Shown here piece by piece: positions 1 through 64,000 of a stretch of 64,000 bases of DNA. Position 1 is the first letter of the stretch. Each line of letters opens with the position of its first letter. This DNA is from Halobacteriales archaeon QS_4_66_20. GTDB taxonomy: Archaea; Halobacteriota; Halobacteria; Halobacteriales; Haloarculaceae. The notes below the pieces were generated by a model. It saw nothing but the letters and a program-made list of their open reading frames with translations, was not told the origin of the DNA and did no database searches. Both the position numbers and the translations under genes were made by a program. The DNA lies in the NCBI GenBank assembly GCA_003021015.1, contig PXRK01000078.1, forward strand, positions 1 through 64,000, given 5' to 3'.

Positions 1-89
1 AACAGCGCCGACCGGTCGGCGTCGGAGATATCGTCGGACGCCTCGATGCGGTCGCGCAGCGTCTCGATTTGAGCGCCGGGGTCGCTCAT
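1..89 (-). CDS. Probable tyrosine recombinase/integrase, N-terminus only
   Basis: Only the first 29 codons lie inside the window; the gene runs off the left edge. The visible start (MSDPGAQIETLRDRIEAS, then DDISDADRSAL) resembles the N-terminal core-binding end of haloarchaeal XerC/D-like integrases, but the catalytic domain is not visible, so the call rests on a short match recalled from the family. The ATG at 89 is supported by a TTTAAA box about 27 nt upstream, which suggests a leaderless transcript. Whether it serves chromosome dimer resolution or a mobile element cannot be judged here. Confidence 0.45.
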   Translation of the reverse strand, partial: MSDPGAQIETLRDRIEASDDISDADRSAL

Positions 90-113
90 ACTCGTACGTG
101 TGTCGCGACCCCC

Positions 114-119
114 TTTAAA
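114..119 (-). promoter_or_regulatory. TATA box for the integrase-like gene
   Basis: TTTAAA, palindromic, centred about 27 nt upstream of the ATG at 89. The spacing fits an archaeal core promoter with transcription starting at or next to the start codon. Confidence 0.5.
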
Positions 120-180
120 TTATGGCATGTGAACTGGCAGTGTCAATCCGGCCCCTGGCTTGTAACTTTTGTTATCGTTC

Positions 181-243
181 GGGGCGTGACACAGCCGGTG
201 GACTGTCGTGGCACCGTACGGAGTCACGTCCGGGTGTATATGA
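181..243. repeat. Palindrome-family repeat copy, downstream of secD
   Basis: This stretch matches the reverse complement of the left part of the element at 2735-2893, sharing the blocks GACACAGCCG, GGACTGTC and GGAGTCACGTC. It ends at the secD stop codon (TGA at 244-246 on the minus strand). It belongs to the family whose ends read ATACNGCCGGACGTGACTC or close variants. It appears to be a one-ended or internally deleted copy. Confidence 0.65.
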
Positions 244-1839
244 TCAGGACCGCTTGACGTCGTCCAGCATCAGTTTCCGGAGGACGTCACCGTACGCCGG
301 TCGGGTGACGGCGACCCCGATGATCACGCCGACGATGGTGATGATCGCGAACCCGCGGAGCTGTCCCAGCGAGAGGACGAACAGCGGGCTCATCGCCACG
401 ATGGTCGTCAGCGCGGCCATCCCGATGACCCAGAACGCCTTTCGGAACCGGCTCTGGAAGATCCGGCCGGTTTTGACCTTCTCTTTCCGCTGTAAGATCT
501 CGTCGGCCATGATTATCAGGTCGTCCAGCCCGGTCCCGATCACCGCGATCAACCCCGCGATGTGGGACAGATCCAGCGCGATTCCGAGCGCGGCGGCGAA
601 GCCCAGCAGCAGGAACACCTCGGCGCTCGCCGTGATCAGCATCGGGATCGCGACGCGGACATCGCGGTACCAGATGTAGACGACGATACACACTGCGAGC
701 CAGGCGGCGAGCCCCGTCAGCAGCGAGAGCGGCTTGAACGACTGGGCCAGGCTCGGCGAGATGAAGTTCTCGTCCTCGACCCGGTAGTCGGTCGGCAGCG
801 CACCGGAACGGAGGTCGATTTCGACGTCCTCCGCTTCCTCGAGGGTCTGCATCTGGATGACGAAGCTGGGATCCTCGGTGAACGTTCCGGCCTCGATGTT
901 CCGGGCAAGATCCGGCCCGAGCCCGACGCCTTGCGTGATGTTGCCGTCCACGACGGTGTACAGACAGTACTCGTTGGGGTCCGGCTCGTCCGTCTCGGGA
1001 TTGAAGTCACACCGGGAGACGCCGGTGCTGGTGAAGCCCCATTCCTGCATCTTCTGGGCGTAGCGCTGCCCGGCCTCGTCGGTCAGCGTCACCGGAACGT
1101 GTGGACCTTGCTGTGGGCTCTCCTGGGCAGCCTGGATATCCTGGAAGTCGCCCTGCGTCAGCAGCGGCTCCATGGCCAGTTCGGTCCCGTTCCCGGTCTG
1201 CCGGGGGAATCCAGCGACGATCTGGACCCGTCCGGGTTCACCGATCAGCTCCTTGACCTCCTGGGTCGAGGCACCGGGCACCTCGACGACGATGAACGTC
1301 CCGCCGCCGGCCTGACTGACGGTTCGGACGTTCGCGCCGGAAAGCCCAGTCCTGTCGATCCGATCCTTGATGGTGTCGACCGCCAGGTCGCGGGTTTCAG
1401 ATGTCGTTCCGTTGCGGATCTGATCTGCGGAGACGTCGAGGCCTGCTTGATTGAGTGCGTCGGCGAACTGCTGTCTGGTGACGTTTTCGGTGTATATTTC
1501 GACCGTGCGCGGGCCGTTCGGCGGGCGCGGGCGCACCTGGACGTCGAGCGGGTCGAGATTCAGCTCCTCGGCGACTGTCGACGACACCTGACCGGAGTTC
1601 GACGACGTCAGCCCCGTGACGTCCTCGGCTGTCATCCCCACAAGCTGGCCGCGGAGGCGCGTCCCGCCCGAGAGGTCCAGCCCGTACTGGAGGTTCGTCG
1701 GGTCGCTGATCCGCTCGGATTCGTCGATCGCCGACGCCTCGTCGCCTCCGGCGCCCAGTGGCCCGAACAGCGCGAGTGCGGCCACGAGACAGAGGACGAG
1801 CAGCATCAGGACCCGCCAGTTGTCGCGGACGTCGATCAT
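244..1839 (-). CDS. secD: Protein translocase subunit SecD
   Basis: Encodes 531 residues. SecD partners SecF in the cytoplasmic membrane as an accessory complex to the SecYE channel. In bacteria it uses the proton gradient to pull substrates outward. Visible features are an N-terminal membrane segment (about 11-29), the family motif YGLDLSGGTRL (about 52-62), a large extracytoplasmic region to about residue 365, and a C-terminal bundle of membrane segments including GLIAVIGTGLDDLIIMAD. The start codon overlaps the secF stop as ATGA, so the two are translationally coupled, with secF first. Length and domain order are normal for archaeal SecD. Confidence 0.96.
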   Translation of the reverse strand: MIDVRDNWRVLMLLVLCLVAALALFGPLGAGGDEASAIDESERISDPTNLQYGLDLSGGTRLRGQLVGMTAEDVTGLTSSNSGQVSSTVAEELNLDPLDVQVRPRPPNGPRTVEIYTENVTRQQFADALNQAGLDVSADQIRNGTTSETRDLAVDTIKDRIDRTGLSGANVRTVSQAGGGTFIVVEVPGASTQEVKELIGEPGRVQIVAGFPRQTGNGTELAMEPLLTQGDFQDIQAAQESPQQGPHVPVTLTDEAGQRYAQKMQEWGFTSTGVSRCDFNPETDEPDPNEYCLYTVVDGNITQGVGLGPDLARNIEAGTFTEDPSFVIQMQTLEEAEDVEIDLRSGALPTDYRVEDENFISPSLAQSFKPLSLLTGLAAWLAVCIVVYIWYRDVRVAIPMLITASAEVFLLLGFAAALGIALDLSHIAGLIAVIGTGLDDLIIMADEILQRKEKVKTGRIFQSRFRKAFWVIGMAALTTIVAMSPLFVLSLGQLRGFAIITIVGVIIGVAVTRPAYGDVLRKLMLDDVKRS

Positions 1840-2696
1840 TTTGCCACCCCTTCGTACTTGTACCAGCGAAGCAGACTCATGTTGAGCATGTAGGTGTTCA
1901 GCAGGTCAGCCGACAGACCGAACACCAGTATCAGCGCGATGTCGAACATCAGCTCGATCCCGAACAGCCAGGCGACGATTGCCATGGTCGTCATCGCGGA
2001 GATGGAGGTGAGCGTCATCGAAACACCAGTCCGCATGGCGCGGTAGGAGCTCTCGTAGAACCCCCCGTGGCGCCTGAGGACGTGATTGTTCAGCAGGATG
2101 TCGGAGTCGACGGAGTACCCGATCAGCATCAGGAGCGCCGCCACTGCCCCGAGTGTCAGGTCGATGCCGAGCACGTTCATCAGCGCGATCGGAATCGCGA
2201 TGTCGGAGAACGCCGAGGCGACGATCGCGAGACTCGGCACGAACGTCCGGAAGATCAGTGCCACCAGGACGCTCATCCCGATGAACGCGATCGTCAGGCC
2301 GATGATCGCCTGCTGTTGTGCGTCCGCCCCGAAGTTGGCCGACCGGCTCTCGATCGACAGGACGTCGTATCCGGCATCCTCGGCGAGGGTTTCCAGCCGT
2401 TCGCTGTCGACATCGGGGCCGACGACCAGTTCGCGCTCGTTGCCGACGCTGCGCAGATTCTCGATTTCGACCTCCGAGAACGTCTCCCTGACTTCGGCGT
2501 CTGACGCCCCACCCGCGTCGAACCGCAGCTCGGTGCCGCCAGTGAACTCGATCCCGAGGTCGACCGGCGTCCCGGTGAGCACGTACGCTCCAAGGATGAT
2601 CAGCAAGGCGACCGCGAGAACTGCCAGCGGCACCGCCGCGAGCTGGCGGTTCGAGTACTCGTCGTACGGAATCCGTTCGACATCGACCCGTCCCAT
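1836..2696 (-). CDS. secF: Protein translocase subunit SecF
   Basis: Encodes 286 residues. It is the smaller partner of SecD in the membrane protein-export complex. An N-terminal membrane segment (about 21-42) is followed by the family motif GIEFTGGTELRF (about 48-59), an extracytoplasmic domain, and five C-terminal membrane segments containing GYSVDSDILLNNH, which carries the acidic residues typical of RND-type proteins. The gene is first in the secF-secD operon, and the intergenic region upstream holds a 159-bp palindromic repeat. Confidence 0.96.
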   Translation of the reverse strand: MGRVDVERIPYDEYSNRQLAAVPLAVLAVALLIILGAYVLTGTPVDLGIEFTGGTELRFDAGGASDAEVRETFSEVEIENLRSVGNERELVVGPDVDSERLETLAEDAGYDVLSIESRSANFGADAQQQAIIGLTIAFIGMSVLVALIFRTFVPSLAIVASAFSDIAIPIALMNVLGIDLTLGAVAALLMLIGYSVDSDILLNNHVLRRHGGFYESSYRAMRTGVSMTLTSISAMTTMAIVAWLFGIELMFDIALILVFGLSADLLNTYMLNMSLLRWYKYEGVAK

Positions 2697-2734
2697 GGGG
2701 TTGCCTCTGAGAGCATCCCGAATAAGCCTTTCCT

Positions 2735-2893
2735 ATACAGCCAGACGTGACTCCGGACAGTGCCAGGACAGTCCATCGGCTGTGTCATGGCGCCAACAAC
2801 GGGAGCACGCCATCTCGACACAAATCAGGGGCCTCACGGTCGATACTCGTAGATATCCTGTCCTGACGTGTACAGAGTCTCGTCCGAGTGTAT
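2735..2893. repeat. 159-bp palindromic-ended element upstream of secF
   Basis: The left end ATACAGCCAGACGTGACTC is a near inverted match to the right end GAGTCTCGTCCGAGTGTAT. The first 60 bp are repeated inverted at 181-243, in shortened direct form from 33590, and an internal block (ATCTCGACACA...GGTCGATA) recurs near 29055. No coding frame inside it looks real. It is MITE-like: inverted ends, no transposase, and internal deletions between copies. Confidence 0.65.
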
Positions 2894-2920
2894 ATCACTC
2901 CGGCTCCGATCGGTGGCCGC

Positions 2921-2946
2921 AACACCGCACAACACCGCACAACACC
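2921..2946 (+). repeat. 10-bp tandem repeat, 2.6 units
   Basis: The unit AACACCGCAC occurs twice followed by AACACC, just upstream of the small gene starting at 2974. The repeat covers the expected promoter position, so copy number could affect expression; this is inference only. Confidence 0.6.
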
Positions 2947-2973
2947 TATGCCGGGGTGTCCCGAACGAAGTGT

Positions 2974-3288
2974 ATGGCAGACACTGCATCGACCGTCGTC
3001 GTCTCCTATCCGGCGGACCTCTCGCTGTGGGGGAGAGACATCGTCGAAGACACGCCGTTCCGGGCGTATCTGCGCAAGGCACACGACAGGGCGGCGACAG
3101 GGGACACCTGGGAGGAGTTCGTCGGCGTCGGCTGCTGTGGCAGCGCCCTGGAGGTGCCGCTGCGCGTCGGATCCGTCGAGGGCGGAGCCGAGCTGACGGC
3201 GGAGACGTGTTTCGAGTTCACAGAGCGGGAGGCCTGCGACCTCGATGGCGGCTGGGAGGTCCAGAGCGCCGCCGGTCCCGAGGCCTGA
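2974..3288 (+). CDS. Conserved haloarchaeal hypothetical protein
   Basis: Encodes 104 acidic residues. I place the start at MADTASTVVVSYPADL; a longer open frame upstream runs through repeat DNA opposite secF and is not coding. The protein contains GVGCCGSALEVPLRVG near residue 50 and two more cysteines (ETCFEF, EACDLDGGWEVQ). I believe this matches a haloarchaea-specific DUF family, but no function is known to me. The two adjacent cysteines plus the later pair could bind metal or form disulfides. It converges on the FAD oxidoreductase, with a 3-nt gap between stop codons. Confidence 0.75.
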   Translation: MADTASTVVVSYPADLSLWGRDIVEDTPFRAYLRKAHDRAATGDTWEEFVGVGCCGSALEVPLRVGSVEGGAELTAETCFEFTEREACDLDGGWEVQSAAGPEA

Positions 3289-3291
3289 CCC

Positions 3292-4419
3292 CTACTCGTG
3301 GCCGAACTGCTCGCGGACGAACGCCGCGGCTGACTCGACGTCGCCGAGCTGGCCGAGGTAGCCCGCGGCGACTGTCGTTTTCACCGCACGTGCGGCGCTG
3401 CCCCTGAGTTCCGAGCCGCCCACCCTGGCGACCGTGCCGTCGCCGACGGACACGACCCAGCCGAGACTCTCGAACCGGTATCGCTCCAGCCGCGGTTCGA
3501 ACCCTGTGCCGTCCCGCTGGTGCTCGACTACCCTGGCAGCGTTTGTCGCCGCTACGCCGGCCTGCCGCACGGCCGTCTGTGCGCTCGCCGGCACCGCCTG
3601 CCCGTCGGCGTCGATGACCCGTACCGCGTCGCCGGCGGCGAACGTGCGCTCGCCGTGGCGCAGGTTCGCCCGCACCGTCGGCCGTTCGCCGGTCATCGCG
3701 CCGCCGCCGGTGATGCCGCCGGTCCAGACCAGCTGGTCGTAGCCGACGCGCTCCCCAGTCTCCAGTTCCACTGTGTCGCCGTCAGCGCCCGTGACTGTCG
3801 CTCCAGTCCTGATCGTCACGCCCCGCGATTCGAGTTCGTCGGCGACGGCCGCCGCAAACGACGCCGGGAAGGCCGGCGCGACGCGATCCTCCTGTTCGAG
3901 CAGGACCACGTGGGGTGGCTCGTTCCGGTCGCGGCCGAGTGCCGCGAGTTCGCCGGCGACCTGGACCCCCGAGAGACCGGCGCCGCCGACGACGACCCGA
4001 CCGCCCGGCGGCACCCCATCGAACTCCTCGCGGATCTGTCCGGCGTGGGACAGCCGCTTGAGGGGTGTTGCGTGCTCCTCGATGCCCGGGAGGCCGTAGA
4101 ACGCCGTTCGGGCGCCCAGACAGACGACGCCGGCGTCGTAGGAGAGCGAGCCGTCGTCGAGATCGACCTCGCCGGCGTCGGGATCGATCCCGGTGACGCG
4201 GGCCTGCCGGTGGGTCGCCCGGTCGATCAGCTCCGACAGCGGAATCGTCAGGCGGTCGGCGAGGTCGGGTTTGCGGACGGCGCGGTGGATCAGGTGCTGG
4301 ACCAGGTGTGTCTCGCGTTCGTCGACGAGCGTCAGGTCGACGCCGTCGGGTAGGGCAGTTTCCAGCTCTCTGACGGCAGCGACGCCGGCGTACCCGGCAC
4401 CGAGGACGGCCACGTGCAT
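3292..4419 (-). CDS. FAD-dependent NAD(P)H dehydrogenase-like oxidoreductase (NDH-2 family)
   Basis: Encodes 375 residues with a pyridine nucleotide-disulfide oxidoreductase fold. The N-terminal FAD-binding motif VLGAGYAG (5-12) opens the protein. A second dinucleotide motif, VVVGGAGLSGVQVAGEL, lies near residue 145, and the late motif FAAGDAVRVID near 260 contacts FAD. This layout is that of type II NADH dehydrogenases and sulfide:quinone-like enzymes, which pass electrons from NAD(P)H to membrane quinone. The electron donor cannot be fixed from sequence. It ends convergently with the gene at 2974-3288. Confidence 0.85.
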   Translation of the reverse strand: MHVAVLGAGYAGVAAVRELETALPDGVDLTLVDERETHLVQHLIHRAVRKPDLADRLTIPLSELIDRATHRQARVTGIDPDAGEVDLDDGSLSYDAGVVCLGARTAFYGLPGIEEHATPLKRLSHAGQIREEFDGVPPGGRVVVGGAGLSGVQVAGELAALGRDRNEPPHVVLLEQEDRVAPAFPASFAAAVADELESRGVTIRTGATVTGADGDTVELETGERVGYDQLVWTGGITGGGAMTGERPTVRANLRHGERTFAAGDAVRVIDADGQAVPASAQTAVRQAGVAATNAARVVEHQRDGTGFEPRLERYRFESLGWVVSVGDGTVARVGGSELRGSAARAVKTTVAAGYLGQLGDVESAAAFVREQFGHE

Positions 4420-4463
4420 GGTCGCGATTGGGACGGCGGGCGTATATCGCTTGTCTCACTGTA

Positions 4464-5390
4464 TCAGGACTGGTTCGGCGCTCCTTGATCCTCCTCGCGG
4501 CGTTCGTCGATCACGCTCGCGTGCTCGTCGAGGACGAGTACCAGCCGGTCGCCGTCCGCGTCGATCGGGATTTCGACTCTGACCGGGTCGCTGGAGACGA
4601 CGCGCCCCGTGGGGCTGACCGCCCACTCCAGCTTCCACAGCGGCGTTCCCCCGACGTCGACGCCGTGGTCGTGGAGAAAGCCGACGACGGCGGGATGGGG
4701 GACGACGCTCGTCGCGGCGTTGGCTGACATCTCCATGGTACACCGCCGGCAGGTGTACGTGACGACCGCCTCGAACAGGTCGACGAGGTCGCTCTGGTCG
4801 ACCGTCATCTCGCTGTCGACCGGCCCGCGACAGGTCGGACAGAAGCCGGCCCTGACCATCTCCAGTTCCCGCCGGGTCCACCGCTCGGCGACCAGCGGCC
4901 ACTCCTCGCGAGGGTACGGTTCCAGCGCTCCCGGGAGCATGTTCAGGCTGATGACGTCCCGCTCGCAGTCCTCGCAGGCGATCCTGATCCTGTTGCCCTC
5001 GAAGATCCCGGCCAGCTGTGCCCCACAGAGCTGACACTCGCCGTCGACCGGGACGGGATCGCCCTCGAACGTCTTCGTGAACTCACCGGCCAGAATAGCG
5101 CCCACCACGCGCGTCCCCGCGGTGGTCAGTTCGTACCCCTCCTCGGTGACACGGACGAACGTGCCCAGCAGCTTGTCGAGGTGGTAGTTGAACTGTCCGC
5201 TGTCGCGCATCCCGACTGCTTCCCGGAGTTTGGAGAACGTACGGGGGTCGTCGGTCTGGAACAGCGCCTTGAGGATGCCCAGCCGCGTGTCGTTGCTCAG
5301 CAGCTCGAACGCCTCCTCGGCCGCCTTGCGTTCGACGACCTGCCCGCCGTCCGAACCGTCGCTCCCGTCACCACCCGAATCGTCAGTCAT
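4464..5390 (-). CDS. Winged-helix transcriptional regulator with zinc-ribbon C-terminus
   Basis: Encodes 308 residues. I chose the start at MTDDSGGDGSD because a TATA-like GCTATATC lies about 26 nt upstream; a longer frame crosses into the next gene. An acidic leader is followed by an ArsR-type winged helix (about 27-95; LLSNDTRLGILKALF and SGQFNYHLDKLLG). The C-terminal part holds CxxC pairs (CQLCGAQ/CEDCERD and CPTC/CRRC) likely to bind zinc. This matches a haloarchaeal family of helix-turn-helix regulators; the target genes are unknown. The stop is followed directly by TACAGTG. Confidence 0.82.
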   Translation of the reverse strand: MTDDSGGDGSDGSDGGQVVERKAAEEAFELLSNDTRLGILKALFQTDDPRTFSKLREAVGMRDSGQFNYHLDKLLGTFVRVTEEGYELTTAGTRVVGAILAGEFTKTFEGDPVPVDGECQLCGAQLAGIFEGNRIRIACEDCERDVISLNMLPGALEPYPREEWPLVAERWTRRELEMVRAGFCPTCRGPVDSEMTVDQSDLVDLFEAVVTYTCRRCTMEMSANAATSVVPHPAVVGFLHDHGVDVGGTPLWKLEWAVSPTGRVVSSDPVRVEIPIDADGDRLVLVLDEHASVIDERREEDQGAPNQS

Positions 5391-5412
5391 TGTTGGGCGT
5401 TTCGCCAGGGCT

Positions 5413-5420
5413 GATATAGC
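5413..5420 (-). promoter_or_regulatory. TATA box for the winged-helix regulator
   Basis: GCTATATC on the minus strand, about 26 nt before the ATG at 5390. The spacing suggests a leaderless mRNA and decides the start codon. Confidence 0.55.
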
Positions 5421-5464
5421 TTTTGGGACCTGTGAGCGATCAGCCGAGAACCCCTGTGCGCCGA

Positions 5465-6094
5465 TCAGGCGATGTCGCGGCTGGTGTCGACCGACACTTC
5501 CTCTGTCAGCTCCAGCTTGATCGTGTCTATCGGGGCGCGCCCGCCGCGGAACTTGGGGATCGCCAGCCGGTTGTCGATCTCGTCGCCCGAGATGTCGGTT
5601 CCGAGGTGGAAGATCACGTCCGCGAAGTGCTCGGTCGTGTCCCGCAGCGGCGGGACGCTGCGGCCCTCCAGGCAGTGCAGGATGGCGAGGCTGTTGGTGT
5701 TGAAAATGTGGTTCTGGAGGTCGTTCATGAAACTCCGGAACCGCGAGGGCGGCTCCTGGGACTCGAGGACGTCGAGCGGGTCGACGATGAGGTTCGACGT
5801 CTCCGGCAGCGCGCTGATCAGCTTGCTCGCGTTGTCCAGCGGCGCCTCCCCCGAGATGTGCCTGACAGTCGGGTCGCCCGTCTCCGTCGGCGTGTTCCGG
5901 ATGCTGTCTGTGACGGCTGTCTCCTCGCGGTTGAGCGAGAGCCAGAGCGTGCCGCGCGTCTTCGTCAACTCGTAGAGAAAAAGCTCCGCCTGGCTCCGCG
6001 GACTGGCCGACAATGTCACCATGCTTCCCGCTGGAAGACCGCCCCCGAGCTTCCGGTCCAGAACGTCGATGCCAGTCCGTAACCGATCGGCCAT
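5465..6094 (-). CDS. RecA/KaiC-superfamily protein with degenerate P-loop (haloarchaeal HTR-like)
   Basis: Encodes 209 residues. The N-terminus (TGIDVLDRKLGGGLPAGSMV) is the standard opening of KaiC/RadA-type ATPases, but the Walker A loop that should read GxxGxGKT is replaced by SASPRSQAELFL. A Walker-B-like strand NLIVDPLDVL lies near residue 103. The family is known in haloarchaea as HTR-like proteins and sits near sensory or regulatory genes; ATP hydrolysis is unlikely with this loop. Neighbours are the winged-helix regulator downstream and the MinD/ParA ATPase upstream, all on the minus strand. Confidence 0.7.
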   Translation of the reverse strand: MADRLRTGIDVLDRKLGGGLPAGSMVTLSASPRSQAELFLYELTKTRGTLWLSLNREETAVTDSIRNTPTETGDPTVRHISGEAPLDNASKLISALPETSNLIVDPLDVLESQEPPSRFRSFMNDLQNHIFNTNSLAILHCLEGRSVPPLRDTTEHFADVIFHLGTDISGDEIDNRLAIPKFRGGRAPIDTIKLELTEEVSVDTSRDIA

Positions 6095-6150
6095 AGCACT
6101 GATGGGTATCCACTCCCCCGGGTTAAAGATTCCGTCTCTATTTTCAGGCT

Positions 6151-6220
6151 CTGATACTGATTGTTGCGATTATTTCCGCGATCACGTGGAGATTTCCACA
6201 GAGTCACGCCCGACAGTATG
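6151..6220. repeat. Hybrid palindrome fragments between two ATPase genes
   Basis: The left part (TGATACTGATTGTTGCGATTAT) resembles the 111-bp element ends; the right part (GAGTCACGCCCGACAGTATGAG) is the other end type (ATACTGCCGGACGTGACTC family) in inverse orientation. A small hairpin GTGGAAATCTCCAC lies between. The right end overlaps the last codons of the MinD/ParA gene. Confidence 0.55.
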
Positions 6221-6850
6221 AGCCGCGATCTCGGACGCGACACGCTGCCATCCCCGTTCGACCTCGGCATCTCCGAGCGGGTCCCGGACGAACGGCACGC
6301 TCGCCAGGACGCGACAGCCAGCGAGCGCGGTCGGTGCGCCCTCCGCTGTTCGCCTCACCACGAGGACTCCCACCGGTGGTGTTCCGAGGCGGCGGGCAGT
6401 TCTGATCGTTCGGATGGCGTCGTCGAGGCAGGCGGGCTCGTCGGTCGTGACGAGGAGTGCCCTGTCGGCGTACCGGAGCGGACGGACGGCGTCGGGGTTC
6501 GACCCCGGTGGACAGTCGAGGATCACTGGTCCATCCCAGGAGGTGACGCGTTCGAGTGCCGTTCCGACGTTTTCCCGCGAGCCGGCAGTCAGGAGGGCAA
6601 CCCCTTGCATCGAGTCGAGCGGCCTGACCACGGCGCCGAGGCGGGCCCCCTCGGCAACAGTATCGAGCCCCGGCTCCCGAGACAGGCCGGCGACGTGATG
6701 GGCGTCGGGCATGTCGCAGTCTGTATCGACGACAAGAGGGTTCCAGTCGTCGGTACGGGCTCCCGTTCGCCCGGAGGCGAGCGACCGGGCGATTCCGAGC
6801 GCCGTCGTCGTTTTCCCGCAGCCCCCTTTTCCGCCTGCGATTGCGAGCAT
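6182..6850 (-). CDS. MinD/ParA-family ATPase
   Basis: Encodes 222 residues from the ATG at 6850 ([17 protein letters not shown]). The deviant Walker A motif with the signature lysine (K8) and P-loop lysine (K13) defines the MinD/ParA/SIMIBI class. [16 protein letters not shown] supplies the switch aspartates and [14 protein letters not shown] the Walker B. Such proteins position cell structures, plasmids or chemotaxis arrays; this copy lacks a clear C-terminal amphipathic helix. The last dozen residues (about [12 protein letters not shown]) are encoded by a palindromic repeat, so the native C-terminus has probably been replaced. Confidence 0.85.
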
Positions 6851-6910
6851 ACCGATCCTGGCTCCGGCATCGTATTTGAATGGTCGTACGCGCACGCACC
6901 CGAGACAGTC

Positions 6911-6950
6911 AGACAGTGTCGGAGAATTCAAGACAGTGTCGGAGAATTCA
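6911..6950 (+). promoter_or_regulatory. Perfect 20-bp tandem duplication in the pyrB promoter
   Basis: AGACAGTGTCGGAGAATTCA occurs twice with no gap, ending 27 nt before the pyrB ATG. Each unit holds GAATTCAAG, the only TATA-like stretch near -27, so the core promoter itself appears duplicated. Confidence 0.6.
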
Positions 6951-6977
6951 AGAGGGTCCGCAACGGCGGTTCCAGCA

Positions 6978-7892
6978 ATGCGTCACGACCACATCACGAG
7001 TACGAAACAGCTCTCGCGGGGGGACATCGAGGCGATCCTCGACCGCGCGAGCGACATCGCGGCCGATCCGTCCGCGTACGCGGACCGCCAGGAGGACGCA
7101 TTGCTGGGCCTGCTGTTTTTCGAGCCCAGCACCCGGACGAAGATGAGTTTCTCGGCGGCGATCAAGCGCCTCGGGGGCGACATCGTCGACATGGGACCGG
7201 TCGACTCCTCGAGCGTCAAGAAAGGCGAGAGCCTCGCCGATACAGTACGGGTCGTCGAGGGGTACGCCGACGCACTGGTGGTCCGCCACCCCAGCGAGGG
7301 GTCGGCACAGATGGCAAGCGAGTACGTCGACGTCCCGCTGATCAACGCCGGCGACGGCGCCGGCCAGCACCCGACCCAGACCTTGCTGGATCTGTACACC
7401 ATCCGGGAGTCGGCGGGGCTGGACGGGCTGACGATCGGGATCATGGGCGACCTGAAGTACGGCCGGACGGTGCACTCGCTGGCGCAGGCGCTGACGAACT
7501 TCGACGCGAGCCAGCACTTCGTCAGCCCGGAGAGCCTCAAACTGCCGCGAAACGTCCGCTATGACCTCCACGAGGAGGGGTCGTCGATCAAGGAACACAC
7601 CGACCTGGAGACGATCCTGCCGTCGCTGGACGTGCTATACGTCACCCGGATCCAGCAGGAGCGGTTCCCCGACGAGAGCGAGTACCGCGCGGTGGCGGGC
7701 GAGTACCAGATCGACGCTGACCTCCTCTCGGCGGCGAAAGACGACCTCACGGTGATGCACCCGCTGCCGCGGGTCGACGAGATCGCGTACGACGTCGACG
7801 AGACCAGTCACGCGAAGTACTTCGAACAGGCACACAACGGCGTCCCGGTGCGGATGGCGCTGCTCGACACGCTCCTGGAGGGCGAGCCATGA
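6978..7892 (+). CDS. pyrB: Aspartate carbamoyltransferase, catalytic subunit
   Basis: Encodes 304 residues. It joins carbamoyl phosphate and L-aspartate to N-carbamoyl-aspartate, the committed step of pyrimidine synthesis, in the cytoplasm. The carbamoyl-phosphate site [11 protein letters not shown] (about 48-58), the segment KKGES (K near 77), [12 protein letters not shown] and HPLPRVDEI are all present and intact. Length is normal. The stop overlaps the pyrI start as ATGA, so catalytic and regulatory chains are made together. The promoter region carries a perfect 20-bp duplication. Confidence 0.97.
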
Positions 7893-8347
7893 CCGACCGA
7901 GAACTCCGCGTCAGCAAGATCGAGAACGGCACCGTTATCGACCACATTCCGGGCGGGCAGGCGCTGAACGTCCTCGCAATCCTCGGGATCGACGGGACGA
8001 GCGGCGAGGTCGTCAGCATCGGGATGAACGTCCCCTCGGACCGCCTCGGGCGCAAGGACGTCGTGAAAGTCGAGGACCGCGAACTGAGTCAGTCGGAACT
8101 GGACGTGCTCTCGCTGATCGCGCCGGCGGCAACGATCAACATCATCCGCGGGTACGAGGTCGCCGAGAAGCACCGGGTCGAGCGACCGACGGAAGTATCC
8201 GGGATTCTCCAGTGTTCGAACCACAACTGCATCAGCGTCGACGACGAACCGATCACCCCGCGGTTCGAGGTGCTCGACGACGGCGTCCGCTGCGTGTACT
8301 GCGATACGATCATCCGCGACGACCTCCCAGCCCACATTCTCGTCTGA
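7889..8347 (+). CDS. pyrI: Aspartate carbamoyltransferase, regulatory subunit
   Basis: Encodes 152 residues. It binds nucleotide effectors in its N-terminal domain and, through a C-terminal zinc site, docks onto PyrB trimers. The N-terminal effector domain includes [17 protein letters not shown]; the zinc ligands are the cysteines of CSNHNC and CVYC. It is the second gene of the pyrBI operon, coupled by a 4-nt overlap. Confidence 0.97.
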
Positions 8348-8413
8348 GCGGCCGCTGGCCCGCTCGGGGCCACCAAACCCATATCACGCTGACAGCCCAA
8401 CCCTGCCGCACTG

Positions 8414-9181
8414 ATGGAGTACGTCACCCGATTGGACGAGGAGGTCCCGAAGATCGGCGTCGGTACCTGGCAGATGAACACGCAGGAAGCCTACGAGTCT
8501 GTCTCGATGGCGCTTGAGGAGGGGTACCGACACATCGACACCGCTCAGCTGTACGACAACGAGGCTGGAGTCGGCAGCGCCATCGCGGACGCCGACGTAG
8601 ACCGCGAGGAGATCTTCCTGACGACCAAGGTCGACCCGAGTAACCGCTCCGTCGAGGACATCGTCGACTCCGTGCGGGGGAGCGTCGACCGCCTCGGCGT
8701 CGAAACGATCGACCTGTTGCTGATCCACTGGCCCCATCCGCTGGCGAACCTCGGGACGGTAATGGATGGCCTCGACCGGTGCGTCTGGGAGGGACTGACC
8801 CAACTCTCGGAGGCGCCGATCTTCACCGATCAGGTGCAGTTTCACCCCTGGTGGCCCCAGCGCGAACTGCTCTCGTACTGCCAGGACCACGACGTGGTCC
8901 TGACGGCGTACAGCCCCCTCGCGAACGGCGGCGCCATCGGCGACGATGTCCTCCAGGAGATCGGCCGTCGCTACGACAAATCCGGCCCGCAGGTCGCGCT
9001 CCGGTGGGTGACCCAGCACGAGAACGTCATCACCATCCCGATGTCGACCTCGCGGACCCATCTCCGGGAGAACATCGACATCTTCGACGTCCTCCTCACC
9101 CGGGAGGAACACGACCGGATCACCCGGCCCTCGTATCTCAGGACCGGCCTCACGATGCTGAAAGGGCAGCTTCCTGTCTGA
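8414..9181 (+). CDS. Aldo/keto reductase with a missing strand (possibly inactive)
   Basis: Encodes 255 residues of the NADPH-dependent aldo/keto reductase family. The catalytic tetrad is visible: D42 and Y47 in HIDTAQLYDNE, K72 in LTTKVD, H105 in LLIHWPHP. In the family a GVSNF strand of about 20 residues follows the helix ending REGK; here the chain goes directly from CVWEGLTQ to LSEAPIFTDQ, so that block, which contacts the nicotinamide, is gone without a frameshift. The rest (LTAYSPLANGG, IPMSTSRTHLREN) is intact. The stop TGA overlaps the first base of a palindromic repeat. Confidence 0.85.
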   Translation: MEYVTRLDEEVPKIGVGTWQMNTQEAYESVSMALEEGYRHIDTAQLYDNEAGVGSAIADADVDREEIFLTTKVDPSNRSVEDIVDSVRGSVDRLGVETIDLLLIHWPHPLANLGTVMDGLDRCVWEGLTQLSEAPIFTDQVQFHPWWPQRELLSYCQDHDVVLTAYSPLANGGAIGDDVLQEIGRRYDKSGPQVALRWVTQHENVITIPMSTSRTHLRENIDIFDVLLTREEHDRITRPSYLRTGLTMLKGQLPV

Positions 9182-9242
9182 TAGACAGCCAGACGTGATT
9201 CACCAAAGCCGAAAATCTTCACGTACTCACGTCCGACAGTAT
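9181..9242. repeat. 62-bp palindromic-ended element
   Basis: The left end ATAGACAGCCAGACGTGA starts at the last base of the aldo/keto reductase stop codon; the right end TCACGTCCGACAGTAT is its approximate inverse. It is a short member of the ATACNGCCGGACGTGA family. Confidence 0.6.
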
Positions 9243-9255
9243 GAGCACAAATCCC

Positions 9256-9261
9256 TTTAAG
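9256..9261 (+). promoter_or_regulatory. TATA box for the CDF transporter
   Basis: TTTAAG within CCCTTTAAGGGG, about 26 nt before the ATG at 9284. It fits leaderless transcription and supports that start over the upstream ATG at 9241. Confidence 0.55.
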
Positions 9262-9283
9262 GGGTGGCCACGAAACCCGGCCG

Positions 9284-10270
9284 ATGACACGGCGGTCGGC
9301 ACTGCGGCGGGTCGGGCTCGTCGTGCTCGGTGCGAACGCGGCGCTCGCCCTCGCGAAAGCTGTGGTCTACCTGGAGACGGGGAGTCTCGCAGTCGGCTCC
9401 GAAGCCGTCAACAGCTTCGCCGACACGGCCTACAGCCTGATCATCGTCGGGGGGCTGTACCTCACGACCAAACCGCCGGACTTCGAGCACCCCCACGGCC
9501 ACGAGCGGATCGAACCGTTCATTTCTTTGCTGGTCGCAGTTGGCATCTTCGTCGCGGGCGGGGCGGTCCTCTGGCAGGCGCTGACGACGCTGCAGTCCGG
9601 CTCCGTCGAGATCACCCGCGGCCCGATCGCCGTCGGCGTGCTCGCCGTCGCGTCGGTCGTCAAGTTCGGCCTGTACCGCTACTGTCTGTCGGTGGCCGAC
9701 GCACAGCGGTCGCCGGCACTGCGCGCGACTGCCGTCGACAACCGCAACGACATTCTCGCGTCGACCGCCGCGCTCGTGGGCGTGCTCGGTGCGGGGTTCG
9801 GCGTCCCGCTGCTGGATCCGCTCGCCGCAGTTGTCGTCGGCATCGCCATCCTCTACACCGGGATGGAGGTCACCCGGGACAACCTGGCATACCTCGTCGG
9901 GGCGGCGCCGCCCGAGGAGTTGCGGACCGAAATCCTCCGGCGAGCGCTCGCCCACCCCGAGGTGGAGGGTGCCCACGATGTCGTCGCCCACTACGTCGGC
10001 CCGGAGATCGACGTCAGCCTCCACATCGAGGTGCAGGGCGACAGGACGCTGCTCGAAGCCCACGAGATCGAGACCGAGGTGATGGCGTCGATCCGCGAGT
10101 TGCCGGCGGTCGACGACGTGTTCGTCCACGTCGATCCCCGGGAGGCCGGCGAGTGGAAACAGGACGAGAACGTCGATCACCTGGTGAACTCCTTCGACGG
10201 GTCCGAGGAACGTCAGGTCGGGCCGGAGGCAGACGACCCAACCCGCGGCTCGCCACCGGACGAATCGTGA
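9284..10270 (+). CDS. Cation diffusion facilitator family transporter
   Basis: Encodes 328 residues. CDF proteins are dimeric membrane antiporters exporting divalent metals for protons. About six membrane segments occupy residues 8-210, followed by a cytoplasmic domain (ILRRALAHPEVEGAHDVVAHYVG). The metal-site positions read NSFAD in the second membrane helix and DNRND in the fifth; the first lacks the usual His or Asp at its leading position, so specificity is uncertain. HPHGHERIEP is the conserved histidine loop. The C-terminal tail is acidic and unstructured. Confidence 0.9.
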   Translation: MTRRSALRRVGLVVLGANAALALAKAVVYLETGSLAVGSEAVNSFADTAYSLIIVGGLYLTTKPPDFEHPHGHERIEPFISLLVAVGIFVAGGAVLWQALTTLQSGSVEITRGPIAVGVLAVASVVKFGLYRYCLSVADAQRSPALRATAVDNRNDILASTAALVGVLGAGFGVPLLDPLAAVVVGIAILYTGMEVTRDNLAYLVGAAPPEELRTEILRRALAHPEVEGAHDVVAHYVGPEIDVSLHIEVQGDRTLLEAHEIETEVMASIRELPAVDDVFVHVDPREAGEWKQDENVDHLVNSFDGSEERQVGPEADDPTRGSPPDES

Positions 10271-10315
10271 ACCGCCTCGGGGTCAAGTGGATGACTCCGG
10301 CGGGAACTCCCTCGA

Positions 10316-11572
10316 TCAGACCAGTTCCCCCAGCGCGTAGACGGTGTTCTGTCCGGTGATCTCGCAGGTCACCGTCTCGCCGAGGTCGACGCCCGCCGAC
10401 TCCGCGCCGGGGACGGCGACCTGGCGGTAGGCGCGGTCGTAGCCCACCAGCGAGTCTTCGGTGCCGTCCTCGACGAGCAGCACCCTGCGTTCGGTGCCGA
10501 CCATCGACTCGTAGGCCTCGCCGACGACGTCCATCTTCAGTTCGACCAGCTCCGAGGAGCGGTCCTTCTTCGTCTGTCCGCCGAGACCCTTCATCTCCGC
10601 GGCGTCGGTCCCCGGCCGCTTCGAGAACCGGGTGACGTTGATCTTCTCGGGGCGGGTTTCGCGCAGGAGCGCCAGCGACTGTTCGTAGTCGCGCTCGGTT
10701 TCGGTCGGGAAGCCGACGATGAAGTCCGTCGAGAGCGTCCACTCGTCGAGGTACCCGTCGAACGTCTCGACCACCTCGACGTACTCGGAGACGGTGTGCT
10801 GGCGGCGCATGTCGGCCAGTACCTCGTTGCTGCCGGACTGGACCGGAATGTGCAGGAAGTTGTACAGCTTCTCCTGCTCGGCGAACACCTCGGCGAGTTC
10901 CTCGCGGATGCCGTGGATGCCCTTGGGATTGGCCATGCCGACGCGAACGCGAAAGTCGCCGTCGATCTCCTCGCAGATCCGCTCCAGCAGGACGTGGAGC
11001 GTGCGCTCGCCGTCGTCCCAGCCGTACACCCCTGTGTCCTGGCCGGTGATCCGGAGCTCCGTCGCGCCGGCGTGGACCAGCGCGCGCGCCTTGCGGACGT
11101 TCTCCTCGACCGGCGGCGAGTCGATCTTGCCAGTCGCGCGCTTGGTGATACAGTACGAGCAGTCGCTCATACAGCCGCGAGCGATCGGCAGGATGCCGAC
11201 GACGCCGTCCACGATGGGGTCGGTGTCGGCAGACGGCGTGGGACACTCGCCGTTTCTGACGTGCTCGGGCACCCGATCCCAGTGGAGGATCTCGGCGTCG
11301 ACGCCCGCCTGCTCGAACTCCTCGCCCTGGGCGAGCGCCATACAGCCCGTGATGACGAGGTCGGCCGGCGTCTGCTCGTCCAGCTCCTGTGCCCGGTCGA
11401 GCATGTTGCGCTCTGTCTTCTCGACGACCGTACAGGTGTTGAGGATCGCCACGTCCGCCTCCGCGGGCGAGTCGGCGGGCCGGTGGCCGCCGTCGCGGAG
11501 CGCCCGCTCGATCTGCTGGCTCTCCCCGCGGTTGGAGGTGCACCCGTAGGTCTCGATGTGGTACCGGGCCAT
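10316..11572 (-). CDS. tRNA (t6A37) methylthiotransferase, radical SAM
   Basis: Encodes 418 residues. It adds a methylthio group to t6A at position 37 of ANN-decoding tRNAs (MtaB/CDKAL1-type). The N-terminal UPF0004 domain supplies three cysteines (C11 in YGCTSN, C47 in NTCTV, C77 in TGCMA) for one iron-sulfur cluster. The radical SAM motif GCMSDCSYC (C134, C138, C141) holds the second. A C-terminal TRAM-like segment (GETVTCEITGQNTVYALGE) should bind tRNA. Length and order match the archaeal family, which depends on the KEOPS product t6A; KEOPS subunit pcc1 is elsewhere in the window. Confidence 0.93.
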   Translation of the reverse strand: MARYHIETYGCTSNRGESQQIERALRDGGHRPADSPAEADVAILNTCTVVEKTERNMLDRAQELDEQTPADLVITGCMALAQGEEFEQAGVDAEILHWDRVPEHVRNGECPTPSADTDPIVDGVVGILPIARGCMSDCSYCITKRATGKIDSPPVEENVRKARALVHAGATELRITGQDTGVYGWDDGERTLHVLLERICEEIDGDFRVRVGMANPKGIHGIREELAEVFAEQEKLYNFLHIPVQSGSNEVLADMRRQHTVSEYVEVVETFDGYLDEWTLSTDFIVGFPTETERDYEQSLALLRETRPEKINVTRFSKRPGTDAAEMKGLGGQTKKDRSSELVELKMDVVGEAYESMVGTERRVLLVEDGTEDSLVGYDRAYRQVAVPGAESAGVDLGETVTCEITGQNTVYALGELV

Positions 11573-11736
11573 CTACACGAACGCTGGTGAGCCGTCGACA
11601 AAAGCCCGACGTTTCGACAGAGGGAGTGACCGCCCGACTGTCCGCTGAAACGGCGACTGTCATGCGGTGCCTAGTGACACAAACAGTTCTTTTACCCACC
11701 CGCGGCTGTTTATGTCTGGGGAGAGAAGGGACTGAT

Positions 11737-12720
11737 ATGCCAGAACTCACCCGTCGGAACGTACTGCTGAGTACAGCTGCGGTCGGCGCCGCCGGACTGG
11801 CGGGCTGTGTCAGTGATTCCGAGGACGACGAGTCCGCGAACGCGGGCGCCAGCAACGGTGACGAAAACGGGAGCGAGAACGGCAACGAGAGCACCGCGGG
11901 CAACGAGACCGAAACCGACGACGGAACTGATGGTGCCGATTCGGGCGAGGAGAACGGTTCGACCGGGAGCGGATCGGACTCCTCGGACGTCACGCTCGAG
12001 ACAGTCGGCGCGGCCTGTGCGGAGGGCGACAACGACAGCGTAACGATCGACTGGAGCGGCGGCGTCATCGTCGTGAACGGCACGACGCCTGCGCCGAACC
12101 CGTGCCACGAGGCCGTCCTGGAGGAGGGTACCATCGAGGACGGGAGTTTCACGCTCGTGGTCGACGTTGCGGACGCGAACGAGGGTGGGGTCTGCCAGGA
12201 CTGCGTCGGGGCAGTCGAGTACGAGGCGCGGGTCGAGCCCGAGAACCCCGACGAGATCACCGAGGCGACCGTCCGCCACGTCCAGGGTGGATCACACGGC
12301 GTCGCCGTCGAAAGCGCGAGCGACGAAGGCGGCGAGGGCGGCGAGGGCGGCGAGCCGACCTCCGGCGAGCCGTCGATCGAAACCCAGGACGCGGGCTGTC
12401 TCTCGGGCGAGCGCGAGCGCAACGTCGTCGTCAACTGGACCGAAAGCGGCATCTCGATCGAGGGTGCCATGCAGACGCCCAACCCGTGCCACAAGGCGGT
12501 CCTCGGCGGCGTGACCGTCGAGGACGGGCACCTCACCGTCGACGTGTCGGCCGAGTCGACGCTCAGCGAGGACGAGGTCTGTACCCAGTGTGTCGGCGAA
12601 GTGCTCTACACGGTTGACGTGCCGCTATCGAACGCTGACAGCCTGGCGCGGGTCACCGTCACCCACCCCGACGACGAACAGATCACCGTCGACGCCGACG
12701 ATATCGAGCCCGCGGATTGA
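11737..12720 (+). CDS. Tat-type lipoprotein with two Cys-rich NPCH domains
   Basis: Encodes 327 residues. The N-terminus has twin arginines (TRRNVLLSTAA) and a lipobox LAGC (C24), so it is a secreted, lipid-anchored protein. A long acidic Asn/Gly/Ser linker (25-100) follows. Two homologous domains come next: each has NPCH(E/K)AVL, a strand with VEDG or IEDG, and a CxxCVG(A/E)V pair, with an extra upstream cysteine (AACAEG; AGCLSG). The domains are joined by a Gly/Glu linker. Cysteine spacing suggests disulfides or metal binding. I do not recognise a named family. The stop codon overlaps the 111-bp repeat. Confidence 0.85.
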   Translation: MPELTRRNVLLSTAAVGAAGLAGCVSDSEDDESANAGASNGDENGSENGNESTAGNETETDDGTDGADSGEENGSTGSGSDSSDVTLETVGAACAEGDNDSVTIDWSGGVIVVNGTTPAPNPCHEAVLEEGTIEDGSFTLVVDVADANEGGVCQDCVGAVEYEARVEPENPDEITEATVRHVQGGSHGVAVESASDEGGEGGEGGEPTSGEPSIETQDAGCLSGERERNVVVNWTESGISIEGAMQTPNPCHKAVLGGVTVEDGHLTVDVSAESTLSEDEVCTQCVGEVLYTVDVPLSNADSLARVTVTHPDDEQITVDADDIEPAD

Positions 12721-12830
12721 TAGTGATTGTTGTGAGTCTTTACCGCTGTCGACCCATCAGACTCCGGTGTCAGCCCGTGAAGCTCCCAAGAATGCGATGC
12801 GACTCCGAAAATAATCACAACAATCACTAT
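12720..12830. mobile_element. 111-bp MITE-like element, copy 1 (reverse orientation)
   Basis: Perfect 16-bp terminal inverted repeats ATAGTGATTGTTGTGA / TCACAACAATCACTAT enclose 79 bp. In reverse complement it is nearly identical to the copies at 17346-17456 and 25226-25336. Its first base is the last base of the lipoprotein stop codon. It lies between convergent genes. No transposase is encoded. Confidence 0.85.
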
Positions 12831-12888
12831 GAGGGTTTTCGCCTCGAAATTTCTATAATCGGTTCTCGCAACCGGCGGTCGACTTCCT

Positions 12889-13539
12889 TCACTGATTTTC
12901 CCCGGCAGTCGCCTCGTGGTATTCAGTGACGATGACGTCGCCGCTGGAGGCGCCGATGCGGTCGGCGCCGGCGTCGAACAGCTCCTTTGCGAACGCCCAG
13001 GAGCCGATGCCGCCGCTGGCTTTCACACTGCAGTACTCGGCCATGACCGAGACGTCCTCGACGGTGGCCCCGCCCTCCGAGAACCCGGTCGCCGTCTTGA
13101 CGAACGCCGCGCCGGCGTCCGCAGCGGCCTGGCACGCGCCACGGAGCTCCGACTCCGAGAGCAACGGCGACTCGACGATCACTTTCACGGGAATCGGAAC
13201 GGCCGCGACCACCTCCGCAATTTCGGCCTCGACATCGTCCAGTTCGCCGGCCTGGATCTTGCCGACGTTGGCGACCATGTCGATCTCTGCGGCGTCGGCC
13301 TTCCAGGCCTCCGTCGCCTCCTCGACTTTGGTTTTCGCGGTGTGCTGGCCGTGCGGGAAGCCGACAACCGTCGTCACGTCGACGCCCGGCGCGTACGACG
13401 CTGACTGGTCGAGATAACAGGGCGGCACGCAGGCCCGCATCCCGTGCTGGATCGCGTCGTCGAGCGTCTCGAGGACTGCTTCCCACGTCGTTGTCGGGCC
13501 CAGAACGGTGTGTTCGATCCGACCTGGTACGTCGTCCAT
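12889..13539 (-). CDS. deoC: Deoxyribose-phosphate aldolase
   Basis: Encodes 216 residues from the ATG at 13539 (MDDVPGRIEHTVLG); a longer in-frame extension upstream overlaps repeats and is not supported. DeoC reversibly splits 2-deoxyribose 5-phosphate to glyceraldehyde 3-phosphate and acetaldehyde in nucleoside salvage. The Schiff-base lysine lies in FVKTATGFSEGGAT, the second active lysine in SVKASGGIGS, and EIDMVANVGK matches the family. It is convergent with the upstream lipoprotein gene across the 111-bp element. Confidence 0.93.
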   Translation of the reverse strand: MDDVPGRIEHTVLGPTTTWEAVLETLDDAIQHGMRACVPPCYLDQSASYAPGVDVTTVVGFPHGQHTAKTKVEEATEAWKADAAEIDMVANVGKIQAGELDDVEAEIAEVVAAVPIPVKVIVESPLLSESELRGACQAAADAGAAFVKTATGFSEGGATVEDVSVMAEYCSVKASGGIGSWAFAKELFDAGADRIGASSGDVIVTEYHEATAGENQ

Positions 13540-13661
13540 ACCGTAATCGGGATCCCCTGCGTCTTTAACCGCACGGTGGGATTCCCGACGAGGCCGACGT
13601 GACCCGCCTCCCTGCCTGCTGTCCCGAACACTGTCGACCGCCCCGCCCAGCAGTTGCCGCA

Positions 13662-14429
13662 TCACGACTCCCTGCGATGTTCGGATGCTCCGGCGGAGCG
13701 GTGCCTGTGGAGTGCGTACCACGTCCCGAAGACGAGGACGGTGGTCAGCACCGTTATCGCCACCGCGGAGTTGGCCATGAGGTCGAACGAGTCGAGCGTC
13801 CGGTCGAGTTCGCCGTTCCGGAAGTTGGCGTTGATCCAGGTGTGGTGCGGGCCGCCCAGCACCGGGACGAAGTAATCCACGACGTCGTTGAAGGCGTACC
13901 AGACGGTGCCGACGACGACCGCCCACAGCGGGAACTCGGCGTAGCGGTGGATCACGAACGCCTGGGCGACCATCCCGACGTGGCTCCAGATCAGGAACTG
14001 CCAGAGTCCGACCGACAGCGCGCTCGTGTCCTCGACGAACGCCTGGACGAACACGGTCCAGAGGCCGTACTTGATGCAGCCGAAGAAGGCCAGGACGTGT
14101 AACAGCGCGACGAGCGGGCCCCGCCAGTCCAGCCGCCAGGCCGCGAGCGAGAGCGCGAAGTACAGCGTCGCGAGCGGGCTGACGGGGATCAGCGGCCACG
14201 CGAGCAGGGGTGCCGCCGCGATCTGGTTGCCGTAGTACCAGAAGCCGAATGCGGTCCCGGCCAGATTGACGGCGACGACCGGCCAGGCGAGCCTGAGGCC
14301 GACGTTCTCGACCCACTCCGGCAGCGGTGCGGCCCACCGGGGCAGCCCCTTCGGTTCAGGCAGCGACACGTCGACGTACCGGGCGACTGCGGCGTCGATG
14401 CGACGGCCGACGCCGCCTTCACTGCTCAT
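13662..14429 (-). CDS. DUF1405 family membrane protein
   Basis: Encodes 255 residues from the ATG at 14429 (MSSEGGVGRR). Six or seven hydrophobic segments are visible, including AWPVVAVNLAGTAFGFWYYG, LATLYFALSLAAW, GPLVALLHVLAFFGCIKYG and AVVVGTVWYAFNDVVDYF. The pattern and the conserved polar groups (WYYGNQ, FNDVVDYF, HHTWIN) match DUF1405, a family of unknown role shared with Bacillus. The start overlaps the stop of a possible 71-codon frame as ATGA. Confidence 0.85.
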   Translation of the reverse strand: MSSEGGVGRRIDAAVARYVDVSLPEPKGLPRWAAPLPEWVENVGLRLAWPVVAVNLAGTAFGFWYYGNQIAAAPLLAWPLIPVSPLATLYFALSLAAWRLDWRGPLVALLHVLAFFGCIKYGLWTVFVQAFVEDTSALSVGLWQFLIWSHVGMVAQAFVIHRYAEFPLWAVVVGTVWYAFNDVVDYFVPVLGGPHHTWINANFRNGELDRTLDSFDLMANSAVAITVLTTVLVFGTWYALHRHRSAGASEHRRES

Positions 14430-14641
14430 GCACGACCGGTGGTGGCCGAGCGACAAATCGGTGGCGGAAACGCGGCGTTGAACTGACGCTGCCGGTGGTC
14501 GGCGAGAAACTCCACGACTGGCTGGTCGCCCTCCACACGCGGGTGTTCCTCGACCAGGCCGAGGGTGTGTCCCCGCGTCTGTCCCCCGGTCTCCCGGCGG
14601 TGGCGTTGCGCACTCGGATCCCGCATCGTCGCTTTGCTCAT
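14426..14641 (-). CDS. Possible small protein, doubtful
   Basis: An open frame of 71 codons (starting MSKATMRDPSAQ) ends in an ATGA overlap with the DUF1405 gene, which suggests translational coupling. Against it, the composition is basic and Pro/Arg-rich rather than acidic, and the first codons lie at the edge of a palindromic repeat. No family is recognised. Confidence 0.25.
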   Translation of the reverse strand: MSKATMRDPSAQRHRRETGGQTRGHTLGLVEEHPRVEGDQPVVEFLADHRQRQFNAAFPPPICRSATTGRA

Positions 14642-14749
14642 ACTGCCGGACGTGATTCCGTTCCCACCCGGATAGCGCTCAGCATCTGAAACAACCGAAA
14701 ACCCCAGTCTAAGCATCACTCGGAGTAACAGAGTCACGTCCGGCAGTAT
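14640..14749. mobile_element. 110-bp MITE-like element with ATACTGCCGGACGTGA ends
   Basis: Perfect 16-bp terminal inverted repeats ATACTGCCGGACGTGA / TCACGTCCGGCAGTAT bound the element, extended imperfectly inward (GATTCCG / CGGAGTAACAGAG). Nearly the same length as the 111-bp family but with different ends and interior. It separates the AAA ATPase gene from the DUF1405 region; apart from the doubtful small frame there is no other gene in 14430-14754. Confidence 0.75.
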
Positions 14750-14754
14750 CACGT

Positions 14755-15813
14755 TCACTCCGGCGGGTCCATCGCGATGCTGCGGTCGCGGAGCGCGGGC
14801 GTGATGTTGACCCGTTCGATGTCGGTGCCCGAGCGGTGCCAGACGAACGCGGCGCGGGCGAACAGGTCCATACACTCCAGGCGGACCTGGCGGGGGTTGC
14901 CGTCGGTGCGCTCGTGGATGTCCATGATGGCCCGGGCGGTGAACAGCGGCGGGTCCTGGTCCTCGTAGGGTTCGTCGCGGAAGTAGGCGAACGAGCGGGC
15001 GATGTACTCGGCGACATCCGACGGCGAGAACGGGTCGATCCCCTCGTAGTAGCGCAACCGGGAGTCAAGCGTGTCACGGAACTCCCTGAGCCGCTGCTTG
15101 CCGTCGGGCGTGCCGGTGAGAAACAGCCGCACGCCGACGTCACCGGCGGTCTGCAGCGGCGACAGCAGCTTCTTCGGGAGGTCCTCGATCTCGTCGACGA
15201 CCAGCAGGATCGTCACGCCGTCCTCGCGGGCGTTCGCCGTGACCTCGGCGACGGCCTCGCGGGTCTCGGCGGTCGCCCAGGGAATCCCGTTGCGGACCTG
15301 CCAGTAGTTCGATCGATCGATCTGGTAGCCAGCGGCGTAGGCGTCTTTCAGGATCCCCTCGTAGAGGCCGCGTTCGGTTGTTGCGTTCGGGTTCTCCAGC
15401 GCCGAGACGACGAAGTCGTCGCGCCGCCCCAGGTCCCGGCAGGCGATCTCCCGGAGGGCGGTCTTGCCGGTGCCGTACCGGCTGACGAGTCCGATGTGCT
15501 GGCCCTGCAGCAGCCAGCTGGTGATCTGTGTGAGCATCTCGCCGTCGTGGCGGACGTACAGCGGCTCCGGCATCCGGTCGGTGTTCGCTTCCTCCGTGAA
15601 TGGGAGATCCGAGAGGCTCTCGGGGTCCCCGCCGAGCGCGCGGCCGAACGACAGCAGCGCCGGCTCGATCTCCGAGAGGCGGCTGCTGATGATCCCCTCC
15701 TGTTGCTGGTCGGCCCCGGCGAGGCGGTCGAACAGCCGATCGACCGGCTCCGGCCTGGAACTGCCCAGGGTCCCGTCCTCGGTTCCACCGTCCGCGCGGT
15801 GCTCGCGTGTCAT
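14755..15813 (-). CDS. AAA+ family ATPase, function unknown
   Basis: Encodes 352 residues. Walker A is SRYGTGKTAL (about 109-118) and Walker B is ILLVVDEIEDLP (about 180-191). A sensor-1-like LFLTGTPDG follows, and a C-terminal winged-helix-like region contains NPRQVRLECMDLFARAA. The layout is similar to Orc1/Cdc6, ExeA and other ORC-type ATPases, but the sequence is not a canonical Orc1/Cdc6 initiator. The N-terminus is acidic and disordered. A TATA-like GATTTAACTC lies about 30 nt upstream. The substrate is unknown. Confidence 0.75.
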   Translation of the reverse strand: MTREHRADGGTEDGTLGSSRPEPVDRLFDRLAGADQQQEGIISSRLSEIEPALLSFGRALGGDPESLSDLPFTEEANTDRMPEPLYVRHDGEMLTQITSWLLQGQHIGLVSRYGTGKTALREIACRDLGRRDDFVVSALENPNATTERGLYEGILKDAYAAGYQIDRSNYWQVRNGIPWATAETREAVAEVTANAREDGVTILLVVDEIEDLPKKLLSPLQTAGDVGVRLFLTGTPDGKQRLREFRDTLDSRLRYYEGIDPFSPSDVAEYIARSFAYFRDEPYEDQDPPLFTARAIMDIHERTDGNPRQVRLECMDLFARAAFVWHRSGTDIERVNITPALRDRSIAMDPPE

Positions 15814-15939
15814 CCCCGTCTCTTAGCCAACTGTTGCAGTCACGAGTTAAATCGTTTCGGGGACAGTACCAGAAATTTAAATCGGAGACGGCGGCGAGCG
15901 TCATAAACACCCGGCGGTGACGAGTCACAACAATCAGTA

Positions 15940-17295
15940 TCAGGCGCCGCCAGGGTCCGACGCGATGCGGTCGGCACACTCGAAGCCGGCGACGACGCCG
16001 CCGTTGAGCGAGCGTTCGGGGTACTGGGCCCTGCTCGCCATCCCGGCGTAGTAGACGCCCTCTGTCACCTCGTCGCCGAGGTCGTAGGGGACGACCATGT
16101 CCAGGTAGCCCCGCTCGTAGATCGGCGCCGTTCGGGGCGCCCGGGCGGTCTCGATCCAGTTGAGCGTCGTGCGGTCGAACTCGGGGAACAGCGCCGCGAT
16201 GCCGTCGAGCCACAGTTCCTCGATGGCGTCGTCGTCCATCTGCCAGAACTCCCCGTCGAGGTCCTGGACGTAGCGGGGGACGTACAGCAGGTGTTCGCCG
16301 CCGTAGCGCTCGGGGGGCACGAAGTTCGTATGCTCGATGAGTGCGCCGAACGGCGCCTCGTCGGCGATGTTCAGCCAGTAGGTGCCGGTCAGCGGGTCGT
16401 CCATGCTGAGTACTGAGCAGACGGTGCCCTGGAAGTCGATGTCGCAGGTGTAGCCCGTCAGCGCCTCCAGGACGTTCGGCATCGTCGCGACCACGACGGC
16501 CTCGACGTCGTGGGTAATGGGACCGTGACCGTGATTGTCGCCGACGGTCGCCTGCACGGCCGCCGACTCGACAGTGAGCGAGGTGACCTCTCCGTCGGCG
16601 ATGTTGAGGTCGGTCACGCGCGTGTTCGTCTGGATATTCTCCGAGCCGACGGCGGAGACGAGCGCGTCGAGCAGGCGGCCGAAGCCGCCGTCGAGATAGC
16701 CCAGGATCTCGCCACGGCGCAGGTCGCGCTCGCCGCGGAAGCGCACCCGGCCCAGCAGCCACGCGGCGCTAACGTCCGCCCAGCGGTCGCCGAACTTCGC
16801 TTCGAGGAGTGGGCGAAAGAAGTTCTCGAACACGCCACGGCTGGTGTGCTCGCGCAGGAACGCCTCGATGGCCACGTCCTCGAACTCCGTGAGGTCGTCG
16901 TAGGTGCCCCGGGAGGGAATCCCGCCGCGGACGTCGACGCCGAGCACGAGCATTCCCAGACGGAACTTGTCGTAGAAGCTCAGGTGCGGGTAGGCGAGAA
17001 TCTGCCAGGCGGTGTCCATCGGGTGGACGACGCCATCGACGTAGTAGGCGTTCTTGCCGACCCGCCACTCGATGTCGTCACTGAGGCCGAGTTCCTCGGC
17101 GAGTTCGACGATCGTCTCCTCGGATTTCGAGAGGTGGTGGTAGAACTTCTCGATCGGGTCGCCCGCAGTTTGGTGGATCGCTGCGAGGCCGCCGACCTGG
17201 TCCGCCGCCTCGAACACCCTGACCCCGTGGCCGCGCTGCTGGAGCCGGTAGGCCGCCGACAGGCCGGCGATCCCCCCGCCGACGATCCCGATCAT
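15940..17295 (-). CDS. NAD(P)/FAD-dependent amine-oxidase-like oxidoreductase
   Basis: Encodes 451 residues. The N-terminal FAD motif is IVGGGIAGLSAAYRLQQRG, followed by VFEAADQVGGLA typical of protoporphyrinogen oxidase, phytoene desaturase and UDP-galactopyranose mutase relatives. HHLSKSEETIVELAEELGL and the C-terminal GVYYAGMASRAQYPERSLNGGV fit the subfamily common in archaeal and bacterial glycan clusters. No glycosyltransferase is adjacent, so the substrate is open. The stop TGA is followed at once by TACTGATTGTTGTGA, the end of the 111-bp element type. Confidence 0.88.
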   Translation of the reverse strand: MIGIVGGGIAGLSAAYRLQQRGHGVRVFEAADQVGGLAAIHQTAGDPIEKFYHHLSKSEETIVELAEELGLSDDIEWRVGKNAYYVDGVVHPMDTAWQILAYPHLSFYDKFRLGMLVLGVDVRGGIPSRGTYDDLTEFEDVAIEAFLREHTSRGVFENFFRPLLEAKFGDRWADVSAAWLLGRVRFRGERDLRRGEILGYLDGGFGRLLDALVSAVGSENIQTNTRVTDLNIADGEVTSLTVESAAVQATVGDNHGHGPITHDVEAVVVATMPNVLEALTGYTCDIDFQGTVCSVLSMDDPLTGTYWLNIADEAPFGALIEHTNFVPPERYGGEHLLYVPRYVQDLDGEFWQMDDDAIEELWLDGIAALFPEFDRTTLNWIETARAPRTAPIYERGYLDMVVPYDLGDEVTEGVYYAGMASRAQYPERSLNGGVVAGFECADRIASDPGGA

Positions 17296-17345
17296 GTGCC
17301 TGTGCTTTCCGGGTCGCGTCTATATGCTTTGCGACTCCCTGGCTG

Positions 17346-17456
17346 ATAGTGATTGTTGTGACTATTTTCGGAGTCGCATCGCATTTTCGGGAGTTTCACG
17401 GGCTGACACCGGAGTCTGATGGGTCAATAGCGGTAAAGACTCACAACAATCACTAT
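17346..17456. mobile_element. 111-bp MITE-like element, copy 2
   Basis: Same 16-bp ends and interior as the copies at 12720 and 25226, again exactly 111 bp. It lies between divergent genes, unlike the other two copies. The remaining 150 bp to the next promoter (17457-17609) is GC-rich and holds no convincing gene, although both strands stay open. Confidence 0.85.
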
Positions 17457-17609
17457 GAAACACCGTCGGGGGAGCGCCCGGGGGACTCGCCGGCCCACCC
17501 GTCCGTCCCGCCGGCGGTCGCCGTCGCCGTGGCCGGCGCGGCTGTGATCGCCATCGGCGGCCCGGACCTGACGACAGCCGATATTTCCAAAACGATCATT
17601 TCGATCAAA

Positions 17610-17615
17610 CTTAAG
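17610..17615 (+). promoter_or_regulatory. TATA box for the S9 peptidase
   Basis: CTTAAG in AAACTTAAGGG, about 29 nt before the ATG at 17642. It points to a leaderless or nearly leaderless transcript. Confidence 0.5.
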
Positions 17616-17641
17616 GGAGCACGGGTCAACGGGCAGTGTAT

Positions 17642-19828
17642 ATGGCAGACCTCGAACCCGACGATTTCCACGACGTAACCAGACCCGAGGCGGTCGCGGT
17701 CTCTCCGGACGGCGAGCGGGTGGCGTTCGTCGCCCGGGAGTCAGACCCCGAGGAGGACGAGCGCCCGGCCTCGCTGTTCGTCGCGCCCGCCGACGGGTCG
17801 CGCGACCCCCACCGACTGACACGCGTCTCCGGCGCGAGCCAGCCAGCGTGGTCGCCGGACGGCACCCGTCTCGCCTTCGTGGGAACCCGAGATAAGGACC
17901 TCGACCGGCGGGTCGGCCGCGACGAGGATGACGACGAAACCGAGGCGGACGACGAGGAGGGCGGGGACGGGAGTGACGAGAACGAGGACGATAACGGCGG
18001 CAGCGACGAGCCAAAGCCCCAGGTCTGGTACTTCGACGTGGAACTGGGCGGGGATGCGGTCCAGGTGACCGACCGCGAGGAGGGCGTCCGCGAGTTCGAC
18101 TGGGGGCCCGACGGCGAGCGCATCGTCGTCTCGGCGCGGGACCCCACCGACGAGCAGGCCGAGATGCTCGCCGAGCGCCGCGACGACGGCCCGATCGAGG
18201 TCGAACGCCTCCAGCACAAGGCCAACGGCGTCGGTTGGCTCGACGAGGTGACGTCGTATCTGTTCGTCGTCGACGTCGAGAGCGGCGAGGAGGAACGCCT
18301 CGACGACGCCTACGGACAGGGCGCCCGCGAACCCATCTTCGGCCTCCAGCCCGCGTGGGGCGCGAGCGGCCGGATCGCGTTCGCCAGCAACCGGACCGAC
18401 CGCCCCGACGATTCGGGCGTGCTGGACCTCTACACGATCGCTCCCGACGGCTCGAATCTCCGGAAACTCACCGACTCCGAGCGCCGGACGTACGCCTACG
18501 AGTGGAGCCCCGACGGCGAGCGCATCGCGTTCGTCGCCGGCGACCCCGACAACTGGTACCGGCCCGCCGAAATCTGTGTCGCCAACTCCGGCGACGTGGA
18601 CGACGACGGGGCCAGCGCCGAGGACTGGTCGGTGACGGCGTCGCTCGACCGGACGGTCGCGATGCTGACCGAGCCGAACTGGCTCGACGACGAGACGCTG
18701 CTGGCTGCGATCGGCGACGAGGGCCTCTCGCGACTCGTCCGGGCGCCGGCGGACCGTGACGATCCGGACCGGGTATTCCCTGCGCAGGGTCGCGACCGGA
18801 ATGCGGTGGTCGCCCACGCCGACGGCGGCACTGTCGGCGTCGTGCTCTCGGATCCGGTCGACGGAATCGACGTGTTCGCCCTCGGCGCCGCGGACCTCGA
18901 CGCAGCGGATCCCGACTCGCTCGCTTGCCTTTCGGCGCTCAACGACGACCTCCTTTCGGATATCGAGGCGCCGGGGTGCCGCCGGATCAGCTACGAGAAC
19001 GGCGACGGCGAGGAGATCGAGGCCATCGTCCACCTGCCGCCCGAGTTCGACCCCGAGACCGACGACCCGCGGCCGGTGATCGCCTCCATCCACGGCGGCC
19101 CGATGGCCTACGACGCGCCGGGGTGGGCGTTCACGTACACCTACTGGACCGACCAGGGGTACGTCGTCTACCGGCCCAACTACCGCGGCTCGACCTCCTA
19201 CGGCCGCGAGTTCGCCGAGTCCCTGATGGGCACACGCGGTGACCTCGAAACCGACGACGTGGTGTCTGGCCTGGAGGAACTCGCCGCCCGCGGCTGGGCC
19301 GACCCCGACCGGAGCCTGGTGACGGGCTTTTCCTACGGCGGCATCACGACCGCGAACGTCGTGACTCGCAGCGATGCGTTCACTGCCGCCGCAGCCGAGC
19401 ACGGCATCTACGACTTCCGGTCGACGTTCGGCACCGACGACAACCACCTCTGGCACGACTGGGAGTTCGGCATGCCCTGGGAGGAACCCGAGACGTACGC
19501 GGACATCTCCTCGATCACGGACGTCGACGAGATCGAGACGCCGCTGTTGGTCAACGCCGGCGACCAGGACTGGCGGTGTCCGCCGACGCAGGCCGAACAG
19601 CTGTACGTCAGCGTCCGCAAGCAGGGCGTCCCCGCGAAGCTGGTCATCTACCAGAACGAACACCACAACATCAGCCGGCCCGAGCGACAGATCCACCGCC
19701 TGGAGTCGATCACCGAGTGGTTCCGCGAGCACAACCCCGGGTACGAGACGGCCCATGGGACCGACGAGGACGGTGACCGCAGCGAGGAGGGCGACGAGGA
19801 CAGCTGCGAGGACGGCACCGATCGGTAG
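17642..19828 (+). CDS. S9 family serine peptidase (acylaminoacyl/dipeptidyl type)
   Basis: Encodes 728 residues. No signal peptide is visible, so it is probably cytoplasmic. The N-terminal half is a PD40-type beta-propeller (repeats such as AWSPDGTRLAFVG and EWSPDGERIAFVAGD) that gates access to the active site. The C-terminal alpha/beta-hydrolase carries the nucleophile serine in TGFSYGGITTAN, the aspartate in NAGDQDWRCPP, and the histidine in NEHHNISRPE. An acidic low-complexity insert (about 100-125) sits in the first propeller blades, and another acidic tail ends the protein. It likely trims peptides. Confidence 0.93.
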   Translation: MADLEPDDFHDVTRPEAVAVSPDGERVAFVARESDPEEDERPASLFVAPADGSRDPHRLTRVSGASQPAWSPDGTRLAFVGTRDKDLDRRVGRDEDDDETEADDEEGGDGSDENEDDNGGSDEPKPQVWYFDVELGGDAVQVTDREEGVREFDWGPDGERIVVSARDPTDEQAEMLAERRDDGPIEVERLQHKANGVGWLDEVTSYLFVVDVESGEEERLDDAYGQGAREPIFGLQPAWGASGRIAFASNRTDRPDDSGVLDLYTIAPDGSNLRKLTDSERRTYAYEWSPDGERIAFVAGDPDNWYRPAEICVANSGDVDDDGASAEDWSVTASLDRTVAMLTEPNWLDDETLLAAIGDEGLSRLVRAPADRDDPDRVFPAQGRDRNAVVAHADGGTVGVVLSDPVDGIDVFALGAADLDAADPDSLACLSALNDDLLSDIEAPGCRRISYENGDGEEIEAIVHLPPEFDPETDDPRPVIASIHGGPMAYDAPGWAFTYTYWTDQGYVVYRPNYRGSTSYGREFAESLMGTRGDLETDDVVSGLEELAARGWADPDRSLVTGFSYGGITTANVVTRSDAFTAAAAEHGIYDFRSTFGTDDNHLWHDWEFGMPWEEPETYADISSITDVDEIETPLLVNAGDQDWRCPPTQAEQLYVSVRKQGVPAKLVIYQNEHHNISRPERQIHRLESITEWFREHNPGYETAHGTDEDGDRSEEGDEDSCEDGTDR

Positions 19829-19903
19829 GACCGGTCACAGGCCGATTCCCTGGCGCCGGCGGTCACCGCTAGGTTTTTGCGTTCCTCACCGAAAGCAGGG
19901 GAT

Positions 19904-20779
19904 ATGGTTACGGTCAGGGCGCCGGCGACGAGCGCGAATCTCGGGAGCGGCTTCGACGTGTTCGGCGTGGCGCTCTCGAAGCCGGCGGACGTGGTGACCG
20001 TCGAGAAAGCCGCCGAGACGACGATCGAGGTGCTGGGGGTGGGTCACCAGTACATCCCGGAGGACCCCGACAAGAACACGGTCGGCGCGGTCGCGGAGTC
20101 GCTCGACGCGCCGGCACACATCCGGATCAACAAGGGGGTTCGTCCGGCGTCGGGGCTGGGCTCGTCGGCGGCCAGCGCCGCTGCCGCGGCGGTGGCGCTC
20201 GACGAACTGTACGACCGCGGCCACTCCCGGGAGGAACTCGTCCCGATCGCCGCCGAGGGGGAGGCGATCGTCTCGGGGGACGCACACGAGGACAACGTCG
20301 CCCCGGCGCTTCTGGGCGGGTTCACGATCGCCCGGAACGGGGGCGTCACCTGCGTCGACGCCGCGATCCCGCTGGTCGTCTGCCTGCCGGACATCGTCGT
20401 CTCGACGCGCGACGCACGCGCGGTCGTCCCCGACGGTACCCGGATGAAGGAGGTAGTCGAGACCGTCGGCAACGCCGCGACGCTGACGGCCGGGATGCAC
20501 CGGGACGACCCGGAACTGGTCGGCGACGGGCTGTACGACTCGATCGTCACGCCCGCCCGTGCGGAGTTGATCGACGGGTACGAGGGCGTCCGCCAGGCGG
20601 CGTTCGACGCGGGCGCAACGGGCGTGACGATCAGCGGTGCCGGCCCCGGCGTACTCGCGACCTGCAAACCCGGCGCTCGCAAGAACGTGGGCGTCGCGAT
20701 GCTCGACGCCTTCGAGGTGGCGGGCGTCGATGCGCGGGTGTACCAGACCGAGATCGGCGACGGTGCTCGCGTGCTGTGA
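19904..20779 (+). CDS. thrB: Homoserine kinase
   Basis: Encodes 291 residues of the GHMP kinase family. It phosphorylates L-homoserine with ATP, feeding threonine synthesis. The substrate motif APATSANLGSGFDVFG opens the protein, the ATP loop GVRPASGLGSSAASAAA lies at about 85-101, and the C-terminal motif TGVTISGAGPGVLA near 245-258 is intact. The ATG at 19904 gives the standard N-terminus. The stop TGA is followed directly by TACGGTCGT, a palindrome arm. Confidence 0.95.
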   Translation: MVTVRAPATSANLGSGFDVFGVALSKPADVVTVEKAAETTIEVLGVGHQYIPEDPDKNTVGAVAESLDAPAHIRINKGVRPASGLGSSAASAAAAAVALDELYDRGHSREELVPIAAEGEAIVSGDAHEDNVAPALLGGFTIARNGGVTCVDAAIPLVVCLPDIVVSTRDARAVVPDGTRMKEVVETVGNAATLTAGMHRDDPELVGDGLYDSIVTPARAELIDGYEGVRQAAFDAGATGVTISGAGPGVLATCKPGARKNVGVAMLDAFEVAGVDARVYQTEIGDGARVL

Positions 20780-20810
20780 TACGGTCGTGCGTGACTCTCA
20801 ACTACCGTCA
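20779..20810. repeat. Short imperfect palindrome after thrB
   Basis: ATACGGTCGT... pairs imperfectly with ...ACTACCGTCA. It starts at the last base of the thrB stop and resembles the better palindrome at 40035-40089. It could form a 3'-end hairpin. Confidence 0.45.
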
Positions 20811-20811
20811 G

Positions 20812-20818
20812 TTTATTA
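20812..20818 (+). promoter_or_regulatory. TATA box for the zinc-ribbon membrane protein
   Basis: TTTATTA about 29 nt upstream of the ATG at 20844, with no ribosome binding site between. Confidence 0.5.
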
Positions 20819-20843
20819 GGACTGTTCTGCGGAACGTTCCAGT

Positions 20844-22748
20844 ATGCAGTGTGACTCGTGCGACAGGGCAGTCGTAACGGGCGCCGACACGTGCAGGAAG
20901 TGTGGCGCGTCCGTCGGGGACGGTGGCGCAGTCACGCGGGGGACGCCAACCAACCGATCGTCCGACCGGCCACGGCTCGTAACCGACGGCGGCCAGGAGG
21001 AACCGGACGACGACGATCCACTCACCGATCACGGCGGCGGATCGGAAGAGAACCCGGACGACGAGTACCTCGACGCCGGCGACATCGTCGACGAGGAGGA
21101 GCCCCAAGAGGGTCAGCCGACCGGCGGACAGCCTGACGACGGACCGCCCGCCAGCCAACCGAACGATCAGCCACCCGCCGGCCAGCCAACCGGGCAGCCG
21201 CCGGCCGGACAATCCACGGACCAGCCACCGGCGGGACAACCGAACGATCAGCCACCCGCCGGCCAACCGAACGATCAGCCGCCCGCTGGGCAGCCCGCCG
21301 CTGGCGAGGGCAGTGAGGCGGCTGGCGGCCAGCAACCAGATCAGACGGGGGAGCCGGCCGGGGCTGGCCAGCCAGGAGGGGCCGACCAGCCCGGCGGAGC
21401 ACCTGCGGGTGCCGGCGGCCAGGGCGCGCCGACCGGCGAGGCCGGTGCACCCCTGGGTGGCGAAGGCGCCCAGGGCGAGCAGTACGAGGACGGGAACACC
21501 CTCGTCGACGAGCTGAAGCGGTACCCGCTGAAGCTGGGGACGGCGCTCGGCGTGCTCGCTTTCCTGATCCCCTACGGACTGCTGACGCTGGCGACGTTCT
21601 GGGCCTGGGAGCAACCGCCCGGCGAGAACTACGAGCAGCTCGCTGGCGACAGCGGCTGGGCGTACGTCGACGGCTCGGAGAGCTGGGGCGAACTCGACGT
21701 CAGCGCCGAGCTGTTTTTCGAGATCGCCGAACTCGGCTCCGGCGAAGCGGTCGTCGACCTGTTCAGGCGCTCGGCAGGCGTGGCGCGCCCCGAGGAGGTC
21801 GACCCATCGGACTACCCGACTGCGGAGGAACAGCTCGATCCGCTGCTCGATCTGCTCGCGTACAATGCGATCCCTGACGTGCCGCTGTTGATCCTGTTCG
21901 TGCTCGCGCCGTACGTGCTGTTCATCAGCTCTCGGTACCTCGCCCGGCAGTTCACGCCCGGCGATCAGCCGTTCGAGTACGCCGTCGCCGGCATGACCGT
22001 CACCATCGGGACGCTGGTCGTTTCGCTGTTGCTCGGCATCGCCTTCGGGGTGACCGACTTCGCCGGGCGGCTACTGTTCGCGGGCATTCTCATCCCCGCG
22101 GTGATCGGGGCGATCGGCGGCCTGAGCATCTGGGCGTTCGACGACCACTCGGCGCTGATCAGCACGCTCACCGCCTGGACCGTGATGGCGCTGAGCATCG
22201 GCGTCGCGATGGTGCTGGTCCCGATCCCCGACCTGGGGCTCCCCGAGGGAGTGAGCCTCAGCCTCAGCATCCTCGACCGCATCGTGCTGGCGCTGGGCGC
22301 GTACCTGAACGCCGCCCAGTTCAACATGGGCAGCCACGCCATGGGCCGGCTGTTCTTCCTGCTTGTGGTGCTGCTCACGATCGGCGCCGGCTTCGTCCGC
22401 ACCTGGCAGGTCCAGGATGCCGTCGCCGACCGGATGGACGGCGCGCGCGTCGGCGCGAGCATCTTCGTCGGGTTCCTCGGGACGATCGCGCTGTTCCTCT
22501 GGGCGTTCCCGATGGCGACCGTCCTCGTCGACCTCTCGCTTGGCTCCGGCGGGTTCTTCGAGGCGTGGTTCCTCGGCATCGAGCCAGAAGCCGTCGATGG
22601 CGCGTCGACCGCCGTTCAGGTGCCAACCATCGAGACGGTCACCAGCGTCGAGAGCTACTTCCGGGCCATCTTCGTCGCCGGACTGATCTTCCCGATGACG
22701 TTCGGCGCGATCGGCGGCTACCTCGCCGTCTGGTACCACGACCGCTAG
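20844..22748 (+). CDS. Zinc-ribbon, Pro/Gln/Gly-repeat, polytopic membrane protein
   Basis: Encodes 634 residues. The N-terminus is a small zinc ribbon (CDSC and CRKC, residues 3-20). A long disordered region follows (about 21-215) with an acidic part and then tandem units of NDQPPAGQP, GQPP and related sequence. Residues from about 225 to the end carry seven or eight membrane segments (LGTALGVLAFLIPYGLLTLA, PLLILFVLAPYVLFI and others). The protein resembles haloarchaeal zinc-ribbon membrane proteins of unknown role. The repeat tract is prone to length change. It is flanked by thrB and, downstream, a decayed insertion-sequence end. Confidence 0.8.
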   Translation: MQCDSCDRAVVTGADTCRKCGASVGDGGAVTRGTPTNRSSDRPRLVTDGGQEEPDDDDPLTDHGGGSEENPDDEYLDAGDIVDEEEPQEGQPTGGQPDDGPPASQPNDQPPAGQPTGQPPAGQSTDQPPAGQPNDQPPAGQPNDQPPAGQPAAGEGSEAAGGQQPDQTGEPAGAGQPGGADQPGGAPAGAGGQGAPTGEAGAPLGGEGAQGEQYEDGNTLVDELKRYPLKLGTALGVLAFLIPYGLLTLATFWAWEQPPGENYEQLAGDSGWAYVDGSESWGELDVSAELFFEIAELGSGEAVVDLFRRSAGVARPEEVDPSDYPTAEEQLDPLLDLLAYNAIPDVPLLILFVLAPYVLFISSRYLARQFTPGDQPFEYAVAGMTVTIGTLVVSLLLGIAFGVTDFAGRLLFAGILIPAVIGAIGGLSIWAFDDHSALISTLTAWTVMALSIGVAMVLVPIPDLGLPEGVSLSLSILDRIVLALGAYLNAAQFNMGSHAMGRLFFLLVVLLTIGAGFVRTWQVQDAVADRMDGARVGASIFVGFLGTIALFLWAFPMATVLVDLSLGSGGFFEAWFLGIEPEAVDGASTAVQVPTIETVTSVESYFRAIFVAGLIFPMTFGAIGGYLAVWYHDR

Positions 22749-22769
22749 GACGAGTGGGCTGATCCGTCG

Positions 22770-22879
22770 TACTGACATCCTCCCACGACTGAAGTCGTAG
22801 CACTCTCGACCACCTCGCCCTTTCGGTCCGCCAGGTGGATTCTCACTTCGAGTGTTCACGTACGTACAGCCACCAGTAT
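22770..22879. repeat. IS200/IS605-type end remnant joined to a palindrome arm
   Basis: ACATCCTCCCACGACTGAAGTCGTAG resembles the hairpin right end of haloarchaeal IS200/IS605 (TnpB, IS1341-type) elements, here with no TnpB gene. It runs into CGCCCTTTCGGTCCGCCAGG and then a 50-bp block almost identical to 26341-26390, ending GTACAGCCACCAGTAT at the mscS stop. Confidence 0.5.
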
Positions 22880-24108
22880 CAGTCCTCGGGACTCGGGCCC
22901 ACTTCCTCCGGCGCGGTCGCCTCGCCCGTGCCGTCGCGGACTCTGAACTCGCCGGTCTCCGTGCGCCCGGACAGTTCCCGCTGCGGGAACGGGATCTTGA
23001 TCCCCTCGGCTTCGAAGGCGCTCTTGACGCCGCGGATCGCCTCGCCGACGGCCCGCCACTTCCGGGCTGGCGTCGGTCGGTCGATCCAGAACCGCAGCTC
23101 CAGGATCACTGCCGAGTCGCCGAACGCCTTGGGGATCACCTGCGGCGACGGCGCCTCAGAGACGTGCCCGGCCTCGCCGATCGCCTCCAGCGCGACCTCC
23201 TCGGCGTGTTCGGGGTCTGTTTCGTAGTCGACACCGACGTCGACGCGCACCCGGAGGTGGCCCTGCGCGCTGCGGTTCTTGATCGGCTCGTTGCTCACCT
23301 GGTCGTTCGGCATCACGATCGACTCGCCGTCGAAGTTCTTCATCCGGGTGTTCATGACCGTGATGTTGGTGACGATCCCCTCGTGGCCGCCGATCTCCAC
23401 CCAGTCGCCGATCGTGAACGGTTGGGAGAACATCAGGACGAAGCCGGCGATCAGCGAGCCAAGCGTCTGGCGGGCGGCCAGCCCGACCACGATCCCGAGA
23501 AAGCCTGCCCCGACGAGCAACCCCGAGAGGTCGATCCCCCACAGCGTGAGCGTCCCCGTCAGCGCCACGGTGAACAGCGCAACGTTCCCGATCCGGATCA
23601 TGATCTCCTGCTGGTGGTCGGTGATCTGGTCGGCGCCGTCGCTGTACTGCTCGACCAGTTCCCGCAGCGCGTTCGCGGCGAGGTATGCGGCGACAAACAG
23701 CCCGATAGTGAGCAGGATGTCGGTGAGTCGACCAGGCGTGATACCCATGGTGTGCAGCAAGTCCCTCGCCGTTTCGACCTGCTCCCAGATCAGCATGACC
23801 ACGAGGATCGTGACGAACCAGATGCTGACCTGCAGCAGCCGCAGACACACGTTCGCGAGCGTCGTCGGCACGTAGCGACTGAGCAGCTCCCCCCAGCGCC
23901 GAACGTGACCGTCGGGGAGCTGTCGGTCGATCAGTCCGGCCGAGAGGCGTACCATCATCGGCAGCACCCAACTGCCCACCACGATGGCGATGAAGACGAC
24001 GACGGCGCTCGCCACCAGCCGCTCTTCGACGGTGTTCAGCCCATCGAAGACGTTCCACAGATCCGCGGCTGGCGTCTGCAGCACTGCCGTCGATGCGCCC
24101 GGTCCCAT
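22879..24108 (-). CDS. Mechanosensitive ion channel, MscS family
   Basis: Encodes 409 residues. MscS channels open under membrane tension to release solutes during osmotic downshock. Membrane segments are seen near residues 30-50, 85-110, 130-150 and 175-215. The pore-lining helix lies around GLLVGAGFLGIVVGLAARQTLG, and the beta domain follows (TIGDWVEIGGHEGIVTNITV and VMPNDQVSN), as in the family. The C-terminal domain is standard, with a short acidic tail. The last codons and 3' end share sequence with the HAD gene 3' end at 26387. Confidence 0.93.
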   Translation of the reverse strand: MGPGASTAVLQTPAADLWNVFDGLNTVEERLVASAVVVFIAIVVGSWVLPMMVRLSAGLIDRQLPDGHVRRWGELLSRYVPTTLANVCLRLLQVSIWFVTILVVMLIWEQVETARDLLHTMGITPGRLTDILLTIGLFVAAYLAANALRELVEQYSDGADQITDHQQEIMIRIGNVALFTVALTGTLTLWGIDLSGLLVGAGFLGIVVGLAARQTLGSLIAGFVLMFSQPFTIGDWVEIGGHEGIVTNITVMNTRMKNFDGESIVMPNDQVSNEPIKNRSAQGHLRVRVDVGVDYETDPEHAEEVALEAIGEAGHVSEAPSPQVIPKAFGDSAVILELRFWIDRPTPARKWRAVGEAIRGVKSAFEAEGIKIPFPQRELSGRTETGEFRVRDGTGEATAPEEVGPSPED

Positions 24109-24184
24109 ATCACGTCTGAAGCAGGTGGGGGGACTTGGGCGTTGTCTTCCGCTCCGGAGCTGACCGGCGACTCCGAAAGAGCGG

Positions 24185-24192
24185 ATTTATAT
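24185..24192 (+). promoter_or_regulatory. TATA box for the tandem halocyanin gene
   Basis: ATTTATAT about 28 nt before the ATG at 24216; one of the best core promoters in the window. Confidence 0.6.
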
Positions 24193-24215
24193 CCACAACC
24201 CTGTGAGTAGGAGAT

Positions 24216-25187
24216 ATGGACACCAGCGACACGTACACGAGACGTGGGCTGCTGAGGACGGGTACCGGGGCGGCCGTCGGGCTCGCGGCGGCCGGCGCGA
24301 CTGGCACTGCTGGGGCACAGGGATCGGCGTACGAGGGCTACCTCGAAGACGAGGGCACCTGGGGCGGCGAAACCGTCGACGCGACTGGCATGGAGCAAGT
24401 CACAGTCCGCGTCGGCGCCCAGGGCAACGGCGGCAATTTCGCGTTCGCTCCGCCAGCGATGGTGGTCGAACCCGGGACAACGATCACCTGGGAGTGGACC
24501 GGCGAGGGCGGCGGTCACAACGTCGTCAGCGAGGCCGGCAACTTCGAGAGCGACACCTACGAGCAGGCGGGCGAAACGTTCGAGTACACATTCGAGGAGG
24601 CGGGCATCGAGCAGTACTTCTGCTCGCCCCACAAGAGCCAGGGGATGAAAGGTGTCGTCGCTGTCGGGGAGGACAACGCCGAGGGCGACGTCGTCCCCTT
24701 CGGCGCCCAGCCGGACTTCGGCGGCTACCTCGACGACGTGCCTGGGTTCGAGGGCGGGGCGGCCCCCCGACGCGGCCAGGAGGAGGTTGGAGTCGACGTC
24801 GGCGCTGGCGACGGCGGCCTCCAGTTTTCCCCGGTCGCGATCCACGTCGACGCCGGGACGACCGTCGTCTGGGAGTGGACGGGCAACGGCGCCCACAACG
24901 TCGTCAGCGAAGCCGACGAGTTCGAGAGCGAACGCACCGGCGAAGAAGGGTTCACCTTCGAGTACACGTTCGAGGAAGCGGGCATCCACAGGTACTACTG
25001 CGACCCCCACAAGGGACAGGGAATGAAGGGAGCGGTCGTTGTTGGCGACGACTTCCCGACGCTCACGGGGAACGTTCTCAGAACCGGTGCCGTGTGGGCC
25101 GGCGCGGCCGTGTTCGGGACGGTCGCCCTGCTCGGCGTCGCTGCCTACCAGGAACTGTTCGGCGAAGGATCGCTGACGGAGTATTAG
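24216..25187 (+). CDS. Membrane-anchored protein with two halocyanin (blue copper) domains
   Basis: Encodes 323 residues. The N-terminus carries a twin-arginine signal (TRRGLLRTG) ending near AGAQG. Two halocyanin domains follow. Type 1 copper ligands are complete in both: H101, C136, H139, M144 in the first and H227, C262, H265, M270 in the second. A C-terminal membrane helix (about 291-311) anchors it outside the cell. Halocyanins shuttle electrons, so a two-centre protein could relay them between membrane complexes. A single-domain lipoprotein paralogue is at 31776. The gene converges on pdxS across a 111-bp repeat. Confidence 0.92.
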   Translation: MDTSDTYTRRGLLRTGTGAAVGLAAAGATGTAGAQGSAYEGYLEDEGTWGGETVDATGMEQVTVRVGAQGNGGNFAFAPPAMVVEPGTTITWEWTGEGGGHNVVSEAGNFESDTYEQAGETFEYTFEEAGIEQYFCSPHKSQGMKGVVAVGEDNAEGDVVPFGAQPDFGGYLDDVPGFEGGAAPRRGQEEVGVDVGAGDGGLQFSPVAIHVDAGTTVVWEWTGNGAHNVVSEADEFESERTGEEGFTFEYTFEEAGIHRYYCDPHKGQGMKGAVVVGDDFPTLTGNVLRTGAVWAGAAVFGTVALLGVAAYQELFGEGSLTEY

Positions 25188-25225
25188 AGGTGGCGAGCGG
25201 TCGTCGATCGACTGTCAGCTGACTC

Positions 25226-25336
25226 ATAGTGATTGTTGTGATTATTTTCGGAGTCGCATCACATTCTCGGGAGTTTCACGGGCTGACACCGGAGTCTGAT
25301 GGGTCGACGGCGGTAAAGACTCACAACAATCACTAT
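25226..25336. mobile_element. 111-bp MITE-like element, copy 3
   Basis: Same 16-bp perfect ends and 111-bp length as the copies at 12720 and 17346, differing from copy 2 at a handful of positions. Its last base is the first plus-strand base of the pdxS stop codon complement, so the pdxS stop reads TGA then TAGTGATT. Confidence 0.85.
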
Positions 25337-26244
25337 CAAACGCCGCGGCCCTGCATCTTCTCCTCTTCTGGCAGGTCGACGTTTGCGTCGCCGGACATCC
25401 CCTGGCCGACGTTCTTGCTGATCTCGACGAGTTTCTCGGAGTCGTCCCAGTTGTTGACGGCCTCGACGATGGCCGACCCCATCGCACGGGGGTTCTCGGC
25501 GCCGAAGATGCCGGAGCCGACGAAGATACCGTCACAGCCGTGATGCATCATCAGCGCGGCGTCGGCGGGCGTCGCGATGCCGCCGGCGGCGAAGTTGACG
25601 ACCGGCAGGCGGCCCCGCTCGGCGGTTTCGTGGACCAGTTCGGCCGGCGCCTCGTGCTCGCGGGCCCACTTCTCACGCTCCTCGTGGCTCATCCCCTCGA
25701 GTTTGCGGATCGAGCCCTTGATGTTGCGCTGGTGGTGGACCGCCTGGTTGACGTCGCCGGTGCCGGCCTCGCCCTTGGTGCGGATCATCGCCGCGCCCTC
25801 GTCGATGCGGCGCAGCGCCTCGCCGAGGTTGCGCGCGCCGCAGACGAACGGCGCCGTGAACTCCCGCTTGTCGATGTGGTAGCGGCCGTCCGCGGGCGTC
25901 AGGACCTCGGACTCGTCGACCATATCGGCGCCCGCGGCTTCGAGGATCTGGGCCTCCTTGGTGTGGCCGATGCGCGCTTTCCCCATCACCGGGATCGACA
26001 CCTCGTCGATGATCCCCTGCAGCGACGCCGGATCGGCCATCCGGGCGACGCCGCCCCGCTTGCGGATGTCGGCCGGCACCGCTTCCAGGTTCATCACTGC
26101 CACCGCGCCCACGTCTTCGGCGATGCGGGCCTGCTCCGGGTTGACGACGTCCATGATCACGCCGCCCTTCTGCATCTTGGCGAAGCCGCGCTTGACCAGC
26201 TCCGTGCCCCGCTGTAACTCCTCGAGATCGGTCGCGTCGGACAT
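25336..26244 (-). CDS. pdxS: Pyridoxal 5'-phosphate synthase lyase subunit
   Basis: Encodes 302 residues. PdxS condenses ribose 5-phosphate, glyceraldehyde 3-phosphate and ammonia into PLP; ammonia comes from the glutaminase PdxT, which is not in this window. Family motifs are intact: [39 protein letters not shown] with the catalytic lysines, [14 protein letters not shown], and [18 protein letters not shown]. Length is normal. Confidence 0.97.
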
Positions 26245-26284
26245 ATCTCCCAGTTGGTCTGGATCTACTTAACGCGTGTCGTTC

Positions 26285-26387
26285 ATACTGGTGGCTGTAC
26301 TTCGTTTGCTCACCAGTCTCTGCGGAGACAGACCCGTTCCGCCTGGATTCTCAATTCGAGTGTTCACGTACGTACAGCCACCAGTAT
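26285..26387. mobile_element. 103-bp MITE-like element with ATACTGGTGGCTGTAC ends
   Basis: Perfect 16-bp inverted ends ATACTGGTGGCTGTAC / GTACAGCCACCAGTAT. The right half recurs at about 22830-22879. The right edge coincides with the stop codon of the HAD gene. It encodes nothing. Confidence 0.75.
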
Positions 26388-27067
26388 CAGTCCTCGGCGG
26401 CCGCGGTCCCGCGGACGATGTCGGCGACGTCTTCGAGGCTCTCGACCTCGTAGGTGGGCTCTCGGCCGAGGGACACGTCGGCGTTGTGCTCGCGGCGGAT
26501 GAAGGCGGTGTCGACGCCGGCGCGCTCGCCGGCGACCACGTCGCTCTCCCGGTCGCCGACGTACAGCGGTTCGCTCACGCCGAGGTCCTCCATCACCGAT
26601 TCGAGAAAGACCGGCTCGGGCTTTTTCCGTTCGAGGCTGTCGACGTGTGGCTCGCGGGCCTGTATCGCTGCGAACTGCTCCGTGAGTTCGTACTGTTCGG
26701 CAATGAACTCGACGACGCGGCGCTGGTTGTTGCTCACGATGCCGGTGGGGACCTCCAGGCCGGCGAGGACGCCCGCGTCGGGGTAGGGCTGTTTGCCGCC
26801 GTCGCGGGCCGCCTCGCGGAGGGTGTCGGCGAGGTTGTCGTCACGGTGGCGCCACAGCGTCGCGTGGTCGACGCCGTGGTGTTCGCTCAGAGAGACGAGT
26901 TCGTCGTAGGTGGGGCCGAACGCGACCAGCTCGACGTGGTCGTCCTCGGGCGCGTCGACGCCGACAGCCGCGAAGGCGTCGAGGGCTGCCTGGCGCACGG
27001 GGGCGCTGTCGAGGACGTCGACGACGACGCCGTCGTGGTCGAGCAGGAGGGAGTCGTACCCCCCCAT
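26387..27067 (-). CDS. HAD family hydrolase
   Basis: Encodes 226 residues from the ATG at 27067 (MGGYDSLLLDHDGVVVDV). The nucleophile and acid aspartates sit in LLDHDGVV, motif II is GIVSNNQ, the lysine is in ERKKPEPVF, and motif IV is YVGDRESDVVAGERAGV. The cap is helical, as in phosphoglycolate-phosphatase-like HADs; the substrate is not predictable. The stop TGA is followed by TACTGGTGGC, the start of the palindromic element. It lies 1 nt downstream of the DUF151 gene, probably cotranscribed. Confidence 0.9.
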   Translation of the reverse strand: MGGYDSLLLDHDGVVVDVLDSAPVRQAALDAFAAVGVDAPEDDHVELVAFGPTYDELVSLSEHHGVDHATLWRHRDDNLADTLREAARDGGKQPYPDAGVLAGLEVPTGIVSNNQRRVVEFIAEQYELTEQFAAIQAREPHVDSLERKKPEPVFLESVMEDLGVSEPLYVGDRESDVVAGERAGVDTAFIRREHNADVSLGREPTYEVESLEDVADIVRGTAAAED

Positions 27068-27068
27068 G

Positions 27069-27548
27069 CTATCGCATTCCGAACGGGTCGTCGCCGACGC
27101 CCGGGTCGTCGTCCTCCTCGGTCTCGAACGCTTCGGGTGGCCGGCCCGCCTTCTCGACGACATCGTCGGTGACGATCAGCGGGCAGTCGACCCGCAGCGA
27201 CAGCGCGATGCCGTCGGAGGGCCGGGCGTCGAAGACAGCCTGCTTGCGCTCGCCGCCGTGGTACTGTTCGGTGTCGATCTTGGCGTAGAAGGTGCCGTCG
27301 GCGAGGTCGTCGATGCGCACGCGGTCGATGGCGGCGCCGAACTCCGCGACCATCTCGACGAACAGGTCGTGGGTGAGCGGCCGCTCGAACGGCTCGCCGT
27401 CGAGCGCGAGCTGCATCGACTGGGCCTGGTCTTTGCTCACGAAGATCGGGATGAGCTCGCCACGGGATTCGAGAATGACAACCGGCGTGCCAGGGCCCTC
27501 CTCGCTGACGCCGATGCCGACGCCCTCCACTGTAGCTTCGTGTTCCAT
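27069..27548 (-). CDS. DUF151 (bifunctional nuclease-type) protein
   Basis: Encodes 159 residues from the ATG at 27548 (MEHEATVEGVGIG). The DUF151 domain includes ESRGELIPIFVSKDQAQSM, RPLTHDLFVEMV and ARPSDGIALSLRV. Plant and bacterial members have been reported as nucleases; activity here is unproven. The C-terminus is an acidic tail. It forms a likely operon with the HAD gene. Confidence 0.9.
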   Translation of the reverse strand: MEHEATVEGVGIGVSEEGPGTPVVILESRGELIPIFVSKDQAQSMQLALDGEPFERPLTHDLFVEMVAEFGAAIDRVRIDDLADGTFYAKIDTEQYHGGERKQAVFDARPSDGIALSLRVDCPLIVTDDVVEKAGRPPEAFETEEDDDPGVGDDPFGMR

Positions 27549-27619
27549 GCTTCGTCTATTCGCCCGTGGACGCAAAAGCCTGTTCTCCGGGGCGAACGGT
27601 AGCCTGCCAGCAATCAGTA

Positions 27620-27856
27620 TCAGAGCAGCAGGTCGTCGGCCGCCCGTCTGGCGGCCAGCACCGCGTCCTCGGCGACCTGTTCGGCGTCGCCGGGGGCGTC
27701 GAGGTAGACGTCGACGTCGAGCTGTCCGTCCTCGAACGTCACAGTGACGTCGACATCGCGTAGCTCACTCTGTGAATACCGCGAAAAGACGACGTTCTCC
27801 GCGGCCGACGCAGCCGCCTGGACGACCGCTTCGTCGTCGGGGTCGTCCGCGCCCAT
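27620..27856 (-). CDS. DUF3194 family protein
   Basis: Encodes 78 residues ([20 protein letters not shown]...). This small archaeal family is regularly found next to prefoldin beta. Here its ATG overlaps the pfdB stop by one base (TAATG), so the two are coupled. It has an alpha-helical N-terminus and an amphipathic strand (DVDVTVTFEDGQLDVDVYLD). No function is known. The stop is followed by TACTGATTGC. Confidence 0.85.
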   Translation of the reverse strand: MGADDPDDEAVVQAAASAAENVVFSRYSQSELRDVDVTVTFEDGQLDVDVYLDAPGDAEQVAEDAVLAARRAADDLLL

Positions 27857-28245
27857 TATGCGCCGCCGGCGCCGCCGAGGCCGCCGCCCGGTCCGCCGCC
27901 GAGCATCTGCTGGAGCCCCTCCTGAAGCTCCTCGAACTGTTCCTGGACGCGCTCCTCCTGCTTCTGGAGGGTGTCGACGCGCACTTCGAGGCTGTTGACC
28001 TTCTCCTCGAGGGCGTTTTCGGCGGTCCCGTAGTCTGTCTCGACCAGCAGCTCGCCGAGCTGGCGGTACATCTGCGTGTCGGGGTCGATGTCATCAAGCT
28101 CCTCGAGGGCGGTCTTGGACTCGGTGAGCTGTGTCTCTGCCTGCTGTTTCTGTGCGGCGACCTGCTGTGCGGTCTCCTGGAGGTCCTGCAACTCCTCGAT
28201 TTTCTCCTGTGCTTCCGGCGGAAGATTACCCTGCATATCAGTCAT
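27856..28245 (-). CDS. pfdB: Prefoldin subunit beta
   Basis: Encodes 129 residues. Prefoldin is a hexameric cytoplasmic chaperone (two alpha, four beta) that passes unfolded proteins to the thermosome. Two long coiled-coil helices flank a short hairpin ([19 protein letters not shown]), and the N-terminus [17 protein letters not shown] is characteristic. The C-terminus is Gly-rich ([16 protein letters not shown]). It is part of the operon running rpl37ae to DUF3194. Confidence 0.95.
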
Positions 28246-28281
28246 CTCGGGACCCGGACTGTTAAACCCACGGAAGCGTAG

Positions 28282-28536
28282 TCACCGTGTCGCGGCACCG
28301 GCTTGCTCGGCGACTGACACCAGCGATAGCCAGGTGTTCGCCGCGGCACGGAGCGCCACCAGGTCCCGCGCCTCGATGGTCAGGCGGAGTTCAGCGGCCT
28401 CCCGGTCGAGTCGCGTTCGGCTGCGCTCGTCGTCGATGTCGCCGATTTCGGGCGTGATCGCCCGCTCGACGCGGCGGGCACGCTGTGGGGTCGCGTAGGT
28501 CAGCGAGAGAAGCGTTTCGTGATCGTACGCGGACAC
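28282..28536 (-). CDS. pcc1: KEOPS complex subunit Pcc1
   Basis: Encodes 84 residues from a GTG start that overlaps the rpoP stop by one base (TAGTG). Pcc1 is the dimerising subunit of KEOPS, which makes t6A at tRNA position 37. The visible fold is strand-helix with RARRVERAITPEIGDIDDERSRT and the conserved LRAAANTWLSLVSVAE helix. It sits in an information-processing operon, and the t6A methylthiotransferase at 10316 uses its product. Confidence 0.9.
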   Translation of the reverse strand: MSAYDHETLLSLTYATPQRARRVERAITPEIGDIDDERSRTRLDREAAELRLTIEARDLVALRAAANTWLSLVSVAEQAGAATR

Positions 28537-28670
28537 TATTCGACGTTGATTTCTTTGACGTCGCGGCTCCGCTCTTTCAGGAGGACGCGGTGGCCGCAGT
28601 AAGGACAGCGCACCCCGCCGTACTCGTCGAGCGTGACGTCACGCTTGCAGCGGGAGCATTTGTAGCTCAT
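28536..28670 (-). CDS. rpoP: DNA-directed RNA polymerase subunit P
   Basis: Encodes 44 residues: [16 protein letters not shown], then [14 protein letters not shown], then a basic-acidic tail ending INVE. The two CxxC pairs form the zinc ribbon of archaeal Rpo12 (eukaryotic Rpb12). The start overlaps the rpl37ae stop as ATGA and its stop overlaps the pcc1 GTG, so the three genes are tightly coupled. Confidence 0.93.
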
Positions 28671-28945
28671 TCGTCGTCGTCCTCGTCGTCCTCTTCGAGT
28701 GCAGCGCGGATCGACCGCGTGACGGTCTTGCCGGCCGGCGTCTGGGGCGTGTAGGCGCCGCCGGTGAACGTCTCGCCGGTCTCCTCGTTGACCCAGATGC
28801 CGGTTCCGACCCGCTTGACGTCGTCGCCGTCGACCTGGGAGTTGCGCATCTCCCGCTCGATCTCGGCGACGCGGCGCCGAGCAACGCGCCCGTATCGCGC
28901 GCCGAAGCGGCCTGCGCTCCCCGTCCGGTTTTCCTGTTTGCTCAT
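28667..28945 (-). CDS. rpl37ae: Large ribosomal subunit protein L37Ae (eL43), zinc-less form
   Basis: Encodes 92 residues. The N-terminus [22 protein letters not shown] is the family signature, and [19 protein letters not shown] marks the core. The family usually carries a four-cysteine zinc finger flanking GTGIW; this protein contains no cysteine, with [10 protein letters not shown] and VNEETG in those positions. The acidic C-terminal tail is haloarchaeal. It is the first gene of the operon rpl37ae-rpoP-pcc1-pfdB-DUF3194. Confidence 0.92.
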
Positions 28946-29316
28946 AGTACTACACCGTCGGCCGAGCGGGCAGATAAACCCTGCGAGTTCGGTTGAGTCG
29001 CTCGGAGCGTCTCTCGCTTCGCTCGCCTATACACCGGACGTGATTTGTCTAAGATATCTCGACACAGATCGGGACTTCCAGGGTCGATAACGCTGCTACT
29101 CCATGAGAGCTCCGAGGCGATCTTTCCGGCCTGCCGGCTGGTCACCCCGGGCCGCGGTCCCCTCGAAGCGCGGCCCCCTTCATGCCCCTTCGGGGTGCTA
29201 CTTGCCGTCGTCGGGGTCGTTCTCGGACGGGCGCTCCCGCGCCCGGTTTTGCTCTCAAATACAGCCAGTTTGGATGTAGGTATATCGAATTAATTCCGGC
29301 TAAGCTGTATTAGAGA
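28946..29316. other. Gene-free region bordering the restriction island
   Basis: No credible gene. From 29029 it holds a repeat copy beginning ATACACCGGACGTGAT with the internal block ATCTCGACACAG...GGTCGATA shared with 2735-2893. A GC-rich hairpin-like stretch at 29150-29190 (GGGCCGCGGTCCCC / GCGCGGCCC) could act as a terminator. Sequence from about 29260 turns AT-rich, marking the left side of the island. Confidence 0.5.
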
Positions 29317-29326
29317 ACATATATGT
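29317..29326 (+). promoter_or_regulatory. TATA box for the nuclease-like gene
   Basis: ACATATATGT, centred about 25 nt before the ATG at 29347, in an AT-rich stretch. Confidence 0.5.
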
Positions 29327-29346
29327 AACGTCCGTTCGGCGGACAT

Positions 29347-30066
29347 ATGGAACGACCTGAGTTTCAGGACAACTATTTCAACCCGAATGCAAACCTTCCG
29401 TATGGTGTCACTCCAGAGGAGGTCGGGGAGGCTATCCGGGAGTTCTACGACTTCTATGGTGACTTGAACGAATTTCTGCTCGCGGAGGACCACGGCCGGC
29501 TGGAAACTGTCCTACGGGCGAATAACGCCCTGAGCGACTTCGTGGGGAACGTCGCCACAGAAGAACTGGCGAACGTCTCCGATGCACTCATAGTAAACCA
29601 GAAGCCGGACGGGTTTCCCGACTTACTCCCGCTCGATAACGACGAATACGCCGCGGAGGACTATGATATTCACCACGGAGAAGAAGGTATAGAGACAAAG
29701 TGCAGTAAGTCGAATGGAGGCTGGCAGGCTCATAATAACGAATCAGCATGGTTCATCGTTTTCCGGTACATCCGCGGGGACCCGGAGGAAACTATCGAAG
29801 ATATGGAGCCGATACGGTTCGTGCAAGTGTTGGCGGCGAATCTCGATGAGGATGACTGGAGCCATAGCGGGCGGTCCAATGAATCGCGTCGGACCATTAC
29901 GAGTAGTATCGTAGGTAGCGGAATGCACAAACTTCGTAGTAATCCGATATATGAGGATCCTGACGCGATTACGGGACGCGGGGAGAAGAAAATCGAATAC
30001 CTCCAGCGCCACGCTGCGTTTAACCCGACGTTCGCGGACGAACACCCCGAGTACGTAACCGAATAG
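29347..30066 (+). CDS. Putative type II restriction endonuclease (PD-(D/E)XK type)
   Basis: Encodes 239 residues. I do not recognise a named family, but a PD-(D/E)XK arrangement is visible: PD at 91-92 (GFPDLLPL), then ETK at 116-118 (GIETKCSK), with predicted strands around them and a following polar segment QAHNNES. Codon use includes TTA, ATA and AGT codons rare in the neighbours, and local GC is lower, indicating transfer. It converges on a DNA methyltransferase 28 nt away, the normal context of a type II restriction enzyme. The recognition site cannot be inferred. Confidence 0.7.
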   Translation: MERPEFQDNYFNPNANLPYGVTPEEVGEAIREFYDFYGDLNEFLLAEDHGRLETVLRANNALSDFVGNVATEELANVSDALIVNQKPDGFPDLLPLDNDEYAAEDYDIHHGEEGIETKCSKSNGGWQAHNNESAWFIVFRYIRGDPEETIEDMEPIRFVQVLAANLDEDDWSHSGRSNESRRTITSSIVGSGMHKLRSNPIYEDPDAITGRGEKKIEYLQRHAAFNPTFADEHPEYVTE

Positions 30067-30094
30067 ACCAGTCTTGATGAGGTGTGAATGAGCG

Positions 30095-31048
30095 TCAGGA
30101 GAAGTCCGTGAGCGAAGCGGAGTCGTCGCCCTGCTGAGCGAAGTCGCCCCGGGTTTCGACCGGCGTATCTACTTCCGCGAGATTCGGAATGGCGTTCTCG
30201 GCCATGTTGAAGAACGTATCATCCAGTTCGATGCCGATAGCGTTGTACTCGAGCGCGTGAACGGCAGCGATAGTCGAACCCGATCCCATGAACGGGTCGA
30301 GTATAACGCCCTTCTGGAGGGGCAGGGCGGCATGGCATAGTTCACGCATGAGATACTGAGGTTTCAGATTCGGGTGCGCCTCCGCGTCGTCAGGGTCGGG
30401 GTGAGCGTTCTTGACTATCTCCGTCTCCGCCTTCGGAGTCTTTCCGTCCTCCAGTAGGTCTGTGAACGGTCGTTCTTCGGACTCACGGCGAAGCCCACCT
30501 GTTTGCCATGTATCTAGCGTATCCTGTAACCGGCCGTCGAGCGGCTTGCGGTAGAGGAGCCACGGCTCCCAATAGACTCGGGGCATCGAGGAAACCATAT
30601 CGTATCGCTCATGCGCCCCCTTTGGTCGGTCGCCTCCACGGAGCGTTTTCGTTTTCCGAACCAGCACGTCACGCCGCTCCAGCCCGGCTTCGTCCAACTG
30701 CTTAGACACTTCATGCATGAGTAATTGAGTCGTAGCGACGAACATATGGCCACCCGGGCGAAGGACCCGCTCGACGGCTTCCCCGAAGGTCTTAAAGAAG
30801 TTACGTAGTTTTTCCTTATCACTATCGGATAGGACCGTGAACCGGGGTAACGGCTTCCGTTTATTCCCATCCAGTTCGGGAGGGATACGCCACACGCCAC
30901 CTTTCCCCTCGCGCATCTTCTCGACGTTCGCGGTTTCAAATTCGACCACGCCGTATGGTGGGTCCGTCACTACAGCGTGTATCGAATTTTCGTCGTACTC
31001 TTCCTCTAAGACCTGAAACGCATTCCCATGATGGAGGTCATATCCCAT
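30095..31048 (-). CDS. Site-specific DNA methyltransferase (N4/N6, beta class)
   Basis: Encodes 317 residues from the ATG at 31048 (MGYDLHHGNAFQVLEEE); a longer frame upstream runs across the divergent promoter and is rejected. The catalytic motif DPPYG is at 29-33 and the AdoMet-binding motif DPFMGSGST at about 251-259. This order, catalytic motif first, defines beta-class amino-methyltransferases modifying adenine N6 or cytosine N4. The middle region should hold target recognition. It would protect the host against the neighbouring nuclease. Codon use is atypical for the window. Confidence 0.9.
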   Translation of the reverse strand: MGYDLHHGNAFQVLEEEYDENSIHAVVTDPPYGVVEFETANVEKMREGKGGVWRIPPELDGNKRKPLPRFTVLSDSDKEKLRNFFKTFGEAVERVLRPGGHMFVATTQLLMHEVSKQLDEAGLERRDVLVRKTKTLRGGDRPKGAHERYDMVSSMPRVYWEPWLLYRKPLDGRLQDTLDTWQTGGLRRESEERPFTDLLEDGKTPKAETEIVKNAHPDPDDAEAHPNLKPQYLMRELCHAALPLQKGVILDPFMGSGSTIAAVHALEYNAIGIELDDTFFNMAENAIPNLAEVDTPVETRGDFAQQGDDSASLTDFS

Positions 31049-31132
31049 TATTGAACACCTGCCTTTGGGGCCTCTTATTCCCTCTCTTTCGTTTGAACCT
31101 AGGGGTGTAAGTAGATAGCGGTAGAATGTAGG

Positions 31133-31140
31133 TATAAATT
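31133..31140 (+). promoter_or_regulatory. TATA box for the winged-helix gene in the island
   Basis: TATAAATT centred about 33 nt before the ATG at 31169. A divergent GAATAAG at 31074-31080 is placed about 29 nt before the methyltransferase ATG. Confidence 0.5.
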
Positions 31141-31168
31141 TGTCATTACGTGAGTAACCCGAAGAACG

Positions 31169-31462
31169 ATGGGACAGGTCGAGGAGGACGCTTCCTACGT
31201 AATTCGCTCTCCCCACCGAACTGACGTACTCGGTCGTCTCGCCAAGGGTAATGCAATTCCAGCCCAAATACGCGAGGATACCGGGCAAGAATATTCGCGT
31301 ATCACCGATGCCGTAAACTCTCTGCGCGGCCGCGGCCTGGTAGAACTCCTTGTCCCCGACGAGACTAAGCGTGGTCGAATGTACGGTATCACGAACCGGG
31401 GAGAGGAGGTATGGGAGTATTTGCTGGAGAATAACATGGCCGAAGAACCTAACGCCGGATGA
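31169..31462 (+). CDS. Winged-helix DNA-binding protein, possible controller of the R-M genes
   Basis: Encodes 97 residues. A winged-helix fold is suggested by VIRSPHRTDVLGRLAKG, a recognition helix around YSRITDAVNSLRGRGLVEL, and the wing MYGITNRGEEVWEYLLE. Its position, divergent from the methyltransferase with about 120 bp between starts, and its small size suggest it regulates the module, as controller proteins do in other R-M systems; that is inference. It could instead be an unrelated haloarchaeal regulator carried along. Confidence 0.75.
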   Translation: MGQVEEDASYVIRSPHRTDVLGRLAKGNAIPAQIREDTGQEYSRITDAVNSLRGRGLVELLVPDETKRGRMYGITNRGEEVWEYLLENNMAEEPNAG

Positions 31463-31482
31463 ATTTTCGACTGAAGGCCCTT

Positions 31483-31690
31483 CTATAGCGAATTAATAGC
31501 GTTCCCGAGCGCCAGCGCGCCAGCCGCCGCGAGCACACCGACCGCGAGGATACCGTGTGAGCCGTCGGGCGGCAACTCGATCACGTCCCGCTCGAGGGGT
31601 GGTGTCACAACGCCAACACATCAGCCGGCGTCGAAGCGGTAACCCGACCGCTTGCTGGCGAACGAGCAGTGATACCGACGCACATGGACT
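31483..31690 (-). pseudogene. C-terminal remnant of a membrane-anchored protein
   Basis: A minus-strand frame encodes VVTPPLERDVIELPPDG followed by a hydrophobic helix GILAVGVLAAAGALALGNAI and a stop. Upstream the same frame continues as plausible coding (CSFASKRSGYRFDAG) but is broken by a TGA at 31621-31623, and no start is visible. It looks like the surviving 3' end of a secreted protein with a C-terminal anchor, cut off by the island. Otherwise 31463-31738 has no gene. Confidence 0.5.
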
Positions 31691-31738
31691 ACCTTTCACT
31701 CCGGAAATCGTAAGACACCGTTACTGTTTGAATCCAGA

Positions 31739-31747
31739 ATATAATTA
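31739..31747 (+). promoter_or_regulatory. TATA box for the halocyanin lipoprotein
   Basis: ATATAATTA about 33 nt before the ATG at 31776, in an AT-rich stretch. Confidence 0.5.
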
Positions 31748-31775
31748 TTGAGAGGGAAGGCTGAGGCCCCAACGC

Positions 31776-32444
31776 ATGAAGCGAAGAAAGCTTCTGGCTC
31801 TCGCTGGCGGGGCGGTATCGCTCGCCCTCGCCGGCTGTGCCGGAGACACCGACGAAGCGAACGGAGACAATCAAACGTCTGGGACCGATGACGAGGGCGG
31901 CGCGATGGACGACAACGCCACCGGCGACGACGCTGCCGGCGGCAACGGTGAAGACGGCACCGGCAACGGTGAAGACGGCACCGGCAGCGGCAACGAAACC
32001 GAGAACGGCGATGCCGGCGGCAACGGCGGTGCCGGCAACGTACCCAGCGAGGTCGACGACTACCTCTCGGAGGCAAGCGAGTACAACGGCTCCCTGGAGG
32101 ATATGACCGGCGAGGACGAAGCGACCGTCGAGGTCGGCGCCGGCAGCGACGGGCTGGCGTTCAGTCCCGCCGCCATCCAGGTCGATTCTGGCACGACCGT
32201 CACCTGGGAGTGGACCGGCGAAGGGGGCGCCCACAACGTCGTCCACGAAGACGGCGAGTTCGAGAGTGACCTCCAGGAAGAGGACGGCGCCACCTTCGAG
32301 CATACGTTCGAAGAGGAGGGCAACTTCCTCTACTACTGCAACCCCCACAGGAGTCAGGGGATGAAAGGTGCGGTCGTCGTCGGCAGTGGCGGTGGCGGCA
32401 CCGGCGGTAACGGTGGCGACAACAGTACCGGTCGCCTGAGCTAA
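31776..32444 (+). CDS. Halocyanin-type blue copper lipoprotein
   Basis: Encodes 222 residues. The signal (KRRKLLALAGGAVSLALAGC) ends in a lipobox with C21, so the mature protein is lipid-anchored outside the cell. An Asn/Gly/Asp linker (22-88) includes the duplicated unit GNGEDGTG. The copper domain has a full ligand set: H153, C188, H191, M196. A Gly-rich tail ends the chain. It should carry electrons on the outer face of the membrane. The domain is closely similar to those of the tandem protein at 24216. Confidence 0.92.
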   Translation: MKRRKLLALAGGAVSLALAGCAGDTDEANGDNQTSGTDDEGGAMDDNATGDDAAGGNGEDGTGNGEDGTGSGNETENGDAGGNGGAGNVPSEVDDYLSEASEYNGSLEDMTGEDEATVEVGAGSDGLAFSPAAIQVDSGTTVTWEWTGEGGAHNVVHEDGEFESDLQEEDGATFEHTFEEEGNFLYYCNPHRSQGMKGAVVVGSGGGGTGGNGGDNSTGRLS

Positions 32445-32486
32445 CTTTCAGGTAAGCCGAACCGCAGCAACTGGGTTCAGCCGGCG

Positions 32487-33551
32487 TTACAGATTGGCAG
32501 TGAGCGGCTCCGGCGGTCCGCCTGGCAACGCGTCGCGGTCGTGTGCGGCCTCGAAGTCCAGGTCAGGCCCCGCGGCGACGATCCGCGAGGGCGTCACGTC
32601 CGGATGCGTCGTGTAGTAGTGTTCTTTGATGTGGTCCATCCGCACAGTGTCGGCGACGCCCGGCGACGCGCGGGTCGTTTTGCTCCTCGTTCGCCCGTCC
32701 TGTGGCCCCTCTCTCCGGTCGTGGCGGCCCGTCTGGTACAGGTCCTGGAGGTACGGCCAGATGTTGTCGTACTGGTGGATGAACTGCTTGTTGCACATAA
32801 AGTGTGTGTGATACACCTGGTCGAACCGGACCAGCGTGGTGAACATGCAGACGTCGGCCTCGGTGAGGCGGTCGCCGGCGAGGTACCGCTGGTCGGCGAG
32901 CACGTCGTCCCAGCCATCGAGCGCGTCGAACAGTTCGTCGACCGCCTCGTCGTACGCCGCCTGCGTCTTTGCGAAGCCGGCGCGGTAGACGCCGTTGTTG
33001 ATCGGCTCGTAGATCTCCTCGATGATCCGGTCGACTTCGTCGCGGTACCCCTCGGGGTAGAGGTCGACGTCCCTGGTCGCGACCGCGTCCATCTCGGTGT
33101 CGAGCATCCGGATGATCTCCGCCGACTCGTTGTTGACGATTGTCTCCTCCTGTTTGTCCCACAGCACGGGCACCGTCACCCGGCAGGTCACGTCGGGATC
33201 GGCCGCGACGTACACCTCCCGGAGGTAGTCGGCGCCGTTGACCGTGTCCGGCGTGCAGCCGTCCTTCTCGGGGGTAAACTGCCAGCCGTTGTCGGCGCGG
33301 AACGGGTCGACGACGTCGACCGTGATCGCGTCTTCGAGCCCCTTGAGCGCACGGACCAGCAGCGTCCGGTGAGCCCACGGGCACGCGTAGGAGACGTACA
33401 GGTGATACCGGCCGCTCTCGGGCTGAAAACGGGCGTCCGGATCCTCGCTGATCCAGTTCCGGAACGTCGTCTCCTGTCGCTTGAACTCTCCGTCCTCGTT
33501 CGTCGACTCGTAGGTGTCTGTGTGCCACTCGCCGTCGATTAGCTTGTTCAT
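32487..33551 (-). CDS. ECM4/YqjG-type glutathione S-transferase family protein with an insertion
   Basis: Encodes 354 residues from the ATG at 33551 (MNKLIDGEWHTDTYE). The motif SYACPWAHRTLL carries the active cysteine of omega-like S-glutathionyl hydroquinone reductases. The domain PVLWDKQEETIVNNESAEI and the helical C-terminal domain (AGDRLTEADVCMFTTLVRF, MDHIKEHYYTTHPDVTPSRIV) are present. Haloarchaea use gamma-glutamylcysteine rather than glutathione, so the thiol partner is probably that. Between LYQT and PGVADTV, normally contiguous, 22 Arg-rich residues are inserted in frame (32664-32729). Confidence 0.9.
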   Translation of the reverse strand: MNKLIDGEWHTDTYESTNEDGEFKRQETTFRNWISEDPDARFQPESGRYHLYVSYACPWAHRTLLVRALKGLEDAITVDVVDPFRADNGWQFTPEKDGCTPDTVNGADYLREVYVAADPDVTCRVTVPVLWDKQEETIVNNESAEIIRMLDTEMDAVATRDVDLYPEGYRDEVDRIIEEIYEPINNGVYRAGFAKTQAAYDEAVDELFDALDGWDDVLADQRYLAGDRLTEADVCMFTTLVRFDQVYHTHFMCNKQFIHQYDNIWPYLQDLYQTGRHDRREGPQDGRTRSKTTRASPGVADTVRMDHIKEHYYTTHPDVTPSRIVAAGPDLDFEAAHDRDALPGGPPEPLTANL

Positions 33552-33589
33552 ACGGTGTCGTAGGGGATTAGAGCGGATAAGAGGCAGGT

Positions 33590-33665
33590 ATACAGCCGGA
33601 CGTAACTCCGTACAGTGCCATGACGCCACCAGCGGAGCCACACCGCCCCGGATACCGATGGATGT
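33590..33665. repeat. Shortened copy of the secF-upstream repeat
   Basis: Begins ATACAGCCGGACGTAACTCC and follows the element at 2735-2893 with an internal deletion (rejoining at TGNCGCCANCANCGG). It lies in the 398-bp gap between the glutathione transferase and the histidine kinase. Confidence 0.55.
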
Positions 33666-33747
33666 CAGGGGCTGTAGTTATCAGATATCGCAATCCGGGC
33701 CAAACGCTTATACAGGTTCTAAGCACACTACTCGCTCAAACAGAGTG

Positions 33748-33829
33748 ATAGTGATTATCGTGACTGTTTACCGGGTCGACCGCACGCCGTCGCGCGGTCG
33801 ATTCTGGAACGACTCACAATAATCACCAT
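33748..33829. mobile_element. 82-bp relative of the 111-bp element
   Basis: Inverted ends ATAGTGATTATCGTGA / TCACAATAATCACCAT, related to the 111-bp family ends and sharing the inner TTTACCG block, but with a different interior containing CGCACGCCGTCGCGCGGTCG. The rest of the gap holds an imperfect hairpin (GAGAGCGTGCCGG / CCGGACGCTCTC, 33840-33895) and no gene. Confidence 0.6.
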
Positions 33830-33949
33830 GAGAGTTGCGAGAGCGTGCCGGAACGGCCGCGTGACGGCGTGCGATCACTCCGGACGCTCTCGCGCCCCTC
33901 GCCGTGAGCGAAACGACCCGAGCGACAGGCTGTACGGAGGGTAAAAGAG

Positions 33950-36166
33950 ATGGCATGGCAATCGACCCCATGGGCCGACCCGCTGTTAGCCGCGACAGTC
34001 GTCTCGGGCTCGCTGGCCGTCTTCGGCCTCCTGTATGTGCTGTCGATCCGCCGGGATCGCCGGGTGGTGGCGTTCGCGACGGTGATGGTGGCGGCTGCCG
34101 TCTGGACGCTGGGGTACTCCTTCCAGTTCGCCAGCGCGACGCTTCCGGAGAAGCTCCAGTGGGCGCTTGTCTCGATGATGGGCGAAGCGGTGGTACCGAC
34201 GGCGTGGTTCACGTTCGCGGCGGCGTACGCGGGGTACGACGAGTGGCTCCGGCCCCGGGTACTCGCGGCACTGTGGGTGGTACCGGTCATGACGGTCCTG
34301 CTGGCCGCGACCAACAGCGTCCACGGGCTGGTCTGGGCAGGTGCGGCGCTGGGCGAGGCTCCTGACGGCGCGTATCTGGTCCTCGAACGGGCTGGCGGGC
34401 CGTGGCTGCTCGTCCATGGCGCGTACTCCTACTTTGTCGCCGCGGCCGGAGTCGTGGTGATTATCGGTCTGATCGAGCGGTCACGGCACGTGTACCGGGG
34501 GCAGGCACTCGTGCTGTTCGGGGGGGGTTTCGTCGCAGCCGCGGCCCACATGGCGTCGCTCGCGGAGGCGGGCCCCGCGGCGGCCGTCGACCTGACCGGC
34601 CCGTCGCTGTCCGTCCTCGGTATCGCGTTCGCGATCGGGATCTTCCGGTACCGGATGTTCGACCTGGTCCCAGTCGCCCGCGCCTCGATTATCGAGAACA
34701 TGGGCGAAGGGTACGTCCTCCTGGACCGGGGCGGTGAGGTCGTCGACGTCAACGCGGCGGCACGGTCGCTGTTGGGCGGCGAGGACGGCCGCCTCATCGG
34801 CCGGCCAGCACGGGAGGTGTTCGAGGTAGATCTGGCGGTCCTGAACGAGTTCGACAACGAGGCGACGGCCGCGACAGTCGCGATCGACGATGAGCCGACG
34901 GCCTCAACGGCCGCGATGGAGGACGGCACTGCGACCAGCGGGGACGTGGGCCGGCGGTACCTCGAGCTGACAGTGTCAGCCATCGAGGCGGACGGGGTTG
35001 CGGGGCGGTTCCTCTGGGTCCGGGACGTGACCGACCGCATCCGCCTCGAACGCCGGTTCCAGACGCTCATCGAGCGCTCCTCGGACGTGGTGTTCCGCCT
35101 CGACGAGGACGGCATCGTCAGGTACGCGAGCCCGTCGATCCGCCGGGTCCTCGGCTACGAGCCGGCCGACCTCGAGGACGACCTCGCCTTCGAGGAACTG
35201 CTGGTCGACGACCGCGGGGAGGGTGATCGCGAGGAGCGCGAGGACGGGGACCGGACGGCACTGGACCGCCACGCCACGGCGACGGAGACCTGGAAGCGGC
35301 TGGTGGGCGGCGACGCGGACAGCGACACCGTCCGGTTCGAGGTGCAGCTCCGGACCGCGGCCGGCGAGGTCCGGTTCATCGAGGCCGTCGCCCGCTACCT
35401 CGTCGACGACCCGGCAGTCGGGGGGATCGTCATCAACGCCAGGGATGTGACCGAGCGCACCGAACAGGAGCTGGAGCTGCTCCGGACAAACGAGCGCCTC
35501 GACCAGTTCGCGAGCCTGGTCGGCCACGACCTGCGGAACCCGCTCAACGTCGCGACCGGCCACCTCGAAATGGCGATGGAGACCGGCGACACGGACTCGC
35601 TGGAGACGGTCCGCGAACAGCACCAGCGCATGGAGGCGATGATCGAGGACCTTCTCTCGCTGGCCCGCGAGGGACGGACCGTCGAGGATCCGTCGCCGGT
35701 CGCGCTCGCGGCGGCCGCCCGCCAGGCCTGGTCGACCGTCGACACCCGCGGCGCGTCGCTCGCGGTCGACGCCGATGCCGAGGTACTGGCCGACGAGTCC
35801 CGGCTGTACAACCTTTTCGAGAACCTGTTCCGGAATGCGGTCGAACACGGCCCCGGTGGCGGCGAGAACGGCATCGAGCCGGCCGATCTCACCGTCAGGG
35901 TCGAGGCGGTCCCGGGAGGGTTCGCCGTCGGCGACGACGGCGTCGGCATTCCGGCGGGGAAACGCGAGCAGGTGCTGGAGTCAGGATACACGACGCGGTC
36001 GGGCAACACCGGGTTCGGGCTCGCCATCGTCGAGGAGGTCGCCGCGGCACACGGCTGGGGCGTCAGCGTGACCGAGAACGCAGACGGCGGCGCACGGTTC
36101 GAATTCACCGGCGTCGACCGGCCGACCGCCACGGCGCCCGACGCCGCGAACGGGGAGGTTGACTGA
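33950..36166 (+). CDS. Membrane-bound sensor histidine kinase with PAS domains
   Basis: Encodes 738 residues. The first 225 form a 7-helix membrane sensor of the type common in haloarchaeal kinases. One PAS-like domain follows (about 235-365; ENMGEGYVLLDRGGEVVDVN) and a second (about 370-505; RSSDVVFRLDEDGIVRYASPSI). The HisKA box VGHDLRNPLN places the phosphorylated histidine near residue 525. The ATPase domain has LFENLFRNAVEHG, GDDGVGIP and FGLAIVEEVAAAHGW. GGAGG-like sequence (GGAGG at 33936-33940) may be a ribosome binding site. No response regulator is adjacent. The BCCT gene starts 2 nt after the stop. Confidence 0.93.
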   Translation: MAWQSTPWADPLLAATVVSGSLAVFGLLYVLSIRRDRRVVAFATVMVAAAVWTLGYSFQFASATLPEKLQWALVSMMGEAVVPTAWFTFAAAYAGYDEWLRPRVLAALWVVPVMTVLLAATNSVHGLVWAGAALGEAPDGAYLVLERAGGPWLLVHGAYSYFVAAAGVVVIIGLIERSRHVYRGQALVLFGGGFVAAAAHMASLAEAGPAAAVDLTGPSLSVLGIAFAIGIFRYRMFDLVPVARASIIENMGEGYVLLDRGGEVVDVNAAARSLLGGEDGRLIGRPAREVFEVDLAVLNEFDNEATAATVAIDDEPTASTAAMEDGTATSGDVGRRYLELTVSAIEADGVAGRFLWVRDVTDRIRLERRFQTLIERSSDVVFRLDEDGIVRYASPSIRRVLGYEPADLEDDLAFEELLVDDRGEGDREEREDGDRTALDRHATATETWKRLVGGDADSDTVRFEVQLRTAAGEVRFIEAVARYLVDDPAVGGIVINARDVTERTEQELELLRTNERLDQFASLVGHDLRNPLNVATGHLEMAMETGDTDSLETVREQHQRMEAMIEDLLSLAREGRTVEDPSPVALAAAARQAWSTVDTRGASLAVDADAEVLADESRLYNLFENLFRNAVEHGPGGGENGIEPADLTVRVEAVPGGFAVGDDGVGIPAGKREQVLESGYTTRSGNTGFGLAIVEEVAAAHGWGVSVTENADGGARFEFTGVDRPTATAPDAANGEVD

Positions 36167-36168
36167 CC

Positions 36169-38028
36169 GTGGGGATAGCCCGGGTCGCGGGCGAACTGGA
36201 CCGCGAGGGGTCGCGGGTACTCTGGGTGTTGCTGTGCCTCTCGGTGTCGCTCGTCACCGGGACGCTCGTCGGTGCCGCGTTTCTGCTGCCGGGGACGGTC
36301 GGTGCGCTCATCAGCGGCCGGGCGCTGCTCGCGCTGGGGCTGACGTTCGTCGGCGGCGGGCTGGCGCTGATCGCCATCCTCCCGGGATCGGAGCCTGACC
36401 GCCGCGGCGTCGGGGGGACCGGATCGGGGTCGACCGGAACTGCTGTGGAGGGGGATGCGAGACCGGATGCACCGGCGGGAACCGGGCCGGTGCCCCAGCG
36501 GGTGCGCGCGATCAGGAGTGAGATCGACTGGGGGGTCACGCTCCCAGCCGTCGTGATCGCTCTTCTGGTCGCTGGCGGGTTCGCCCTCGCGCCGGCCCGG
36601 ACCACGTGGCTGGTCGAGCGCCTCGAGTCGCTCGTGCTCGTGACCGGCCGGCCGCTGTTGCACGGGGCGATGTTCGCGTTCGTGCTGGGCGTGCTCTGGC
36701 TGGCACTTGGCGCCTCAGGGCGGATCAGGCTCGGCGGGCCGGACGCGACGCCGGAGTACTCGACGCCCGTCTACGTGGCGATGCTGTTCTCGGCTGGCAT
36801 CGCGGCCGGCATCGTCTTCTGGGGCCCCGCCGAGGCGCTGTTTCATTACCACAGCGTGCCGCCGTTCGTCGAGGCCGACGCCCGCTCGGACGCGGCTGTC
36901 GTCGGCGCGCTCCGGACGACGCTGTTCCACTGGGGCATCTCGGCGTGGTCGGCCTACCTCGTCGTTGCCCTCCCGGTGGCGTACGCGGTGTACAACCGGG
37001 GCGCGCGGTTCCGCGTCTCCGCGATGCTCGCGCCGCTTCTGGGGACCGAGGTCGTCGACTCACGCGCCGGGACGGTCGTCGACGTGCTCGCCGTGCTCGC
37101 GACGCTGGGTGGGCTGTCGACGACACTCGGTTTTCTGGCGACCCAGTTTCTCACAGGCATCGAGTTCCGCTGGGCAGTTGCACTCGGATCCACCGGTCGG
37201 GCGCTGTTCGTCGCCGGGATCACGCTGCTGGTCGTCGTCTCGGTCACCGCGGGGGTCGGCCGCGGGATGCGCCGCCTGTCGGTGCTCAACACGGCCGTCT
37301 TCGGGGCCGTCCTCGTTGGCGTCGCGGTCGCCGGCCCGACGCTGTTCGTCGCCGAAATCGGGGGTCGCGCCGCGGTCGGCTACCTCCTCGAGTTCGTCCC
37401 GATGAGCCTCACAGTCGGTGAGGTGTCGCTGGCGGGCGACGCCGCGGCCGAGGCCGACGGCTGGCTCGCGGGGTGGACGACGTTCTACTGGGCGTGGTGG
37501 CTCTCGTGGGCGCCGTTCGTCGGGCTGTTCATCGCCCGCATCTCCAGGGGCCGCCGGATCCGGACGGTCGTGCTCGGAGCCGGCGTCGTCACGTCGCTGG
37601 CGACGCTGTCGTGGTTCGTCGTCGTCGGCGGCTCGGCGCTGGCGGTCCAGCACGGCGGCCGAGCGGACCTGCTCGGCGCCGTCTTCGACGTTGACGCCGC
37701 GGTCGCGGGCTACCCGCTGTTCGACGCGCTCCCGTTCGGCGTCCTCCTGTTGATCCCGTTTCTCCTCCTGGTGCTCACGTTTTTCGTCACCTCCGCCGAC
37801 GCTGCCGTCCGGAGCCTCGCCCTGCTGACGGCGGACGGCGACAGCCCGTCGGTCGCGCTCCAGGTCGCCCTCGCCGCGAGCATCGGCGTCATCGCGACGG
37901 CCCTGCTGCTGTTCGGCGAGGGCGTGCTCGTCCAGACGGCCGCCGTCATCACTGGCGGCCCGTTCGCCGTCCTCGGCCTGCTCGGGGTCGGCGGGCTGAT
38001 CGTCGCAGTCCGCCGGAACGACCAGTGA
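36169..38028 (+). CDS. BCCT family transporter (betaine/carnitine/choline type)
   Basis: Encodes 619 residues from a GTG 2 nt after the kinase stop. BCCT proteins import compatible solutes such as glycine betaine with sodium or protons. Family motifs include IAAGIVFWGPAEALFHYHSVPP, FHWGISAWSAY and TTFYWAWWLSWAPFVGLFIARISRGRRIR; the tryptophan-rich FYWAWWLSWAP forms the substrate box. An unusual N-terminal extension has two extra membrane segments and an acidic Gly-rich linker (about 75-115) before the 12-helix core. Joint transcription with the sensor kinase suggests osmotic control. Confidence 0.92.
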   Translation: MGIARVAGELDREGSRVLWVLLCLSVSLVTGTLVGAAFLLPGTVGALISGRALLALGLTFVGGGLALIAILPGSEPDRRGVGGTGSGSTGTAVEGDARPDAPAGTGPVPQRVRAIRSEIDWGVTLPAVVIALLVAGGFALAPARTTWLVERLESLVLVTGRPLLHGAMFAFVLGVLWLALGASGRIRLGGPDATPEYSTPVYVAMLFSAGIAAGIVFWGPAEALFHYHSVPPFVEADARSDAAVVGALRTTLFHWGISAWSAYLVVALPVAYAVYNRGARFRVSAMLAPLLGTEVVDSRAGTVVDVLAVLATLGGLSTTLGFLATQFLTGIEFRWAVALGSTGRALFVAGITLLVVVSVTAGVGRGMRRLSVLNTAVFGAVLVGVAVAGPTLFVAEIGGRAAVGYLLEFVPMSLTVGEVSLAGDAAAEADGWLAGWTTFYWAWWLSWAPFVGLFIARISRGRRIRTVVLGAGVVTSLATLSWFVVVGGSALAVQHGGRADLLGAVFDVDAAVAGYPLFDALPFGVLLLIPFLLLVLTFFVTSADAAVRSLALLTADGDSPSVALQVALAASIGVIATALLLFGEGVLVQTAAVITGGPFAVLGLLGVGGLIVAVRRNDQ

Positions 38029-38035
38029 AGATCCG

Positions 38036-38419
38036 TCACTCCTCCCGCGAGGAGAGATACACGACCAGCAAGTACAGGATCCCGAGCAGGCGGGCGGCGG
38101 GTTCGACCCACGACCGCAGCCGGAGTTCTTCGGGGTTGTCGTAGGCAAACGCCTGGCTAAGGCGGATGAGCGGCCTGGGGTAGACCGCAGCCACGAGGCC
38201 GGCGAGGGTGAGCGCGCTGCTTGTCAGCGGCGACCGCTCGCGGCCGCGGACGAGCACCCAGACGAACAGGAGTCCCTCGAGTCGCGCGAGGACGTTCCCC
38301 AGCGGCCGGAGGCGTGCCTCATCGGGGTTCTCCAGCCCAATGCGCTCGCAGGCGTCGATGATCGGCCTCGGTTTGATGATCTCGACGATGCCGAACGCGA
38401 CCAGGAGTTTGCGGAGCAT
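38036..38419 (-). CDS. Hypothetical membrane protein
   Basis: Encodes 127 residues from the ATG at 38419 (MLRKLLVAFGIVEIIKPRP). Two similar halves are visible: IIKPRPIIDACERIGLENPDEARLRP and YPRPLIRLSQAFAYDNPEELRLRSW, each followed by a membrane helix (LARLEGLLFVWVLV; AARLLGILYLLVVYL). It looks like an internal duplication of a short unit. It is a haloarchaeal protein of unknown function. It converges on the BCCT gene with a 7-nt gap. Confidence 0.75.
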   Translation of the reverse strand: MLRKLLVAFGIVEIIKPRPIIDACERIGLENPDEARLRPLGNVLARLEGLLFVWVLVRGRERSPLTSSALTLAGLVAAVYPRPLIRLSQAFAYDNPEELRLRSWVEPAARLLGILYLLVVYLSSREE

Positions 38420-38519
38420 ACCCGATGCTACGCCAGTCGGTATCATATGACTGGCGCTCCATCGGCGTGGTTCGAAGGGTTTATTCGCGTTCTCGGCCAC
38501 GTTCCGCCAAGAACCCACC

Positions 38520-39050
38520 ATGTCAGAGAAACCAGCGTCGATGTACCGGGACATCGACAAGCCCGCGTACACCCGCCGGGAGTACATCACGGGGATTCCC
38601 GGCTCGAAGATCGCACAGTACAAGATGGGCAACAGGGAGGCCGAGGGCGACGACTACCCGATCCAGATCTCGCTCGTCGTCGAGGAGAGCGTCCAGATCC
38701 GGCATGGCTCGCTGGAGGCGGCGCGGCTGTCGGCCAACCGCCACCTGATCCAGGAGCTCGGCGAGGGCAACTACAAGATGATCCTCCGGAAGTTCCCCCA
38801 CCAGGTGCTCCGGGAGAACAAGCAGGCGACCGGCGCGGGTGCGGACCGCGTCTCCGACGGGATGCGCCAGTCCTTTGGCAAGATCGTCGGCACCGCCGCC
38901 CGGATGCAGTCGGGCGAACGCCTGTTCACGGCGTGGTGCGAGCCCGAGCAGGCCGAGGCCGTCAAGGAAGCCTACCGGCGCGCGTACAACAAGATCACCC
39001 CCCCCTGCCGGATCAACGTCGAGCGTGGCGAAGAGCTGCTGATCGCGTAA
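38520..39050 (+). CDS. rpl10e: Large ribosomal subunit protein L10e (uL16)
   Basis: Encodes 176 residues. It is the archaeal/eukaryotic homologue of bacterial L16, near the peptidyl transferase centre and elongation factor site. [27 protein letters not shown] opens the protein, and [21 protein letters not shown] and [16 protein letters not shown] are conserved blocks. Length is normal. It is monocistronic here, with the DUF membrane gene divergent upstream. Confidence 0.97.
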
Positions 39051-39128
39051 ACTACTCCGCGCTACCGCTTGCTGAATCATCGGTCTTCTCGACAGCGTTT
39101 TACTCCTCGCGTCCTCACCGTGTAGCCG

Positions 39129-40019
39129 ATGCTCCGGCTGGCCGTCGCAACGAACGCCGAAACCTACGAGCGGATGCAGACACCGCTGGCTGACCGCGGA
39201 ATCGAGGCCGAGGTGATCGAAACCGCAGAGCGGTCGATCCACGTCACCGACGGCGATGCGAACGGGGCAGGCCAGTTCGGCGACTCCTTCGACGTCGGGT
39301 TCGTGTTCCCGCCGCGGCTGGCGGAGGGCGGCGTCGCCGACGCGCTGCTGGACGTCCCGTGGGTCAACGACCGCGAGTGTGTTCTGCGCTCCCGGCAGAA
39401 AGGCGAGACGCTGGCGCGGCTCTCGCGGGCGGGCTTGCCGACCCCGGAGACAGTCGTGGTCTCGAACCCTGCCGACGAGACCGTACTGAAAGGCGTTTTC
39501 GCGGAGTTCGAGCCGCCGGTGGTGGTGAAGCCGAACGCGACGACCCGCGGGACGGGCGTGGCGCTGGCGGAGGATCTGGACTCGTTTCTGGGGATCTGTG
39601 ACTACCTGGATCTGGTGCACGACTACCGGGCGACCGGCGACCAGTCGTTTCTTGTCCAGGAGTTTCTGCCCGACGCGCGGGACTTCCGGGTGATGCTGAT
39701 CGACGGCGAAGTAGTGGGAGCGGTCGAGCGTCGACTACCCGAGGAGGCGCTGTCGGCCGGCCAGTGGAAGCACAACGTCCACCGCGGCGCGGCGGCGACT
39801 GGGGTGGATCTGGATGAGGGGTTAGGCGAGGAAGCGCGGCGGATCGTCGAGGCCGCTACCGAGGCACTGGAGATCCCCTGGCTCGGCGTGGACCTGCTGG
39901 TGACCGACGACCGGATCGTCGTCAACGAGACGAACGCCCGGCCGACGATCGACGAGGCGACGAAGTACGAGCCGGGGTTCTGGGACAATCTGGCGTCGTT
40001 GATCCGGGCGCAGATGTGA
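39129..40019 (+). CDS. RimK-like ATP-grasp ligase
   Basis: Encodes 296 residues. The ATP-grasp fold is shown by PPVVVKPNATTRGTGVALAE (ATP-binding lysine), QSFLVQEFLPDARDFRVMLIDGEVVGAVER, and the metal-binding WLGVDLLVTDDRIVVNETNARPT. RimK relatives join amino acids to proteins, cofactors or carrier proteins; the substrate here is unknown. The stop TGA is followed directly by TACGCAGG and a palindrome. Confidence 0.88.
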   Translation: MLRLAVATNAETYERMQTPLADRGIEAEVIETAERSIHVTDGDANGAGQFGDSFDVGFVFPPRLAEGGVADALLDVPWVNDRECVLRSRQKGETLARLSRAGLPTPETVVVSNPADETVLKGVFAEFEPPVVVKPNATTRGTGVALAEDLDSFLGICDYLDLVHDYRATGDQSFLVQEFLPDARDFRVMLIDGEVVGAVERRLPEEALSAGQWKHNVHRGAAATGVDLDEGLGEEARRIVEAATEALEIPWLGVDLLVTDDRIVVNETNARPTIDEATKYEPGFWDNLASLIRAQM

Positions 40020-40034
40020 TACGCAGGACCGTAT

Positions 40035-40089
40035 ATACGGTTGTTCGTAATGACGAGGCAGTCCCGAAAATACTCACGAACTACCGTAT
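40035..40089. repeat. 55-bp palindrome between convergent genes
   Basis: ATACGGTTGTTCGT and ACGAACTACCGTAT are inverse with one mismatch and enclose 27 bp. It lies between the convergent ATP-grasp gene and a small membrane gene, both of which stop with TGA-TAC. It could be a two-way transcription terminator or a reduced mobile element. Confidence 0.6.
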
Positions 40090-40094
40090 CAGTA

Positions 40095-40220
40095 TCAGGT
40101 CAGAATGACGAACACCGCGAGGCCGATCGCGATGAACAACGTCAGAACGATCCACCCGACCAAGATCATCGAGACGTGTTTGACGTACGTTTCGTTGTCG
40201 TCTGCGGGCATGAGTTCCAT
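40095..40220 (-). CDS. Small membrane protein, 41 residues
   Basis: The frame reads MELMPADDNETYVKH followed by a single hydrophobic helix (MILVGWIVLTLFIAIGLAVF) and a short end VILT. An acidic N-terminus plus one membrane span is a credible haloarchaeal small protein. Third codon positions are GC-rich. Its stop TGA runs directly into TACTGATACGG. It is too short for family assignment. Confidence 0.6.
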   Translation of the reverse strand: MELMPADDNETYVKHVSMILVGWIVLTLFIAIGLAVFVILT

Positions 40221-40313
40221 TGTTGGGAGAGTGTTCAGCCCGGGCGTATAAAAAGCATCCCGAACGCTGGGTGGAGACGCCGCTGTGTGACCGCACGACC
40301 GCCACGAGTGCCG

Positions 40314-40709
40314 TCAGATGTCGATGCTCGTCGAGTCGTCGGCGCGGTCGAAGACGACCTCCAGGACGCCGTTGTTGTAGGTGGCGCTGGCGGAGTGTTC
40401 GTCGACCGTCGCCGGCAGCGAGACGCGCTCGCGGTACTCGCGGTTGTTGCCGGCAGCCCGCAGATTCAGCGTGGTGCCGTCACACTGGAGGTCGATGTCC
40501 TCCCTGTCGACGCCGGGGATGTCTGCGACGATCCGGACCTCGTCGTCGCTCTCGTGGATGTCCATGTGGACGTCCCGGCCGCTGTCGGTGTGGCTGCCGG
40601 TCCCCCCCTCGAAGTGGAACTCGGCGTTGCCGCCCATCATTTCGTTCATCATCCGCTCGATCTCGCTGAACAGATCGTCGAACGGGTCGTCGCGGTCGTC
40701 GTCTCTCAT
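40314..40709 (-). CDS. Hsp20/alpha-crystallin family small heat-shock protein
   Basis: Encodes 131 residues. The alpha-crystallin core runs from about 45 to the end: VHMDIHESDDEVRIVADIPGVDREDIDLQCDG and the closing NNGVLEVVFDRADD. The N-terminus is Met- and Asp-rich. Small Hsp20s bind unfolding proteins as oligomers. The IxI motif that links oligomers is only weakly represented by the terminal SIDI. Confidence 0.9.
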   Translation of the reverse strand: MRDDDRDDPFDDLFSEIERMMNEMMGGNAEFHFEGGTGSHTDSGRDVHMDIHESDDEVRIVADIPGVDREDIDLQCDGTTLNLRAAGNNREYRERVSLPATVDEHSASATYNNGVLEVVFDRADDSTSIDI

Positions 40710-40787
40710 ACAGGGCAGTTGGGACCAGGCTTGTGAAAAGTCTTCGGCGTCACCGAACCGACAGGTTCGTCGGCTCTGCCGGACGTG

Positions 40788-40813
40788 CGGGGTACAGCAA
40801 AGCTGTACGACCC
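40788..40813. promoter_or_regulatory. Hairpin upstream of the zinc-finger gene
   Basis: GGGGTACAGC and GCTGTACGACCCC pair around AAA with one bulged base. It sits 60 nt before the start at 40875, upstream of a TTTTATG box near -27. It may be an upstream terminator or regulatory fold. Confidence 0.35.
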
Positions 40814-40874
40814 CAGGCCCTCACCGGTCGAAACGATGCCGACGCCTTTTATGCGGGAACGTCCTAGCGCGGGT

Positions 40875-41522
40875 ATGGAAGACACGACAGCACGGGTGGC
40901 GGCGGCCTGTCCGGCCTGTTCACCCGACGCCGAGACGGTCCACGAGGTGCTCTCGGAGGGCGGACAGGCGACAGTCAGGTGCACGGAGTGCAGCCACGTC
41001 CACAAGGAGTCGCTGCCCGAAGAGCGGACGGTCAACCGCGAGGTGGTCGTCTCCCAGGATGGCGAGTCCTTCGCCACCGCCGTCGAGGTGCCCGCAGCGG
41101 AGACCCTCGCGACCGGCGAGGAGTTCCTCGTCGAGACCGACGAGGCGATCGTGACCGCACGGATCACCAGCCTCGAACTCGGGGACGGACGCAGCGACGA
41201 AGCCGTCGCCGAGGACGTCGAGACGATCTGGTCACGGGCGGTGGGCAACGTCAGCATCAACGTCACCGCCCACCCCAAGTCCGGCGAACACGACGAGACC
41301 CGGAGCGTTCGCCTGCAGGTGCCCGGCGACTACGAGTTCGTCGTCGGCGAGACCGACGAGCTCGGCGACGAGGAATTTACCGTCGAGGGCATTTTGATCC
41401 GCGACGACGCGACGGGGTACGACCACGGGAAACTGGACTTCGACGGCGACGCTGCGGCGGCGAAAGACGTCAAGCGGCTGTACGTCCGCGACGAGGCGAC
41501 GACGGCGTGGTCAGCCTGGTGA
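40875..41522 (+). CDS. HVO_0476-type zinc finger protein
   Basis: Encodes 215 residues. The N-terminal zinc ribbon is CPAC (12-15) and CTEC (37-40). The remainder is beta-rich (REVVVSQDGESFATAVEVPA, VNITAHPKSG-like SINVTAHPKSGEHDETRS). It matches a haloarchaeal family named after Haloferax HVO_0476, commonly next to pcm as here, with 1 nt between stop and next ATG. No biochemical role is known to me. TTTTATG near 40848 is the likely promoter. Confidence 0.88.
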   Translation: MEDTTARVAAACPACSPDAETVHEVLSEGGQATVRCTECSHVHKESLPEERTVNREVVVSQDGESFATAVEVPAAETLATGEEFLVETDEAIVTARITSLELGDGRSDEAVAEDVETIWSRAVGNVSINVTAHPKSGEHDETRSVRLQVPGDYEFVVGETDELGDEEFTVEGILIRDDATGYDHGKLDFDGDAAAAKDVKRLYVRDEATTAWSAW

Positions 41523-41523
41523 G

Positions 41524-42147
41524 ATGAGTTTCGAGCAACGCCGCAACGAACTGGTCGACCGGCTGGTGGCCCGCGAGAACCTCGACCCAGCGACCGAGGC
41601 GGCGATGCGGACGGTCCCACGTCACGAGTTCGTCCCCGAGGGCAAGCGCAACGCCGCCTACGCAGACCGCCCGCTCCCCATCGGCGAGGGCCAGACGATC
41701 AGCGCCCCGCACATGGTGGCGATCATGACCGACCTCCTGGCGCTGGACCCGGGCGACGAGGTGCTCGAAATCGGCACCGGCTGCGGGTACCACGCCGCCG
41801 TCACCGCCGAGGTCGTTGGCCCGGAGCACGTCTACAGCGTCGAGTTCCACGACGAACTCGCCGAGCGTGCGCGGGAGACGCTCGCGAGGACGGGGTACGG
41901 CGAGGTGTCGGTCCTGGCCGGCGACGGCCGCGCCGGCTGGCCGGAGCACGCTCCGTACGACGCGGCGTACCTGACCTGTGCGGCGAGTAACTTCCCGCCG
42001 GCGGTCGTCGACCAGGTCCGGGCGGGCGGCGTGCTGCTGGGCCCGCTGGGCGACGGCCGGCAGGTGCTCGTCCGCGCTCTAAAAGGGGAGGACGGTTCGC
42101 TCGAGCGCGACCGGCACGGCCACGTCCGGTTTGTGCCGTTGAAGTGA
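41524..42147 (+). CDS. pcm: Protein-L-isoaspartate O-methyltransferase
   Basis: Encodes 207 residues. It methylates isoaspartyl residues in aged proteins, starting their repair. GQTISAPHMVAIMTDLL is the substrate-binding block, and VLEIGTGCGYHAAV is the AdoMet loop. VPRHEFVPE and VDQVRAGGVLLGPLG complete the family pattern. It starts 1 nt after the zinc-finger gene and is probably cotranscribed with it. Confidence 0.95.
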   Translation: MSFEQRRNELVDRLVARENLDPATEAAMRTVPRHEFVPEGKRNAAYADRPLPIGEGQTISAPHMVAIMTDLLALDPGDEVLEIGTGCGYHAAVTAEVVGPEHVYSVEFHDELAERARETLARTGYGEVSVLAGDGRAGWPEHAPYDAAYLTCAASNFPPAVVDQVRAGGVLLGPLGDGRQVLVRALKGEDGSLERDRHGHVRFVPLK

Positions 42148-42199
42148 TTCGGGACGCTGTAGGAGTTGGTATTCTCGGTACTTTCACCGTCATGTCAGA

Positions 42200-42325
42200 G
42201 AAAGCCCTCGGCGTGCTCGCGGATCCCGCTGAGCGACATATTCTCGCTCCCTACGGTCGCTCGAATAGGGGCCGCTCAGCGACCGCGAGCCCGCCTCGCC
42301 CTTTCAGTCCGCCAGGGGAGGTATG
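42200..42325. repeat. Decayed intergenic repeat, GAAAGGG type
   Basis: CGACATATTCTCGCTCCCTACGG...GCTCAGCGACCGCGAGC contains pairing arms around GCTGAGCGAC / GCTCAGCGAC, followed by CGCCCTTTCAGTCCGCCAGG, which matches 22817-22836 with one or two changes. It is a recurrent haloarchaeal intergenic sequence that I recall in association with IS200/IS605 remnants. No gene lies in 42148-42402. Confidence 0.4.
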
Positions 42326-42402
42326 TAGTCGGCTGGCAGAAACACGATTGTCGCTGAGAGAGCGTTCGATCACGAAAACGGATCGCGCAGTAGAAAAAAC
42401 GA

Positions 42403-49318
<6,916 letters not shown>

Positions 49319-49500
49319 GGTCACGCACGCGCATGCGCGCACCTGTGGGGACTTGCGCTCCCGGCAAGCGCCGCCAGCGGCCAGTAACGCGGGCGAACCG
49401 GACGGTACGCCGTGCTTACGGCAATCGGTAAGCGGAACTATCCAGTCGAATGTCCGACCAGTCTAGCGGAGACAGTGATCGCCACGGCAGGGGAGCACTG

Positions 49501-50727
49501 TTACTCCTCGTCGGTCCGGGCGTGGGTATCCGCGTCGTCGGGGTCGTCGACCGGGCTCTCGGAGTGATACTCGGTGTCGTACGCACCAGGGCGGTCGTCG
49601 AGGCGGTCGGGGTTGATCCGGCCGCCCAGCAGCATGAAATCGAGGATCGTCAGGCGGAGCATCGCTTCGAGCACCGGCACCGCACGGGGCATCAGCACGG
49701 GGTCGTGGCGGCCGACGACCTGGATCTCCTTGTGCTCGCCAGTCTCCCAGTCGACGGTCTCCTGTGCTTTGGGGATGCTCGTCGGCGGGTGCCAGGTCAC
49801 CTCGCCGTAGATCGGTTCGCCGGTCGTGATACCGCCCTGGAGGCCGCCGTGATCGTTGCCGACCGGCACCGGGTCGCCCTCCTCGCTGACCGTCTCCGGG
49901 TGGGAGTCGCCGTCGTCGAACGTCCAGTCCTCGTTGCGTTCGATCCCCCGCATCGTCCGGGTGTCCCGACCCCTGCCGAACTGGAAAGCGCTGGTCGCCG
50001 GGATGGCGAACACGGCCTGTCCGAGGCGGGCCGGGAAAGAGTCGAACCGCGGCGCGCCCAGCCCCCGTGGGACGCCGCGACACTCGAAGTACACCGACCC
50101 GCCGATCGAGTCGCCCTCCTGCTGGTACTGGTCGATCGCCTCGCGCATCTCCTCGGCCGTCTCGGGGTGGGCACACCGCACCTCGTTGTCCTCGGTGTGT
50201 TCGAGCATCTCCGCGAAGCTGACCTCTGGGGCGTGGATGTCGCCGACTTGATTGACGTGGGCTTTCACCCGGACGTCGTGCTCGCTCTGGTCGAGGACCT
50301 GCTTGGCGACGGCGCCGGCGGCGACCCAGTTGACCGTCTCCCGGGCGGAGGAGCGGCCGCCGCCGCCCCAGCTGCGCGTGCCGAACTTCGCCGAGTACGT
50401 GTAGTCGCCGTGGGAGGGCCGCGGCGCGGTCACGAACGGCTCGTACTTGCCCGAGCGCGCGTCCTTGTTCTGGATCACCATGCCGATTGGCGTGCCGGTG
50501 GTGTAGCCGTCCTGCAGGCCGGAGTTGATCGACACCTCGTCGGGTTCGCCCCGCGAGGTGGTGATCATCGACTGACCGGGCTTGCGCCGGTCGAGTTCCG
50601 CCTGGACGACCGCCTTGTCCAGTTCGACGCCGGCCGGACACCCCGACACCGTACACCCCATCGCCTCGCCGTGGGACTCGCCGAACGTCGTCACCCGAAA
50701 GAGTCGGCCGAACTGGTTCCCGTTCAT
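49501..50727 (-). CDS. aroC: Chorismate synthase
   Basis: Encodes 408 residues from the ATG at 50727 (MNGNQFGRLFRVTTFGESHG). It converts 5-enolpyruvylshikimate 3-phosphate to chorismate using reduced FMN. GESHGEAMGCTVSGCPAG, RRKPGQSMITTSRGEPD, RPSHGDYTYSAKFGTRSWGG and GNDHGGLQGGITTGEP are the family signatures. An acidic tail (after about 385) is a haloarchaeal addition. aroA, the preceding pathway step, lies about 6 kb away on the same strand but in a separate unit. Confidence 0.97.
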   Translation of the reverse strand: MNGNQFGRLFRVTTFGESHGEAMGCTVSGCPAGVELDKAVVQAELDRRKPGQSMITTSRGEPDEVSINSGLQDGYTTGTPIGMVIQNKDARSGKYEPFVTAPRPSHGDYTYSAKFGTRSWGGGGRSSARETVNWVAAGAVAKQVLDQSEHDVRVKAHVNQVGDIHAPEVSFAEMLEHTEDNEVRCAHPETAEEMREAIDQYQQEGDSIGGSVYFECRGVPRGLGAPRFDSFPARLGQAVFAIPATSAFQFGRGRDTRTMRGIERNEDWTFDDGDSHPETVSEEGDPVPVGNDHGGLQGGITTGEPIYGEVTWHPPTSIPKAQETVDWETGEHKEIQVVGRHDPVLMPRAVPVLEAMLRLTILDFMLLGGRINPDRLDDRPGAYDTEYHSESPVDDPDDADTHARTDEE

Positions 50728-50828
50728 TGCCACACTCTGGGAACCCCGGGCAGTAAAGTACCACGGGTGCGGCGATATTCGGCGGCCGCGAAAGCGAGGC
50801 CGTCCACGATCCCCTCGTGTCGGTGCGC

Positions 50829-51128
50829 TTATACCGGAGGTTTCACGGCGTCGACGTCGTGCTCGGCCGCGAGGTCGCGGGCGTGTGCGAGCTGTGCCGC
50901 CGAGAGGTCGATGCCAGTCACGTCCGCGCCGCGCTGGGCGACCGCGACGGTGCACTGCCCGCCGCCACAGCCCAGTTCCAGCACCCTCGCCCCGTCGAGG
51001 TCACCGTCGTCGAACGGGGCGACGTCGGGCGCCCACTGGCCGGTCCAGTTGATCCCGACGTCCATGTCGATCTCGTCCTGGAAGCCGTCGGCCCTCGCCT
51101 CCCACCAGTCCCTGACCTCCTCGGTCAT
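50829..51128 (-). pseudogene. Truncated SAM-dependent methyltransferase
   Basis: Encodes 99 residues: MTEEVRDWWEARADGFQDE, then the AdoMet loop VLELGCGGGQCTVAVAQRG, then VTGIDLSAAQLAHARDLAAE and a premature end DAVKPPV. Full members of this family are about 250 or more residues, so everything after the second strand is missing. The N-terminal part is undamaged, which suggests a deletion or rearrangement next to it rather than slow decay. Confidence 0.8.
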
Positions 51129-51189
51129 GACCGCCCGTACCCAGGTATGCTGCAAGTGTTTTGTGTTCGCTCGCACCCGTCTCCCGACA

Positions 51190-51336
51190 GCGACGGAAGA
51201 GACCCCGCTGCTCGTCACCGACTGCATCGACGGCAACTGCGCGACGGACACGACCGGCGACGGCCTGCTGAACGACGTCGACGGCGACATCTCGATCGCC
51301 GACGTCCAGGCGCTGTTCAACCAGGCCGTCGCCTGA
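51190..51336 (+). pseudogene. C-terminal fragment of a dockerin-type surface protein
   Basis: The frame reads TPLLVTDCIDGNCATDTTGDG, then LLNDVDGDISIADVQALFNQ and stops. It is closely similar to the C-terminal end of the surface protein that follows (PLLVSDCVDIDGNGNCATDTTGDGFLND split across 53401-53480). It has a single EF-hand-like calcium loop and no start or signal peptide. It is the tail of a former paralogue. Confidence 0.75.
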
Positions 51337-51449
51337 TCGATCGTCGCCCGACTGATCGTCGCCTGGAAACTTGGATGACGAAGCGATACAATAATCGGCG
51401 AATTATTTCCCACAAATTTATTGCGGGACTGGCCGTTGCATCCGACATC

Positions 51450-53681
51450 GTGTCCCTGAGCGTGCATGTCCCCGGTGCGAACGTATCGGAGACCCTCTGT
51501 CGAGCCGTGCGGGTGCGAGCGCGGATAGGTACCGAAACCCCGGCGGGTCGCGGCCGCCCCCTCGCGTCCGTCGTCGCGGTACTGCTCTGTGTCGTCGCCA
51601 CGGTACTGCTCTCCGCTGGTCTCGCCGCCACTGGTGCTGTCGCTACCGGCACTCAGGACGGGGAAACGGCGGTAACCAGCCTCGAGATCGCGGAGTCAGA
51701 CAGAACGCTCGTTGACGATCGCGCCCAGCACTTCACGGCCGCCAACTTCGACAGTGAGAATATCCAGCTATTCAGCGACGGGAACCCGACCCAGGATCTA
51801 CAGGTGTCGCTGACCGTCGCCGGCGACACCGGCACCGAGACGCTCGTGATCGACTATTCGGAGTCGGTCGACGCCAATCTCGAACTCGCTGCCGTCGAAC
51901 TCGCCGACGAGGGGCCGCTCGCCGGCGCCGTGACCGCCACCGAGGTCCGGAACGAGGCCGGAGAACTCCTGGTAGAGTTCGACACCGGCGAGACCGGCGA
52001 CGTGGCCGGGGAAATCCAGACGCTCACCGTCGAGTGGACAGCGGACGACGGCGGGATCGAACCCGCAGGCGGTGACGCGGTCATCGACCACGTTGCGGAG
52101 CTTGCGGGGACGAGCGACCGCGCCGAGTACCGGCTGACGGCTCGCGGTGCAACCGCGATCGCACCCGGCGACGCGACCTACGACCTCTCCACGTCCATCG
52201 ACCCCTATGACGTCGAACTGGCCCGTGACGGCAGCGGCGTTGCGTTCAACATCTGGCAAGGGCAAGCTATCACGTTCCAGGTACCCGAGAACGGCGACAC
52301 GGTGGACCTCTACGAGTTCGGGGTCGAGGACAGGACCGGCGCGCCGGACGTCGCCGTCCGGGGCGACCTGCTCAGGTCGCTCGATACTGCACCAGGCACG
52401 GTGACGAACATCGATACCGATGTACTGGAGGCCAACGAGCGGTACATCGTCGCCTTCGAGGGAACGGAAGAGGTTGTCATTCTCGATGTCGACCCGCTGA
52501 ACCTCGACGCCGAACCGTCGGCTGCGGTGACGCACGTCGCTGCCGAGGCCCGTGTCGACGTTACCTCCGACGACGTCAGAGGCGGCGCGAACATCACGGC
52601 GTACTACTACGACGATACCTCCACCCTCCTGCACCGGGAGGCCGACCGGCTCAACAGGGCCGGTTACGCGGCGGTGGAGGGTGTCGATCCCGAGACTGAC
52701 CTCGGCGGACCCGGGAACTACTCCGTGGTTATCGAACACGAACAGTCCGAAGTTCGGACCGACCCTGTCGCGTTCTCCGTTGCAGCGCCAGACGAGGTGG
52801 TGACGATTTCCTCGCCGATCCCAGAAGACTCGATCGAGCCCAACGGTATCATCCCGATCGAACTCGAGTTCGAGAATACCCGACGCGGGAGGCTACGGTT
52901 CGGTGACCGCTCCCCTCCGCAGAGCCTGGAGATTCACGTCACCGTCGAAGACGCCAACGAGGACGGTACTGCAACGATCTTGCTGAACACGTTCAGGGTC
53001 GGTGACGGTGCGTGGACGAGTACTATCCAGGACGAAGCCCGGAACGACGGTCCGGTCGCCAACAACCAGAGCTGCGAGGCTCGTGGTGTCGGCGTCGACG
53101 ACTGTACCACGCTTGTCAACGAGGATGCTAACCGCAACCACGGCTTCTTCACCGCTCTCGGAGACGATGGTTCTGCGATCCGGGGCCAGGCAGTCGCCCA
53201 CGGGCCGAGCCTCGCCATCCGTGGCGGCTCGACCGGTGGTGCCGTCCTGTTCCCGCAGGCCTACGACCTCGTCACTTCAACTGGTGACGACTCCTACAAA
53301 ACCGACGAGCAGTTGCTGACCGACCGCTCGGTCATCCGCATCACGTCGGAGGATGAGTTCACTCCCGTCGACGTCGGCTATCGCAGGTACAACGGTGGCC
53401 CCCTCCTCGTCAGCGACTGCGTCGATATCGACGGCAACGGCAACTGTGCGACGGATACGACCGGCGACGGGTTTCTCAATGATATCGACGGCGACGGCGA
53501 GTTCACGGCCGGCGACGTGCAACTGTTCGTCCGGTACTGGGACGATCCGATCGTCCAGAACAACGTCGACGGGTTCGACTTCGACTGGGACAGAGAGGTT
53601 TCGCTCGGTGACGTGACGGCGCTACTGGAGGCCCTGCCGGAGACTGAACTCCGAAACCTCTTCGGCATCCGCATGCGGTAG
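51450..53681 (+). CDS. Secreted surface protein with C-terminal dockerin-like domain
   Basis: About 743 residues from the GTG at 51450, preferred because AATTTATTG lies about 33 nt upstream; an ATG at 51375 would add 25 residues. A signal peptide is clear (LASVVAVLLCVVATVLLSAGLA). The body is acidic and beta-rich, with a block like haloarchaeal S-layer/BGTF proteins (FNIWQGQAITFQVPENGD). The C-terminus holds two calcium loops (DTTGDGFLNDIDGDGEFT and DFDWDREVSLGDVTALLEAL), a dockerin type I pattern. No cohesin is in view. No C-terminal anchor is seen. A remnant paralogue precedes it. Confidence 0.8.
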   Translation: MSLSVHVPGANVSETLCRAVRVRARIGTETPAGRGRPLASVVAVLLCVVATVLLSAGLAATGAVATGTQDGETAVTSLEIAESDRTLVDDRAQHFTAANFDSENIQLFSDGNPTQDLQVSLTVAGDTGTETLVIDYSESVDANLELAAVELADEGPLAGAVTATEVRNEAGELLVEFDTGETGDVAGEIQTLTVEWTADDGGIEPAGGDAVIDHVAELAGTSDRAEYRLTARGATAIAPGDATYDLSTSIDPYDVELARDGSGVAFNIWQGQAITFQVPENGDTVDLYEFGVEDRTGAPDVAVRGDLLRSLDTAPGTVTNIDTDVLEANERYIVAFEGTEEVVILDVDPLNLDAEPSAAVTHVAAEARVDVTSDDVRGGANITAYYYDDTSTLLHREADRLNRAGYAAVEGVDPETDLGGPGNYSVVIEHEQSEVRTDPVAFSVAAPDEVVTISSPIPEDSIEPNGIIPIELEFENTRRGRLRFGDRSPPQSLEIHVTVEDANEDGTATILLNTFRVGDGAWTSTIQDEARNDGPVANNQSCEARGVGVDDCTTLVNEDANRNHGFFTALGDDGSAIRGQAVAHGPSLAIRGGSTGGAVLFPQAYDLVTSTGDDSYKTDEQLLTDRSVIRITSEDEFTPVDVGYRRYNGGPLLVSDCVDIDGNGNCATDTTGDGFLNDIDGDGEFTAGDVQLFVRYWDDPIVQNNVDGFDFDWDREVSLGDVTALLEALPETELRNLFGIRMR

Positions 53682-53685
53682 CGGG

Positions 53686-55671
53686 CTACGGCCGCCCGAC
53701 TTCGGACCGGCCCTCGTCGGACCGCGCACCGAGCGCGTCCTCGATCTGGCCCGCCTGCACGCCCCAGAGTTTCGCGTAGAGGCCGTCCGCCTCGACCAGC
53801 TCGCCGTGCGTGCCGCGCTCGACGATCCGGCCGTCTTCGAGGACGAGGATCTCGTCGGCGTCCTTGATCGTCGACAGCCGGTGGGCGATCGCCAGCACGG
53901 TCCGGTCGGCGGCGAGGCGGTCGAGCTGTTTCTGGATCTGCAGCTCCGTCTCGGTATCGACGTCGCTGGTCGCCTCGTCGAGGATCAGGATCTCGGGATC
54001 CTGCAGGAGGACGCGGGCGATGCCGATCCGCTGGCGCTGGCCGCCCGAGAGTTTGACGCCGCGCTCGCCGACGTCGGTGTCGTAGCCGTCTTCGAGGTCG
54101 GTGATGAACTCGTGGGCGCGGGCGGCCTTGGCCGCCTCGATCACGTCCTCGCGGTCGGCGTCGAAGCTACCGTAGCGGATGTTGTCCGCGACGCTCCCGA
54201 AGAAGAGGAACGTCTCCTGGCCGACGTAGCCGATGGCGCGCCGGAGGCTCCCGGGATCGACCTCGCGGACGTCCTGGCCGTCGATCCGGACGGCACCCGA
54301 GTCGCCACCGTCGCCCTCGGTACACTCGGGCGAGGAGCCGTCCGAGTCTGTCGACTCGGAGACATCGTACAGCCGCGGGAGCAGCTTCAGCACGGTGGAC
54401 TTGCCGGCGCCGGTCGGGCCGACGAGCGCCAGCGTCTCGCCGGCGTCGACGGTGAAGTCGATGCCCTCGATCACGGGCTCGTCGTCCGCCTCGCCGTCGT
54501 AGCTGAAGCTCACGTCGTCGTACTCGACGCGACCCCGCGTGAGTTCCAGGTCTGGGACGTCGTCGTCGGTCGAGAGGTGGCTCGGTTCGTCCATCAGGCC
54601 GAAGACGCGTTCGGCGGAGGCTTCCGCGCGCTGGTAGAGGTTGATCAGCTGGCCGAACTGGGCCATCGGCCAGACGAGGCGCTGGCCGAGGAACACGAAC
54701 GTGACGAAGGTTCCGACCGACAGCGAGCCCGAAAGGACCCCGGGCGGGCCGGAGAACACCCAGATGCCGCCGACGACGAACGTCAGGACGAACCCGACGC
54801 CGGCGGTGAGCTGCAGCCCGGGGAAGAACTTGATCCGGGTGCGGACCGCCTCCATGTTCGTGTCGTAGTACTCCCGGGAGGAGTCGGTGACGCGCTCGGC
54901 CTCGAAGTTCTCGGTGTTGCTCACCTTGATCACGTCGATGCCGGCAAGGTTGTTCTCCAGCCGGGAGTTCATCCGGCCGACCGTCGAACGTACCTCGGCG
55001 TACAGCGGCTGGATGCGCTGGACGAACAGGTGCGTAAAGAGGGCGATGATCGGCACCGTCACCAGCGCGATCACCCCGAGCTGGAGGTTGAGGTACAGCA
55101 GGACGACGGCGATCCCGCCGACGGTGACGACGAGCTGGGTCGCGATGTTCAGCCCGCCGTTGAGGAACTGCTCGAGGCGGTTGACGTCGTTGTTGAGGAT
55201 ACTCATCAGTTCGCCCGTCTGCTTGTTCGCGAAGAAGTCCAGGTCCAGCCGCTGCATGGCGGCGTAGGTGTCGGTCCGGACCTCGTGCTGGACGCGCTGG
55301 GCGAAGACGTTTAGCCCGCGCCCCTTGATCCACGAGAACGTCGAGGACAGGAGGAACGCCCCGGCGACCAGCGCGGCGGAGAACCAGAACTGGCCGCCCC
55401 GCGTCTCGGGGATGATGGCCCCGGGGATCAGCGGCAGTTCGTACGGCTGCTCCGCGAGGAACACGGCGTCGACGGCGACGCCGAGCACGATGGGCGGGAG
55501 GAGGGCGATTGTGTGCGCAACGAGACTAGCGAGGAGGCCGAGCGAGAGCGGCGCGGCGTTCGCCCGCCCGTACTCGTCAAACAGGCGGCGCATGGGGTAG
55601 TCCACGCGCTCGCGCTGCTCCTCGAACGTCCCGTCGTCGTCGATACGTCCTGATCCGGTTGGGTCTGGCAT
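53686..55671 (-). CDS. ABC transporter, fused permease and ATPase (exporter type)
   Basis: Encodes 661 residues. The N-terminal six-helix membrane domain (about 35-355) includes NKQTGELMSILNNDVNRLEQ, the usual coupling region. The ATPase domain follows: Walker A GPTGAGKST, signature LSGGQRQRIGIARVLL, Walker B ILILDEATSDVD, and the H-loop AHRLSTI. An acidic loop between strands (TDSDGSSPECTEGDGGDSG) is a haloarchaeal insert. It works as a dimer and exports an unknown lipid or drug-like substrate. Confidence 0.95.
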   Translation of the reverse strand: MPDPTGSGRIDDDGTFEEQRERVDYPMRRLFDEYGRANAAPLSLGLLASLVAHTIALLPPIVLGVAVDAVFLAEQPYELPLIPGAIIPETRGGQFWFSAALVAGAFLLSSTFSWIKGRGLNVFAQRVQHEVRTDTYAAMQRLDLDFFANKQTGELMSILNNDVNRLEQFLNGGLNIATQLVVTVGGIAVVLLYLNLQLGVIALVTVPIIALFTHLFVQRIQPLYAEVRSTVGRMNSRLENNLAGIDVIKVSNTENFEAERVTDSSREYYDTNMEAVRTRIKFFPGLQLTAGVGFVLTFVVGGIWVFSGPPGVLSGSLSVGTFVTFVFLGQRLVWPMAQFGQLINLYQRAEASAERVFGLMDEPSHLSTDDDVPDLELTRGRVEYDDVSFSYDGEADDEPVIEGIDFTVDAGETLALVGPTGAGKSTVLKLLPRLYDVSESTDSDGSSPECTEGDGGDSGAVRIDGQDVREVDPGSLRRAIGYVGQETFLFFGSVADNIRYGSFDADREDVIEAAKAARAHEFITDLEDGYDTDVGERGVKLSGGQRQRIGIARVLLQDPEILILDEATSDVDTETELQIQKQLDRLAADRTVLAIAHRLSTIKDADEILVLEDGRIVERGTHGELVEADGLYAKLWGVQAGQIEDALGARSDEGRSEVGRP

Positions 55672-56088
55672 TGCTGTGTCGTGTGTGGTGTGCGATTACT
55701 GCTCGATGCGGCGCGTGAACCGCGTCGGTCGGTCGCCGCCCGCTGGCCGGAGCGTCTCCCGGCGGTGACGGCACAGCGAGCGGCCTGACGCGGGCCGGAC
55801 AGTCCTGCGGGTCCGGCGTCGGCGAGAACTGCTGGGGCCGACCGGCACCAGCGTGCGTGGCCCGCGGGGGTGGGACCGGTGGGCGGGCCTGGCTACGTCA
55901 GGCGAACGCGTAGAGGAGCAGCATCTGTTTGGCCTCGTGTGAGCCAACAGGGGTGGAAAGGATAGTATTTTCGATGGTTTGTGAGGGAATGACACGGCGG
56001 TGCGACGGGACTGCGGCCGCGGACCGCCACGGGTCGGCAGGCTACAGCCCCGGTAGGCTTTTCTTCCGTTCTCCAGACGTTGCTAGCG
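55672..56088. other. GC-rich gap without a supported gene
   Basis: About 400 bp between the divergent ABC exporter and a membrane protein. One minus-strand frame ending at 55898 reads plausibly at its end (EAKQMLLLYAFA) but has no start codon; it may be a gene remnant. No repeats of the palindrome family are seen here. Confidence 0.4.
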
Positions 56089-56625
56089 ATGACGGAGCAG
56101 CGGTGGCGGGGCGTCGGCCCGGTCGACCTCCTTTACGGCGGCTGTTTCCTCGCTGGCGTCGTCCAGCGCCAGCCGTCGACCGGGGTCGGGCTCTGGATGG
56201 CGCTGTTCGCGCTGCTGGTGTTGCTCGTCGACTGGGTGGAGACGCGCCGGCTGCTCGAACGCGGCGTCGAAACGCGTCGTACTCTCGCCGTCGCCACCGG
56301 ACTCACGCTGGCGATTCTGGTGACGTGGTACCTCCTCGCGACGCGACCCCCGACGGCGCTCGGAGCGTACTTCGGCCTGCTCGCCGGCTTCTTCTTCCTC
56401 CAGGCGCTCCGGGACGCCACGGTGCTGGATCTGACGCCAGTCGAACTGCTGAGCCGCGGGTACGTCAACCTCGTCGCGGTGTACCTCGTGTTCGGCGTCG
56501 CCGCCGGCGCCGTCGACCGGTTCCAGGTCGGCCTGGTGCTGTTCGGCGCGGTCGTCTACCTCGTCCGCAAGTGGTTCCGCTGGGGCGAGGCCGTCGTGAC
56601 CGAACTGGGGCTGGCCGACTCCTGA
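56089..56625 (+). CDS. Hypothetical membrane protein
   Basis: Encodes 178 residues from the ATG at 56089 (MTEQRWRGVGPVDLLYGG). Five hydrophobic segments are visible: LWMALFALLVLLVDW, TLAVATGLTLAILVTWYLLA, LGAYFGLLAGFFFLQAL, YVNLVAVYLVFGVAAGAV and VGLVLFGAVVYLV. No family is recognised. It converges on aroA, with a 30-bp tandem duplication between them. Confidence 0.8.
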   Translation: MTEQRWRGVGPVDLLYGGCFLAGVVQRQPSTGVGLWMALFALLVLLVDWVETRRLLERGVETRRTLAVATGLTLAILVTWYLLATRPPTALGAYFGLLAGFFFLQALRDATVLDLTPVELLSRGYVNLVAVYLVFGVAAGAVDRFQVGLVLFGAVVYLVRKWFRWGEAVVTELGLADS

Positions 56626-56635
56626 CTGGCCGGGG

Positions 56636-56695
56636 CCTCAGCGCCGCTCGACCGGCGCGCCGAGGCCTCAGCGCCGCTCGACCGGCGCGCCGAGG
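56636..56695. repeat. Perfect 30-bp tandem duplication covering the aroA 3' end
   Basis: The unit begins CCTCAGCGCCGCTCGACCGG and repeats exactly at 30 bp spacing. Each copy holds the same terminal aroA codons and a TGA; only the right-hand copy is in use, so the left copy duplicates the gene end beyond the stop. Confidence 0.85.
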
Positions 56696-57960
56696 CCGGC
56701 GAGAACGTCGAAGAACTCGGGGAAGGAAACGTCGACGTGCTCGGCGCCGGTGATCGTCGTCGTCCCGTCGGCGACGAGGCCAGCGACGGCCAGCGCCATC
56801 ACGATCCGGTGGTCGCCGCGGCCGTCCAGTGTGGTGCCCGCAAGCTCCGAGTCGCCGCCGTGGATCGTCAGTTCGTCCTCGGCTTCCTCGACGGTTGCGC
56901 CCATCGCCGAGAGCGACTCGGCCATCGCAGTCACGCGGTCGGTCTCCTTGTAGCGGACGTGCTCGCAGTCGGTGATCGTCGTCGTGCCGTCGGCGGCGGC
57001 ACCCAGCACGGCGATGGTGGGGAGGAGGTCGGGCGTGTCCGCGACGCCGACCTCGATCCCGGAGAGATCGGAGCGGGCGACGGTGATCTCGCCGGCATCG
57101 CGGTCCCAGTCGATGGAGGTTCCCATGTCGTCGAGCACGTCGAGGATGGCCTGGTCGCCCTGCGTGCTCGGGTGGGCGCCGGTGACGGTCACCGCCTCGT
57201 CGCCCGCGAGCGCGCCCGCGGCGAGGAGGTACGACATCGACGAGAAGTCGCCCGGGACGGTGTAGGCGCCGCCAGGATCGTAGCGCTGGAAGCCCGCCGC
57301 GGAGAACCCGCGGCCAGTCTGCCGGGCGGAGACGCCGAAATTCTCGAGGACGTCGATCGTGATGTCGACGTAGGGGGCGGATTTGAGTTCGGTCTGCAGC
57401 GTGACGTCGACGCCGGCGTCGGTGACGGCGCCGGCCATCAGCAGCGCGGTGACGAACTGCGAGGAGACGTCGCCGGGGATGGCGGCGCTGCCGCCCGTGA
57501 TCGGGCCGCCGACGACCAGCGGGGCCTGGCCGTTGCCGCGGGTGCTCTCGGCGCGCCCGCCCAGCTGGTCGATGGCCTGCAGCAGCGGTTGCTGTGGCCG
57601 CGACCGAAGTGATTCGTCGCCGGTCAACACCGCCAGCCCGCCGTCGACGAGCGCGGCTGCTGCCGTGACGAGCCGCATCGTCGTCCCGCTGTTGGCGCAG
57701 TCGATGACGTCGTCGGGGACCGCAGGCTCGCCGTCGAACCCCTCGATTTCGAGGGTCCCATCGTCCGGGTGGTGCTCGACCGACCCGCCGAACGCGTCGA
57801 CGGCGCGCATCGTCGCCCGGGTGTCGGCGCTGACCAGCGGGCCGTGGATAGTCGCGCCCTCGCCGTAGCCCGCCGCGAGTATCGCGCGGTGGGTGTAGCT
57901 CTTCGACGGCGGGGCTTGTGTCCGGCCCGTGACCCGTCCCGTGGAGATGTCTACGTCCAT
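56668..57960 (-). CDS. aroA: 3-phosphoshikimate 1-carboxyvinyltransferase (EPSP synthase)
   Basis: Encodes 430 residues from the ATG at 57960 ([25 protein letters not shown] split at about residue 20). It joins phosphoenolpyruvate to shikimate 3-phosphate in aromatic amino acid synthesis. [36 protein letters not shown] and the late [12 protein letters not shown]-like [16 protein letters not shown] and [15 protein letters not shown] are the family motifs. Length is normal. The 3' end is duplicated downstream of the stop. Confidence 0.96.
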
Positions 57961-58367
57961 GCCCGTGCATTGACTGCTCTTTGCTTCAGGCTGTCGACTG
58001 GGACTAGGTGTTGCTGGTGTTGTTTTCGGAACTGGATGCACTGCTACCGTAGCTGTTGTCTTGTGGAAAGCCCCTGCCCGCTCGACCATCCGGGTTCCGG
58101 AAGACGGTCCTGCTCACTCGCGTTGCTCGTTGCGCGGGCTGGGACTTCCGTCGTTCCGCTCGCTGCGCTCGCGGAACACTTGCTGCGCTCCTCAGTCGCT
58201 TCGCTCCTTGCGGTGCTTGCATCGTCCGGGATGGATCGAGCGGGCAGCCCCTTTCATTCCCGCCCCCCAGCAGGCCTGCCCTTCCCCGGGTTGCGCGGCC
58301 TGCGCGAGGCGCAGGCACGCGCTCCCGGTGAGTGGATAGGAGCTTCCAATACCACCATCTGCTAACT
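57961..58367. repeat. Gene-free GC-rich repeat region
   Basis: Contains palindromic GC runs (CGCTCGCTGCGCTCGCGG; GCGGCCTGCGCGAGGCGCAGG) and GCCCCTTTCATTCCC, the GAAAGGG-type block also seen in altered form near 22820 and 42300. Long open frames here reflect composition. It probably derives from decayed haloarchaeal intergenic repeats. Confidence 0.4.
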
Positions 58368-58374
58368 TCTATAC
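58368..58374 (+). promoter_or_regulatory. TATA box for cinA
   Basis: TCTATAC about 27 nt before the ATG at 58398; it supports that start over upstream in-frame codons. Confidence 0.5.
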
Positions 58375-58397
58375 ACCCGACAAACCAACACACCCAC

Positions 58398-58907
58398 ATG
58401 CCCGACACAGACGAGCGGATCGAAGCCAGGGTCGGCGAGGTCCTCCGCGAGCGCGGCGACACACTCGCGGTCGCCGAGTCCTGCACGGGCGGCCTCCTCG
58501 CGTCACGCATCACGGACGTCCCGGGCTCGAGCGACTACTTCGACCGCGGCGTCGTCACCTACTCGAACGACGCCAAACAGGAACTGCTGGGCGTCTCCCG
58601 GGAGGCGCTCGACCGCCACGGCGCCGTCTCGGGCCCGGTCGCCCGCCAGCTGGCCCGGAGGATCCGCGACACCGCCGGGACGACCTGGGGCGTCGCCACG
58701 ACGGGCATCGCCGGCCCCGGCGGCGGCACCGACGGGAAGCCTGTCGGGACCGTCTTCGTCGGTGTCGCGTTTGCCGGCCCCTGGGGCAGCGAGAGCTCCG
58801 ACGCGACGGTCGACCGCTACGAGTTCGACGGCGACAGGGCCGACTGCAAGTCGGCGTTCGCCAGCCAGGCGCTGTCGGACCTGCTCGATGCGACAGCGGG
58901 GCAGTAA
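58398..58907 (+). CDS. CinA family nicotinamide-nucleotide amidase
   Basis: Encodes 169 residues. The C-terminal CinA (PncC) domain deamidates NMN to nicotinate mononucleotide in NAD recycling. VAESCTGGLLASRITDVPGSSDYFDRG and TTGIAGPGGGTDGKPVGTVFVGV are the signatures. It is the stand-alone amidase form, without the N-terminal molybdopterin-like domain. Its stop abuts the stop of the NMN adenylyltransferase gene with no base between, linking two NMN enzymes. Confidence 0.94.
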   Translation: MPDTDERIEARVGEVLRERGDTLAVAESCTGGLLASRITDVPGSSDYFDRGVVTYSNDAKQELLGVSREALDRHGAVSGPVARQLARRIRDTAGTTWGVATTGIAGPGGGTDGKPVGTVFVGVAFAGPWGSESSDATVDRYEFDGDRADCKSAFASQALSDLLDATAGQ

Positions 58908-59417
58908 TCAGCCCCGGTGGATGGTTCGGATGCGCTGGATGCCGTTGATCTCGTCGACGACTTCGACGACAGCCTGGGGGACGTACTGCTGCCAGTCGCC
59001 GCCCTCGATCATCAGCTCGCGGATCTCGCTGCCCTTGAGGTCGTCGCGGTTGTACATCGTAGTCTGGCGGACCTCGACGCCCGCCTCGATGAACAGCTGG
59101 ATCACGAGCGGGTTGTTCGAGTAGGCGACTTCGAACCGGGGTGACATGCTCTCGACGTGGCTCACCCACACGGAGTTACGGTCCAGATCCTCGATCGGCA
59201 CCGTGTAGGTGGTGATCCCGACGGACTCCAGTGTCTTCGTGATCATCCTGATCCGCTCGCCGGCGGTGAACGGGTTCCGGATCGTGTGGGAGTCGTCGGC
59301 GCTGCCGATGCCGACGATCAGTTCGTCCACCTCCGTGGCAATCTCCTCGACGAGCTGGCAGTGACCGTTGTGAAACGGCTGGAAGCGGCCGATGAGAAAC
59401 CCTCGTGTCGTCCCCAT
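58908..59417 (-). CDS. Nicotinamide-nucleotide adenylyltransferase (archaeal NadM type)
   Basis: Encodes 169 residues from the ATG at 59417 (MGTTRGFLIGRFQPFHNGH). It adds AMP to NMN, forming NAD. The nucleotidyltransferase motif GRFQPFHNGH and the C-terminal KGSEIRELMIEG (SxxIR-like) are conserved. A TTTTAAAA box lies about 26 nt upstream. It converges on cinA with adjoining stop codons. Confidence 0.94.
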   Translation of the reverse strand: MGTTRGFLIGRFQPFHNGHCQLVEEIATEVDELIVGIGSADDSHTIRNPFTAGERIRMITKTLESVGITTYTVPIEDLDRNSVWVSHVESMSPRFEVAYSNNPLVIQLFIEAGVEVRQTTMYNRDDLKGSEIRELMIEGGDWQQYVPQAVVEVVDEINGIQRIRTIHRG

Positions 59418-59438
59418 TGGTGGAGACTGGCGCGGGAA

Positions 59439-59446
59439 TTTTAAAA
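59439..59446 (-). promoter_or_regulatory. TATA box for the NMN adenylyltransferase gene
   Basis: TTTTAAAA, centred about 26 nt before the ATG at 59417; consistent with a leaderless transcript. Confidence 0.6.
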
Positions 59447-59583
59447 GCGTAGTGCCTGCGGCACCGAGGACCCGGCAGCGACCGCCCACACGCAGTCAGG
59501 CGATTTTCTGTGTGCGAGCGTCGGGAAAGGGGAGAAAGTATATCAGTCGACAGCACCTCCATTCGGATGGTAGCAACGTTTGT

Positions 59584-61779
59584 ATGAGCAACGACAAAGA
59601 CGCTCAGGATAGCAATCACGCAGGCGAGATCCCCCCCGAGGAGCCCGCCACCGGGCCGTCGGCAGACGGCGGCACGGACGCGGAGTCCTCGGACGCGGGG
59701 CGGGACATCTCGCGTTCAGGTGGCCCGCGGGAGGACCGCCGGGAGTCGGACCGCCCGCCGGAACGCGAGGGACCGGGTCCCGATCCGCAGGAGGCCGTCG
59801 GGAAGGACGAGGAGACCGAGGAGGAGCCGACCTCCACGATCGACGATGCGCTGGGTAGCGACGTCGACGAAGACATGGAGGTCGACGAAGAGATCGCCGA
59901 CGAGGACCTGCTCGGCGGGCTGAAGGTCGACGCCTCCGCGGAGATCGAGGTGCCCGACCGGCTGGTCGACCAGGTGATCGGGCAGGACCACGCGCGCGAC
60001 ATCGTGCTCAAGGCGGCCAAGCAGCGCCGCCACGTCATGATGATCGGCTCGCCGGGGACCGGCAAGTCGATGCTCGCGAAGGCGATGAGCCAGCTGCTCC
60101 CCAAGGAGGACCTCCAGGACGTCCTCGTCTATCACAACCCGGACGACGGCAACGAACCGAAAGTCCGGACCGTCCCGACGGGCAAGGGCGAACAGATCGT
60201 CGAGGCCCACAAGGAGGAGGCCCGCAAGCGCAACCAGATGCGGACCTTCATCATGTGGATCATCATCGCCCTGATCCTCGGGTACTCGCTGATCATCGTC
60301 CGCCAGCTCCTGCTGGGGATCCTCGCTGCAGGTATCATCTATCTCGCCTTCCGGTACATGTCGCGGGGCAACGACGCGATGGTGCCGAACCTGCTGGTCG
60401 ACACCGCGAACCAGCAGACCGCACCGTTCGAGGACGCGACCGGCGCCCACGCCGGCGCGCTGCTGGGCGACGTCCGCCACGACCCGTTCCAGTCCGGCGG
60501 CATGGAGACGCCCAGCCACGACCGCGTCGAGGCCGGCGCGATCCACAAATCCAACAAGGGCGTGCTGTACATCGACGAGATGAACACACTGGACATCCGG
60601 TCCCAGCAGAAGCTGATGACCGCGATCCAGGAGGGCGAGTTCTCGATCACCGGCCAGAGCGAACGCTCCTCGGGTGCGATGGTCCAGACCGAGCCCGTCC
60701 CGTGTGACTTCATCATGGTCGCGGCAGGCAACCTCGACGCCATGGAGAACATGCACCCCGCGCTGCGCTCGCGCATCAAGGGGTACGGCTACGAGGTGTA
60801 CATGGACGACACCATCGACGACACCCCGGAGATGCGCCGCAAGTACGCCCGCTTCGTGGCCCAGGAGGTCGAAAACGACGGCCGCCTGCCGCACTTCACC
60901 CGCGAGGCGATGGAGGAGATCATCCTCGAAGCCCAGCGCCGGGCCGGCCGCAAGGACCACCTCACGCTCGAACTCCGCGACCTCGGCGGGCTCGTCCGCG
61001 TCGCGGGCGACATCGCCCGCGCCGAGAACAAGGAGTTCACCGAGCGCGAGGACGTGCTGGAGGCGAAAAACCGCTCGCGCTCGATCGAGCAGCAGCTCGC
61101 CGACGAGCACATCGAGCACCGCAAGGACTACGACGTCACGATCAACGAGGGCGCCGTGGTCGGCCGCGTCAACGGCCTCGCGGTGCTGGGCGAGGATTCG
61201 GGCATCGTCATGCCGGTGATGGCCGAGGTCGCGCCATCCCACGGGCCCGGCGAGGTGTACGCCACCGGGAACCTCCAGGAGATGGCCGAGGAGTCGGTGC
61301 TGAACGTCTCGGCGATCATCAAGAAGTACTCGGACGTCAACCTCTCCGAACGGGACGTCCACATCCAGTTCGTCCAGGCCGACGGCGTCGACGGCGACTC
61401 CGCGTCGATCACCATCGCGACCGCGGTGATCTCGACGCTGGAGGACATCCCGATCAACCAGAACGTCGCCATGACCGGCTCGCTGTCGGTCCGCGGTGAC
61501 GTGCTACCGGTCGGCGGCGTCACCCACAAGATCGAAGCCGCCGCCAAGGTCGGCATGGACAAGGTCATCATCCCCGCTGCCAACCAGCAGGACGTGATGA
61601 TCGAAGACGAGTACAAAGACCAGATCGAGATCATCCCAGTGACCCACATCTCCGAAGTGCTCGACGTTGCCCTCGAAGGCGAGGCCGACAAGGAGACGCT
61701 GATCGACCGGCTGAAGTCGATCACCGGCAACGCGCTCGATCAGGACCCCAGCCCCGGCGGCAGCCCCAGCCCGCAGTGA
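59584..61779 (+). CDS. lonB: Membrane-anchored ATP-dependent protease LonB
   Basis: Encodes 731 residues from the ATG at 59584 (MSNDKDAQDSNHAG). LonB degrades membrane and soluble proteins; in haloarchaea it is known to affect carotenoid synthesis and to be essential in Haloferax. An acidic disordered leader (1-110) is longer than usual. Walker A is GSPGTGKS (155-162), and two membrane helices interrupt the AAA domain (about 222-257). Walker B is VLYIDEMNTL. The protease domain has the serine in DGDSASIT and the lysine in THKIEAAAKVG. A GTATATC box lies about 44 nt upstream. Confidence 0.97.
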   Translation: MSNDKDAQDSNHAGEIPPEEPATGPSADGGTDAESSDAGRDISRSGGPREDRRESDRPPEREGPGPDPQEAVGKDEETEEEPTSTIDDALGSDVDEDMEVDEEIADEDLLGGLKVDASAEIEVPDRLVDQVIGQDHARDIVLKAAKQRRHVMMIGSPGTGKSMLAKAMSQLLPKEDLQDVLVYHNPDDGNEPKVRTVPTGKGEQIVEAHKEEARKRNQMRTFIMWIIIALILGYSLIIVRQLLLGILAAGIIYLAFRYMSRGNDAMVPNLLVDTANQQTAPFEDATGAHAGALLGDVRHDPFQSGGMETPSHDRVEAGAIHKSNKGVLYIDEMNTLDIRSQQKLMTAIQEGEFSITGQSERSSGAMVQTEPVPCDFIMVAAGNLDAMENMHPALRSRIKGYGYEVYMDDTIDDTPEMRRKYARFVAQEVENDGRLPHFTREAMEEIILEAQRRAGRKDHLTLELRDLGGLVRVAGDIARAENKEFTEREDVLEAKNRSRSIEQQLADEHIEHRKDYDVTINEGAVVGRVNGLAVLGEDSGIVMPVMAEVAPSHGPGEVYATGNLQEMAEESVLNVSAIIKKYSDVNLSERDVHIQFVQADGVDGDSASITIATAVISTLEDIPINQNVAMTGSLSVRGDVLPVGGVTHKIEAAAKVGMDKVIIPAANQQDVMIEDEYKDQIEIIPVTHISEVLDVALEGEADKETLIDRLKSITGNALDQDPSPGGSPSPQ

Positions 61780-61782
61780 GCT

Positions 61783-62634
61783 GTGGCTGACCCCAGCTGG
61801 GCCCCGTTTCTCGCCGTCGTCGCTGTGCTCACCCTCGCAGTGCTCGGTCTCGCCCGCCAGTCACAGGGCCTGCTCAAAGAGCACGCCCCCGACGACGGAA
61901 GCGACGAGGACGACGCTGTCGAGGTGCCGGAAACTGAACCGTCGAGTGCCGAGTCCGCAGAACGCAACACCGAGCCCGTGCAGGCAGGTGATACCGAGAC
62001 GGGGCCGGAGTTCGAACTGACGACCGGCATGCTGCTGGCGAACGTGGCAGTCACGCAGGGCATCGTCGCTCTCGTCGTCGTCGTGGCCGCCTGGTACTTC
62101 GCCATCCCAGCCGAGGCACTGGCCATCGACCCGGCGGGGAACGCCCTCTTTCCCGCAATCGGGCTGGGCGCCGCCTTCGGGGTTGTGCTCTGGGTCGGTA
62201 ACGAACTCTCGACGGCACTCGCAGACGCGGTCGGCGCCGCGTACGACGAAGCCGTCCGGCAGCTGCTCGCACCGGACTCCGCCGGCAGCTGGGCCGTCCT
62301 CCTGGGGGTCGTCCTCCCGATCATCGCGGTCTCGGAAGAACTACTCTTTCGGGCGGCACTGATCGGCGTGCCCGCGGCCGGCTACGGTGTCTCGCCCTGG
62401 CTGCTGGCGGTCGTCGCCTCGGCGGCGTTCGCGCTCGGCCACGGTGCACAGGGCCGTGTCGGCGTCGTCGTCACCGGCGCGCTGGGGTTCGTCCTCGCCG
62501 CGGGCTACGTCGTCTCCGGCAGCCTGCTGCTGGTGGTCATCGCCCACTACGTCATCAACGCCCTGGAGTTTCTCGTCCACGAGGGGCTGGGAATCGACGA
62601 CATCTCGGTCGGGCGCCGCGTGCTCGACGCGTAG
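61783..62634 (+). CDS. CPBP family intramembrane metalloprotease
   Basis: Encodes 283 residues from a GTG 3 nt after the lonB stop, so cotranscription is likely. CPBP (Rce1-like) proteases cleave in the membrane. The catalytic motifs are SEELLFRAALIG (EExxxR type), FALGHGAQG, and HYVINALE. Membrane segments are near residues 8-24, 85-108, 122-145, 170-195 and 205-260, with an acidic loop at 35-75. The substrate is unknown. Confidence 0.9.
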   Translation: MADPSWAPFLAVVAVLTLAVLGLARQSQGLLKEHAPDDGSDEDDAVEVPETEPSSAESAERNTEPVQAGDTETGPEFELTTGMLLANVAVTQGIVALVVVVAAWYFAIPAEALAIDPAGNALFPAIGLGAAFGVVLWVGNELSTALADAVGAAYDEAVRQLLAPDSAGSWAVLLGVVLPIIAVSEELLFRAALIGVPAAGYGVSPWLLAVVASAAFALGHGAQGRVGVVVTGALGFVLAAGYVVSGSLLLVVIAHYVINALEFLVHEGLGIDDISVGRRVLDA

Positions 62635-62687
62635 CCTCCGGCCGTTCATACTCGTGCTCGACGCTTAGCCTCCGGCCGTTTATACTG
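62620..62687. repeat. 34-bp tandem duplication over the CPBP gene stop
   Basis: GTGCTCGACGCGTAGCCTCC... repeats at 62654 with three changes, so the last four codons and stop of the protease gene are copied downstream. Confidence 0.8.
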
Positions 62688-62722
62688 ATTATCGTGACTC
62701 TTTACCGCATCGATGTCAGTAT
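62682..62722. mobile_element. 41-bp short relative of the 111-bp element
   Basis: ATACTGATTATCGTGACTCTTTACCGC at the left matches the end and adjacent TTTACCGC of the 111-bp family; the right end is GTCAGTAT. It touches the stop codon of the next minus-strand gene (TGA then TACTGAC). Confidence 0.6.
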
Positions 62723-63507
62723 CAGACCCGGCGGGTGATGTGGTCTCGCACCGCCTCCTGGGCGTCCGCACAGATCCGGTCGAGTTTGGCGACCGTCAGC
62801 AATACGGGATAGGTCGTCGGGAACTCCTCGTAGAGTGACTCGACCACGCTCTCGTGCTCGACGGCCGCGGCTCCGCCATCGCTGATCGTCCGCGCGAGCG
62901 TCGCCTGGCGCTGCTGGGAACGCTCCGTACACGTCTCGCGGAACGCCGCGAGTCGCTCGTGGCGCTCCTGTAACTCGCCGAACCCGAGGTCGAGCAGCGG
63001 CGTCTCGTCGGCGGCGGCCAGCCACCCCGTGATCGTCTCGACCTCCCCGGCGGCCGCGTCGAGCGACTCCGCCTCCAGCGAGAGGACGCGACAGAGCGCC
63101 CGCAGTTGCGCGCGTCGCTTCCCGGTCGCCGTCAGCACCGACTCCTTGACCGGCGGCGTGAACCGGTGGGCACTTTCGGGGGACAACGCCAGCGCGACCC
63201 CCTCGCCCAGTTCGTCGCAGAGTGCCTCGCCCAGGGGCGGCGCTCCCTCGGCGGTGGGGTGGACCGTCTCCGCGAACGCCTCGCGGACCTCCGCGCAGAG
63301 ATCCGGCGACGCGGCGCCCCCACCGAGCGCCGCCGTGACGCCGCCGTCGGTCATCGGTCCGGCCATCCCACCGCTCGGCTCGCTGGCCGGATCAATATCG
63401 CGAACCGCTGACTCGAACCGATCGACCGCTCGCAGGCGCTGCTCTATCCACTCCTGTTCGGCGTCGACGCGCTCGACGGCGTCCGCGACGTGGGTCTCGA
63501 CGGTCAT
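62722..63507 (-). CDS. Haloarchaeal hypothetical protein, helical (DUF7260-like)
   Basis: Encodes 261 residues from the ATG at 63507 (MTVETHVADAVERVDAEQEW). It is rich in helix-forming residues, with likely coiled coil (about 1-35, and 130-225: ERHERLAAFRETCTERSQQRQ). I think it belongs to a haloarchaeal domain family of unknown function; this is from memory and uncertain. A DtxR-like operator lies 140 nt upstream, with a possible 36-codon leader frame between that overlaps its start as ATGA. Confidence 0.75.
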   Translation of the reverse strand: MTVETHVADAVERVDAEQEWIEQRLRAVDRFESAVRDIDPASEPSGGMAGPMTDGGVTAALGGGAASPDLCAEVREAFAETVHPTAEGAPPLGEALCDELGEGVALALSPESAHRFTPPVKESVLTATGKRRAQLRALCRVLSLEAESLDAAAGEVETITGWLAAADETPLLDLGFGELQERHERLAAFRETCTERSQQRQATLARTISDGGAAAVEHESVVESLYEEFPTTYPVLLTVAKLDRICADAQEAVRDHITRRV

Positions 63508-63614
63508 CGGCTCGACTCCCCCGGCGTCGTCGGCCGTCGGCGGCCGACTGGCGTCCCCCTTACTGCCTCACTACGTCCCCCCGGGATCCGGACTACGTCT
63601 GTGGCGGCACTCAT
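63504..63614 (-). CDS. Possible 36-residue leader peptide or small protein
   Basis: The frame MSAATDVVRIPGGRSEAVRG continues Arg/Pro-rich and ends in an ATGA overlap with the downstream gene. TAAAAAATAAG lies about 30 nt upstream of its ATG, so it would be the first start on the transcript. Composition is not typical of a haloarchaeal protein, so it may only be a translated leader or chance. Confidence 0.25.
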   Translation of the reverse strand: MSAATDVVRIPGGRSEAVRGTPVGRRRPTTPGESSR

Positions 63615-63647
63615 GCTCGTCCGTGCGAAGTAGCGCCGGACACTTAT

Positions 63648-63667
63648 TTTTTAGGTTAGCCTAAAAA
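63648..63667. promoter_or_regulatory. DtxR/IdeR/SirR-like operator overlapping a promoter
   Basis: TTTTTAGGTTAGCCTAAAAA is an inverted repeat of 8-bp arms around TTAG. Its core TTAGGTTAGCCTAA equals the first 14 positions of the DtxR-type iron-box consensus. On the minus strand it overlaps the BRE/TATA region (TAAAAAATAAG) for the leftward transcript. A metal-dependent repressor is the natural candidate. Confidence 0.6.
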
Positions 63668-63732
63668 GAGGGTGCGTCGCCCCTGGCCGGGCTATCGGCA
63701 GACTTAGGGGCGACAACACAGTAACCGCCACT

Positions 63733-64000
63733 ATGAGGGGTGGCTGGCGCGCGGTCGCGATCCGGCAGGGAAAGCGGCTGGTGGTGTGGCTCGTCGCCGC
63801 GCTGCTCGTCGTAGCGACCGTCGCCATCGTCGTTCTCGGGACGCCGTACGAGGCGACCGACGGGAGCATCGCGGCCGTCGCCGAAGACGAGGGCGTGCGG
63901 GTCACCGAAGTCGACGGCAGCTACCGCATCGAACCCGCCGACGCCGTTGCGGGGCTGGTATTCTACCCCGGTGCGCGGGTCGACCCCGGCGCGTACGTGG
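63733..64000 (+). CDS. Alpha/beta hydrolase family protein, N-terminal part
   Basis: The first 89 codons are inside the window; the gene continues past 64000. A basic start (MRGGWRAVAIRQGKRLV) and a membrane helix VVWLVAALLVVATVAIVVLG suggest an anchored or exported protein. ADAVAGLVFYPGARVDPGAYV matches the opening strand of dienelactone-hydrolase-like alpha/beta hydrolases; the catalytic residues lie beyond the edge. A weak CTTAGG box is at about -28. Confidence 0.65.
   Translation, partial: MRGGWRAVAIRQGKRLVVWLVAALLVVATVAIVVLGTPYEATDGSIAAVAEDEGVRVTEVDGSYRIEPADAVAGLVFYPGARVDPGAYV

Follow-up and report, generated by a model that had tools for sequence, protein, structure and literature searches.

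The window analyzed here, a 64,000-nucleotide stretch of contig PXRK01000078.1 (GenBank assembly GCA_003021015.1) from Halobacteriales archaeon QS_4_66_20, contains a three-gene cassette spanning positions 29347-31462. It comprises an intact gene for a predicted PD-(D/E)XK Type II restriction endonuclease of 239 aa (hereinafter R; 29347..30066, forward strand), a gene for a predicted beta-class amino-methyltransferase of the m6A or m4C type of 317 aa (M; 30095..31048, reverse strand), and a gene for a 97-aa winged-helix regulator, the predicted controller of the system (W; 31169..31462, forward strand). R and M converge, with their gene ends 28 bp apart, and W diverges from M over 120 bp; this arrangement, which had been described in a first-pass annotation made from the DNA alone, is kept in the complete haloarchaeal loci. 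The cassette lies in an island (29152..31560, no strand assigned) with a GC content of 0.552, as against 0.662 for the whole window, and the GC3 values of R, M and W are 0.63, 0.65 and 0.57, respectively, as against 0.82-0.90 in four neighboring host genes, which bears out the lower GC and atypical codons reported by that annotation.

DNA searches with the flanks of the island revealed an empty site in a genome of the same genus (G395). Its contig C77 carries an unbroken gene, labeled nucleotidyltransferase-like from a reading of its translation, and has 46 bp at the position of the window's 2.4-kb island. Remnants of this gene lie on either side of the island: the left one (42 bp; 29110..29151, forward strand) is 100% identical to C77 and the right one (31561..31665, with an approximate end; forward strand) is 90% identical to it. 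Since both remnants flank the island and the G395 copy is uninterrupted, we conclude that the island entered the nucleotidyltransferase-like gene, with the low-GC segment replacing 46 bp of it. To the left of 29110, the sequence of the window differs from that of G395. A 63-bp dispersed repeat (window 29028-29089), of which there are about 20 copies in its own genome and in G395, is found at the left edge of the island and may be the mark of a rearrangement or a misassembly in this 86-contig genome. Another short dispersed repeat (~36 bp; window 33589-33624) has about 10 copies among those listed for its own genome, and several in G395.

The PD-(D/E)XK motif proposed for R by the first-pass annotation is found exactly where it had been placed, at P91-D92 and E116-T-K118. 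These catalytic positions (P91, D92, E116 and K118), together with H129, are invariant across 17 aligned archaeal and bacterial relatives of R with identities as low as 26%; R is thus predicted to possess the intact and conserved active site typical of a Type II endonuclease. The same annotation was unable to name the nuclease family, which holds for Pfam, NCBIfam, PHROGs and PDB, where R has no meaningful sequence match (matches to SPC24 in PDB from sequence/profile searches, with E of 0.3, were rejected as chance), but not entirely for PADLOC, whose Type II REase model (REase_II PDLC03564) is weakly matched by R (1.6e-10; best stretch in residues 12-102) and is matched by 14 of the 17 aligned relatives. 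An AlphaFold2 model of R based on 16 sequences (pLDDT 91.0, pTM 0.89) was used for a Foldseek search of PDB, which returned EcoRV chains in all of the top 20 places (best E 4.5e-3). The modeled structure points to a remote EcoRV-like PD-(D/E)XK fold outside any solved family: EcoRV is the only recognizable fold match among solved structures and shares the PD-(D/E)XK active-site logic, but it shows no sequence similarity to R and a TM of ~0.37. The catalytic acids of R are more widely spaced than those of EcoRV, whose regulator is a standard C (control) protein.

M displays the motif order of the beta-class methyltransferases, with DPPY on the N-terminal side and DPFMGSGST on the C-terminal side, in agreement with the class to which it had been assigned. 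It matches PF01555 (8.8e-22) above the curated cut-off, as well as the PADLOC model MTase_II PDLC03215 (2.6e-83), and carries the methyltransferase motifs expected in a Type II restriction-modification (R-M) system. The PADLOC groups matched by R and M give no recognition site. Three central blocks of M, namely TLRGGDRPK (or TMRGGDRPK), MPRxxWEPW and TGGxRR, are common to the archaeal and most bacterial members, which suggests a single specificity throughout the M group. The SMRT motif literature yielded no recognition motif tied to M, and the Prokka label "Modification methylase HindIII", carried by a plasmid relative, was set aside as evidence of specificity.

Among the 392 haloarchaeal genomes that represent the class, 12 have relatives of R, which in 10 cases are of the R1 type. 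M is present in 11 of the 392, namely in the same 10 that carry R and in G347 (L091 2355-3936), which keeps W and M and has R reduced to a 31-aa remnant, R having apparently been lost first. This co-occurrence of R and M has a Fisher p of 5e-19, with genomes treated as independent of phylogeny. Relatives of R are also found on plasmids (those of Acidiphilium, Gordonia, Klebsiella, Citrobacter, Rhizobium, Iamia, Mycobacterium and others) and in nine viral contigs. R and M are separate, adjacent and co-inherited genes, as in Type II R-M systems; based on their co-occurrence, the empty site and the relatives with the same pair, we predict that they constitute such a system, in line with the earlier description of the segment as an R-M island. 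The invariant nuclease residues and the recurrence of the three-gene order in every complete haloarchaeal locus examined argue against a chance assembly, and the cassette appears to have been horizontally acquired. Carriers include Halorussus aquaticus and Halorutilus salinus; in the latter, R has an apparently frameshifted N-terminus (L041, upstream of 5001) and may be inactive.

The small winged-helix protein that had been noted beside these genes is W. It shows matches to HVO_A0261_N (7.8e-7) and MarR_2 (2.1e-4), neither of which reaches its curated cut-off, and its structural model (pLDDT 92.3) has the MarR, ArsR and haloarchaeal RosR regulators as its nearest folds. Every complete haloarchaeal cassette examined has W, always in divergent orientation to M; no relative of it was found in the bacterial and viral-contig R/M loci examined. 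Its relatives at ~45% identity are widespread haloarchaeal regulators that do not adjoin methyltransferases. Membership of W in a methyltransferase-linked regulator family was rejected, since the proteins closest to it elsewhere are ordinary regulators. W has no match to the PADLOC Control_protein models and is probably a winged-helix controller unrelated to the bacterial C proteins.

The candidate operators of W are boxes of the form GTARGTA, all on the forward strand in the window. One (GTAGGTA; 29276..29282), a probable W operator with the extended match GTAGGTATATCGAATTA, lies upstream of R. The divergent M-W promoter region contains box 1 (GTAAGTA; 31107..31113), which is invariant in 10/10 main-clade loci, and box 2 (GTAGGTA; 31128..31134) at a distance of 21 bp, a spacing kept in 8/10 of those loci. 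A weaker third box (GTGAGTA; 31150..31156) follows 22 bp beyond box 2; comparable weaker boxes are found in several loci and the box is degenerate in others. Across the regulatory regions of 12 haloarchaeal cassettes (24 regions in all), GTARGTA occurs in 19, as against 1.7 expected from Markov-resampled sequence (maximum of 8 in 1000 trials), and in an ungapped alignment of eight loci the M-W boxes are 100% conserved, as against an average of 62% in the other columns. A leave-one-out matrix, trained only on the M-W boxes of the other loci and scanned over the whole window, placed the R promoter first (24.3, the best score in the 64 kb) and boxes 1 and 2 second and third, with the third M-W box scoring 10.4; in most other loci, too, the R-promoter and M-W regions have the top matrix scores or tie for them. 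Gaps are seen in some cassettes: L037 has one M-W box and the R box of L039 is degenerate. The 2.89-Mb genome has just two copies of the extended consensus, one of them at the R promoter; with this rarity, and only 6 occurrences of GTARGTA in the 64 kb, the box is unlikely to be an ordinary haloarchaeal promoter element.

The box also appears to track the regulator. Two cassettes (L042 and L046), in which W has diverged to ~30% identity, are without the box, even though their R and M retain 63-66% identity; therefore, the box follows W. A search of this diverged pair found no convincing common operator. Box-like sites upstream of M are kept in the R-less G347 copy and in a viral copy, namely that of HRTV-DL1, a tailed virus of Halorubrum lacusprofundi, which carries M at 78% identity (L062 6001-6939) with a strong box upstream (score 25.3); a W gene was not seen in the part of the sequence that was read. 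The authors of the HRTV-DL1 study described the protein as an adenine-specific methyltransferase that is identical to one of the host, and suggested that it shields the genome of the virus against R-M systems of the host (PMC10544981). The viral M is possibly an anti-restriction gene placed under a host controller.

The R promoter offers a further clue to the action of W. A likely core-promoter element, GTATTA (29307..29312, forward strand), lies at -40 from the start of R, with the operator box starting 31 bp upstream of it, and the same element is found at -38 to -44 in 9/10 main-clade loci. The distances from box to GTATTA in nine loci are 11, 11, 21, 31, 41, 42, 42, 42 and 43 bp (in L044 there are two GTATTA elements, at 42 bp and at 11 bp), such that the spacing between the R box and the core element amounts to 1, 2, 3 or 4 helical turns. 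At a 10.5-bp period, the phasing vector has a length of 0.95, for which the chance probability is ~1e-5 if the nine loci are taken as independent and 0.003-0.005 for four distinct positions or clusters; these nine loci are related and provide only four distinct positions. Shifts of the box by whole turns would fit contact with the transcription machinery on one face of the helix, and this suggestive phasing therefore favors activation of R by W over simple blocking.

Our preferred reading, to which we assign a probability of roughly 0.7, is that the cassette is an acquired Type II R-M system with W as a dedicated winged-helix controller that binds the GTARGTA boxes at the R and M-W promoters. 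Under this proposal, M would methylate a short site in the host DNA, and R would cut incoming DNA lacking this mark; we infer that cleavage and methylation take place at one common site. W would bind the single box upstream of the R core promoter and the two or three boxes between M and W. Upon entry of the cassette into a cell, M would most likely be made first; W would then build up and, after this delay, activate rather than repress the R promoter, acting from a box that lies on the same helix face, while limiting its own, and perhaps M's, transcription via the boxes spaced 21-22 bp apart. The more specific proposition, which we regard as somewhat probable, is that this is the first archaeal R-M controller circuit, in which a MarR/RosR-like winged-helix protein has taken the place of the bacterial C protein and uses GTARGTA boxes to regulate R and M together with its own gene, activating R from 1-4 turns upstream of its core promoter.

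The most serious competing explanation, though an unlikely one, accepts the R-M system as real and has W mainly repressing R and M, thereby keeping a costly system at a lower level of expression instead of setting its timing. W does resemble the MarR/ArsR-type folds, which are mostly repressors; the R boxes of L036 and L041 abut the core element, and at least one R promoter (that of L045) has an inverted box downstream of GTATTA. However, the R box is always upstream of the core element and lies at integral turns up to 42 bp from it, which is better suited to an activator. That W is an unrelated neighbor, and that a host regulator or M itself binds the boxes, is improbable: the wide spread of its ~45%-identical relatives free of methyltransferase linkage, and the persistence of the box on the viral M with no W found nearby, would be in keeping with such a view, but every cassette retains W, even G347 after the decay of R; the box is missing where W, rather than M, has diverged; and the extended consensus recurs only once elsewhere in the genome. 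We give very little credence to the cassette being a selfish, decaying or inactive R-M remnant devoid of present function. Such decay is seen elsewhere, in the R remnant of G347 and the remnant of a second nuclease in L042 (see below), and the distribution is patchy (10/392 genomes), but in the window the three reading frames, the catalytic residues, the promoter elements and the boxes are all intact.

The circuit envisaged in our preferred reading can be compared with the Type II R-M systems under C-protein control (PvuII, BamHI, EcoRV, Esp1396I and Kpn2I), which likewise encode R and M separately, use a small DNA-binding regulator dedicated to them (a predicted one in the present case) and have repeated boxes both in the promoter region of the regulator itself and upstream of R; the shared boxes at the corresponding promoter regions of the window are the predicted counterparts of the latter. 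The first-pass annotation had considered the layout unusual for a controller-type system. The convergence of R and M is not unusual, being common among C-regulated systems (PMC3850674), but the position of the regulator is: the known C proteins are of the Xre-like helix-turn-helix type, with genes that usually lie directly upstream of R and in the same direction, whereas W is an archaeal winged-helix protein, outside the C-protein family by its fold and its lack of a Control_protein match, and its gene lies outside the R operon, divergent from M in all loci. This regulator layout is backed by its conservation and by the operator-like boxes at both promoter regions, which that annotation had not seen. 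The survey of Anton and Roberts counted zero C proteins in 519 archaeal genomes (PMC10609329 Table 1); as its profiles were built from REBASE proteins, a winged-helix controller would have escaped it. Our literature search, which was of incomplete coverage, returned no paper describing a winged-helix R-M controller. RptR is also a non-C-family regulator devoted to R-M genes; however, it is a repressor from diverse bacteria, and the word "winged" is absent from the paper describing it (PMC12255303).

The enzymes belong to a known kind, the Type II R-M systems, and the novelty lies in the proposed control circuit. The cassette bears on how archaea establish such a system in a new cell without killing themselves, and suggests that archaea may have their own type of controller for such risky gene sets; if true, the same control logic has been invented independently in another domain of life. 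With a specific regulator and 7-bp boxes at defined positions, the proposal makes a clear prediction, open to testing in any haloarchaeon amenable to genetics. The restriction-enzyme family itself has no Pfam or NCBIfam coverage, and its relatives include those on mobilizable plasmids of Klebsiella. In the relatives from bacteria and viral contigs (e.g., Acidiphilium pACMV5, Klebsiella pCol4401-L117, Gordonia and Rhizobium), R and M are convergent in nearly all cases and M is 42-53% identical to that of the window. The Acidiphilium relative differs in having a canonical C protein of 73 aa that overlaps R and matches Control_protein (7e-20).

Several haloarchaeal cassettes possess a second tandem nuclease paralog (R2), which is ~33-41% identical to R with the PD...ExK signature intact. 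It is found at 5741-6565 in L037, 6382-7104 in L044 (reverse strand), 7545-8318 in L045 and 7888-8736 in L046, with a remnant at 5705-5902 in L042. Some copies have a C-terminal C2H2 zinc-finger-like tail, and the cassettes bearing R2 have one single methyltransferase for both nucleases. A stand-alone R2 lies behind an m5C methyltransferase and a gene for a 403-aa protein in L047 (5120-8401), and the same R2 is found in L048. The R of the Psychrobacter relative (L023) is likewise paired with an adjacent m5C methyltransferase and is fused to an HTH. If M and these m5C enzymes protect the same site, the recognition site would contain cytosine.
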